The notes under the pieces: generated by a model
Databases searched by the model: none
What the model saw: only the letters and a program-made list of their open reading frames with translations
What the model was told of the DNA's origin: nothing
Program-made: the position numbers and the translations under genes
IMG/VR virus record: IMGVR_UViG_3300049489_000295
Location: 1 to 35,783 of that record
Origin: a virus
Strand: one strand, 5' to 3'
DNA: 35,783 nt
Shown: positions 1-35,783 of the stretch, piece by piece
Layout of the letters: each line of letters begins with the position of its first letter
Numbering within the stretch: the first letter of the stretch is position 1

Positions 1-144
1 GTCAAGGTGGACGGTGACGACTTTGAGGTCTACCGGTACCTACCGGTGGACGACACGTTGCCGTGGGAGTTGGAGGCCATCGGGTCCTACACGTCCTCCT
101 TCCTGAACAGCCAGACGACGTACGGCATCTACGAGACGGCGTGA
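1..144 (+). CDS. C-terminal end of a probable tail protein (5' end outside window)
   Basis: Frame 1 is open from the first base and ends at TGA 142-144, giving the last 47 residues of a protein whose start lies outside the window. No domain can be recognised in this fragment. The next gene starts one base after the stop, so the two are co-transcribed. Position next to a large tail-like protein and upstream of holin-like genes suggests a structural or tail-assembly role; that is inference from context only. Confidence 0.6.
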   Translation, partial: VKVDGDDFEVYRYLPVDDTLPWELEAIGSYTSSFLNSQTTYGIYETA

Positions 145-145
145 C

Positions 146-1783
146 ATGACACAAGACGGAATGCTTGACGACTTTGCCATCTGGAAGGACGGCCAGGTCG
201 ACTCCGCCATCAGCCGATCCCTCGGCTGGTCCGGAGCCGGGCTGGTGGACACCGACTGGGAGCGCCCGTGGCTGGCCGCCACCCGACCGTCCGACTACTT
301 CTTCCAGCGCGGGTCCGGTCCGACTCCGGACCAGGTGTTCTGGCGCAAGGGAGCCTACGGGGCCGCTACCCTGCGCGTGGCTAGCCAGGCTGCCGCTGAG
401 GTCCACAAGTTGGACGCGGTGCAGTTCGAGAAGGCCAAGCGCCGGGACAACGTGCTGCCGCCGGAGGCTACGAATCACGAGAGCGATCTCGCGTACGGGT
501 CCTCCTACATCGCGACGGTGGAGCGGACCGACACGCAGAACTACTCGGGAACGTACAGCCTGAAGGTCACTGTGCTGGCCGACGGGGCCGACGCGTTCTA
601 CGTGCCGCTCCCCGAGACCGGGATGGCCCGATGTGTGGCAGGTACCAGTGTTCGTGGGTTCGCCCGGGTGCTTCCGGATGATCTCGCCAACGAGTTCGCG
701 GTTGAGATCGTCTTCTACGACGCCGACTTCGAGCCGATCGGAGGGTCGACCGCTTCCTACAGTGCCTGCGCGTCGGTCTTGTGGACCTCGTTCGAGCACA
801 CCGACACCGCTCCCGCGAACACGCAGTGGGTGGCGGTTCGGGTCAACGCCTCGGATGCGACTACCACCAACGGGGACACCTACTACGTGGACGACTGCCG
901 GATCAGGTTCGACTTGGACCCGGAGCCCACCGAGTACGACGACGCTCGCAAGGTCTACGTCAACCTCCGGGGCGACAGCATCAACTATGTCCGCAATGCG
1001 ATCCCCTCGACGGCGTACATGTCTGGGGTGAAAGGGTACCTGGGCGGTGTCATCGGAGCAGCCGTCGTGGATGCTTCTCCGACGATCAACCTGTACGGAG
1101 ATGCGCTGCGCTGCCAGAACGACGACCCGGCCTCGACGTTCGGATGGATCGCATCACCCCCCGGCTCGGCCGACGCGGGCTCCGGCCTGATCCACGGGCT
1201 GCGTCCCGGCGTGCAGTACGTCGCGAGCGTGTGGACCTACGAAGAGAATGTCGGAGACGACCTCACCCTCATCATCAACCACGACGACACGTACACGAGC
1301 CTGACGCGCGGACAGGTCCTGGCGCAGTACCCGTTCGATGAGAACTTCGTCACGACCGACGACACCAACAACGTCTGGGTGCGCCTCTGGGTCACCTTCA
1401 CAATGCCCGCGACAGGTGGGCTGACGATGGGCTCGACGGTGCAGTGGTCGATGCAGGCCAACGTCACGACCCCGAGCACCGGCCAGTACTTCTACGCCAG
1501 CGGGCTGATGCTCCACGAGGGCTCGTGGCCGAGGGAGTTCTTCGACGCGTCGATGTACTCGTCCGAGGAGCCGGACTACCTGTGGGAGGAGTCCACGATC
1601 GGGGTATCCCCGACCGTCGGATGGGCCCGGTCACACCTCTACGTCGGTCGTCGGGCCAAGGTCGCCCGGGTCGAAGAGATCGTGCAGAAGTCTGTCGGGA
1701 TGGGAATCGAATCGGAGGTTCGATTTGCACAACCCCCATCCCAGAAGCGTATTCTTCGGGATGTCTACGGCAGACCGCTGTAG
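146..1783 (+). CDS. probable minor tail protein with carbohydrate-binding-like modules
   Basis: This 545-residue protein has no signal peptide. It starts at ATG 146, directly after the previous stop at 144. The composition (many Tyr, Trp, Asp, Thr, Gly; few Lys) and beta-rich segments such as the repeated aromatic/Asp stretches around residues 110-260 and 290-480 resemble the jelly-roll or galactose-binding-like modules common in minor tail proteins and receptor-binding proteins of actinobacteriophages. It is followed after 24 bases by a holin-like gene, the usual order at the end of a tail module. Family assignment is by composition and position, not by a diagnostic motif. A strong RNA hairpin lies within its last codons (1697-1742). 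Confidence 0.6.
   Translation: MTQDGMLDDFAIWKDGQVDSAISRSLGWSGAGLVDTDWERPWLAATRPSDYFFQRGSGPTPDQVFWRKGAYGAATLRVASQAAAEVHKLDAVQFEKAKRRDNVLPPEATNHESDLAYGSSYIATVERTDTQNYSGTYSLKVTVLADGADAFYVPLPETGMARCVAGTSVRGFARVLPDDLANEFAVEIVFYDADFEPIGGSTASYSACASVLWTSFEHTDTAPANTQWVAVRVNASDATTTNGDTYYVDDCRIRFDLDPEPTEYDDARKVYVNLRGDSINYVRNAIPSTAYMSGVKGYLGGVIGAAVVDASPTINLYGDALRCQNDDPASTFGWIASPPGSADAGSGLIHGLRPGVQYVASVWTYEENVGDDLTLIINHDDTYTSLTRGQVLAQYPFDENFVTTDDTNNVWVRLWVTFTMPATGGLTMGSTVQWSMQANVTTPSTGQYFYASGLMLHEGSWPREFFDASMYSSEEPDYLWEESTIGVSPTVGWARSHLYVGRRAKVARVEEIVQKSVGMGIESEVRFAQPPSQKRILRDVYGRPL
1697..1742 (+). other. bulged 15-bp RNA hairpin inside the end of the tail gene
   Basis: GGGATGGG (1697-1704) plus AATCGAA (1705-1711) pair with TTCGATT (1719-1725) and CCCATCCC (1735-1742), with a 7-base loop and a 9-base bulge on the 3' side. 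The stem ends about 40 bases before the stop codon. It could be an intragenic attenuator or a processing site ahead of the holin-like genes. The pairing is seen; the role is inference. Confidence 0.45.
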
Positions 1784-1807
1784 TAACCCGACAAGGAGCA
1801 CCATTCG

Positions 1808-2131
1808 ATGGACAGTCTCACCCTTGCCACCCTGCTCGTCAGCGTCGTTCTGCCGCTGGCCGTCGGCGTGGTCACCAAGAGCAGCACCTCCTCTGACGTC
1901 AAGGCCATCCTGCTTCTCGCGCTTGCCGGTGTGACCGGTGTCGTGCAGCAGATCGTGGACAATGGAGGACTCAACGGGTTCGACCTGAAGGACGCCGCGA
2001 TCGCCGCAGCCGTCTCGTACGTCCTCGCCGTCCTGTCCTACTACGGCGTGCTGAAGCGCGACTGGGCCGGTGCGATCGCACCCAAGGTCAACGCCAACGT
2101 GGGGCGCAAGGACGTCTCTCTTGCTGCCTGA
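1808..2131 (+). CDS. holin-like small membrane protein
   Basis: The 107-residue protein has three hydrophobic stretches, at about residues 4-22, 31-47 and 63-82, and a short positively charged C-terminus, which fits a class I-type holin or related lysis membrane protein. The start ATG at 1808 is preceded by AAGGAG at about 1794-1799. It directly follows the tail gene and overlaps the next membrane-protein gene by 11 bases, as in tail-lysis junctions of actinobacteriophages. No endolysin is in this window, so the lysis role rests on topology and position. Other small phage membrane proteins look similar. Confidence 0.6.
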   Translation: MDSLTLATLLVSVVLPLAVGVVTKSSTSSDVKAILLLALAGVTGVVQQIVDNGGLNGFDLKDAAIAAAVSYVLAVLSYYGVLKRDWAGAIAPKVNANVGRKDVSLAA

Positions 2132-2423
2132 CACCCTGCTCGGCCTGGTACTGCTAGCCCTCGCGGCCTTCTGGGCCTGGGAGACGGTGCTGTCGGTCCT
2201 TCCGATCGCACTCCCGGCCTGGCTCCAGCCCTTCCTGGTGCTCGGGATCGCGTACGGCGCGCAGTACCTGTCGGAACCACTGCTCTGGGCTGCTGCGGCG
2301 GCCGGAGCGGTCGGCCTGCTTCATACCTGGGCGCGCAGCGAGGTGGAAACACAACCACTGACCCTGCAACGCCCGAGACGGAGCACGCCGGTCCTTCCAG
2401 GACGCGTACCCGACCTCCCGTAG
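2121..2423 (+). CDS. second small membrane protein, possible holin or antiholin
   Basis: The 100-residue product has two to three hydrophobic segments in its first 70 residues (two Leu/Ala/Trp-rich helices with a proline between them, then an Ala-rich helix), followed by a charged tail. I chose TTG 2121 as start because AAGGA at 2108-2112 lies 8 bases upstream; an earlier in-frame start at 2070 would bury 60 bases in the previous gene and lacks a ribosome-binding site. Pairing with the adjacent holin-like gene suggests a two-component holin system, which is inference. The DNA word CTTCATACC lies at 2319-2327 (codons Leu-His-Thr). Confidence 0.6.
   Translation: MLPDTLLGLVLLALAAFWAWETVLSVLPIALPAWLQPFLVLGIAYGAQYLSEPLLWAAAAAGAVGLLHTWARSEVETQPLTLQRPRRSTPVLPGRVPDLP
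2319..2327 (+). repeat. CTTCATACC word, copy 1
   Basis: Exact copy of the 9-base word, in phase as Leu-His-Thr inside the second membrane-protein gene. See the findings for the whole set. Confidence 0.85.
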
Positions 2424-2441
2424 TGCGAAGCCGCTCGGTCC

Positions 2442-2467
2442 CGAAACGCCGGGGCCGGGCGGTTTCG
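2442..2467 (+). terminator. candidate terminator hairpin
   Basis: CGAAAC (2442-2447) pairs with GTTTCG (2462-2467), and GCC with GGC inside it, with one bulged G at 2461 and a 7-base loop. It lies in the gap between the lysis-like genes and the acidic protein gene. There is no real U-tract, only a short TCATTAT, so termination efficiency is uncertain. A possible -10 element TATCGT follows at 2480-2485, ahead of the next gene. Confidence 0.5.
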
Positions 2468-2522
2468 TCATTATCCGTGTATCGTATGCGCGGAACCACC
2501 CACTTGAATCAACTGGAGAATG

Positions 2523-3662
2523 ATGTCGAAGCCACTGATGCTCGCCTTCGCAGGGCAGGGCGACACCGCATTCACGAACATCGAGGAGTTGCTCAACGAT
2601 CTCCTCGGATACGGGCCTGAGGACGACGAGGGCTACTACGAGGGCACGAAGGACGACGACACCGAAGCGTTCTTCGTATTCCCGAGCGACGTGCTCGGTG
2701 ACGGACTCGACAAGGTCATTGACTGGTCCGCCAAGGCCGGGCTCGACCTCTGCGTGCTTCATACCTCCGGGGACGAGGACGCCCTCTCCTCGGTCCTAAA
2801 CGACGCCGACAAGGTCGCCGACTCGACCGACATCGTCGCGCTCACCCTGGAGTTCCTCCGCAAGGCCGAGGCCAAGGGATTCGACCCGCACCTCGTGCTC
2901 CTCTACGGCGACGGCGACCAGGACTCTGAGTCCCTGCTGCGCGCGGTCACCGAAGATACCGAGTACCCAATCCTCGACCTGACCGCCGGGCTCGATGAGA
3001 TCAACTGGGTTCCCGACGAGGGCGACGAGCCCGACCCGGAGCCTGAGCCGGAGCCCGAGGAGAAGCCGAAGCGTTCGCGGGCCAAGAAGGTCGAGCCGCT
3101 GGACGAGGGTGACGAGCCGCTGGACGACGAGCCTCACCAGATCACGGTGGACGAGGCGGTGGCCGAAGCAGAGGCGGAGACGCCGGACCTTCCTCATGAC
3201 CGTGGCTCCGTCACCACGACCATCGAGGTAGACGACCTGGACGAGGGTGACCCGGTCAAGGTGGCCCTGGTCCTGACTGAGGAGAACGTCCGCAGGATCG
3301 TCCGCGAGGAGATCGACGCGGCCTTCTACGTCCTAGGGGCCCGCATCGCTCAGTTCGCGGCGGCCGGGAACCTGCCCGAGGAGTCCACAGGAGAGGCAGA
3401 GGCGACCGAACAGCCCCAGGTTGGTACCACGGAGGCCCCCGGACAGTCTGAGGGCGTCTCAGAGGCTCCGAAGCGCCGGAGCAGGGGCGGGCGGCCCCGC
3501 AAGGACGGCTCCCCGGCCGTGCCTGCCGACGAGCAGAAGCACGCCTTCGTCCGGGACGAGGACGGGGCTCTGACCAAGCGCGGGCGCGGCAAGCCCCGGA
3601 AGGGCACCGAGGTCGTGGAACTGACGCTGGCCGAGGCCCGCGAGCAGGGCTGGGAGGGCTGA
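2523..3662 (+). CDS. acidic protein of unknown function with C-terminal AT-hook-like motifs
   Basis: Of two adjacent ATG codons (2520, 2523) I favour 2523, because the GGAG at about 2515 is then properly spaced. The 379-residue protein has a compact N-terminal part (about residues 1-160), then Glu/Asp/Pro-rich linkers with a tandem Pro-Glu repeat near residue 175, a short helical region near 250-285, and a basic C-terminus. That C-terminus carries GGRPRK and GRGKPRKG, which resemble AT-hook minor-groove binding motifs. The AT-hook reading is motif-level only. It opens a transcription unit after a terminator-like hairpin. CTTCATACC lies at 2757-2765. Function is unknown; a DNA- or nucleoid-binding role is possible. 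Confidence 0.7.
   Translation: MSKPLMLAFAGQGDTAFTNIEELLNDLLGYGPEDDEGYYEGTKDDDTEAFFVFPSDVLGDGLDKVIDWSAKAGLDLCVLHTSGDEDALSSVLNDADKVADSTDIVALTLEFLRKAEAKGFDPHLVLLYGDGDQDSESLLRAVTEDTEYPILDLTAGLDEINWVPDEGDEPDPEPEPEPEEKPKRSRAKKVEPLDEGDEPLDDEPHQITVDEAVAEAEAETPDLPHDRGSVTTTIEVDDLDEGDPVKVALVLTEENVRRIVREEIDAAFYVLGARIAQFAAAGNLPEESTGEAEATEQPQVGTTEAPGQSEGVSEAPKRRSRGGRPRKDGSPAVPADEQKHAFVRDEDGALTKRGRGKPRKGTEVVELTLAEAREQGWEG
2757..2765 (+). repeat. CTTCATACC word, copy 2
   Basis: Exact copy in phase as Leu-His-Thr, 438 bases downstream of copy 1, in an unrelated gene. Confidence 0.85.
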
Positions 3663-3898
3663 TGGCCGTACCGCTCCGAGACACCTTGGATGATCGACCG
3701 CAAACCACTGCCGCCGGGCTCCACGAGGCTGCCAGGTTCCTGGAGTCGCTACCTGATCCAGACTCCGTAGGAGCCGAGACGGTCATCGAGATCTGGTCGG
3801 TGGACGGGTGGGCGATCGGTTACGCGTTCGTGGACGACGGGAACGTCTGGGCCTTCACCCAGTTCGACGGCACGCGTGGAGACGTCTCCAGTCAGTGA
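3662..3898 (+). CDS. small protein of unknown function
   Basis: The 78-residue product starts at ATG 3662, overlapping the previous stop (TGATG), so it is translationally coupled to the acidic protein. The C-terminal half has a pattern of Trp, Val and Gly residues typical of a small beta-sheet domain (around residues 38-70). No family is recognised. It ends just before a very stable hairpin and is the last gene of this unit. Confidence 0.65.
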   Translation: MAVPLRDTLDDRPQTTAAGLHEAARFLESLPDPDSVGAETVIEIWSVDGWAIGYAFVDDGNVWAFTQFDGTRGDVSSQ

Positions 3899-3905
3899 AG
3901 AAGGT

Positions 3906-3949
3906 GGGGGCCCTGCCACGTCCGCTCGAAGCGGGAAGACAGGGCCCCC
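3906..3949 (+). terminator. strong hairpin, probable terminator
   Basis: GGGGGCCCTG (3906-3915) pairs perfectly with CAGGGCCCCC (3940-3949). The 24-base loop contains a second small hairpin (CCGCT/AGCGG). It sits 8 bases after the stop of the upstream gene. There is no U-tract after it, which is common for terminators of high-GC phages. A mirror or regulatory function is possible, but the position favours termination. Confidence 0.7.
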
Positions 3950-4004
3950 GGGGACTGGAGCCCACCACAAACCCCAGCCGGTGCTAGCAAGAACGACTCT
4001 AGCG

Positions 4005-4015
4005 GAATCGATTCG
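4005..4015 (+). promoter_or_regulatory. GAATCGATTC palindrome, candidate operator
   Basis: A 10-base perfect palindrome lies just upstream of the GAGGAA ribosome-binding site of the first replication gene. The related words CGAATCG/CGATTCG recur ahead of recA, of the SpoVS-like gene and of the transglycosylase gene, so this may be a shared regulatory site. No protein for it is known from the sequence. Confidence 0.35.
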
Positions 4016-4026
4016 AGGAACCAAGC

Positions 4027-4296
4027 GTGAAACCACTCACCGAGCACGAGATGTCCGGCATGACTGACCGGGTCTGGGCGAAGTACATGCGACCGATGGA
4101 CAAACTCGCGCTGCTCTGGATCGCGTGGAACTACGGCGACGACGGAATCTCGAAAGGAAGCCTCGCGTACCTCCTGTCCTGCAACATGTGCATCACCGAG
4201 GCGAGGGCTCAGGAGGTCCTGGACGCGCTCGTTGAAGGTGGCGTACTGGTTGACCATCCTGACGGAGACGGGCGCACCTGGATGGTGACGCTGTGA
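4027..4296 (+). CDS. small winged-helix-like protein at the head of the replication block
   Basis: GTG 4027 is the start, with GAGGAA at 4015-4020. The 89 residues form a predicted three-helix and wing pattern: helices near 22-37, 44-52 and 58-70, then a short beta hairpin (Val-Leu-Val to Trp-Met-Val). This is typical of winged helix-turn-helix domains of replication initiators or regulators. It overlaps the next HTH gene by 4 bases (GTGA), so the two probably act together, possibly in origin recognition. No specific family is recognised. Confidence 0.65.
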   Translation: MKPLTEHEMSGMTDRVWAKYMRPMDKLALLWIAWNYGDDGISKGSLAYLLSCNMCITEARAQEVLDALVEGGVLVDHPDGDGRTWMVTL

Positions 4297-5192
4297 GCAT
4301 GAAGGCGATCGACTGGGCGTTCGCTCAGGACCTGGACGGCAAAGCGAAGATGATCCTGGTCTACCTCGCTCGCCGAGCCAACGACAACGGCGTGTGCTTT
4401 CCGAGCCACCGGCTCATCGCCGAGGAGTGCGGATGCTCCATGCGGACCGTGAGCCGCGCACTGACGACCCTCCGAGAGGCCGGGCTGGTAGAGGGCGACC
4501 GGCGCGGGACGAACCACACACGGGAGCCGAAGTTCTACACACTGGTCGGCTGGCTCCGAGGTTCAGACACGCCACCCGTGGCGAGTCTAGACACGACACC
4601 CGTGGCGGATAGAAGCGTCAGTAAGAAGACTTCAGGAGTACTACGTACTCCTTCAGGATCCCGGACGGGATCCCTGAACCGGAGGAAGGCAGCCATCCGG
4701 GCCGAGCAGGCTGACTGGGATGACCTGGACCCCTCGGCTGCGGCAGAGGAGGCCATGGGTGAGGCGGAGCCCCTCCCGGCTGCTCCCAAGCCCCGGCGGT
4801 GGACACCAACCACCCTGGCCACCCACTTCCGGCACTCGATGAACGTGCCGTTCTCGAAGGCGTCCCACCGCCCGCTGATGGTGAACATCAAGGCCTGGCT
4901 GGTGGACGGGATCACGGCCGACGAGGTGGCCGGGATGATCGAAGCCTTCGCCGACGACCCGAAGATCCCCGACGGGCAGTTGCCGTACCAGGCGTTCATC
5001 AACCAGCGCGCCCGGCTGCTCGCGGTCGTCCGCAGGCAGCAGACGGCGGCGGAGATGGAGGATCACCGTCACGACGACGGCACCGGATCGCTGGAGGAGT
5101 ACTGGCTTGGACCGATGGCTGGGAGGAACCGTGGCGCTCGAACCGGTTCTGCTGATACGGTTCCGCCAACCGACACCACGAAGGACGACTGA
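4293..5192 (+). CDS. HTH replication-initiation-like protein
   Basis: The 299-residue protein carries a helix-turn-helix of the type seen in phage replication initiators (residues about 16-70: a Lys/Leu helix, then Pro-Ser-His and a recognition helix with Ser-Met-Arg-Thr-Val-Ser-Arg-Ala, then a wing). The C-terminal part (about 165-255) is a helical domain, comparable to primosomal or DnaT-like C-terminal regions. The gene overlaps the DnaC-like loader gene by one base (ATGA junction). By position (HTH protein, loader, helicase, primase) it is the likely origin-binding or primosome-assembly factor. Exact family is uncertain; GTG 4293 or ATG 4299 could be the start. Confidence 0.7.
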   Translation: MSMKAIDWAFAQDLDGKAKMILVYLARRANDNGVCFPSHRLIAEECGCSMRTVSRALTTLREAGLVEGDRRGTNHTREPKFYTLVGWLRGSDTPPVASLDTTPVADRSVSKKTSGVLRTPSGSRTGSLNRRKAAIRAEQADWDDLDPSAAAEEAMGEAEPLPAAPKPRRWTPTTLATHFRHSMNVPFSKASHRPLMVNIKAWLVDGITADEVAGMIEAFADDPKIPDGQLPYQAFINQRARLLAVVRRQQTAAEMEDHRHDDGTGSLEEYWLGPMAGRNRGARTGSADTVPPTDTTKDD

Positions 5193-5851
5193 TGACCGAG
5201 CGATACGAGCCACTGATCGAGTCGGTGCGTCGGATCAAGATGGCTGAGGCGCGGATCCCTGAGGCCTACCGTCGGCTCTCGCTGGACTGGTACAACCCGC
5301 AGACGAACAACCAGCGGATCGCCCTCGACGCGGCGCGCGACTTCGTGGAGAACCTCCGCGACCACTACCTCACGAGCAAGCGCCCGCTTTCGGAGTACCC
5401 GAAGGACAACAGCACCATCGGTCGCGGCCTGCTGTTCACCGGCCCTCCCGGCACCGGCAAGACGACGCTGGCAGTGGCCACACTCATCGCCTGCACCGAG
5501 AGAGTCCGCACCTACTTCGTACCGGCCTCCGACCTGATCTCTATGAGCATCGAGCAGATGCGGCTGACCTCTGGGATGGACCGGTGGTGGGAGATCCAGG
5601 AGGCGCTGGACGATGCGCGCCAGGCGGCGGTGCTGCTGCTCGATGACGTAGGCAAGGAGCACAAGACGTCGAGCGGGTACGCCGAGTCGATCCTGGACGA
5701 ACTCCTCCGCTCTCGGTTCATGAACGCGCGACCCACGATCGTCACGTCTAACCTTCCGGTCGCCAAGTGGGACGGGTACAGCGAGTCGATGGGCTCGTTC
5801 GTGAAGCAGTGCTTCTCAGCGTTCCTGATGGACGGTGAGGACAAGCGGTGA
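5192..5851 (+). CDS. DnaC-like helicase-loader ATPase
   Basis: This 219-residue AAA+ protein has Walker A GPPGTGKT (residues 84-91), a Walker B region ending in Leu-Leu-Asp-Asp-Val (about 148-153) and a sensor-I-like Thr-Ser-Asn at 185-187. This layout matches DnaC/IstB-type helicase loaders. It would load the DnaB-like helicase encoded at 6306. It overlaps its neighbours on both sides (ATGA at 5192; GTG of the next gene at 5848), showing tight translational coupling. Length and motif order are normal for the family. Confidence 0.85.
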   Translation: MTERYEPLIESVRRIKMAEARIPEAYRRLSLDWYNPQTNNQRIALDAARDFVENLRDHYLTSKRPLSEYPKDNSTIGRGLLFTGPPGTGKTTLAVATLIACTERVRTYFVPASDLISMSIEQMRLTSGMDRWWEIQEALDDARQAAVLLLDDVGKEHKTSSGYAESILDELLRSRFMNARPTIVTSNLPVAKWDGYSESMGSFVKQCFSAFLMDGEDKR

Positions 5852-6306
5852 AGGACGGCGACATCAGCAACCAGATCAGCCCGCGACTGCTCATCGTGTG
5901 GGAGGGCCTGCTCGCGCTGCCCCCGGACGAGGAGGACAAGAGCCGGTTCGGTGCGTGGATCGACGCGCGCCGGTATGGCAAGACGCGAGCAATCGTGGAC
6001 GCCTTCCGACTGAACGAGGAGATGGCCAAGCACATCTGGGACATCACCTGGCGCAAGGGGTTCTCGGTCGACGTCGTCACGTTCATGGGCCACCAGTACC
6101 TCCCGGCGATCGAGCGCTGGATCGACCGGCACGACCTCCCCGTCGGTCACGTCACCGATGACACCCCCGACACGCTCGCTAGGAGGCTCGCGTACATGCC
6201 GCACGTCGCTGCCGTCTATGACCACGACCCGGCACGCCGGTTCACCTACGGCGGCAAGGGACGGCTCATGGATCCTGAGCACCCTGACTTCTTCGGGGTG
6301 AAGTGA
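5848..6306 (+). CDS. protein of unknown function in replication operon, possible HAD-related fold
   Basis: The 152-residue product begins at GTG 5848, inside the end of the loader gene. Alternating hydrophobic strands (a Val-Asp-Val-Val-Thr-Phe strand near residue 75; a Val-Ala-Ala-Val-Tyr-Asp strand near 128) separated by helices suggest an alpha/beta fold. The late motif with Tyr-Asp-His-Asp is reminiscent of phage HAD-type hydrolases, but the canonical N-terminal Asp-x-Asp is absent. No function is assigned. It lies between loader and helicase, so a replication accessory role is likely. Confidence 0.6.
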   Translation: MKDGDISNQISPRLLIVWEGLLALPPDEEDKSRFGAWIDARRYGKTRAIVDAFRLNEEMAKHIWDITWRKGFSVDVVTFMGHQYLPAIERWIDRHDLPVGHVTDDTPDTLARRLAYMPHVAAVYDHDPARRFTYGGKGRLMDPEHPDFFGVK

Positions 6307-7553
6307 TGGCGCGCGGACGCATCGAGCGCGAACTCCTGTCGAAGATCGTCGCCGAGCGGGACATCCACCACGTTGTCGAGTCCGGCATCAAGCGTGAGTT
6401 CTTCCAGGACCAACAGAACCGGCAGGTCTGGGACGCGATCCTGAAGCACAAGGGACGCTACGGCGAGGTCCCCACGGTCAAGGCGCTGCGCCAGGACTTC
6501 CCGGACTACGACTTCATCAAGGTACCGGACTCGATGGAGTTCCTGGTCGACAAGATGCGCGAGCATCATACGGAGGCCCTGCTGGAAGGGGGCCTGGCAG
6601 CCAGCGCCGAGGCGTACGACAAGGGAGACCTGCCTGCCGCCCTGGCAGCGATCGCCCAGGTGCAGCGTCAGATCGCTGCCGACATCCCGCACGGACGGGA
6701 CACCAACCTCACCGAGACCGGCGCCGCCCGGCTCGCCCGGTACGAAGAACTCCGCAACCTCCCCGACGGGCTGCGCGGCATCGCCACCGGCTTCCCGACC
6801 ATCGACCGTGCGACCTCAGGCTTGCAGGACGGGCAACTGATCACCTTCGTGGGGCCCCCGAAGTCCGGTAAGTCCACGATGCTGCTGCTGGCCGCCATGG
6901 CCGCACACAAGACCGCGCACCGTCCGCTATTCATCGGCTTCGAGATGAGCAACTACGAGCAGGAGGAGCGCTTCGACGCCTTCAGTGCGGGCATCAGCCA
7001 CACCCGTCTTCGCAACGGCACGCTGACCGCCCGCGAGCGCGAGTTGCTGACACGCGCGATCAAGCGGCAGGAGATGATGCCCGACTTCATCCTGTCGTCC
7101 GACTCGATGTCAGCGACCACCGTATCCGGGGTGCAGGCGAAGATCGAGAGGTACGAGCCGGACGTCGTGTTCGTGGACGGCGTCTACATGATGGACGACG
7201 AACTCGGGGAGCCGAAGGGGTCCGCCCAGGCACTCACCAACATCAGCCGCTCCCTGAAGCGGATGGCGCTGAACCTCGACCTCCCGATCTGCATCAGCAC
7301 CCAGGTGCTGGAGTCGAAGATGTCGAAGGGCATCGTCACCTCGTCCTCGGTCGGCTATTCGTCCTCGTTCGCGCAGGACTCCGACGTGATGTTCGCGACG
7401 CAGAACACCGAGGACCCCGAGGTCAAGGTCCTGAAGGTCCTGCTGTCCCGTAACTGCCCGCCGCTGGAGGCGTACAGCAAGTGGGACTGGGAGCAGGGCA
7501 AGTTCGAGGAGATCCCCGACCCGTGGGACGAAGAGGGGGAGGGCGGCTTCTAG
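6306..7553 (+). CDS. DnaB-like replicative helicase
   Basis: The 415-residue protein has an N-terminal helical domain (about 1-125) and a RecA-like C-terminal domain. Walker A is GPPKSGKST (183-191), the Walker B strand is Val-Val-Phe-Val-Asp-Gly (287-292), and the Ser-Thr-Gln motif near 331-333 is typical of the DnaB/RadA group. It is somewhat shorter than cellular DnaB. It unwinds DNA at the phage fork and is placed between its loader and the primase. I prefer ATG 6306 over GTG 6303; the two overlap the upstream stop. Confidence 0.85.
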   Translation: MARGRIERELLSKIVAERDIHHVVESGIKREFFQDQQNRQVWDAILKHKGRYGEVPTVKALRQDFPDYDFIKVPDSMEFLVDKMREHHTEALLEGGLAASAEAYDKGDLPAALAAIAQVQRQIAADIPHGRDTNLTETGAARLARYEELRNLPDGLRGIATGFPTIDRATSGLQDGQLITFVGPPKSGKSTMLLLAAMAAHKTAHRPLFIGFEMSNYEQEERFDAFSAGISHTRLRNGTLTARERELLTRAIKRQEMMPDFILSSDSMSATTVSGVQAKIERYEPDVVFVDGVYMMDDELGEPKGSAQALTNISRSLKRMALNLDLPICISTQVLESKMSKGIVTSSSVGYSSSFAQDSDVMFATQNTEDPEVKVLKVLLSRNCPPLEAYSKWDWEQGKFEEIPDPWDEEGEGGF

Positions 7554-8521
7554 TGGCACGCCAACCCGTCCAGAAGGGCTGGGACCTCTTCGCCAACCCG
7601 GTGCCAGGCAACGTCTTCGCGTGCCTCCAGGAACTTGGGGTCGAGACGATCCGCCAGAACGACGACGAGATCCTCGGACGCTGCCCGGCGCACTTCGAGC
7701 GCACCGGCAAGCAGGACCGGCACCCGTCGTGGTCGGTGAACGCCGAGACCGGCATGCACAACTGCTTCTCGTGCGGCTTCTCCGGCACGTTCGTGGAACT
7801 GGCCGCCTTCATGCTCCCGAAGGACGAGGACGCCGTCGCCTGGGTGCGTCAGCGAGGGGGAGTGGAGCGGGCCAAGAGGATCCTCGACAAGCACCGCAGC
7901 GCCAGCATCACCGAGATCGACACCAGCGAGGTCATCAACGAGGCGAGCCTGGCGCTCTTCACCGACCCGCCGGAGTGGGCGATGGAGGAGCGCGGGCTGA
8001 CGCTGGAGGCGTGCCGACACTTCGGGGTCCTGTGGGATCCGAAGAAGGACTCCTGGATCATCCCGATCCGCGAGCCGTACAGCGACCGGCTGCTCGGCTA
8101 CCAGATCAAGAACAAGCGGTACTTCCGCAACGTCCCGAAGGACATGGAGAAGTCGGGCTCACTGTTCGGCTTCAACGAGCACGAGGGTGACGTCGTCATC
8201 CTGGTCGAGTCACCCCTGGACGTGGTCCGGCTCTACTCGATCGGCATCAAGGGAGGCGTCGCAGCGTACGGAGTGCGCGTCTCAGCCAAGCAGATGCGGA
8301 TGGCCATCGACCTGGCCGACGTGCTGATCGTCGCGCTAGACAACGACAAGGACGGCCGCTACGCGTCCGCCGACATCAAGACCCGGTACTCCGGGCAGGT
8401 CCGCATGCGCTTCCTGTCCTACACGCACTGCGACGACGTCAAGGATGTCGGGGCGATGTCTGAGGAAGAGGCGCACATCGCCATCGACAGCGCCGTCCCT
8501 TCAGTGCTGGTGAAGTTCTAG
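7553..8521 (+). CDS. DNA primase, CHC2 zinc finger plus Toprim
   Basis: The 322-residue product starts at GTG 7553 (TAGTG junction). A zinc-binding module has Cys44, His47, Cys71 and Cys74, the CHC2-type arrangement. A Toprim domain follows, with the catalytic Glu in Val-Glu-Ser (about 219) and the Asp-Asn-Asp-Lys-Asp motif (263-267). These are the hallmarks of DnaG-type primases, which make RNA primers for lagging-strand synthesis. The protein is much shorter than cellular DnaG, and the helicase-binding C-terminal domain appears to be absent, as in many phage primases. Confidence 0.85.
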   Translation: MARQPVQKGWDLFANPVPGNVFACLQELGVETIRQNDDEILGRCPAHFERTGKQDRHPSWSVNAETGMHNCFSCGFSGTFVELAAFMLPKDEDAVAWVRQRGGVERAKRILDKHRSASITEIDTSEVINEASLALFTDPPEWAMEERGLTLEACRHFGVLWDPKKDSWIIPIREPYSDRLLGYQIKNKRYFRNVPKDMEKSGSLFGFNEHEGDVVILVESPLDVVRLYSIGIKGGVAAYGVRVSAKQMRMAIDLADVLIVALDNDKDGRYASADIKTRYSGQVRMRFLSYTHCDDVKDVGAMSEEEAHIAIDSAVPSVLVKF

Positions 8522-10122
8522 TGCTCACCGTCGACCTCTACCCGTACCAGAACCAGGCTGTCGACCTGTTCCTGGAGCGCGACAACCTGCTCGTGGCGTA
8601 CGAGATGGGGCTCGGCAAGACGATCATCGGTCTGGCCGCCATCGAGGAACTGCTGGCACTGGAGGTCATCGACACTGCGGTTGTGGTGGTCCCGGCGGCC
8701 TTGAAGTACCAGTGGGCCAAGTCGATCGCCAAGCACACTGACGTGCCGCGACGGAAGATCAAGGTCAAGGGCGAGGAGATCATCGTCCCGGCCGAGAGCG
8801 TCTGCATCGTGCTCGACGGGACACCGGCCCAGCGAGATACGCAGTACGCGACCATCCAGCGGCGCCGCCCGGAGTACATCATCATGTCCTACGAGAACGT
8901 GGTGAATGACTGGAAGCAGGTCAGCCGGATCAAGCCCGGGATGATCGTGTTGGACGAGGCGACGGCGATCAAGTCTTTCCGGGCGCAGCGGACCAAGAAG
9001 ATCAAGCGGCTGAGCGCTCCGTACCGGATGGCCCTTACCGGGACGCCAGTCGAGAACCGGCCCGAGGAGACCTTCAGCATCATGCAGTGGGTCGACTCCG
9101 ATGTCCTCGGACGATTCGACTTGTTCGACAAGACGTTCATCCAGCGCAACCACTTCGGAGGGGTCGAGAGGTACAAGAATCTCGACGTCCTGCACCGCCG
9201 ACTGAAGACGGCGATGAGTCGCAAGACCCGGCTCGACCCGGACGTCGCACCGTACCTGCCGGACGTCGATGAGGACTCCTGGATCATCCCGATGGACGCC
9301 ACGACCAAGAGGATTTACAAGCACATCGGCAAGGACCTGCTCGCCGAACTCGACAAGTCGCAGCCGAACATGAGCGGCTTCGACGTGGCCGCGTACTACT
9401 CAGGTGAGATGCAGCCCGATGAGAAGACGGCGATGGGTCGCATCATGGCGCGCGAGATGGCGCTGTCGATGCTGCTGGCACACCCCGACCTGCTCCGCCG
9501 GTCCGGTGATGAGTACGCACTCGGGGAGGGCAAGGGCTCGCGGTATGCCAACGACCTTCTGAAGTCTGGGGTGCTCGACGGGCTGAGGGCAACGCCGAAG
9601 ATGGACTACGTGGTCGAGCAGACACGGTTGATCCTGGAGTCCCACCCGGACAACAAGGTCATCATCTTCAGCGTCTTCCCGTTCATCAGCAACGCCTTGC
9701 ACCACGCGTTCCACGAGTACCGGTCCGTCCGGTACCACGGTCAGATGAACGCTGCCGCCAAGGCCGCCGCGCAGTCCCAGTTCGAGCGCGACCCGATGAC
9801 CCGGCTGTTCCTGTCGAGCCACGCCGGGGGCTATGGGGTCGACCTCTTCATGGCAAACCACCTGATCAACTACGACCTTGCCTGGAGCAGCGGCAAGCAG
9901 GACCAGATCAACGCCCGCCACGTCCGCGCGAGCAGCAAGTTCGACAACGTCTTCATCCACAATGCACTGACCGAGCGGACCGTGGAGCAGCGCCGGTACG
10001 ACGTCGTGGCTCTGAAGCGGAAGGTCGCCCGTGCCGTGGTCGACGGCAAGGGAGCGGGCCGCAAGGGGGTCATTGAGAACAACCTCACCGGCCTGAAGCA
10101 GTTCCTGATCGACACGCTCTGA
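8521..10122 (+). CDS. SNF2/DEAD-type DNA helicase
   Basis: This 533-residue superfamily 2 helicase has motif I as Glu-Met-Gly-Leu-Gly-Lys-Thr (28-34), motif II as Asp-Glu-Ala-Thr (145-148) and motif III as Thr-Gly-Thr-Pro (173-176). The C-terminal helicase lobe contains a Ser-Ser-His-Ala-Gly-Gly-Tyr-Gly-Val-Asp-Leu segment, typical of SNF2-like motif V. Such proteins remodel or translocate on DNA in phage replication and recombination. GTG 8521 overlaps the primase stop, so it is the last member of the helicase-primase group. No ribosome-binding site beyond coupling is seen. Confidence 0.85.
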   Translation: MLTVDLYPYQNQAVDLFLERDNLLVAYEMGLGKTIIGLAAIEELLALEVIDTAVVVVPAALKYQWAKSIAKHTDVPRRKIKVKGEEIIVPAESVCIVLDGTPAQRDTQYATIQRRRPEYIIMSYENVVNDWKQVSRIKPGMIVLDEATAIKSFRAQRTKKIKRLSAPYRMALTGTPVENRPEETFSIMQWVDSDVLGRFDLFDKTFIQRNHFGGVERYKNLDVLHRRLKTAMSRKTRLDPDVAPYLPDVDEDSWIIPMDATTKRIYKHIGKDLLAELDKSQPNMSGFDVAAYYSGEMQPDEKTAMGRIMAREMALSMLLAHPDLLRRSGDEYALGEGKGSRYANDLLKSGVLDGLRATPKMDYVVEQTRLILESHPDNKVIIFSVFPFISNALHHAFHEYRSVRYHGQMNAAAKAAAQSQFERDPMTRLFLSSHAGGYGVDLFMANHLINYDLAWSSGKQDQINARHVRASSKFDNVFIHNALTERTVEQRRYDVVALKRKVARAVVDGKGAGRKGVIENNLTGLKQFLIDTL

Positions 10123-10143
10123 CAACAGAGATACCAAGGGCCA

Positions 10144-10161
10144 TTGACGTCGCCCTACCCT
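10144..10161 (+). promoter_or_regulatory. TTGACG-N6-TACCCT promoter-like element for leaderless start
   Basis: TTGACG (10144-10149), six bases, TACCCT (10156-10161), six bases, then ATG 10168. A -10 element that close to the ATG would place the transcription start at the start codon. The spacing between the two hexamers is far shorter than the usual 17, so TTGACG may not be a -35. The same geometry occurs on the reverse strand at 27822-27798. Confidence 0.4.
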
Positions 10162-10167
10162 GGAGTC

Positions 10168-10503
10168 ATGGCATCGATTGCAGACATGCTGGGCGTCCAG
10201 TGGGGCGAGCCCGAGAAGCGTGAGTACCGGCTCACGCACCACGCTGTCCGGACCGCCAAGCAGAAAGGCTTCGACCTCGACCACGTCCGGCTGGCCGCCA
10301 ACGAGCCGCACCACACCTACGCCTCCGGGCGGTACCCGGGCCAGAAGAGGCACGTACGGAACGGGCTCGTGGCCGTGGTCGACCCGGCCAAGCGCGAGGT
10401 GGTCACGATCTACGAGGACCAGCGCCAAACCGTCCTACGCCCCGATCAGAAGAGCGACCCCGAAGCAGTGGCCTGGGACAAGGCCCGCAAGAATCACGGT
10501 TGA
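10168..10503 (+). CDS. small basic protein resembling DUF4258
   Basis: The 111-residue protein starts at ATG 10168, six bases after a -10-like TACCCT; an in-frame TTG at 10144 would add 8 residues. The central region reads Leu-Thr-His-His-Ala, then Val...Ala-Asn-Glu-Pro, Gly-x-Tyr-Pro-Gly, and Leu-Val-Ala-Val-Val-Asp followed by Val-Val-Thr-Ile-Tyr. That is the strand-helix pattern I associate with DUF4258, a small RNase- or toxin-like fold. This is a pattern-level resemblance, not a proven match. It stands alone between the helicase group and the next unit. Confidence 0.6.
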   Translation: MASIADMLGVQWGEPEKREYRLTHHAVRTAKQKGFDLDHVRLAANEPHHTYASGRYPGQKRHVRNGLVAVVDPAKREVVTIYEDQRQTVLRPDQKSDPEAVAWDKARKNHG

Positions 10504-10550
10504 CACGCCCGCTTTCTGAGTGGCGTTCTGTCGGTACCTTCAGGTAGTGT
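10500..10550 (+). promoter_or_regulatory. candidate promoter region
   Basis: TTGACA at 10500-10505 is a perfect -35, but no clear -10 lies 17 bases on. Two -10-like hexamers lie farther down, TACCTT (10535-10540) and TAGTGT (10545-10550). The region is the 82-base gap ahead of the gene at 10586, which has its own GGAGG ribosome-binding site, so a leadered transcript is expected. Confidence 0.35.
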
Positions 10551-10585
10551 TCCCGGAGCACGGAGCAACTACCACGGAGGACTGA

Positions 10586-11050
10586 ATGCCAGCCAAGAAA
10601 GCCGACGCCCCGCGTCGCCCGAAGAAGGGCTCGCTGGAGCAGATCTTCAGCCAGTGGGCAACCCTGAAGCACCAAGGCGACCTGATCGCCGAGCGCCAGA
10701 AGGATCTCCGCACCGACCTCATGGGTCTGGTCAAGGGCGGCGGGCTGACGGACGAGAAGGGATCCTTCTTCCTCAACCTTCATACCCCCGTCACCGTCGG
10801 TGACAAGACCTACCGGACGCTGAAGAACGAGCGACGGGTCAGCGAGCGTCTGGACGAGGACGCGGCCGAAGAACTGCTGAAGAGCAAGGGCCTGTTGGAG
10901 CGCTGCCAGAAGACCGTCGTGGTGTTCGACCCTGACGAGTTGTACGTACTCAACCAAGAGGGTCTGCTCTCTGACGAGGAGTTGGACTCGCTCATCGTCA
11001 TCAGCGAGTCGTACGCCTTCAAGCCTCTGACCGAGGCGGTGGCCGAGTGA
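10586..11050 (+). CDS. protein of unknown function before MerR-like regulator
   Basis: The 154-residue protein has a basic N-terminus (Lys/Arg/Pro-rich, residues 1-15) and a helix around 17-50. A beta-rich part follows around 55-85, then a helical acidic segment ending in a Phe-Asp-Pro-Asp-Glu stretch. The start ATG has GGAGG upstream (10577-10581). The last 4 bases overlap the next start (GTGA). CTTCATACC lies at 10778-10786. I do not recognise a family. It heads the four-gene unit that ends with the ssDNA-binding protein, so a replication or recombination accessory role is plausible. Confidence 0.65.
   Translation: MPAKKADAPRRPKKGSLEQIFSQWATLKHQGDLIAERQKDLRTDLMGLVKGGGLTDEKGSFFLNLHTPVTVGDKTYRTLKNERRVSERLDEDAAEELLKSKGLLERCQKTVVVFDPDELYVLNQEGLLSDEELDSLIVISESYAFKPLTEAVAE
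10778..10786 (+). repeat. CTTCATACC word, copy 3
   Basis: Exact copy in phase as Leu-His-Thr, followed by CCCGTC. Confidence 0.85.
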
Positions 11051-11469
11051 GCAAGCGCGAGTGGAAGGACGCACTCGAACCGTACCCGGGCTCGAAGAAG
11101 AAGATCGGGCACAAGGATCAGGTCGACGCCAAGGTCGAGGAGTGGGCCGAGAAGCCGAAGGTCTACACCGTGCGAGGCAAGGACGTCGAGTTCTTCAGCA
11201 TCGGGCAGTTGGCGCTCGCGCTGAACCGCAGGCCGGTGACGATCCGCAAGTGGGAGTCCGAGGGGATCATCCCGCGCTCGACCTTCACCGCTCCCAGTGA
11301 CGACCCGCGCGGCAAGCGCAGGCTCTACACCCGCAAGCAGGTGGAAGGGATCGTGAAGATCGCACGCGAGGAGGGGATCCTCTACGACCACTCCAAGCAC
11401 ATCAAGCAGACGAACTTCACGGCTCGTGTCATTGACCTGTTCAAGAACAACAAGGCCGAAGCGGCATGA
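11047..11469 (+). CDS. MerR-like helix-turn-helix DNA-binding protein
   Basis: The 140-residue protein starts at GTG 11047. Residues 48-80 read Phe-Phe-Ser-Ile-Gly-Gln-Leu-Ala...Arg-Pro-Val-Thr-Ile-Arg-Lys-Trp-Glu-Ser-Glu-Gly-Ile-Ile-Pro. This is the MerR/excisionase-type winged helix: the turn, the recognition helix and the Trp-Glu-x-x-Gly-Ile-Pro signature. A second conserved feature is Arg-Arg-Leu-Tyr-Thr at about 96-100, as in the wing of the family. There is no effector-binding domain, so it is probably a phage regulator or a DNA-architecture protein. It overlaps both neighbours. Confidence 0.75.
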   Translation: MSKREWKDALEPYPGSKKKIGHKDQVDAKVEEWAEKPKVYTVRGKDVEFFSIGQLALALNRRPVTIRKWESEGIIPRSTFTAPSDDPRGKRRLYTRKQVEGIVKIAREEGILYDHSKHIKQTNFTARVIDLFKNNKAEAA

Positions 11470-11708
11470 CCGAGAAGCCGATCACGATCACCCGTGCGAT
11501 CAAGCACAAGGTGTCGATGAACAACTACGAGGGCGTCGAGGTGTTCGCCTCGGTCACCCAGGAGGTACCGGGAGACAGCAACCTGGACGACCTCCGCGAG
11601 AACTTCGACGGGATCCTCTCAGCCCTTCTGGCTGACGACCTGGACGAGGCAGCACGCACGACCGCCGAGAAGAAGACGTACATCCAGTACTGGAAAGTCG
11701 AGGAGTAG
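11466..11708 (+). CDS. small acidic protein of unknown function
   Basis: The 80-residue product starts at ATG 11466 (ATGA overlap). It reads as a beta strand pair (Ile-Thr-Ile-Thr-Arg; Val-Phe-Ala-Ser-Val-Thr) followed by two acidic helices. No family is recognised. It is translationally coupled to the MerR-like gene and ends 3 bases before the ssDNA-binding protein gene. Confidence 0.65.
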   Translation: MTEKPITITRAIKHKVSMNNYEGVEVFASVTQEVPGDSNLDDLRENFDGILSALLADDLDEAARTTAEKKTYIQYWKVEE

Positions 11709-11711
11709 ACG

Positions 11712-12446
11712 ATGGCTCGCAGCATCAGGCGCAGTACCAAGTCCGAGGACGACGAGGCGCAGGAGGAGACCCGGCCGAGCAGCCGTCGCCGCCCCGGTGC
11801 CGCGCGTCCGTCCCGCCGCAGCAACGACGAGGAGTCGGGCAGCAGCAAGAGCAGCATCGATGAGGGTTGGGACTCCTTCGACAAGTACGCCAAGGAGACC
11901 GCCAGCGGTGACTTCGCTGAGGACCTCGAAGTCAAGGAGGACGAGCCGGTCATCATCAAGATCCTCGATGACAAGCCCGTCACCTACAAGCAGCACTGGG
12001 TCGAGGGCCTCGGCAAGGGAAAGAAGAAGTCCTACGTCTGCTACAACGACGGCTGCCCGCTGTGCGACGACCTCGGCGACAAGCCGCGCGCGATGGGCTG
12101 CTTCAACGTCGTGGACTTCAGCGACCCGGAGAACCCGATCGTCAAGATTCTCCGGCAGGGCCCGCAGGTCAACAACCTGCTGAAGAAGTTCGCGTCCGAG
12201 AAGAAGTCATCACCGCTGAACCGCGAGGACCTCTACTTCGAGATCAGCAAGACGTCGGTCAACAAGAAGGTCACGTACTCACTGCTCCCGGTCAAGGAGC
12301 GCGACCTCCAGGATGACTACGACGTCGAGCCGCTGACGCCTGAGGAACTGGCCGAGTTCGAGGAGCAGCGGTACGAGACCGACCAGATCGTCAAGGCGAC
12401 CCCGAAGGCGGAGTTGCGCGAGATCGCCGAGGACCTGCTCGACTGA
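11712..12446 (+). CDS. ssDNA-binding protein (T4 gp32-like, zinc-type)
   Basis: The 244-residue protein has a charged, Ser/Arg-rich N-terminus (1-50), then an OB-fold-like core. A cysteine cluster lies in it, Cys110, Cys115, Cys118 and Cys130 (Cys-x4-Cys-x2-Cys), with an Asn-Asp-Gly-Cys-Pro-Leu-Cys stretch. An acidic helical C-terminus (about 210-244) follows. This is the layout of the zinc-containing single-strand-binding proteins that actinobacteriophages carry beside their replication genes. The acidic tail would recruit partners. It closes the operon; a strong terminator follows 15 bases after the stop. Confidence 0.75.
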   Translation: MARSIRRSTKSEDDEAQEETRPSSRRRPGAARPSRRSNDEESGSSKSSIDEGWDSFDKYAKETASGDFAEDLEVKEDEPVIIKILDDKPVTYKQHWVEGLGKGKKKSYVCYNDGCPLCDDLGDKPRAMGCFNVVDFSDPENPIVKILRQGPQVNNLLKKFASEKKSSPLNREDLYFEISKTSVNKKVTYSLLPVKERDLQDDYDVEPLTPEELAEFEEQRYETDQIVKATPKAELREIAEDLLD

Positions 12447-12461
12447 CGTTCCCTCCCCACA

Positions 12462-12507
12462 GGTGACCCTGCTCCCCTGCCCTCCTCTCCGGGGGAGCGG
12501 GGTCACC
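12462..12507 (+). terminator. strong terminator hairpin after the SSB gene
   Basis: The 16-base arm GGTGACCCTGCTCCCC (12462-12477) pairs with GGGGAGCGGGGTCACC (12492-12507), with a single T-G wobble. The loop is 14 bases. It sits in the 96-base gap between the SSB and DNA polymerase genes and separates two transcription units. No U-tract follows. Confidence 0.8.
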
Positions 12508-12542
12508 CTCCCCCACCGCGTATCACCGACGGAGACAGTGAC

Positions 12543-14462
12543 TTGAAGCGGCTTCATACCCCGGTCGTCCTCACGCCAGATCACCTGGCCGCCGAGGTCG
12601 ACTACTTCATGGAGCAGGACGCCTTCGTATTCGACGTTGAAGCCTGGGGTCCGAACCGTGGGGTGCCGACACGCAACACGGTCAACTGGATGTCGATGGC
12701 AACCCACGGCCGCACGATCGTGGTCCCCTTCGGACACCCGAACGGGTCGACTCTGATCAGCCGGGCCACCAAGAAGAAGAACAAGGAGACCGGTAAGTTC
12801 GACCCGATCCCGGCCGTCTACGACGAGCCGCCTGAGCAGATGCTGCCGAGCGAGGTATTCAGCCTGTTGCGTCCGCTGTTCTTCAGCACCGAGATCGAGA
12901 AGTGGGCGCACAACGCGACCTTCGACCTGATCAGCGTCGTGAAGTACTTCGGTGGGGAGATCCCACCTCCCCCGTACGGAGACACGATCGTGTTGCAGTG
13001 GCTGCTGGACGAGAACCTCCAGCAGAAGGGCTTGAAGGACCTCACTGACCGGTACTACGGCGTGCGGTACGACCACGAGCAGGTCGGCAAGTGCGTCGAG
13101 GCGCACCCGTTCGACACCGTCGCGCACTACGCGTACATGGACTCGAAGTACACCTGGCTGATCCGCAACCGGCTGCTCCCGTACATCGAGAAGCAGAATC
13201 TCCAGCGCGTCTGGGACCTGGAGATGGACGTCCTCGGTGTGCTGGTGAGCATGGGAATCACAGGTGCCGCAGTCGACGTCGAAGCCATCGAGGAACTGCG
13301 CGAGGACCTCAGCAAGCGCGTGGTCGAGATCGAGTCCGACATCTACAAGGCCGCAGGCAAGGTCTTCAACATCAACTCCAACCCGCAGAAGCAGCAGATC
13401 CTTTACGGCCCGAAGGCCGAGGGGGGACAGGGGCTGAAGCCGAAGAAGGAGACTAAGGGCGGCGCCCCGAGCACCGACGCGGCGACGCTGGAGCGGTACC
13501 CCAGCAACCCGGTGGCGAAGACGCTGCTCGCCTACCAGGAGGTCAACAAGTTGCTCGGCACCTACGTGCTCGGGTACCTCGGCGACCCCGACGACCCGAA
13601 GAAGCCGTGCCGAATCTTCGACGGCAAGATCCATGCCGACTTCGTGCAGTACGGCACCGTCACCGGTCGGTTCTCCTGCCGCGAGCCAAACCTTCAGAAC
13701 ATCCCGCGACCGGGCACCGAGTTGGGTACGAAGATTCGAGGCCTGTTCATCGCACCACCCGGACACAAGTTGGTCGTCGCCGACTACAGCCAGGTCGAGA
13801 TGGTCCTGCTCGCACACTTCATCGGCTACGGACGACTGTACGAGGGCCTGCACGCCGGGCTCGACCCCCACACGGCCACCGCTGCCGGTGTATTCAAGGT
13901 CAAGCCAGAGGACGTCACGAAGGAGCAGCGGCAGGCAGCGAAGGGCATCAACTTCGCCGTCGTCTACGGTGCCGGGCCCGACAAGGTCGCAGCGATGGCG
14001 GGTGTCGGGGTCAACGAGGCCAAGAAGTTCCTGAAGCAGCACCAGGAGATGTTCCCCGAGATCTACAAGTTCAAGGACGCGGTCATCAAGAGGTGCAAGG
14101 GTCGCAAGCCGCCGCACATCACGACGCTGTTCGGCCGCCGACGCAGGCTGCCGCAGATCTTTGCGAAGGACTTCTCCGTCTCCGGATACGCCGAGCGTCA
14201 GGCGGTCAACTCCCTGATCCAGGGGAGTGCGGCGGACCTGATCAAGTTCGCGATGGTCAGGCTGCACCGCTCGCTGCCGGACGACATCAAGTTGTCGCTG
14301 TCGGTGCATGACGAACTCGTGGTCGTCTGCCCGGACGGACGCACCGACATCGCCGTCGATCTCGTTCGCGAGGCGATGCTCGGCGAGGGGATTGCGTCCC
14401 TGATCAAGACGCCGCTGACCAGCGACGTGAAGGTAGTAGAGAGGTGGAGTGAGGCGAAGTGA
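12543..14462 (+). CDS. polA: DNA polymerase I (family A) with 3'-5' exonuclease
   Basis: The 639-residue enzyme starts at TTG 12543 with GGAGA about 7 bases upstream. Exonuclease motifs: Asp31-Val-Glu33 (ExoI), Asn124...Asp128 (ExoII), Tyr196-x3-Asp200 (ExoIII). Polymerase motifs: Asp414-Tyr-Ser-Gln-Val-Glu (A), Arg463-x3-Lys467-x3-Phe471 (B) and His-Asp-Glu 589-591 (C). There is no 5'-3' exonuclease domain, as usual for phage replicative family A polymerases. It replicates the phage genome. The upstream gap holds a terminator, so a promoter near 12510-12540 is expected but not clear. CTTCATACC is at codons 4-6 (12552-12560). The next gene overlaps by GTGA. Confidence 0.92.
   Translation: MKRLHTPVVLTPDHLAAEVDYFMEQDAFVFDVEAWGPNRGVPTRNTVNWMSMATHGRTIVVPFGHPNGSTLISRATKKKNKETGKFDPIPAVYDEPPEQMLPSEVFSLLRPLFFSTEIEKWAHNATFDLISVVKYFGGEIPPPPYGDTIVLQWLLDENLQQKGLKDLTDRYYGVRYDHEQVGKCVEAHPFDTVAHYAYMDSKYTWLIRNRLLPYIEKQNLQRVWDLEMDVLGVLVSMGITGAAVDVEAIEELREDLSKRVVEIESDIYKAAGKVFNINSNPQKQQILYGPKAEGGQGLKPKKETKGGAPSTDAATLERYPSNPVAKTLLAYQEVNKLLGTYVLGYLGDPDDPKKPCRIFDGKIHADFVQYGTVTGRFSCREPNLQNIPRPGTELGTKIRGLFIAPPGHKLVVADYSQVEMVLLAHFIGYGRLYEGLHAGLDPHTATAAGVFKVKPEDVTKEQRQAAKGINFAVVYGAGPDKVAAMAGVGVNEAKKFLKQHQEMFPEIYKFKDAVIKRCKGRKPPHITTLFGRRRRLPQIFAKDFSVSGYAERQAVNSLIQGSAADLIKFAMVRLHRSLPDDIKLSLSVHDELVVVCPDGRTDIAVDLVREAMLGEGIASLIKTPLTSDVKVVERWSEAK
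12552..12560 (+). repeat. CTTCATACC word, copy 4
   Basis: Exact copy at codons 4-6 of the DNA polymerase gene (Leu-His-Thr), a position with no known catalytic role. Confidence 0.85.
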
Positions 14463-14857
14463 CCGAAGAAGACGAGCCTTACCGGATGAACGAGGCCATC
14501 AAGCGGAACATGGTGTGGGACATTCTCCCTCACACGGCAGTCGACAACGGCATCTTCCAGGCACTCGACATGCCGATCTCAACACCCGACGGGTGGGACA
14601 TGGAGCACCAAGACTCCCACGACCGTACCGAGGTCATCGGCCACCTCCTACCGGTAGTCACTACCCTCGGCGCGATGGCCGCCTCCGTGATCTCCCGCGC
14701 TATTCTGGTCAGCAGCACTACAGAGATTGCAGACGAGCAGAAGGAAGCATTCGCAGCAGCGGTAGAGGACCAGGTCACCGCCGGATCCCTGGCAGTGGTC
14801 ACTGAACTGGCGGCGTTGGGTTTGATAACGGTGAACGAGGTGGGCGTCTATGAGTGA
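14459..14857 (+). CDS. small protein of unknown function
   Basis: The 132-residue product starts at GTG 14459, overlapping the polymerase stop. It has a central hydrophobic helix (about residues 62-85, Val-Thr-Thr-Leu-Gly-Ala-Met-Ala-Ala-Ser-Val-Ile) that may be a buried helix rather than a membrane span, flanked by acidic stretches. No family is recognised. It is coupled to polymerase and to the zinc-ribbon gene, suggesting a replication accessory role. Confidence 0.6.
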   Translation: MTEEDEPYRMNEAIKRNMVWDILPHTAVDNGIFQALDMPISTPDGWDMEHQDSHDRTEVIGHLLPVVTTLGAMAASVISRAILVSSTTEIADEQKEAFAAAVEDQVTAGSLAVVTELAALGLITVNEVGVYE

Positions 14858-15320
14858 CTTCTGGGCCCGGAAGATCGCAGACGCGCAGCCCCAGCAACCG
14901 GCCCCCGCGCCAGCACCGCAGGCACCTGCACAACAGGGACCTTGGTGGCAGCAGGGGGTCATCCCGACACCGCAGCAGCAGCAACCACAGCCGGAGCAGC
15001 AGCCTCAGCCGCAGCAAGTACCGGAGGGTGAGTACCGCCCAGATCCGACGAAGGCTAAGCACCTTCGGGTCGAGGACAACTGCCCCGAGTGCGGGTCCGG
15101 AGACTACTTCCGCCCGCACGGAACCCCGAACGCCATGCCACAGTGTTACACCTGTGGCTACAACCCGCGCTTCGCGCACAGCACTGCCGGTGCTGGCCTT
15201 CCGGGCGGCGAAGACGCGGGCCCCGCAACACCCGCACGACAGGTCGCGTCAGGCGGCGCTGGTGGCAAGTCGAACTACCAGCCGTCGTCCTACATCGCGC
15301 GCAACGTCGGCGGATCGTGA
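14850..15320 (+). CDS. Pro/Gln-rich zinc-ribbon protein
   Basis: The 156-residue protein has a Pro-Gln-Ala-rich, low-complexity N-terminus (residues 12-60). A zinc ribbon follows, with Cys78, Cys81, Cys99 and Cys102 (Cys-x2-Cys-x17-Cys-x2-Cys), then a Gly-rich tail. It starts at ATG 14850, inside the previous gene. The zinc ribbon suggests nucleic-acid or protein binding; the disordered N-terminus suggests an adaptor. No specific family is recognised. The next gene (ribonucleotide reductase) follows after 47 bases. Confidence 0.65.
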   Translation: MSDFWARKIADAQPQQPAPAPAPQAPAQQGPWWQQGVIPTPQQQQPQPEQQPQPQQVPEGEYRPDPTKAKHLRVEDNCPECGSGDYFRPHGTPNAMPQCYTCGYNPRFAHSTAGAGLPGGEDAGPATPARQVASGGAGGKSNYQPSSYIARNVGGS

Positions 15321-15367
15321 CGCCGTAGTACCCCGACCGACCCTTTACAGAGCCAGGAGCCTTAGTT

Positions 15368-17005
15368 GTGTCTGCCCCAAACCAGATGTCCAGCCTCGCC
15401 TCGACCATCTACGACCAGAAGTACCGCAAGCCTGGCGAGGTCTGGTTTGACCAGGGACCAGGGTCCGTCTCGACTCCTCGGCGCGTGGTCGAGGAGGTCA
15501 TGGGGCCGTACTTCCCCGGGCTAGTAGAGGAGATGGTCGGCTACATCAGCGACCGAAAGTTCATGCCTGGAGGCCGCTACCTGTACGCCACGGGGGAGAA
15601 GTTCCACCAGACCCAGAACTGTCTCCTGATGGACGTCGAGGACAGCCGCGAGTCGTGGGCCAACTTGATGGAGCGCGCCACCAACGGACTGATGACCGGC
15701 GCCGGGATCGGTGTCGTCTACTCGAAGTTGCGCGAGCGGGGCGCGCTGGTCAAGGGCATGGGTGGCACCTCCACCGGTCCTACCGCACTCATGCAGATGG
15801 TCAACGAGGCTGGACGCCACATCATGCAGGGGGGTAGTCGACGCGCCGCGATCTGGGCGGGGCTGCACTGGAACCACCCGGACGTCTTCGAGTTCATCGC
15901 GCTGAAGGACTGGAGCGACGACATCAAGGCCATGAAGGCGAAGGACTTCAACTTCCCGGCACCGATGGATGGCACCAACATCAGCGTCATCCTGGACGAC
16001 GAGTTCTTCGCAGCGTACAACGACGAGAACTCACACCAGCATCACTGGGCGCACAAGGTCTACTGGGACGTCGTGGAGCACATGCTTCATACCGGAGAGC
16101 CCGGCTTCTCGATCGACGTCGGAGGCAACGCGGGCGAGCACCTCCGCAACGCCTGCACCGAGGTCACGAGCCGCGACAACAACGACATCTGCAACCTCGG
16201 GTCGATCAACATGTCCCGGGTCGAGAGCCGCGACGAGATGGAGCGCATCACGAAGGTCGCCACGGCCTTCCTCCTGTGCGGAACCCTGTACTCGAAGGTC
16301 CCGTACCAGGAGGTCGCCGACGTCCGCGCGCAGAACCGCAGGCTCGGGCTCGGCCTCATGGGCATCAGCGAGTGGCTCGCAGAAAGGTCACTCCCCTACG
16401 CCCCGAACGACGAACTGGGACAGTGGCTTGACGCGTACGCGATGAGCGGCTTCTACGCCGACGAGTACGCCGACCTGCTCGGAGTCTCCCGGCCGATCAA
16501 GACCCGCGCGATCGCCCCGACCGGCACGATCGGGATCCTGGCCGAGACGACGACCGGAATCGAGCCGATGTTCGCGAAGGCGTACAAGCGCCGGTACCTG
16601 AAGGGCAGCGACTGGCACTTCCAGTACGTCGTGGACTCCTCAGCCAAGAGGCTCGTAGACAAGGGCGTCGACCCGGACCGGATCGAGGACGCCTACGACC
16701 TGGCCAAGGACCCGGCTCGTCGGCTGGAGTTCCAGGCGTGGGTGCAGCAGTGGGTCGACCACGGGATCTCTTCGACACTGAACCTCCCGGCCAAGGAGGA
16801 GCAGGCGTTCTCGACCCTGGAGTTCGGCAACATCCTCATGCAGTACCTGCCCCGGCTCCGTGGAGTCACCGTCTACCCGGACGGCGCCCGTGGCGGACAG
16901 CCCCTCACCCCGGTCTCGTACAGCGAGGCGGCTGGCTGGGAGGGCTACGAGTACGCCGAGGTCGGCAACGAGTTGTCCTGCGTCTCCGGGGTCTGCGGAA
17001 TCTGA
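15368..17005 (+). CDS. ribonucleotide reductase, class II-like (adenosylcobalamin-type)
   Basis: The 545-residue protein has the Asn261-x-Cys263-x-Glu265 active-site motif, the partner cysteines Cys85 and Cys275, and Pro-Thr-Gly-Thr-Ile-Gly (384-389). A C-terminal redox pair Cys538-x4-Cys543 re-reduces the active site. It makes deoxynucleotides for phage DNA. No small subunit gene (NrdB) is in the window, and the single-gene layout with this motif set points to the B12-dependent class II. It lacks an ATP-cone domain and is short for the family. The start is GTG 15368 with AGGAG at 15355-15359. CTTCATACC lies at 16085-16093. Confidence 0.85.
   Translation: MSAPNQMSSLASTIYDQKYRKPGEVWFDQGPGSVSTPRRVVEEVMGPYFPGLVEEMVGYISDRKFMPGGRYLYATGEKFHQTQNCLLMDVEDSRESWANLMERATNGLMTGAGIGVVYSKLRERGALVKGMGGTSTGPTALMQMVNEAGRHIMQGGSRRAAIWAGLHWNHPDVFEFIALKDWSDDIKAMKAKDFNFPAPMDGTNISVILDDEFFAAYNDENSHQHHWAHKVYWDVVEHMLHTGEPGFSIDVGGNAGEHLRNACTEVTSRDNNDICNLGSINMSRVESRDEMERITKVATAFLLCGTLYSKVPYQEVADVRAQNRRLGLGLMGISEWLAERSLPYAPNDELGQWLDAYAMSGFYADEYADLLGVSRPIKTRAIAPTGTIGILAETTTGIEPMFAKAYKRRYLKGSDWHFQYVVDSSAKRLVDKGVDPDRIEDAYDLAKDPARRLEFQAWVQQWVDHGISSTLNLPAKEEQAFSTLEFGNILMQYLPRLRGVTVYPDGARGGQPLTPVSYSEAAGWEGYEYAEVGNELSCVSGVCGI
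16085..16093 (+). repeat. CTTCATACC word, copy 5
   Basis: Exact copy in phase as Leu-His-Thr (residues 240-242 of the reductase), preceding GGAGAG. Confidence 0.85.
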
Positions 17006-17031
17006 CCCCGAGGTAGCAACTAGGTGCGCTG

Positions 17032-17089
17032 GCCCTCCACGCGAATCGTTTCTAAGATGCCATTCACAGAACCGATTCGCGTGGAGGGC
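17032..17089 (+). promoter_or_regulatory. 17-bp perfect inverted repeat covering the recA ribosome-binding site
   Basis: GCCCTCCACGCGAATCG (17032-17048) is the exact reverse complement of CGATTCGCGTGGAGGGC (17073-17089); three more bases pair inside after one mismatch. The 3' arm contains GGAGGG (17083-17088), the ribosome-binding site of recA (ATG 17092), so the hairpin would hide it in any read-through transcript. A -10-like TAAGAT (17053-17058) lies between the arms. A transcript starting there would lack the 5' arm and leave the site open. Confidence 0.7.
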
Positions 17090-17091
17090 AG

Positions 17092-18237
17092 ATGCCTGTC
17101 AATGACGAAGCCCGGGCCCTCATGGCCCAGGTCATCAAGGAGCACGGCGAGGGCGCCATCGTCCTCGGCTCGGAGATGGTCGTAGCCGACCGCTTCACCA
17201 CCGGCTCGCTCTCCCTGGACATCGCCCTCGGAGGCGGCTGGCCCGCCAACCACTGGATCGAGGTCATCGGCGAGGAGAGCCACGGCAAGACGGCTATCGT
17301 CCTGAAGACGATCGCCGCCAACCAGGCCCGCGACCCTGAGTTCACGACCATGTGGCTTGCCGCCGAGCACTACGACACCGACCAGGCCGCCGCACTCGGC
17401 GTAGACAACGACCGCGTGCTGGTCGTGTCCACCCAGGCGATGGAGTACGCGTACGAGACGATCCTGAAGTTCGCGGAGTCCCGGGCGGTCGACTGCATCG
17501 TGCTCGACTCGTACCCGGCGCTCATCGCTGACGACGAGGCCGAGAAGGACATGGACGAGGCCGTCGTAGCCGTCGGCGCCCGACTCACGGGCAAGTTCTT
17601 CCGAAAGGCCGGAGCGGTCACCAAGCGGGACATGAAGGGCCAGGAGCGACCGTTCCTCGGAATCATCATCAACCAGTACCGCGACATGATCGGCGGCTTC
17701 AGCCCGCAGGGGACACCAAAGACGACTCCGGGTGGCAAGGCCAAGAACTACGCGTTCTACGTCCGCGTCGAGGTCCGCCGCGCAGAGTGGATCGATGAGG
17801 CCCGGCCGGGCAAGGGCAAGACGCGCGTCGGCCAGGTCATCAAGGTCAAGACGATCAAGAACAAGAGCGCGGCGCCGCAGCAGATCGCCAGCGTCGACTT
17901 CTACTTCCGAGACGCCCCGGTGATGGGTTTCACCCGAGGTGACTACGACGTCGCCAAGGAGATCCAGACGATGGGTGTCCTCTACGACGTCATCAAGCGC
18001 TCGGGCGCGTACTTCTACGTCGGGGACAAGACCAACCCGACGCATCGATGGCGCGGCAAGGAAGCGATGCTCGGTGGGATCCGCGAGGACCTCGGGCTCC
18101 AAGAGGACCTGAAGGCGGAGATCCTCGACCGGGCGCGCAGACCTGACGCGATCATCGTCACCGAGGAGGACATGGATGCCGCCGCCACGGTCGGCACCAA
18201 GACAGTGACCTCGCTTCATACCGAGGCGGCGTCATGA
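17092..18237 (+). CDS. recA: RecA-like recombinase
   Basis: The 381-residue protein has a RecA fold. Walker A is Gly60-Glu-Glu-Ser-His-Gly-Lys-Thr67, and the Walker B strand ends in Val-Leu-Asp-Ser-Tyr-Pro (137-142). A glycine-rich L2-like loop (Ile-Gly-Gly-Phe-Ser-Pro...) lies near 200-215. The usual Pro of Walker A is replaced by Glu. It pairs homologous strands in phage recombination and repair. The start ATG 17092 sits beside a long inverted repeat that can hide its GGAGGG site, so translation may depend on which transcript is made. It ends in an ATGA overlap with a small basic protein. CTTCATACC lies at 18214-18222. Confidence 0.87.
   Translation: MPVNDEARALMAQVIKEHGEGAIVLGSEMVVADRFTTGSLSLDIALGGGWPANHWIEVIGEESHGKTAIVLKTIAANQARDPEFTTMWLAAEHYDTDQAAALGVDNDRVLVVSTQAMEYAYETILKFAESRAVDCIVLDSYPALIADDEAEKDMDEAVVAVGARLTGKFFRKAGAVTKRDMKGQERPFLGIIINQYRDMIGGFSPQGTPKTTPGGKAKNYAFYVRVEVRRAEWIDEARPGKGKTRVGQVIKVKTIKNKSAAPQQIASVDFYFRDAPVMGFTRGDYDVAKEIQTMGVLYDVIKRSGAYFYVGDKTNPTHRWRGKEAMLGGIREDLGLQEDLKAEILDRARRPDAIIVTEEDMDAAATVGTKTVTSLHTEAAS
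18214..18222 (+). repeat. CTTCATACC word, copy 6
   Basis: Exact copy in phase as Leu-His-Thr, five codons before the recA stop. Confidence 0.85.
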
Positions 18238-18413
18238 AGACACGCAACCTCCGGATGAGGCAGCACCGCAAGTACTACCGGAAGACGATCCGGCCGAACT
18301 CCGGCGACAAGATCGCGTGGATGCTCTACTCCCACGAGCGTCTGATCGAGCGAGAAGAGCGCCGACGTCTCCGGCGCGGCGGAAAGCCCCGGCCGTACGA
18401 GAGCGCGCTATGA
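18234..18413 (+). CDS. 59-residue very basic protein
   Basis: ATG 18234 overlaps the recA stop by 4 bases (ATGA) and the frame ends at TGA 18411-18413, overlapping the next start at 18410. The product is rich in Arg and Lys over its whole length, with an Arg-rich C-terminal third, and has no cysteines. No family is recognised. The coupling on both sides makes it a real gene despite its size. A nucleic-acid-binding role is plausible from charge. Confidence 0.7.
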   Translation: MKTRNLRMRQHRKYYRKTIRPNSGDKIAWMLYSHERLIEREERRRLRRGGKPRPYESAL

Positions 18414-18730
18414 GCGCCGGGCACAAGGCCTCCAAGAAGCAGGAGCAGCGGGGAGCCAAGGAGTTCGGCGGCTACACCAATCCACGCTCAGGAGCGGGGG
18501 ACTGGCACAAGAACGACGTCCGCACCGATGACTTCTCGATCGAGTACAAGACGACGACCAAGAGCCAGTACACCCTGAAGTTGGAGGACCTGCTCACCGC
18601 CGACAAGCACGCGCTGCTGGCTGGCCGGGAGATGCTCTTCATCATCGAGATGGGTGGTCGCGAGTTCGTGATCATGAACAAGGACTACCTGCTCCAGGTG
18701 CTCGAAGACCTTCAGGGTGGTGACGCCTGA
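18410..18730 (+). CDS. PDDEXK-type Holliday junction resolvase-like nuclease
   Basis: The 106-residue product starts at ATG 18410 (ATGA overlap). It reads Lys-Lys-Gln-Glu-x-Arg-Gly-Ala-Lys...Ser-Gly-Ala-Gly-Asp-Trp...Lys-Asn-Asp-Val, then Glu45-Tyr-Lys47-Thr-Thr. That is the nuclease core: an N-terminal helix Glu, an Asp near 36, and the Glu-x-Lys strand motif. Many actinobacteriophages carry a small resolvase of this shape. It would cut branched DNA made by RecA. A RuvC-like resolvase is also encoded at 22465, so two enzymes may share this task. Confidence 0.75.
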   Translation: MSAGHKASKKQEQRGAKEFGGYTNPRSGAGDWHKNDVRTDDFSIEYKTTTKSQYTLKLEDLLTADKHALLAGREMLFIIEMGGREFVIMNKDYLLQVLEDLQGGDA

Positions 18731-19044
18731 TGGTCATGAAGTTGCGAACCCCGCAGCCCGACGCTGGGGAGAACGGCGGCAAGTGCGTCGGCTTCCCTGT
18801 CACCCCGGACAATGACCCGTGGTTCGAGGAAGAGGACGAGGCCATTGCAATCTGCAACGGCTGGTCCGACGGTGTCGTGTGCCCGAACCGCCACGAGTGC
18901 CTGATCTTCAGCCTCATCAACAACGAGGCCTTCGGGGTCTGGGGCGGCATGTACGCCGACGATCGCGCGACACTCCGTCGCTTCACGCCGAAGGAGGAGT
19001 GGGTATGGCGTCCGCCAAGCCCGCGCGACGACTCACCCGAGTAA
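18730..19044 (+). CDS. WhiB-family iron-sulfur transcription factor
   Basis: The 104-residue protein has four cysteines, Cys19, Cys42, Cys51 and Cys57, followed by Gly69-Val-Trp-Gly-Gly73, the WhiB signature. Its cysteine spacing is Cys-x8-Cys-x5-Cys, wider than the usual Cys-x2-Cys-x5-Cys. WhiB proteins hold a 4Fe-4S cluster and bind the sigma factor; they are confined to actinobacteria and their phages. It would redirect host or phage transcription. It overlaps the exonuclease start region by 40 bases. The start may be ATG 18730 or ATG 18736. Confidence 0.85.
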   Translation: MVMKLRTPQPDAGENGGKCVGFPVTPDNDPWFEEEDEAIAICNGWSDGVVCPNRHECLIFSLINNEAFGVWGGMYADDRATLRRFTPKEEWVWRPPSPRDDSPE

Positions 19045-20243
19045 GCGGGAAGTTGAAGGGAGTGTCGGAGGCGAAGGCGAGCCCGACACTCCTGCTGAAG
19101 GACATCCAGAAGCACGTCCACGCCAAGGCGATGGCCGACGACCGAGACCAGAAGGTCATCCACCCGTCGGAGATGTGCAAAGACGACTGGTGCCCGAGGC
19201 AGACGTTCCTGCGAATCCGGCACTACCGCCAAGACGACGCCGAGCGTCTGAGCAGTGGCCGGTCGTACTCGTTCCAGTTGCAGAACATCTTCGAGGAGGG
19301 ACACGACGTCCACCGAAAGTACCAGGGCTGGCTTGCCGAGATGGGCCGACTGTACGGGACGTGGGTTGACAAGGTTGACGGCGAGATCCGCCACGGACAC
19401 ACGCTGTCCGCCGAGGACTACGCGACCGGCAACTGGCGCTACAAGGAGGTGCCGCTGTTCAGCGAGAAGTTCCTCATCGGCGGACACGGCGACGGCGCGG
19501 TGATAGACCTGTCCGCGCTCATCGAGGTCAAGACGATCGGCATGGGCACGCTCCGCTTCGAGGAGCCGACCTGGCTCAACCGATTCCTGGTAGAGACCGT
19601 GGACGGCACCAGCATCTACGACCTCGACAAGGCGTGGAAGGAACTGCGGCGGCCCCTGAAGAGCCACATCAAGCAGACGAACATCTACGGCTTCCTGGCC
19701 AAGGAGATGGGGATCCCGATCGACCGGGTCATCTTCATCTACGAGTACAAGGCGAACCAGGGAGTCAAGGAGTACAGCGTCAAGTTCAACCAGGACCTGA
19801 TCCAGGACCTGCTCGACAAGGCGTACGACATCAAGAAGCGGCTCGACAACGACAGCCCGCCGCCGCGCAAGCCCGAGCACACCGGCCCCGAGGCGCGCGT
19901 GTGCAAGGAGTGCCCGTTCTACAAGGAGTGCTGGGATGGCCCGCAGAGTGAAGCAGAGCAGGACGGACGAGACGTCGGAGCAGGGCGACGCAAGCCGAAG
20001 GGCCGCAGCCCGCGCCGAGCGCCTGGGGCTGGACGTGCCGATGAAGCCGAGCCACGGGCTTCCCGATCTTCCCGACGACCTCACCGATCTGACGGACCCG
20101 CAACTGATGAGCCTGTTCAGCCAACTGGTTCGGTGGACGAACTTCCTTGGCGCTCGACTGGCCGCAGCGGAGGTAGACGAGAAGGAGGCAAGCGCCGCAC
20201 TCGACAAGCACAAGGCTCTCGGGGCGCTGGCGAACAAGACTGA
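19005..20243 (+). CDS. Cas4-like PDDEXK exonuclease with long out-of-frame overlap
   Basis: The start ATG 19005 has AAGGAGG at 18991-18997, inside the WhiB gene. The Cas4-like core (residues 1-310) has Cys58, His100, Asp163, Glu174-x-Lys176, Gln224 and the cluster Cys300-x2-Cys303-x5-Cys309. These are the metal-binding and 4Fe-4S ligands of Cas4/AddB-type nucleases. It would resect DNA ends for RecA. After residue 310 the frame stays open for about 102 more residues of Arg/Gly/Ser-rich sequence, while a different gene starts at 19936 in another frame. The true C-terminus may be near 19936 or at 20243. Confidence 0.8.
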   Translation: MASAKPARRLTRVSGKLKGVSEAKASPTLLLKDIQKHVHAKAMADDRDQKVIHPSEMCKDDWCPRQTFLRIRHYRQDDAERLSSGRSYSFQLQNIFEEGHDVHRKYQGWLAEMGRLYGTWVDKVDGEIRHGHTLSAEDYATGNWRYKEVPLFSEKFLIGGHGDGAVIDLSALIEVKTIGMGTLRFEEPTWLNRFLVETVDGTSIYDLDKAWKELRRPLKSHIKQTNIYGFLAKEMGIPIDRVIFIYEYKANQGVKEYSVKFNQDLIQDLLDKAYDIKKRLDNDSPPPRKPEHTGPEARVCKECPFYKECWDGPQSEAEQDGRDVGAGRRKPKGRSPRRAPGAGRADEAEPRASRSSRRPHRSDGPATDEPVQPTGSVDELPWRSTGRSGGRREGGKRRTRQAQGSRGAGEQD

Positions 20244-20457
20244 GACCACGACGGTCACGGCCGCCAAGGCCAAGACGTACGAGGACCCGGAGTTCCTGAA
20301 GACGCAGGAGGCGTACCACGCCGCCTACGCCTTCCGGAAGATGGTGGCGATGATGTTCGACGCAGCCGAGCGCAAGTCGGCCTTGCTGTCCCGAGAACTG
20401 ACGCGGCGCGTGAACCGTGCGGCACGAGAAGGAAGAGACGACCGATGGAATACCTGA
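19936..20457 (+). CDS. helical protein of unknown function overlapping the exonuclease
   Basis: The 173-residue product starts at ATG 19936, inside the exonuclease frame. It has a charged N-terminus, a Leu/Pro/Asp stretch near 38-52 and long amphipathic helices (about 55-90 and 110-170), suggesting a coiled-coil or helical-bundle protein. It looks like a real protein because its composition is balanced, whereas the overlapping frame reads as low-complexity Arg/Gly. Next gene overlaps by 13 bases. No family is recognised. Confidence 0.65.
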   Translation: MARRVKQSRTDETSEQGDASRRAAARAERLGLDVPMKPSHGLPDLPDDLTDLTDPQLMSLFSQLVRWTNFLGARLAAAEVDEKEASAALDKHKALGALANKTETTTVTAAKAKTYEDPEFLKTQEAYHAAYAFRKMVAMMFDAAERKSALLSRELTRRVNRAAREGRDDRWNT

Positions 20458-20810
20458 TCGCAGCACTCATGGCCCTGGTGGCCTTCTTGGTCATCCGGCT
20501 GGCCATGGAAAGCAACCGGGTTCACCGCCTGGAGCGTGTGAACCGTGACCTGGAAGCGCGCGCCGCAACGGCGGACGCAACCGCGCGGCGCGTCGCCCTT
20601 GCGGTAGCCCCGCTAGTCGAGAAGACTGACTGGATGACCGGACGGTGGGGCGGGAAGTTCCAGCAACTTGTAGCGATGGAGAACGCCCGCAACGCCAAGG
20701 TCGACGTCGTACGAGGGCACCTGATGAACCTTCCTGAGGTCCGCGAGATCGGATTCGCGAACCTACTGGCAGGCTCCCTCACCGAAGCAGCAGAGGAGAT
20801 CTGGGGATGA
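20445..20810 (+). CDS. small N-terminally anchored membrane protein
   Basis: The 121-residue protein begins with a hydrophobic helix (residues 3-19, Tyr-Leu-Ile-Ala-Ala-Leu-Met-Ala-Leu-Val-Ala-Phe-Leu-Val-Ile). A charged coiled-coil-like stretch (24-50) and a soluble helical domain follow. It starts at ATG 20445, overlapping the previous gene. A bitopic membrane protein is the likely topology. No family is recognised; its place among replication genes is odd for a lysis protein, so membrane attachment of the replication machinery is one possible idea. Confidence 0.65.
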   Translation: MEYLIAALMALVAFLVIRLAMESNRVHRLERVNRDLEARAATADATARRVALAVAPLVEKTDWMTGRWGGKFQQLVAMENARNAKVDVVRGHLMNLPEVREIGFANLLAGSLTEAAEEIWG

Positions 20811-21187
20811 CCCGCCACTGGATCGCACGAGCCAGCACCAACCCGTTCAGCGACATCCTGAACCGCGAGGGTCCGATGGTGGACCTCCTGGTCGGCCAGT
20901 ACTACCACTGGCAGGGCACCGAGCGGTTCGACGCCGTGAAGGAGATCACCGCCGATGGAGTGACCCTTCATACCGAGGAGGTGCAGGAGGGCGTCGGAGT
21001 GCAGTCCGGCCCGATCCGGCTCCCGCTCGCGCTGGCGGAGAAGTTGCATGAGGCGCTCAACTCCTACTTCCAGCAGCCCGCCCCGCCGAGCGTGGATGCG
21101 TTGCAGGAGGCTCTCGCTGTAGAGCGCGCCCGGGTCGACAAGGTGATGGACAACCTCCTTATCATCGTCAACCAGGAGATGCCGTGA
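20807..21187 (+). CDS. protein of unknown function upstream of thyX
   Basis: The 126-residue product starts at ATG 20807 (ATGA overlap) and ends in a GTGA overlap with thyX. It combines a beta-rich part (about 28-70, Val-Gly-Gln-Tyr-Tyr-His-Trp...) with a C-terminal helix (95-120). CTTCATACC lies at 20966-20974. No family is recognised. Tight coupling to thyX suggests a link to nucleotide metabolism, which is only inference. Confidence 0.65.
   Translation: MTRHWIARASTNPFSDILNREGPMVDLLVGQYYHWQGTERFDAVKEITADGVTLHTEEVQEGVGVQSGPIRLPLALAEKLHEALNSYFQQPAPPSVDALQEALAVERARVDKVMDNLLIIVNQEMP
20966..20974 (+). repeat. CTTCATACC word, copy 7
   Basis: Exact copy in phase as Leu-His-Thr, followed by GAGGAGGTG. 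Confidence 0.85.
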
Positions 21188-21891
21188 CTGAGATGATCTT
21201 CCGCTCCGACATCCCGGTCGAACTGGTCGACATCCACGGCGACGACCTGAAGGTCGCGCACGCCGCTTGGGTCTCCACTCTCGGCGAGCGATCCGAGGAG
21301 GGTGAGCCCGGGCGGGTCGAGGGGCTCATCAACTTCCTCATGCAGGGACGCCACGGCTCCCCGTTCGAGCACTGCACTATGACCTGGCGCGTCCGTGCCC
21401 CGATCTTCGTGTGGCGCGAGCACCACCGGCACCGCATCGCTTCGTACAACGAGGAGTCGGGCCGGTACAAGCAACTGGAGCCTGAGTTCTACCTCCCGGG
21501 GACGGAGCGCAACCTCGTGCAGACCGGCAAGCCGGGCGCCTACGTCTTCGAGCCCGGCACTGACGCGCAACTGGCTGAGGTCCGCGCGCAGATCGAGTGG
21601 GCGAACGAGACCGCCTACGAGGCGTACGAGAGGCTCCTGGGTCACGGCATCGCCAAGGAGGTCGCGAGGATGTGCCTGCCGGTCAACATCTTCTCGACCT
21701 GCTACGTGACCATGAACCTCCGCGCGCTGATGAACTTCCTCAGCCTCCGCACCAAGGCCGAGGAGTCGCACTTCCCGTCGTTCCCGCAGCGGGAGATCGA
21801 GATGGTCGCCGAGCAGTACGAGGCCGACTTTGCCGAGCACTTCCCGATCGTCCACGCAGCATTCATCGCCAACGGAAGGGTTGCCCCGTGA
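21184..21891 (+). CDS. thyX: FAD-dependent thymidylate synthase ThyX
   Basis: The 235-residue enzyme carries the ThyX signature Arg82-His-Arg-x2-Ser87...Arg94-Tyr95 (written RHRIASYNEESGRY in the 82-95 interval). It converts dUMP to dTMP with methylenetetrahydrofolate and reduced FAD, supplying thymidylate for phage DNA. The start is GTG 21184, overlapping the upstream stop, and it overlaps the kinase gene by GTGA. Length and motif are normal for the family. Confidence 0.92.
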   Translation: MTEMIFRSDIPVELVDIHGDDLKVAHAAWVSTLGERSEEGEPGRVEGLINFLMQGRHGSPFEHCTMTWRVRAPIFVWREHHRHRIASYNEESGRYKQLEPEFYLPGTERNLVQTGKPGAYVFEPGTDAQLAEVRAQIEWANETAYEAYERLLGHGIAKEVARMCLPVNIFSTCYVTMNLRALMNFLSLRTKAEESHFPSFPQREIEMVAEQYEADFAEHFPIVHAAFIANGRVAP

Positions 21892-22463
21892 CCACCGAAC
21901 TGCCCCGCGTCATTGGCCTGCACGGCTACGCCCGGTCGGGCAAGGACACCGTCTTCGGCTTCCTGGCCGAGTACGGCTACCGGAGGCTCGCGTTCGCCGA
22001 CGTGCTCCGGCTCGCCTGCTACCGGCTCAACCCGATCATCGGGGCCCGCATCACGGGCGGGGAGTTTCGGCTCCAGGAACTGGTCGACCAGGAGGGCTGG
22101 GACGACGCCAAGAGTCATCCGGAGGTCCGCCGCATGCTCCAGGTGATGGGCACCGAGGTCGGCCGCGAACTGATCCGCGACAGCGTCTGGGTCGACATCG
22201 TCCTCGACCAGATCAAGGCCGAGCCCGAGGAGCGCTTCGCGATCACCGACGTCCGGTTCCCGAACGAGTTGGTCGCGCTCCGCGAGAACTTCCCGAGCGG
22301 GGAGTTGTGGAAGGTGAATCGCCCGGGAGTCGGTCCGGTCAACGCGCACGTCTCCGACGCCGGGCTGGCCGACGAGTTGTTCGACGTCATCGTGGAGAAC
22401 GACGGCACGCTGGAGGACCTCCGGCTTCATACCTTCGAGGCGCTGAAGGTGCGGGTGTCGTGA
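21888..22463 (+). CDS. deoxynucleoside monophosphate kinase (T4 gp1-like)
   Basis: The 191-residue kinase starts at GTG 21888 (GTGA overlap with thyX). It has a P-loop Gly13-Tyr-Ala-Arg-Ser17-Gly-Lys19-Asp-Thr21 and a late Thr-Asp-Val-Arg-Phe-Pro-Asn-Glu motif (about 119-126), typical of phage dNMP kinases that phosphorylate dNMPs to dNDPs. Next to thyX it completes the route from dUMP to dTDP. An earlier in-frame start is a shadow inside thyX. CTTCATACC lies at 22425-22433. Confidence 0.85.
   Translation: MTTELPRVIGLHGYARSGKDTVFGFLAEYGYRRLAFADVLRLACYRLNPIIGARITGGEFRLQELVDQEGWDDAKSHPEVRRMLQVMGTEVGRELIRDSVWVDIVLDQIKAEPEERFAITDVRFPNELVALRENFPSGELWKVNRPGVGPVNAHVSDAGLADELFDVIVENDGTLEDLRLHTFEALKVRVS
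22425..22433 (+). repeat. CTTCATACC word, copy 8
   Basis: Exact copy in phase as Leu-His-Thr, ten codons before the kinase stop. Confidence 0.85.
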
Positions 22464-22464
22464 G

Positions 22465-22998
22465 ATGCGCGACGCCTACATGGGCATCGACCAGTCCTAC
22501 TCCGGGTTCTCGATCGTCTTCTGGGATCCCGACCTCCTGAACTACACCGCGTGGTCACGGGCTTTCAGCAAGAAGGAGCACGGGGCCGGGGTCGAGCGGC
22601 TTGTCGCCATCGACGCCTGGTTCCGGTCGGTGCTGAGCACCCACATCGTGGACTTCGAGACCTCGATCCTCGGAGTCTGCATGGAGGGCTACTCCATGGG
22701 CGCCAAGAACGGCCGCGAGCAGGCCGGGGAACTGGGAGCCGTGGTCAAGGTGGCGCTGCACGACACCGGGCTCTCCCCGACGATCGTGCCCCCGACCTCG
22801 CTGAAGAAGTTCACGACCGGCAAGGGGAACGCGGCCAAGAACGAGATGCTCCTCGGGGTCTACAAGAAGTGGGGATTCGAGTTCTCCGACGACAACGAGG
22901 CTGACGCGTTCGCACTGTCCCGGCTGGCTGAAGCAATCGACCGTGGGGCCACGACGAGGTATGAAGAGGAGGTCATCGCCCGTCTCAGTGACTCCTAA
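22465..22998 (+). CDS. RuvC-like Holliday junction resolvase
   Basis: The 177-residue protein has an RNase H-like fold with acidic residues in RuvC positions: Asp9 in Gly-Ile-Asp-Gln-Ser-Tyr-Ser-Gly, Glu74 in Met-Glu-Gly-Tyr-Ser-Met-Gly, and Asp142-Asp143-Asn-Glu-Ala-Asp147 near the C-terminus. It would resolve recombination junctions. It begins one base after the kinase stop. The word CTTCATACC appears here in reverse complement (22958-22966), where it reads Arg-Tyr-Glu-Glu with rare codons. Confidence 0.85.
   Translation: MRDAYMGIDQSYSGFSIVFWDPDLLNYTAWSRAFSKKEHGAGVERLVAIDAWFRSVLSTHIVDFETSILGVCMEGYSMGAKNGREQAGELGAVVKVALHDTGLSPTIVPPTSLKKFTTGKGNAAKNEMLLGVYKKWGFEFSDDNEADAFALSRLAEAIDRGATTRYEEEVIARLSDS
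22958..22966 (-). repeat. CTTCATACC word, reverse-strand copy
   Basis: GGTATGAAG on the + strand is the only reverse-complement copy found in the window. It lies 525 bases downstream of copy 8. Confidence 0.8.
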
Positions 22999-23008
22999 GA
23001 TCGGTTCC

Positions 23009-23048
23009 CGAATCGCTACGCTGGAATCCGAAGCGCGAATCGATACGG
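23009..23048 (+). promoter_or_regulatory. tandem CGAATCG repeats and candidate promoter
   Basis: CGAATCGCTACG (23009-23020) and CGAATCGATACG (23036-23047) are direct repeats 27 bases apart, with a third related GGAATCC between them. A -10-like TACGCT (23017-23022) overlaps the first repeat. The SpoVS-like gene follows at 23063 with its own AGGAG. The arrangement suggests a regulated promoter; the binding protein is unknown. Confidence 0.45.
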
Positions 23049-23062
23049 ACCAGGAGCATCAG

Positions 23063-23380
23063 ATGTCAGACGACTCGGCCCCCAAGACGGCGCCACGCCC
23101 CGAACTCACCGACGACGGAGAGTTCCTGCTGAAGGTCCGGAGCGGCTCCTCGGCCCCCGCGCTCGCGTCCGCCATCTCGCACGGCGTCTACGACAGCCGA
23201 AAGGTCATCCTCCGAGCCGTCGGCGCCGGAGCAGTCAACCAGGCTGTGAAAGCCCTCGCCATCGCGCAGTCGTACGTCGGCACGCGCGGACTCGTGCTCT
23301 CGTTCCGGCCCGGATTCGTGACCGTGAAGATGCCTGACCGCGAAGTCTCCGGCATCGTCTTCCGAGTCTTCGTGGAGTAG
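23063..23380 (+). CDS. SpoVS-like protein
   Basis: The 105-residue protein starts at ATG 23063 (AGGAG at 23053-23056). Residues 20-105 match the SpoVS pattern: Leu-Leu-Lys-Val-Arg-Ser, a helix, Val-Ile-Leu-Arg-Ala-Val-Gly-Ala-Gly-Ala-Val-Asn-Gln-Ala-Val-Lys-Ala, Ala-Ile-Ala, and a C-terminal Phe...Val-Thr-Val-Lys-Met strand. SpoVS is an Alba-like small protein linked to sporulation and nucleic-acid binding in Gram-positive bacteria. Here it may modulate host development or bind RNA or DNA. It has its own promoter-like region and no overlap upstream. Confidence 0.75.
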   Translation: MSDDSAPKTAPRPELTDDGEFLLKVRSGSSAPALASAISHGVYDSRKVILRAVGAGAVNQAVKALAIAQSYVGTRGLVLSFRPGFVTVKMPDREVSGIVFRVFVE

Positions 23381-23383
23381 CCG

Positions 23384-23701
23384 GTGAGGCGACCCTTTGT
23401 GCTTCTTGCGAGCGCGGTGCTATCTACCGTTGCGCTGACTGCGGGTTATGTCCTTGCAACGGCTACCCACACCCCCGCGCACCAATCCGAGATGATCGAG
23501 CCGACGGAACTGGACCCAATCTACGAGGGAAACACCGTAACCTGGGACGAGGTGACGCGCTTACAGAAGCAAGGTTTGGCGAAGTACGTGCTCCTCTTCT
23601 CGGACGAGAAGGGTGACTACGTTCGGGTCTTCGACACGGAGAACGCGATGATCCGGTGGGAGTGCGTACGTACCACCCCCGACCCGTCAACATGTAAGTG
23701 A
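23384..23701 (+). CDS. exported or membrane-anchored small protein
   Basis: The 105-residue product starts at GTG 23384, three bases after the SpoVS-like stop. It begins with two Arg and a hydrophobic helix (residues 5-26), a signal or anchor, followed by a soluble acidic domain with two cysteines (about 93 and 104). No family is recognised. It precedes another exported protein, suggesting a pair acting at or outside the cell envelope. Confidence 0.7.
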   Translation: MRRPFVLLASAVLSTVALTAGYVLATATHTPAHQSEMIEPTELDPIYEGNTVTWDEVTRLQKQGLAKYVLLFSDEKGDYVRVFDTENAMIRWECVRTTPDPSTCK

Positions 23702-23714
23702 TCTAGGAGATCTA

Positions 23715-24152
23715 GTGAAGAAGATTCTTGTCATTCCGGCCCTGTTTGCGCTGTTGCTCGGCGCGCTTCTGGGCTTCAGCACCGCCTCAGCCAGCGCTAC
23801 CTGCTCCGGTGTCACCAACGGGTTCATCGCAGTATGGAAGGACGCAAACTGCGGGAACCTGGTGGAGAAGTACGGGGAAGGGTTCGGCTGGGACAACTCT
23901 TTCCACGACAGCATTGGTAACGGCGAGGCCTCGTCGGTGGACATCGACAAGGCCAACAGCCAAGGCAGCCTCCGGATCCGACTGTACGACGACATCAACC
24001 GAACCGGAGGACAGTTGGTCGGTCTTACGAACGCAGACACCAGCGACCACAAGTACTGGAACTTGTCGAACCTAAACGTCAACGACGACGCCAGTTCTTC
24101 GTGCCATGACCGGGTAATCGGAACGTGGGATCCCTCCCTCTGCCAGGTCTGA
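23715..24152 (+). CDS. secreted four-cysteine protein, crystallin/inhibitor I36-like
   Basis: The 145-residue protein starts at GTG 23715 (AGGAGA at 23705-23710). It has a clear signal peptide: Lys-Lys, a Leu/Ala core to about residue 20, and Ala-Ser-Ala near 26-28. The mature part has Cys30, Cys46, Cys130 and Cys143, so two disulfides are possible. Its aromatic, Asp/Gly-rich strands resemble secreted beta/gamma-crystallin-type proteins and the peptidase inhibitor I36 group known from streptomycetes. The resemblance is by pattern only. A terminator follows directly. Confidence 0.7.
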   Translation: MKKILVIPALFALLLGALLGFSTASASATCSGVTNGFIAVWKDANCGNLVEKYGEGFGWDNSFHDSIGNGEASSVDIDKANSQGSLRIRLYDDINRTGGQLVGLTNADTSDHKYWNLSNLNVNDDASSSCHDRVIGTWDPSLCQV

Positions 24153-24164
24153 CCTACCTCTGAG

Positions 24165-24201
24165 CGAAAGCCCCTCCTGGATGACCTGGGAGGGGCTTTC
24201 G
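24165..24201 (+). terminator. strong terminator hairpin
   Basis: CGAAAGCCCCTCC (24165-24177) pairs perfectly with GGAGGGGCTTTCG (24189-24201) over 13 bp, with an 11-base loop. It lies 13 bases after the stop of the secreted-protein gene. The stem ends in CTTTCGT, the nearest thing to a U-tract seen in this window. It ends the SpoVS/exported-protein unit. Confidence 0.85.
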
Positions 24202-24241
24202 TACGCCTTGTGGAGAGTAGTAGGCCGGAAGCGATACCTCG

Positions 24242-24247
24242 TATCCT
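24242..24247 (+). promoter_or_regulatory. -10-like TATCCT
   Basis: TATCCT preceded by CTCG lies 28 bases upstream of the ATG at 24275, after a strong terminator, so a new transcription start here is expected. A GGAGG ribosome-binding site lies between. No convincing -35 is seen. Confidence 0.4.
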
Positions 24248-24274
24248 GAGAGGGAATCCTGCGGAGGTATCGGC

Positions 24275-24520
24275 ATGGCGAACGGTTCGGGACGGCGCAC
24301 TGAGGAGTTCCTCGGCGGCACGCGTGTGGGCGCATTCAAGCCCACCTCTGTCCTCGACAACGTCAAGCCGACCGGCCTCGGCTACGGATCCACGGACCAG
24401 GATCGACTCCTGGTCGGGTCCGGAAGCCAGAAGTTGGCGAGCAAGAACGGGTTGTCCGCCGACACCTGGGAGAAGCGCCAGCGCGGCTGGCTGGATTCGC
24501 CGTACCGGACGTTCGGCTAA
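24275..24520 (+). CDS. small protein of unknown function, first of the accessory block
   Basis: The 81-residue product starts at ATG 24275 with GGAGG about 8 bases upstream. It is Gly- and Ser-rich, without cysteines or membrane segments, and ends in an Arg/Trp/Tyr-rich C-terminus. No family is recognised. It opens a run of small genes that may encode virion-associated or early proteins. Confidence 0.65.
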   Translation: MANGSGRRTEEFLGGTRVGAFKPTSVLDNVKPTGLGYGSTDQDRLLVGSGSQKLASKNGLSADTWEKRQRGWLDSPYRTFG

Positions 24521-24533
24521 GAGGAGCCCACGC

Positions 24534-24851
24534 ATGGCAAAGGACAAGACCGTCACGTCGTTCCCGACGATGGGGACCGAGGCCGCAAAGTTGGCCAACG
24601 TGGCCAAGCCCATCAAGGGTCGCTCGGTCCCGAAGACCGGCAACTCCAAGGGCGGCATGATCGAGGCCGCGACTGCGAGCCGCCGCGCCACCGTCATGGA
24701 GCGCAACGGATTCCAGGGAGCCCCCCAGGTCAAGCACTCGTACCCGACCGCGCCTGAGGCCGCTCAGACGCAGCGCAACACGGTCATCGTGCCGTCGGCG
24801 CTCGGGAACCGCGACTTCTACCTGCGCCGTCAGTACGGCCAGAACACCTGA
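24534..24851 (+). CDS. small basic protein of unknown function
   Basis: I place the start at ATG 24534, because GAGGAG at 24521-24526 precedes it; a longer in-frame start at 24210 would read through the terminator hairpin. The 105-residue product is Lys/Ala/Thr-rich with a basic N-terminus and no recognisable domain. Confidence 0.65.
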   Translation: MAKDKTVTSFPTMGTEAAKLANVAKPIKGRSVPKTGNSKGGMIEAATASRRATVMERNGFQGAPQVKHSYPTAPEAAQTQRNTVIVPSALGNRDFYLRRQYGQNT

Positions 24852-24855
24852 GCCG

Positions 24856-25101
24856 ATGATCGGCGCAATCGCAGCCGTAGCCTCGCGCGTCGGCGGTGCC
24901 GCAGCGGCCCGTGCCGGAGGTGCCGTAGCCACGCGCACGGGCGCCCAGGTGGCTGAGCGGGAGACCGTAGCGGCCGGTGGCCGTGCCGCGTCCTTCGCCC
25001 AAGGGCACCAGGCGGGATCGATGCAGAAGCAGCCGCGTCCGACCGTCCAGGGTCCTCCCACGACCGTCTCACTCCGCTTTGGAGCCTCCTATGGCGCTTG
25101 A
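24856..25101 (+). CDS. Ala/Gly/Arg-rich small protein with SFAQGHQ motif
   Basis: The 81-residue product starts at ATG 24856, four bases after the previous stop. Its first 45 residues are Ala/Gly/Val/Arg-rich and may form a helix. Residues about 46-55 read Ser-Phe-Ala-Gln-Gly-His-Gln-Ala-Gly-Ser, a motif repeated in the next gene. The Shine-Dalgarno is not obvious. Function is unknown. Confidence 0.55.
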   Translation: MIGAIAAVASRVGGAAAARAGGAVATRTGAQVAERETVAAGGRAASFAQGHQAGSMQKQPRPTVQGPPTTVSLRFGASYGA

Positions 25102-25294
25102 ACGAACCGACATCGACTGGGCCCGGGAGATCGCTGATCACAAGGCGACCGCCCCGACCAGGACGCAGTCTTTCGCCCAGGGTCACCAGTCAGGCTCCTT
25201 CACCGCGACGGCTGCGAAGGGACAGGGCGCCGCGCCCGCGCAGACCGTCGTACCTCAGCGACCCAAGAGCAAGTTCGGGTTCCTGAAGAAGTGA
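25091..25294 (+). CDS. 67-residue protein sharing SFAQGHQ motif with its neighbour
   Basis: ATG 25091 has GGAG at 25081-25084 and overlaps the previous gene by 11 bases. The middle of the protein contains Ser-Phe-Ala-Gln-Gly-His-Gln-Ser-Gly-Ser, nearly identical to the motif of the gene before it, in otherwise different sequences. The C-terminus is Lys-rich. The shared motif suggests a common binding partner, sorting signal or cleavage site. Confidence 0.6.
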   Translation: MALERTDIDWAREIADHKATAPTRTQSFAQGHQSGSFTATAAKGQGAAPAQTVVPQRPKSKFGFLKK

Positions 25295-25426
25295 CCAACC
25301 CCGTCCACCTCGGCCTCCACGGGCTCTAGGCGAACGGGACCGACCCAACCGCACTGACAGACAGCAGCAAAGCCCTCGACCTCACCGTCGTCGGCGAAGG
25401 CGACAGCCACAAGGCAGGAGGTGCTC

Positions 25427-25879
25427 ATGGCGAAGAAGCGTACGCCCGCACCCCAGGCCGCGTCCCTGAGTGACGAGCAGTTCCGTGACCAGGTCCTGGC
25501 CGGAGGGGCCTCTCGGCACGCCTACACCATGAAGGAGGTCCGAGTCGGCACCGACGACGGCTACATGGTGGGTGGCAAGCCGACCGCCAAGGGAACCCCG
25601 TTCCCGGCCCGTCGCATCCCCGCCGACTCGTTCTCCCCGGCTGACGTGGCTAACCACCTGGCCGAGATACACACCGCCTTCCCGAACGACCCGACGGTCC
25701 ACCAGGGGGGATGGCGCGAAGGCGACGAGGCTGTGCTCGACGCCGCTGACCGCGTCTCCAGCCGCTCGCAGGCGCTCTCTCTCGGGTACGCCCGGCCGAA
25801 CGACCGCAGCGACCACCAGGACGCCATCTTCGACGTCAAGCACGGCGTCGACATCAACCTGAAGCGGCCCCGGCGATGA
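25427..25879 (+). CDS. protein of unknown function
   Basis: The 150-residue product starts at ATG 25427 with AGGAGG at 25416-25421. The preceding 131 bases hold no gene that I can support. The N-terminal half is mixed alpha/beta and the C-terminus is basic. Two Asp-rich segments and one Arg-Pro-Asn-Asp-Arg-Ser-Asp-His stretch (about 121-128) are present, but no known family matches by eye. It overlaps the next gene by 4 bases. Confidence 0.6.
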   Translation: MAKKRTPAPQAASLSDEQFRDQVLAGGASRHAYTMKEVRVGTDDGYMVGGKPTAKGTPFPARRIPADSFSPADVANHLAEIHTAFPNDPTVHQGGWREGDEAVLDAADRVSSRSQALSLGYARPNDRSDHQDAIFDVKHGVDINLKRPRR

Positions 25880-26412
25880 GCGGCCAAAACTGGCAGTCCC
25901 TGACGCCGTACAACATCGGCACCCCGGGCTCGATCAACCGCGCCAATGGTGGTGGCGGCCACCAAGCGATCGGCTTCCGCGACGCCCTCGACGCCCGACG
26001 CTCGATGATGGGCCAGCGCGTCCCCGAGGCCGAGTACCCCGACGGCTACCTCGGCACGATCGTCAACCGGCGCCAGGACAAGTTGCTCGGCAAGATCCAA
26101 GAGCGGCTGACCCAGCGGTCCTACCAGCGCGGTGTCCACAAGGGCGAGCGCATCGACCCGAATGACTACTACTGGAACGAGTACGTCAGCCCTGACGCTG
26201 GCGTGCGCGCGCAGATGCGCGGCCTCCGGTGGACCGCTTCCGGTGACCCTGTGGAGCGGCTCGCGCACATGGGCAAGTCCGCCATCACGAGCCCGAGCGA
26301 GATGGCCCGGCTCCAGGCGAAGTACGGCGCCACCGGAAGCCCCTCCGGTGCGATGCAGATCGATCCGGTCCGCGCGTCGCAGTTGAAGAGGCTGAGCCCG
26401 TCATGGCGATGA
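25876..26412 (+). CDS. protein of unknown function, Gly/Arg-rich, possibly virion-associated
   Basis: The 178-residue product starts at ATG 25876 (ATGA overlap). It has a Gly-rich N-terminus (about 23-30) and a helical basic middle (65-90, Gln-Asp-Lys-Leu-Leu-Gly-Lys-Ile-Gln-Glu-Arg). A Tyr-Tyr-Trp-Asn-Glu-Tyr-Val stretch follows near 98-104. No family is recognised. It overlaps the next gene by 10 bases. Virion association is a guess from neighbourhood only. Confidence 0.6.
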   Translation: MSGQNWQSLTPYNIGTPGSINRANGGGGHQAIGFRDALDARRSMMGQRVPEAEYPDGYLGTIVNRRQDKLLGKIQERLTQRSYQRGVHKGERIDPNDYYWNEYVSPDAGVRAQMRGLRWTASGDPVERLAHMGKSAITSPSEMARLQAKYGATGSPSGAMQIDPVRASQLKRLSPSWR

Positions 26413-26756
26413 GCCCGGGCGCGCACGCCTCCGGTGCCTACCGCGCTGCTGCCAAGAACCCGCCCAGCCCGACGGCCGGGTGGTCCCTGGAGAGACTCCG
26501 CGCTGCCAGCGATCCGCTGCTGAAGATGGGCGTTACTCAGGCGAGCGTCAAGGAGTCCATAGACGCGCTCGGACGCGGTTCCCGCGCTACCGGAGACCAC
26601 CAGCCGACCGCAGGCAACGAGATGCTCGAAGAGGCGACGCGGCACATCGGGGAGTCCCGAGACGCAGCCTTCCGGGGTCAGATTGACGCGATCAAGTCGT
26701 CCACCCCGAAGACACCCCAGCAGGACGCCAACTGGCAGGGAAGAGGAGACGGCTGA
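26403..26756 (+). CDS. small helical protein of unknown function
   Basis: The 117-residue product starts at ATG 26403, in the end of the previous gene, and shares a one-base junction with the next (TGATGG). It is predicted mainly helical, with many Ala, Gln and Glu residues and no cysteine. No family is recognised. Confidence 0.6.
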   Translation: MAMSPGAHASGAYRAAAKNPPSPTAGWSLERLRAASDPLLKMGVTQASVKESIDALGRGSRATGDHQPTAGNEMLEEATRHIGESRDAAFRGQIDAIKSSTPKTPQQDANWQGRGDG

Positions 26757-27655
26757 TGGCCAAGGGAGACCGCTCACCGAAACTTCCTCTGGTCGACATC
26801 AGTCCGGAGAAGAACCCGATCCAGCACCGACAGGCTGTGCAGAACATCGCTGCCGTCTACCGCGCGACACCGTCCGAGGTACGCACGCGCGGCGCCCGCT
26901 GGTACGACCAGGTCCACGAGGCCGTCGACAAGGGGATCCGTGGCACGCACCTGAGCATGCACCAGGGCGCCGGGATGGTCGCGGCCGTCAGCCCGAACAT
27001 GGACTGGGAGAACTCCAACATTCACGCGTTCAGTGAACTGCGCGGGCTGAAGAGCGCCGACTGGAAGACGATCCAGCAGTCGGAGTCGGACGCGCGCTTC
27101 CACCGCTCGCTAGCGCACCAGGCGAAGGCGCACAACCCGGCGCTCGCCGAGGAGCACATGGAGAACGCGCGGCTCGCAGGGGAGCCTGCTAAGGACGTTC
27201 TCCGTGGCATGTCGATCTCGCGCGCCCCGCTGAGCGGGCTGCTGAAGGCGAAGCGCATCATCGACGGGGAGAGCCCGGACGAGGTCATGCCGCGCCGTAC
27301 GGCGCCGAAGACGAACTCGTTCGCTCGCAACATCGCCGAGCCGCATACGGCCGGTCCGGTCACGATCGACGGTCGCGCGCACGACATCGCCGCTAACCGG
27401 ATGCAGGGCTGGGAGCAGGGACGTGGGCTTCAGTCAGCGGACCTGAAGCGCGGCACGTCTCGATACGAGCACTTTGAGGACGCCTACCGCAGCGCTGCGA
27501 ACGCGATCGCCATGGAGCATGGTGTCGAACTTCATCCTCACCAGGTGCAGGCGGTGACGTGGGAGGGCGGCAAGCACATCGAGATGTCGTTCCCGACGCG
27601 CAACGGCCAGCCCCGCAAGCAGGGACCGACCCGAGCGGGACAGCCCTACGTCTGA
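26756..27655 (+). CDS. conserved-looking phage protein, DUF7178-like pattern
   Basis: The 299-residue protein starts at ATG 26756. Its motifs are Tyr-Arg-Ala-Thr-Pro near 36, Ala-Val-Ser-Pro-Asn-x-Asp-Trp-Glu-Asn near 78-87, Lys-Thr-Asn-Ser-Phe-Ala-Arg-Asn-Ile near 185-193, Val-Thr-Ile-Asp-Gly-Arg-Ala-His-Asp-Ile-Ala near 202-212 and His-Pro-His-Gln-Val-Gln-Ala-Val-Thr-Trp near 264-273. This order recalls a phage family I know as DUF7178, which looks helix-hairpin-helix or glycosylase-like; that link is from memory and unproven. It converges with the reverse-strand gene at 27646. Confidence 0.6.
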   Translation: MAKGDRSPKLPLVDISPEKNPIQHRQAVQNIAAVYRATPSEVRTRGARWYDQVHEAVDKGIRGTHLSMHQGAGMVAAVSPNMDWENSNIHAFSELRGLKSADWKTIQQSESDARFHRSLAHQAKAHNPALAEEHMENARLAGEPAKDVLRGMSISRAPLSGLLKAKRIIDGESPDEVMPRRTAPKTNSFARNIAEPHTAGPVTIDGRAHDIAANRMQGWEQGRGLQSADLKRGTSRYEHFEDAYRSAANAIAMEHGVELHPHQVQAVTWEGGKHIEMSFPTRNGQPRKQGPTRAGQPYV

Positions 27656-27798
27656 TCCTGCTTGACCTCTTGGACTATCGTCCACGCCTTGCCTTCGAGC
27701 GCAACGAGCCGAGGCACGTCCTCGTTGGTGTACCCGTTGTTCGCAAGTTCGAGCGCCTCGTAGATCGCCTCGAACTGCTCTTCCGTCATCTCGACCAT
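27646..27798 (-). CDS. lone reverse-strand small acidic protein
   Basis: On the reverse strand the frame from ATG 27798 to the stop at 27646-27648 gives 50 residues, an acidic helical protein (Glu-Glu-Gln-Phe-Glu-Ala-Ile...). An earlier in-frame ATG at 27852 would add 18 residues, but has no ribosome-binding site. I prefer 27798 because TACGCT and TTGACG sit upstream in the geometry seen at 10144-10168. It is the only reverse-strand gene seen and overlaps the end of the preceding gene by 10 bases. Confidence 0.55.
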   Translation of the reverse strand: MVEMTEEQFEAIYEALELANNGYTNEDVPRLVALEGKAWTIVQEVKQDQT

Positions 27799-27804
27799 GA
27801 GGAC

Positions 27805-27822
27805 AGCGTAGTCGTACGTCAA
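27805..27822 (-). promoter_or_regulatory. TTGACG-N6-TACGCT element for reverse-strand gene
   Basis: On the reverse strand TTGACG (27822-27817), six bases, TACGCT (27810-27805), six bases, then ATG at 27798. This exactly repeats the layout at 10144-10168. A leaderless start is implied. Confidence 0.4.
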
Positions 27823-27923
27823 GGGGCCGTCAAGACCCTCTTGCGCGTTCATAACCGGACGGCTCAGCGTGCCAGGATGGGAGCAACGCAGAACGCTTCG
27901 GACAACCGCTTGGAGGAACCACC

Positions 27924-28652
27924 GTGACCCAGGAGAACCCCTACGCCAGCGTCGACCCGGAAGTGCTCGCCGACAAGGTGCGCGCAGAGACCGAAGCCGC
28001 GCGAGCGCAGGCCCGCCTTCATACCGCGAACACCACCAAGGCCGAGGCTGAGGCCCGCAAGGCGGTAGCCGAAGCCCGGTACGCCGAGGTGGAGGCCGAG
28101 GAGAACGAGCGCAGCGAGCGGGCCGTCCTAGCCAAGGACGAGCACCACCGCGTCTACCGGTTCACCGATTCCGTCGGCTCTGCATCCGTCAGGGCGTGCG
28201 TCGAGCGACTCACCCGCTGGCACCGCGAGGACCCCGACTGCGACATCGAGGTCATCTTCACCAGCCCGGGCGGTTCGATCATCGACGGGTTCGTCCTCTT
28301 CGACTTCCTTCGCTCCCTCAGCAACCAGGGCCACAAGGTCACGACCGGATGCCTCGGCATGGCCGCGTCGATGGCAGGCATTCTTCTCCAGGCCGGTGAC
28401 CACCGATGGGTCGGCTCGGAGGGCTGGGTCATGATCCACCGGGCAGCGTTCGGGGCGGCCGGGAAGACCTTCGACATCGAGGACGAGGTCGCTTGGGTAA
28501 AGCGCATCGAGAAGCGCATCATCGACATCTTCGTGAAGCGGTCCAACGGCACCCTCACTGCGGCCAAGATCCGGCGCAACTGGGACCGTAAGGACTGGTG
28601 GATCGACTCCGATGAGGCTCTTACGTTGAACCTGGTGGACGAGGTTCGCTGA
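27924..28652 (+). CDS. ClpP-like serine protease with N-terminal coiled coil
   Basis: The 242-residue protein starts at GTG 27924 with GGAGG about 7 bases upstream. Residues 10-75 form an Ala/Glu/Arg-rich coiled coil. The ClpP fold follows: Thr-Ser-Pro-Gly-Gly-Ser near 113-118, nucleophile Ser149 in Gly-Met-Ala-Ala-Ser, His172 in Met-Ile-His-Arg, and an Asp near 228-230 in Trp-Trp-Ile-Asp-Ser-Asp. The catalytic triad is therefore complete. It could be a capsid maturation protease or a protease aimed at host proteins; no capsid gene is beside it. CTTCATACC lies at 28017-28025. Confidence 0.85.
   Translation: MTQENPYASVDPEVLADKVRAETEAARAQARLHTANTTKAEAEARKAVAEARYAEVEAEENERSERAVLAKDEHHRVYRFTDSVGSASVRACVERLTRWHREDPDCDIEVIFTSPGGSIIDGFVLFDFLRSLSNQGHKVTTGCLGMAASMAGILLQAGDHRWVGSEGWVMIHRAAFGAAGKTFDIEDEVAWVKRIEKRIIDIFVKRSNGTLTAAKIRRNWDRKDWWIDSDEALTLNLVDEVR
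28017..28025 (+). repeat. CTTCATACC word, copy 9
   Basis: Exact copy in phase as Leu-His-Thr, within the coiled-coil part of the ClpP-like gene. Confidence 0.85.
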
Positions 28653-28664
28653 CCCGATTCCGGG

Positions 28665-28670
28665 TACCCT
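28665..28670 (+). promoter_or_regulatory. leaderless promoter -10 TACCCT
   Basis: TACCCT is 7 bases upstream of ATG 28678, so transcription would start at or next to the A of the ATG. A GAGGG directly touches the ATG, too close to serve as a ribosome-binding site. No -35 consensus is seen. Confidence 0.5.
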
Positions 28671-28677
28671 AAGAGGG

Positions 28678-28983
28678 ATGAGCAACAGCGCTGATTCCTG
28701 GTACGACCGCACGAAGCCGTGGAACACGAACGAGGAGCGGCTCGTGGGGGAAGCCTTGGCGTCCGCTGCCATCGACGGCCCGGTCGACCCGGCATACAAC
28801 GTCCGCCCGCCGTTGCCGAGAACGAACCCGTTCCCTCCCAGGTTCGGGTACGGCGACCGTCCGGCGTTCAGCATCTACGACGTGGTCCGGCTCGATGAGT
28901 TGTACCCGGGAGCCCGAGTCGACTACTCGGGCAACCAGTCGGGGATGCAGGGGACGTCCTTCCCATCCCTGGGGGTCATGTAG
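28678..28983 (+). CDS. protein of unknown function, probably leaderless
   Basis: The 101-residue product starts at ATG 28678, 7 bases after TACCCT. It is rich in Pro, Tyr and Asn, with few helices predicted, and ends in a Gly/Ser stretch. No family is recognised. The next gene starts within one base after its stop. Confidence 0.6.
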   Translation: MSNSADSWYDRTKPWNTNEERLVGEALASAAIDGPVDPAYNVRPPLPRTNPFPPRFGYGDRPAFSIYDVVRLDELYPGARVDYSGNQSGMQGTSFPSLGVM

Positions 28984-29142
28984 ATGGCACACAAGCCACT
29001 GAAGGCGACCGACCGTCGTCGGCACGTCCGCAAGCCGAAGGCCGTCGAGTCGGCCAAGGAGAGCACGGGAGCCGGTGCCCCGCTGGCCGACCTGTTCAAC
29101 AACCGAAAGCGGCGCAACGGCGCTGGAAAGAGAGCAGTCTGA
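28984..29142 (+). CDS. 52-residue basic protein
   Basis: ATG 28984 immediately follows the previous stop and the frame ends at TGA 29140-29142, overlapping ATG 29142. The product has Arg/Lys clusters in its first 20 residues (Arg-Arg-Arg-His-Val-Arg-Lys-Pro-Lys) and at the C-terminus (Arg-Lys-Arg-Arg), separated by an Ala/Ser/Glu linker. A nucleic-acid-binding role is plausible from charge. No family is recognised. Confidence 0.6.
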   Translation: MAHKPLKATDRRRHVRKPKAVESAKESTGAGAPLADLFNNRKRRNGAGKRAV

Positions 29143-29381
29143 TGGCGTACCCACGCACGCGCTCGATGAACGCCGACCTCGGCGAGGGCCTGACCGACGG
29201 CAAGTACAAGAAGGTCAACCCGAACCGTGGCGGCCAGGTCGAGGGCACCACCTACCGCGCCCGCAAGGACCTCCACGACCGGTACTTCGGCATCCACGAG
29301 GCCGAGGACAAGGTGTTCCAGGACGGCCTGGAGCACGGCACACCGGGCTACGTCCCGACGCCGGAGGCCGACCTGCTGTAG
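29142..29381 (+). CDS. small protein of unknown function
   Basis: The 79-residue product starts at ATG 29142 (TGATG junction). It is charged, with a His-Asp-Arg-Tyr-Phe-Gly stretch near 45-50 and a Pro-Thr-Pro-Glu-Ala-Asp-Leu-Leu C-terminus. No cysteines or membrane segments are present. No family is recognised. Confidence 0.6.
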   Translation: MAYPRTRSMNADLGEGLTDGKYKKVNPNRGGQVEGTTYRARKDLHDRYFGIHEAEDKVFQDGLEHGTPGYVPTPEADLL

Positions 29382-29404
29382 GGCAACTCCAATCGATTCG
29401 CCGA

Positions 29405-29410
29405 TAGGGT
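29405..29410 (+). promoter_or_regulatory. leaderless promoter -10 TAGGGT
   Basis: TAGGGT is 7 bases upstream of ATG 29418, with CGATTCG (29394-29400) just upstream. No ribosome-binding site precedes the ATG, so a leaderless mRNA is expected. Confidence 0.45.
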
Positions 29411-29417
29411 GGATTGA

Positions 29418-29771
29418 ATGGAGTTCCTTCATGCCCTCATCCTGACCGCGCTGGCCATCCTTCACCCGCACCAGGCGAACCCCGAACCGCCGACCCCGAA
29501 GACGTACGCGGCTGAGCAGGTACCTCCCGACCAGTGGCCCTGCCTGAAGCGCCTGTGGCACCGGGAGTCCCGTTGGCGTCCGCACGCCTACAACACCGAC
29601 AGCGGCGCCTATGGGATCGCGCAGTTCCTACCGAGCACCTGGGGAAGCGTCGGCGCGAAACGCACGTCGGATTGGCGCAAGCAGATCGACGCGGGTATCG
29701 TCTATGTCGAACAGCGGTACGGAACCGCATGCCACGCCCTGGACTTTCACACGACGAACGGTTGGTACTGA
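29418..29771 (+). CDS. small lytic-transglycosylase-like exported protein
   Basis: The 117-residue protein begins with a hydrophobic segment (residues 3-16), a signal or anchor. A compact SLT/resuscitation-factor-like lysozyme core follows: Glu50 in His-Arg-Glu-Ser-Arg-Trp, Gly63-Ala-Tyr-Gly-Ile-Ala-Gln69-Phe-Leu-Pro-Ser-Thr-Trp, and Asn-Gly-Trp-Tyr at the C-terminus. Two cysteines (42 and 105) may form a disulfide. It would cut peptidoglycan glycan strands. It is leaderless by promoter spacing and lies away from the holin-like genes, so a local entry or cell-wall-remodelling role is possible. Confidence 0.75.
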   Translation: MEFLHALILTALAILHPHQANPEPPTPKTYAAEQVPPDQWPCLKRLWHRESRWRPHAYNTDSGAYGIAQFLPSTWGSVGAKRTSDWRKQIDAGIVYVEQRYGTACHALDFHTTNGWY

Positions 29772-30289
29772 TGACGGAGCAGATCCGACTCCTGTCCTGC
29801 CTCCAGTGCAAGACGTTGGAGGAGTTGCCGGACTACGAGGGGCACCCAGACGGAGACGTGCTGCTCGCGGACACCATCGAGCGGCATCATACCGACCGGG
29901 CAACCGGCACCAAGCACATCGGGAACCTCATCAAGATCCCGAAGGCCGCGTGGGATGTGAAGTCTGAGCGCGAGCAGATCCTGGATCAGATCCGGGAGGC
30001 GCTGAACGGCGGCGAGACCGGACTCGGTCGCTCCTTCTATGCGCTGAAGAACAACTACCAGGACGATGCGATGAAGTGCTTCAAGCAGCACAGTCGCAAC
30101 CCGCAGTGCGGCGACTACATGTCGAAGAGCAAGCAACTGGGCGCGGCCGAAGACGTCAAGGAGGCGTGGTCCGATGCGGGCAAGAAGCGCCCGAAGGACT
30201 TCGGCCCGAAGCAGTTCCTCTGCCAGTTCTGTCCGGTCCACTCGATGGCCGTGTCGGCGCTGCGCGAGAAGAAGGGCCTCTACAAGTGA
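29771..30289 (+). CDS. cysteine-containing protein of unknown function
   Basis: I place the start at ATG 29771, next to the previous stop; a longer in-frame start at 29534 is a shadow of the transglycosylase frame. The 172-residue product has Cys10 and Cys13 near the N-terminus, and later Cys pairs near 102, 112 and 149-152 (Gln-Phe-Leu-Cys-Gln-Phe-Cys), suggesting metal binding. No family is recognised. A variant CATCATACC word lies at 29885-29893. Confidence 0.6.
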   Translation: MTEQIRLLSCLQCKTLEELPDYEGHPDGDVLLADTIERHHTDRATGTKHIGNLIKIPKAAWDVKSEREQILDQIREALNGGETGLGRSFYALKNNYQDDAMKCFKQHSRNPQCGDYMSKSKQLGAAEDVKEAWSDAGKKRPKDFGPKQFLCQFCPVHSMAVSALREKKGLYK

Positions 30290-30310
30290 TCACTACGAAG
30301 GAGCACACGC

Positions 30311-30706
30311 ATGGCTGACATCCCGATCCTCGGCGAGACCAAGCCGCTGTCGTCCGAGCCCGAGTTGCCGGAGCCGACGGACGAGCAGAAGGAAGCGCTT
30401 GCTGCGATGGCCGAGGCCGCTGGCGTCGACCCGAGCGAGGGTCTGCCGAAGGTCGAGACCGCTTTCCTGGTCATCGTCACCAAGCACGGGTCGACCGTCG
30501 CGACGCACGACCTCAACGAGGTCAACGCGTTCTCCGTCGAGCGTCCGGCGACGGCTGACGACATGTACGCCGCGTGCGCTGTCGTGCAGAAGGACATCCA
30601 GATCCAGGAGCAGGCGACCGCCACTGTGCAGACGATGATGGCGACCACGCAGGCGATGGCACAGAAGGCCCAGGAGGCGCAGATGCGCCAGAAACTGGGG
30701 ATCTGA
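30311..30706 (+). CDS. protein of unknown function with Met/Gln-rich helical tail
   Basis: The 131-residue product starts at ATG 30311 with AAGGAG at 30299-30303. It has a Pro/Glu N-terminus, a mixed alpha/beta middle (about 45-100) and a Met/Gln/Ala-rich C-terminal helix (100-127) suited to oligomerisation. No family is recognised. It is the last gene before a leaderless promoter. Confidence 0.6.
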   Translation: MADIPILGETKPLSSEPELPEPTDEQKEALAAMAEAAGVDPSEGLPKVETAFLVIVTKHGSTVATHDLNEVNAFSVERPATADDMYAACAVVQKDIQIQEQATATVQTMMATTQAMAQKAQEAQMRQKLGI

Positions 30707-30710
30707 ACCG

Positions 30711-30729
30711 GTTCCAGGAACGGTACCCT
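30711..30729 (+). promoter_or_regulatory. GTTCCAGGAAC palindrome and leaderless -10 TACCCT
   Basis: TACCCT (30724-30729) is 6 bases upstream of ATG 30736. An 11-base palindrome GTTCCAGGAAC (30711-30721) lies just upstream, where a regulator could block RNA polymerase. No ribosome-binding site is present. Confidence 0.5.
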
Positions 30730-30735
30730 AGAACC

Positions 30736-31719
30736 ATGTCCGAGGGCTACGAGTTCTACCTCAGCCGCCTGTCCGACGAGACCGAGGAGCCCTCGGTAAC
30801 TCGGGGAGCGAGCGGCTACTTCTCTGCGCCGAGCACGCGCCTGGACCCACACCTATTCCACGGTGACTCGCTGCGCGGAGACGTCAAGGATTGGATCCTG
30901 GAGACGCTGTACGACTTCTGGCAGAAGTACTACAAGAACCCCCAGCGTTGGAGCACGGCCTGGCTGGCAGGCTCTGGGATCTCGTACCAGTGGGAGGCTT
31001 CGCGTGGCAACGGGGACCTCGACGTCCTGATCGGTGTCGACTTCCCGGAGTTCTACCGACTCAACCCTGCCTGGCAGGGGACGCCGGAGGACGACATGGC
31101 CGACATCTTCAACAAGACGTTCAAGGACCTGCTTTGGACGCGCACGGCGGAGACGAACCTCAACGGCCAGGTGTACGAGGTCACGTTCTACGTAAACCCG
31201 AACTCGACCGACATCCGCGACATCAACCCGTACGCCGCCTACGACCTCAACCACAACTCCTGGACGGTACGCCCGCCGGTCCTGCCCGAGAACCCGCGCT
31301 CGCAGTACCCGAAGGAGTACTGGGCCGCTGTGGCGCGCGAGAGGGCCGTCGCCCGGCGTCTGGTCGAACGGTACATGACGGCCAAGAACGACCGCGACGC
31401 GGCTGCTGACGGCTCTCCCGGACACGTCAACGCGCTGGCGCGTATGCGGACTGTGGTCGATCAGGCGAGCAGCCTCTTCAACGACATCCACCTCGGGCGC
31501 CGCAACGCTTTCAAGCCCGGCGGCTCCGGCTACGGGGACTTCTACAACTTCCGCTGGCAGGCGCACAAGGAGTCCGGGGCCGTGCAGGCGCTCCACACCC
31601 TGACGTCGCTCAACGTCGAGGCCAGGCAGGCCGAGGAGATCGCCCGCCATGGCGCTCCGATCGATGACGCGCACACGGCTCTGTCCAAGGCCGCCCAGTG
31701 GAGCAAGGGCCTGGTCTGA
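30736..31719 (+). CDS. nucleotidyltransferase-fold protein
   Basis: The 327-residue product starts at ATG 30736; a longer in-frame start at 30574 lies in the previous gene and has no support. It contains Gly79-Ser80...Gly-Asp-Leu-Asp (Asp94-x-Asp96), the Gly-Ser and Asp-x-Asp motif of the nucleotidyltransferase superfamily, in a predicted alpha/beta domain (about 55-150). Substrate is unknown: it could modify a tRNA, a protein or an antibiotic-like molecule. An in-frame Leu-His-Thr near its end is encoded CTCCACACC, not by the CTTCATACC word. Confidence 0.7.
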   Translation: MSEGYEFYLSRLSDETEEPSVTRGASGYFSAPSTRLDPHLFHGDSLRGDVKDWILETLYDFWQKYYKNPQRWSTAWLAGSGISYQWEASRGNGDLDVLIGVDFPEFYRLNPAWQGTPEDDMADIFNKTFKDLLWTRTAETNLNGQVYEVTFYVNPNSTDIRDINPYAAYDLNHNSWTVRPPVLPENPRSQYPKEYWAAVARERAVARRLVERYMTAKNDRDAAADGSPGHVNALARMRTVVDQASSLFNDIHLGRRNAFKPGGSGYGDFYNFRWQAHKESGAVQALHTLTSLNVEARQAEEIARHGAPIDDAHTALSKAAQWSKGLV

Positions 31720-32210
31720 TGCCAACCGTCGTGGCGATCACGATCGAGGGAGTGCTCCAGCAGGTCGTCGGAGACGCCCCGATCCCGACAGGCAAGCACC
31801 TCTACGAGGGGCTGTCGAACGTCGCAGGCATCGCCCTGATCACCGACCAGGACCCCGAGGTCGTGAATCGCTGGCTGGGCCTGAACGGCTTCGACAAGCA
31901 CGCCTTCATCGTCCCCCGAGACGTCATTGACCCGGAGGACTTGGCCGAGCGCCGGGCACTCCAGGTGCGCCGCCTGCGGTCCTACGGGGCCGACGTGGGG
32001 CTCGTGATCGACTCTGACCCGATGGCCGTCCGCGCACTCTTCCGCGACGGTGTGGCCGCCTCCCTGTACCTCAGCCCCGTCTACAGCCGCCCGGAGCACC
32101 GGCCCGACTACGACGGCGAGGTGCGGCCCTGGGACGACCTGGTGGCTGAGATCGAGCGAGCACGAGAACTGCGCGCGTCCGACGACCGGCCGCGCAAGGA
32201 AGCACTGTGA
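31719..32210 (+). CDS. degenerate HAD-like protein
   Basis: The 163-residue product starts at ATG 31719. It begins with a Val-Val-Ala-Ile-Thr-Ile-Glu-Gly-Val-Leu strand where HAD hydrolases have Asp-x-Asp-Gly; both Asp are replaced (Thr and Glu). A Leu-Ile-Thr-Asp segment (near 45) and a Val-Ile-Asp-Ser-Asp-Pro segment (near 95) match motif II and IV positions, so the fold looks HAD-like but without the nucleophile. It is probably non-catalytic or a changed enzyme. Overlaps its upstream neighbour by one base. Confidence 0.55.
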   Translation: MPTVVAITIEGVLQQVVGDAPIPTGKHLYEGLSNVAGIALITDQDPEVVNRWLGLNGFDKHAFIVPRDVIDPEDLAERRALQVRRLRSYGADVGLVIDSDPMAVRALFRDGVAASLYLSPVYSRPEHRPDYDGEVRPWDDLVAEIERARELRASDDRPRKEAL

Positions 32211-32233
32211 CACCCAACCTGGAGAACTGACCG

Positions 32234-33748
32234 ATGCTGATCTACTTCGGTGGCGCCGAGATCCCGGGCCACCGCAACCTGCTGTCCTCCGCAGGCGTGG
32301 AAGCGATGGCGCTGTCCTACATGGGGCTGCGCCGACGCGTGAAGTTCGCCCGCCCGTGGATCATCGCCGAGAAGTTCCCGGCCTCGGCCGACGTCTTCCT
32401 CGACTCCGGCGCGCACACGGTGAACAAGGCCGACGAGGACAAGTACAGCCAGGCCGAGTTGCTCGACATCGCCGCGCACTACCGCGAGTTCGTGGCCCAG
32501 AACATCGACCGGCTGGCGATGGTCAGCGAGTTCGATGCCATCCCTCTGGGGCTCGACTGGATCCGCCAGGAGCGCGAGGAGTTCTGGTCCCAGATCCCCG
32601 AGGACAAGTTCCTGCCGATCTGGCACCCCGAGTTCGGGTTGGAGGAACTCGACAACCTCGCGCGCACGTACGACCGCGTCGGAGTGCCCTCCACCGACCT
32701 CCAGGGACGCAATCTCATTCCCGCCCTGAATGGTCTCGTGCAGCAATACGGGGTGAAACTCCACGGCGTCAACATGTCGAAAGTCGATGACATGTCGGCG
32801 GTGAAGTGGGACTCAATCTCGACCATCTCGTGGATCTCTCCGAGCCAGTACGGCGACACGATTATCTGGACCGGCAAGGAGTTGAAGCGGTACCCGAAGA
32901 AGTACAAGGAGCAGTCCAGGAAGCGCTGGCGGACGCACTTCACGAGCAACGGCTTCGACGCCGACCTCATCGCTCAGGACGACACCAACGAGGTCCTCCG
33001 GCTGTCGGTCTGGTCGTGGCTGCAACTGGCTCAGAACCTCGATCGGATGCGTCCGGACGGCCGGGTAGTAACTAAAGGGGCCGAAGTGCTTGATGGCGAT
33101 TTCGCGCAAACAGGGGGGTCGGAAGTTGATACCCTGCCCGATTCCGACGACAAGAACCTACCAACTCTGAGGCTCCGAGATGAGTCCGAGAGGGCTATCC
33201 TGCCGGTCCTCGGGCTGGAGCCGGTCAAGGGTGTCTCGATCAACCCGCAGTCGGGCGAGAACGAGGAGCGAGACATCCTCCACGTCCGCACCCGGAGCCA
33301 GTCGATGCGGATCTGCCGGTCCTGCTTCCTCGCTGCCAAGTGCCCGGCGTACGACGCGAGTAGTAACTGCGCGTACGACATCCCGGTCGAGATCAAGTCC
33401 AAGGACCAGTTCCGGTCAGTAGTTGATGCCCTCACCGAGATGCAGACACAAAGGGTGCTGTTCATGAAGATGGCTGAGGATTTGGAGGGCGGTTACGCCG
33501 ATCCGAACCTAAGTAACGAGATGGACCGACTCAACAAGATGCTGAAGACGAAGGCCGAGATGGAGCAGGAAGGCTTCTCGCTGAAGATCGAAGCGAAGGA
33601 GCGCGGACAGATGGGCATGATCTCGCGGCTCTTCGGCAAGGACGCAGGGGAGTCCGCACGCGCGCTACCTGCCCCGGTGGGGGTCGAGGACCTCTCGGAG
33701 GAGATCGGATTCATCGACGCGGAGGTCGTGGAGGGCCAGATTGAGTAG
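32234..33748 (+). CDS. tRNA-guanine-transglycosylase-like (DpdA-like) fusion protein
   Basis: The 504-residue protein starts at ATG 32234, but no clear ribosome-binding site is seen beyond a GGAG at 32220. The N-terminal part (about 1-260) reads like a TIM barrel of the tRNA-guanine transglycosylase group: Leu56-Asp-Ser-Gly-Ala, Phe100-Asp-Ala-Ile-Pro, Gly-Val-Lys-Leu-His-Gly near 173-178 and Trp192-Asp-Ser-Ile-Ser-Thr-Ile-Ser-Trp. A cysteine cluster follows (Cys361-x2-Cys364-x5-Cys370-x8-Cys379), then a long helical C-terminus. The family link is by motif pattern. If true, it could modify DNA or tRNA bases; a terminase-like role of the C-terminus cannot be excluded. Confidence 0.6.
   Translation: MLIYFGGAEIPGHRNLLSSAGVEAMALSYMGLRRRVKFARPWIIAEKFPASADVFLDSGAHTVNKADEDKYSQAELLDIAAHYREFVAQNIDRLAMVSEFDAIPLGLDWIRQEREEFWSQIPEDKFLPIWHPEFGLEELDNLARTYDRVGVPSTDLQGRNLIPALNGLVQQYGVKLHGVNMSKVDDMSAVKWDSISTISWISPSQYGDTIIWTGKELKRYPKKYKEQSRKRWRTHFTSNGFDADLIAQDDTNEVLRLSVWSWLQLAQNLDRMRPDGRVVTKGAEVLDGDFAQTGGSEVDTLPDSDDKNLPTLRLRDESERAILPVLGLEPVKGVSINPQSGENEERDILHVRTRSQSMRICRSCFLAAKCPAYDASSNCAYDIPVEIKSKDQFRSVVDALTEMQTQRVLFMKMAEDLEGGYADPNLSNEMDRLNKMLKTKAEMEQEGFSLKIEAKERGQMGMISRLFGKDAGESARALPAPVGVEDLSEEIGFIDAEVVEGQIE
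33065..33073 (+). repeat. GTAGTAACT word, copy 1
   Basis: Reads Val-Val-Thr in the fusion-protein frame. Further copies lie at 33360-33368 (different frame) and 33745-33753 (at the stop of the same gene). Confidence 0.6.
33360..33368 (+). repeat. GTAGTAACT word, copy 2
   Basis: In the fusion-protein gene, in a different reading frame from copy 1, so protein conservation does not explain it. Confidence 0.6.
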
Positions 33749-33905
33749 TAACTATCGCGGGGATTCGGTACCTGCAAACCACCCTCTTCTCGTTCCAGAA
33801 GAGGTGACGTGCGCGAGGTGCAAGGGATCTGGGCTCGATCGGGGCGGCTGGGACTGCCTGAACTGCGACGGCAACGGCACCGTGATCGAGGGTCAGGAGC
33901 CCTAG
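33741..33905 (+). CDS. 54-residue DnaJ-type zinc microprotein
   Basis: TTG 33741 overlaps the previous stop, with GGAGGG at 33730-33735, five bases upstream. The frame ends at TAG 33903-33905. The product contains two Cys-x2-Cys-x-Gly-x-Gly motifs (Cys-Ala-Arg-Cys-Lys-Gly-Ser-Gly and Cys-Leu-Asn-Cys-Asp-Gly-Asn-Gly), the pattern of the DnaJ/HSP40 zinc finger. Such a microprotein may bind unfolded proteins or nucleic acid. It would be missed by ORF tools that require an ATG start or a minimum length. Confidence 0.7.
   Translation: MSSNYRGDSVPANHPLLVPEEVTCARCKGSGLDRGGWDCLNCDGNGTVIEGQEP
33745..33753 (+). repeat. GTAGTAACT word, copy 3
   Basis: Overlaps the stop of the fusion protein and the start of the zinc microprotein. 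A shorter GTAGTAAC also occurs at the tail gene stop near 1781. Confidence 0.6.
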
Positions 33906-33908
33906 TCG

Positions 33909-34280
33909 ATGCCCAAGCCCGTTCGGAACACGATCATCAGGGCGATTGTGTTCGAGCGGGCCAAGGGATTCTGCGAGCGATGTCGCTGTCGAATCTCGAA
34001 GGGATCTCACACCTATCACCACCGCTTTCCGCAGAGGAATGGTGGGGTCGATTCCGTAGCGAATCTCCTCTACCTCTGCCTGCCTTGTCACCAGGACATT
34101 CACCGCGATGAGGACTACGCGTTCTTCAAGGGATGGATGGCCGGGGAGCACTTCGATCTGACGCCGGTCTGGATCCAACGGGACTGGTGGGCCTTGTTGG
34201 ATCCCTACGGTGGGTACGAGTCGATGCCGACGCTCGACGCGCTCGACCTGCTCGCCTGGCTCCGGGCCGAGGCGGCCTGA
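33909..34280 (+). CDS. HNH endonuclease
   Basis: The 123-residue product starts at ATG 33909. It has Cys22-x2-Cys25, His37-His38 followed by Arg, Asn52 and Cys57-x2-Cys60-His61...His65, the layout of zinc-containing HNH nucleases. HNH proteins next to packaging genes help terminase in many phages; no terminase is visible here, so homing or host-DNA cleavage are alternatives. It is the last gene before the RNA region. Confidence 0.85.
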   Translation: MPKPVRNTIIRAIVFERAKGFCERCRCRISKGSHTYHHRFPQRNGGVDSVANLLYLCLPCHQDIHRDEDYAFFKGWMAGEHFDLTPVWIQRDWWALLDPYGGYESMPTLDALDLLAWLRAEAA

Positions 34281-34301
34281 CAATCGTCACCCGTTTGCCA
34301 C

Positions 34302-34331
34302 TTGACGCCGCCGGTTCCCGGGCCCCATTCT
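34302..34331 (+). promoter_or_regulatory. promoter-like TTGACG-N18-CATTCT
   Basis: TTGACG (34302-34307) and CATTCT (34326-34331) are 18 bases apart, the expected spacing for a sigma-70-type promoter, though the -10 is weak. It would drive the RNA cluster downstream. Confidence 0.4.
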
Positions 34332-34348
34332 TGACCTGCACGCCGCGC

Positions 34349-34370
34349 CGTAAGGCGCCCCGGCCTTACG
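34349..34370 (+). terminator. small hairpin after the HNH gene
   Basis: CGTAAGG (34349-34355) pairs with CCTTACG (34364-34370), with an 8-base GC-rich loop. It may terminate the HNH transcript or cap a new RNA. No U-tract is present. Confidence 0.45.
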
Positions 34371-34442
34371 ACCCGGGCGGAGGGAGCAAGCCACAGACCC
34401 CGAGGGCGCGCACGATGCAGGACAACTGGACAGAGGATCTGG

Positions 34443-34602
34443 GCCCCCGGGTGGCCACGGCGACGCCAGCATGGGTAAGCCATGCGAGTGACACCCCCAG
34501 GACCTTCCGTGCTGATCACACCGACGGCGGTGGCTGATCACTGCCGCCAAGCGTGAAGGAACCCCAGGGCTGATCGACCGGGTTCGACTCCCGGCGGGGG
34601 CT
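34443..34602 (+). ncRNA. tRNA-like structured RNA with a large insert
   Basis: The T arm CCGGG-TTCGACT-CCCGG (34578-34594) is classical. The following CGGGGGC (34595-34601) is the exact complement of GCCCCCG at 34443-34449, 152 bases upstream. Between them lie TGGC/GCCA (34452-34455 with 34465-34468), positioned like a D arm, and GCATG/CATGC (34469-34473 with 34481-34485), like an anticodon arm with loop GGTAAGC. About 90 bases then lie where a tRNA has its variable loop. The loop lacks the conserved T before the anticodon, so it is not a normal tRNA. GCTGATC occurs three times in the insert. Confidence 0.3.
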
Positions 34603-34643
34603 GCTCCAGACCGGTCGAAGAACGAGGCGACAGCGCGCGCCTA

Positions 34644-34657
34644 CTCCGCATGCGGAG
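34644..34657. repeat. 14-base perfect palindrome CTCCGCATGCGGAG
   Basis: Perfect 14-base palindrome in the RNA region. It may form a short hairpin in a transcript, or be a dimeric protein-binding site. No partner is known. Confidence 0.5.
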
Positions 34658-34691
34658 CCCGACTTGGAGGCACCCAGATCCTCTCCCTCTT

Positions 34692-34759
34692 GCCAGGGGT
34701 GCTGGGCACGGGTTGGTCTCCAAAGCCGACCTCGCGAGGTTCGATCCCTCGACCTGGTG
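34692..34759 (+). tRNA. tRNA-Trp-like (CCA anticodon), D arm atypical
   Basis: The anticodon arm has loop CTCCAAA (34718-34724), which reads CCA for tryptophan. The T arm is CGAGG-TTCGATC-CCTCG (34735-34751). Acceptor pairing is GCCAGG (34692-34697) with CCTGGT (34753-34758), six of seven pairs. The D arm is GTGC-TGG-GCAC (34699-34709), with only a three-base loop, and the spacer bases at positions 8-9 appear to be missing. The whole is about 68 bases. It may be a degenerate or unusual tRNA. An alternative acceptor 5' strand, GCACC with one bulge, lies at 34670-34677. Confidence 0.45.
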
Positions 34760-34847
34760 CTTCGAGAACGATCACCCGAAAGGGCTATTCCCAGATCCAT
34801 TGCGCTCCGGGACGATGGAGTCTCCACCAACCACCACGGAGGACTTC

Positions 34848-35075
34848 ATGGCCAGCATCCGATGTGCTCACTGCTCCGGCCGCCACGCGAGCGTCGAGCA
34901 GGTCCGCGAGTGTGCCGAGTACCAGGCCTACTGCGACTGGGCGATGGAGGCCGAACTCGCCGCCGAGGCCGCCAACGAGCGCTTCTTCGAGGAGGGCCCC
35001 AACGGCGGCACCTACGCCGGGTCCGAAGAAGAGGCCCGCGACCGCTGGCTCGACTCACTCCAGATCGGAGCCTGA
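34848..35075 (+). CDS. small zinc-motif protein
   Basis: The 75-residue product starts at ATG 34848 with GGAGG at 34838-34842. The N-terminus Cys-Ala-His-Cys-Ser-Gly-Arg-His and a Cys at about 22 form a likely zinc site of the Cys-x2-Cys-x2-Arg-His type often seen at the N-terminus of actinobacteriophage early proteins. The rest is an acidic helix. No function is known. Longer in-frame starts upstream lie in the RNA region and are not supported. Confidence 0.7.
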   Translation: MASIRCAHCSGRHASVEQVRECAEYQAYCDWAMEAELAAEAANERFFEEGPNGGTYAGSEEEARDRWLDSLQIGA

Positions 35076-35076
35076 C

Positions 35077-35331
35077 ATGACCATCTTCATCACCGTCGTG
35101 ACCCGCCAGCCCGAGGCCGTCCCGGCCTACTTGTACGGCGGGGTCGAGATCGTCAAGACCTACGAGCAGAAGGCGGTCCGCTCCTCGGTCCTGCTCCTGA
35201 AGACCGACAACGAGTACACCGCTGAGGACCAGCGCGACCGGCTGAACAGCGGGCTGCACGCGTCGCGAGTCCACCTCTCGGTGGCCGACGCCGAGCACTT
35301 CCTGGCCGACGTGTTCGGGGTGACGGCATGA
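35077..35331 (+). CDS. small alpha/beta protein of unknown function
   Basis: The 84-residue product starts at ATG 35077, one base after the previous stop. It alternates strands (Ile-Phe-Ile-Thr-Val-Val; Ser-Val-Leu-Leu-Leu-Lys) and helices, in a compact alpha/beta arrangement. It overlaps the next gene by 4 bases (ATGA). No family is recognised. Confidence 0.65.
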   Translation: MTIFITVVTRQPEAVPAYLYGGVEIVKTYEQKAVRSSVLLLKTDNEYTAEDQRDRLNSGLHASRVHLSVADAEHFLADVFGVTA

Positions 35332-35588
35332 AGGCCTTCGACATCGTCGCCTACACCTACGAGGCGGAGATCCTCTGCCCGGCCTGTCTCATCGGACGCC
35401 TCGTGCATGAGGGCAAGGTGCCCGACGTTGACGACCCGGCCGAGACGGTGCTCGACATCCACGCCGCCTTCGAGCACGTCGACCGACAGGACGAGAGCAC
35501 CTTCGACTCCGACGACTTCCCGAAGGTCGTGTTCGCCTCCCAGGTCGAGGACGGCGAGTCGTGTGGCGAGTGCGAGGAGGCGCTGTGA
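35328..35588 (+). CDS. small acidic protein with two Cys-x2-Cys pairs
   Basis: The 86-residue product starts at ATG 35328. It has Cys17-Pro-Ala-Cys20 near the N-terminus and Cys-Gly-Glu-Cys near the C-terminus (about 79-82), a likely zinc site, separated by an acidic Asp/Glu-rich middle. It overlaps the next gene (GTGA). No family is recognised. Confidence 0.7.
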   Translation: MKAFDIVAYTYEAEILCPACLIGRLVHEGKVPDVDDPAETVLDIHAAFEHVDRQDESTFDSDDFPKVVFASQVEDGESCGECEEAL

Positions 35589-35783
35589 GCCGCGACGTCC
35601 AGCGCCAGCGCGCGTACAACGGCGAGTTCGCGATGCGCGACATGCTCGACGTCGCCCGCAAGCACGAGTGCTCGACCGTGGAGATCGCAGGCACCGTCCT
35701 CAATGCTCCCCAGGAGCGAGTCTTCGGTGACCTGGAGAGCATCCAGCGGTACGTCAACAAGGTGCTCGCACTCAACTGGGTAC
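35585..35783 (+). CDS. N-terminal part of a TIGR04338-like metallohydrolase (runs off window)
   Basis: GTG 35585 begins a frame that stays open to the end of the window (66 residues). The pattern Ser-Arg-Asp-x-Gln-Arg-x-Arg-x-Tyr, then a strand Val-Glu-Ile-Ala-Gly-Thr, Pro-Gln-Glu-Arg-Val-Phe, and Ser-Ile-Gln-Arg-Tyr-Val-Asn-Lys-Val-Leu-Ala-Leu-Asn-Trp-Val resembles the actinobacterial TIGR04338 putative metallohydrolase, also found in phages. The metal-binding residues would lie beyond the window, so the call is by N-terminal resemblance only. Confidence 0.55.
   Translation, partial: MSRDVQRQRAYNGEFAMRDMLDVARKHECSTVEIAGTVLNAPQERVFGDLESIQRYVNKVLALNWV

Follow-up and report, generated by a model that had tools for sequence, protein, structure and literature searches.

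Does a phage gene whose relatives are filed as tRNA-guanine transglycosylases (TGTs) or as their phage counterparts, the DpdA proteins, still encode an enzyme that exchanges bases in nucleic acid? The question is raised by an open reading frame in the 35,783-nt stretch of viral DNA analyzed here (IMG/VR record IMGVR_UViG_3300049489_000295, hereafter the window), which runs from an ATG to a stop codon at 32234-33748 on the plus strand, encodes 504 amino acids and starts 23 bases past the end of the upstream gene. Full-length relatives with 33-60% identity were found in 40 IMG/VR contigs and also in the Streptomyces phages BRock, GiJojo, LuckySocke, Alone3 and pSt2308, and the gene occurs in fused form in three actinobacterial genome contigs (Terracoccus, Saccharothrix and Nonomuraea). 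The GenBank names of the Streptomyces-phage orthologs are "queuine tRNA-ribosyltransferase", "dpdA-like tRNA-guanine transglycosylase" or hypothetical protein, and a literature search found no paper on the Streptomyces-phage fused protein. The gene and its parts are as follows.

32234..33748, plus strand: fused protein, consisting of a DpdA/TGT-like barrel, a linker and a Cys4/helical domain (PHROG 887; 48 aligned family members)
32234..33043, plus strand: predicted TGT-type (beta/alpha)8 barrel, residues 1-270 (AlphaFold2, pLDDT about 90, eight strands)
33044..33289, plus strand: variable linker, residues 271-352, that ends in a predicted beta hairpin (low pLDDT)
33314..33370, plus strand: Cys cluster C-x2-C-x5-C-x8-C, residues 361-379, a predicted metal or Fe-S site
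33401..33571, plus strand: helical hairpin, residues 390-446 (AlphaFold2 helices, moderate confidence)

The median dN/dS was 0.12 for the barrel, 0.21 for the C-terminal domain and 0.58 for the linker (residues 275-349). Given the full-length relatives and the low dN/dS values, the frame is a real gene and not a chance frame, and both its barrel and its C-terminal domain are under purifying selection. Relatives of the C-terminal domain were also detected on contigs of Terracoccus, Saccharothrix, Nonomuraea and Streptomyces genomes (L066-L069), the first three with the fused barrel and the last (L069) as a C-terminal frame alone. Their presence in bacterial genome contigs suggests that relatives may persist as prophages.

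According to the structural model, residues 1-270 form a TGT-fold barrel of the phage DpdA family. The AlphaFold2 model, built on 29 aligned homologs, had a mean pLDDT of 70.8 and a pTM of 0.55 over the whole protein, with residues 1-270 confident and the remainder weak. The best 50 PDB matches listed for it were all TGTs, human, archaeal, Zymomonas and Thermotoga structures among them, with Z values of 16.5-17.3 over 266-285 aligned residues. Foldseek alone returned generic TIM barrels with low TM-scores; VIA realignment of the Foldseek candidates put the TGTs first. PHROG 887 matched residues 1-500 of the fused protein (E=1.7e-77) and also includes the DpdA of Enterobacteria phage 9g (2e-98), whose activity in inserting into DNA has been described (PMC6884629). 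Comparison of the profile of the fused family with that of 14 diverse phage DpdA-type proteins gave a probability of 99.6%. Nothing useful was returned by a PDB search with the single sequence or by PDB profile searches with the full-length protein and with its C-terminal domain, and Pfam and NCBIfam yielded no significant family; PF08010 was rejected as a weak match (E=0.013) that falls short of the cut-off for that family. The original prediction, made from the order of short motifs, had proposed a TGT/DpdA-like TIM barrel and suggested structure prediction and comparison with TGTs as a check; the barrel was recovered in this way, and the motifs are present in the proposed order (D57-S-G, F100-D101-A-I-P, L176-H177-G178 and W192-D-S-I-S-T-I-S-W200). 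We file the protein in the TGT/DpdA superfamily by descent, and not as an active DpdA.

Two carboxylates take part in TGT catalysis, Asp280 by bonding covalently to the ribose and Asp102 as the second catalytic residue (PMC6165067). The corresponding and neighboring pocket positions in the fused protein are encoded at the following sites.

32402..32404, plus strand: Asp57 codon, equivalent of TGT Asp102 (Asp in 47/48 family members and 14/14 DpdA-type proteins)
32528..32536, plus strand: Glu99-Phe100-Asp101 codons, with the base-binding Asp101 and the family-specific Glu99
32762..32764, plus strand: His177 codon, the conserved His of the DpdA family, His196 in 9g (His in 48/48 and 14/14)
32819..32821, plus strand: Ser196 codon, at the position of the TGT nucleophile Asp280

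We aligned 48 members of the fused family (the window protein and 47 relatives, comprising 42 distinct barrels), without gaps at the nucleophile position, and found Ala at that position in 27, Ser in 21 and Asp in none, whereas all 14 of the other phage DpdA-type proteins compared have Asp there. The sequence of the last barrel strand is W-Y-S-C-D-S-S-S-W in the 9g DpdA but W-D-S-I-S-T-I-S-W in the window protein and W-x-S-V-[A/S]-S-T-S-W in most of its relatives, and the DpdA-type strand pattern containing the nucleophile (C/V/A/T-D-S-x-x-W) occurs in 0/48 fused-family proteins, compared with all 14 of the DpdA-type proteins. The 48-member alignment has no further invariably acidic column from residue 176 to residue 214, and the loss of the nucleophile is therefore independent of the alignment register. 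Two substitutes within the strand were considered and rejected: Ser196 itself, since Ala is so common at that site, and Asp193 as a shifted nucleophile, this residue being D, T, E, Y, N, A, R, S or G among the relatives. The Trp-Asp-Ser motif highlighted by the original prediction thus exists, but its Asp is not conserved and the residue that occupies the nucleophile position, Ser196, is not acidic. With Asp replaced by Ser or Ala, the covalent intermediate between enzyme and nucleic acid cannot form in the usual TGT way, and the database entries that name the fused protein a transglycosylase are likely wrong.

Apart from the nucleophile, the pocket shows no decay. D57, D101, H177, S194, S197 and W200 are each kept in 47 or 48 of the 48 proteins, the window protein itself having Thr at 197, and the base-binding Asp101 is present throughout both the fused family (48/48) and the DpdA-type proteins (14/14). 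Glu99, two positions ahead of Asp101, separates the two groups, occurring in 48/48 of the former and 0/14 of the latter. The pocket is not strictly kept everywhere, as a deeply branching relative with 33% identity (L044) has lost D57, with E99, D101, H177 and the Cys cluster retained.

We looked for deazaguanine pathway genes in 23 records, 20 of them carrying the fused protein (101-117 kb each) and three of them from Bacteroides phages in which the two domains are split between genes. QueC, QueD and QueE were all present in 3/3 split-type records, and none of them was detected in the 20 fused-type genomes. Neither QueC nor QueE was found in the window, which is a genome fragment; the original observation that the window contains no deazaguanine-synthesis genes is correct and extends to these 20 related genomes. 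PHROG 887 matched exactly one place in each fused-type genome, and on these grounds we rejected the idea that each genome encodes an additional, active DpdA, analogous to the pairing of QTRT1 with QTRT2. We also considered potential hosts. In the genus of Streptomyces sp. ISL-96, TGT was found in 0/61 genomes and QueC passed the cut-off in 9/61, and TGT is likewise absent from the four bacterial genomes in which family members occur. These numbers make salvage of host deazaguanine unlikely in most hosts. The idea that the protein works as a DpdA inserting deazaguanine is consequently not upheld, as the nucleophile is missing from the entire family and the pathway is missing from the phages and from most Streptomyces genomes.

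The C-terminal half of the protein agrees with the Cys-x2-Cys-x5-Cys-x8-Cys cluster and helical tail originally described, the helices being present in the model. C361, C364, C370 and C379 occur without exception in 29 fused members as well as in the separate partner proteins of the split Bacteroides-phage systems, and the helical hairpin contains the invariant residues Q404, R407, E415, D423, E429, D431 and R432. When modeled alone, the C-terminal domain had a mean pLDDT of 59.5 and matched only generic helical hairpins with Z under 8, and for these reasons we claim no fold for it. The fusion had been called unusual; within this group it is the rule, as every viral relative found with the fused-family type of barrel carries it. 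In Bacteroides phages, the Cys4/helical domain is encoded by a separate gene directly behind a DpdA-like barrel with an intact nucleophile Asp, in a row with QueC upstream and QueE downstream (L016:10154-14168, L049:1866-5324 and L058:5211-9055). This separate Cys4 protein is an apparently undescribed candidate partner of DpdA. In a maximum-likelihood tree of the barrels, rooted at the midpoint and containing some long branches, the split barrels adjoin the fused clade (100/99), which is itself monophyletic (100/98) and apart from other DpdA proteins. The QueC-barrel-Cys4-QueE row is unannotated in the record of phage BS162P1. We also observed that a gut-phage DpdA-like barrel (L048:3518-5716, MT835482.1) is split by an intein-like insert that starts with S-V-G-Y-D-S, ends with V-V-V-H-N and sits inside the nucleophile motif D-S/T-T-W.

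Two upstream neighbors accompany the fused gene.

30736..31719, plus strand: protein with a nucleotidyltransferase-like motif (AGSG...GDLD), found at 38/46 fused loci
31698..32210, plus strand: small HAD-like-looking protein, with a relative within 3 kb upstream at 44/46 fused loci

This association persists even in L044, and neither neighbor was seen at the split Bacteroides-phage loci. G82, S83, G84, D97, L98 and D99 of the nucleotidyltransferase-like protein are invariant in 15 homologs, and the HAD-like-looking protein lacks the DxD nucleophile motif. The former had no reliable Pfam or PDB match, and PDB profile searches with both upstream genes revealed no reliable relative; the two assignments are putative and based on motifs only. 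An HNH endonuclease gene lies just downstream of the fused gene (window 33909-34280; Pfam HNH, 5.7e-07). Among the other loci, only L035 has a relative of it nearby, which suggests a possible mobile insertion.

We consider it somewhat more likely than not, at roughly 0.55, that the fused protein is non-catalytic and serves to bind guanine, or a nucleotide of it, with its Cys4/helical domain acting as a binding arm. The fold, ancestry, loss of the nucleophile, absence of the pathway, fusion, conserved neighbors and purifying selection are shown by the data above, whereas binding to base and nucleic acid, lack of catalysis and the part played by the C-terminal domain are inferred. In the simplest history, its ancestor would have been a phage DpdA-type transglycosylase whose Cys-cluster/helical partner was a separate protein. 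Later, in the actinophage line, the partner would have been fused to the barrel, the nucleophile Asp replaced by Ser or Ala, and the preQ0 synthesis genes lost, while the guanine pocket (D57, D101, H177 and W200) was kept and the invariant Glu99 added. The present barrel would then hold guanine (or a guanine nucleotide) within nucleic acid but leave it in place, the Cys4/helical domain may contact nucleic acid or a partner, and the protein may act within its conserved gene row together with the nucleotidyltransferase-like protein. Alternatively, with Asp57 retained and Glu99 newly invariant, the fused protein could still be an enzyme. Glu99 and Asp57 may together replace the lost nucleophile, such that the N-glycosidic bond of guanine is still cleaved or exchanged, for example by a guanine-specific glycosylase or nucleoside hydrolase that does without the classical Asp-linked intermediate. 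The restriction of Glu99 to the fused family, where it is universal, the near-universal Asp57 and the strong purifying selection on the barrel would all fit such an enzyme. However, Glu99 lies on a different strand from the lost Asp, L044 keeps Glu99 without Asp57, and we know of no precedent for a relocated carboxylate in the TGT superfamily, and we regard this possibility, although the leading alternative, as doubtful. The fuller version of it, a rebuilt TGT active site in which Glu99 and Asp57 catalyze another type of reaction on guanine, either within nucleic acid or in nucleotides, with help from the Cys4 domain (possibly an Fe-S one) and from the nucleotidyltransferase-like neighbor, is put forward just as tentatively.

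The barrel could also be only a scaffold, a structural remnant carried along by a Cys4/helical domain that does the work. This would be consistent with conservation of the Cys4 cluster in both fused and split forms and with the degraded active site but intact Cys cluster of L044. Nevertheless, the barrel is the slower-evolving of the two parts (dN/dS 0.12 vs 0.21 for the C-terminal domain) and keeps polar pocket residues beyond what folding alone demands, which makes a mere remnant improbable. Least probable of all is an ordinary DpdA or TGT that salvages a 7-deazaguanine from the host and exchanges it for a base in tRNA or in the DNA of the phage. Membership in the DpdA family, the TGT fold and the GenBank names argue for it, and preQ0 synthesis genes are common but not obligatory in DpdA phages, singleton DpdA genes without synthesis genes being known (PMC6884629). 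Against it stand the absence of the nucleophile Asp from 48/48 proteins, the absence of the pathway from 20 phage genomes and the Streptomyces counts for TGT and QueC given above, and we consider it very improbable.

Public databases list a whole actinophage clade under queuine or DpdA transglycosylases even though it lacks, throughout, the residue defining their chemistry, and predictions of deazaguanine in the DNA of actinophages carrying the fused protein are for this reason unsafe. This clade resembles a DpdA enzyme that was repurposed once its pathway had been lost, and the split Bacteroides-phage version points to a Cys-cluster partner of DpdA systems, of which we found no description.

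These conclusions can be set against several known systems. BRock gp36 and GiJojo gp181 are full-length orthologs of the window protein, 48% identical to it and with the same upstream neighbors, and differ from it only in being annotated as a queuine tRNA-ribosyltransferase or a dpdA-like transglycosylase. The 9g-type DpdA shares with the fused family PHROG 887, the barrel, Asp57, Asp101, His131, His177 and, in the last strand, the S-x-x-S-x-x-W frame; the fused family differs in the replacement of the nucleophile Asp by Ser or Ala, the gain of Glu99, the extra Cys4/helical domain and a genome without preQ0 genes. The equivalent of 9g His196 separates DpdA from DpdA2 (PMC6884629), and DpdA2 of Vibrio phage nt-1, compared here by its description only, lacks it, whereas the fused family has His177 in 48/48. 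Eukaryotic QTRT2 offers a parallel as a TGT barrel that was retained after losing its catalytic residues; its nucleophile position is Glu, its second Asp is replaced by Cys, its pocket is degenerate, and its partner is the active QTRT1 (PMC6165067). Unlike QTRT2, the fused family has kept its pocket and has no second member in any of the 20 genomes. Finally, the split Bacteroides-phage system (BS162P1, L048, L049, L057 and L058) has the same two domains as the fused family, with barrels that form its sister group, but encodes them in two adjacent genes, retains the nucleophile Asp and is accompanied by QueC and QueE, with QueD elsewhere.
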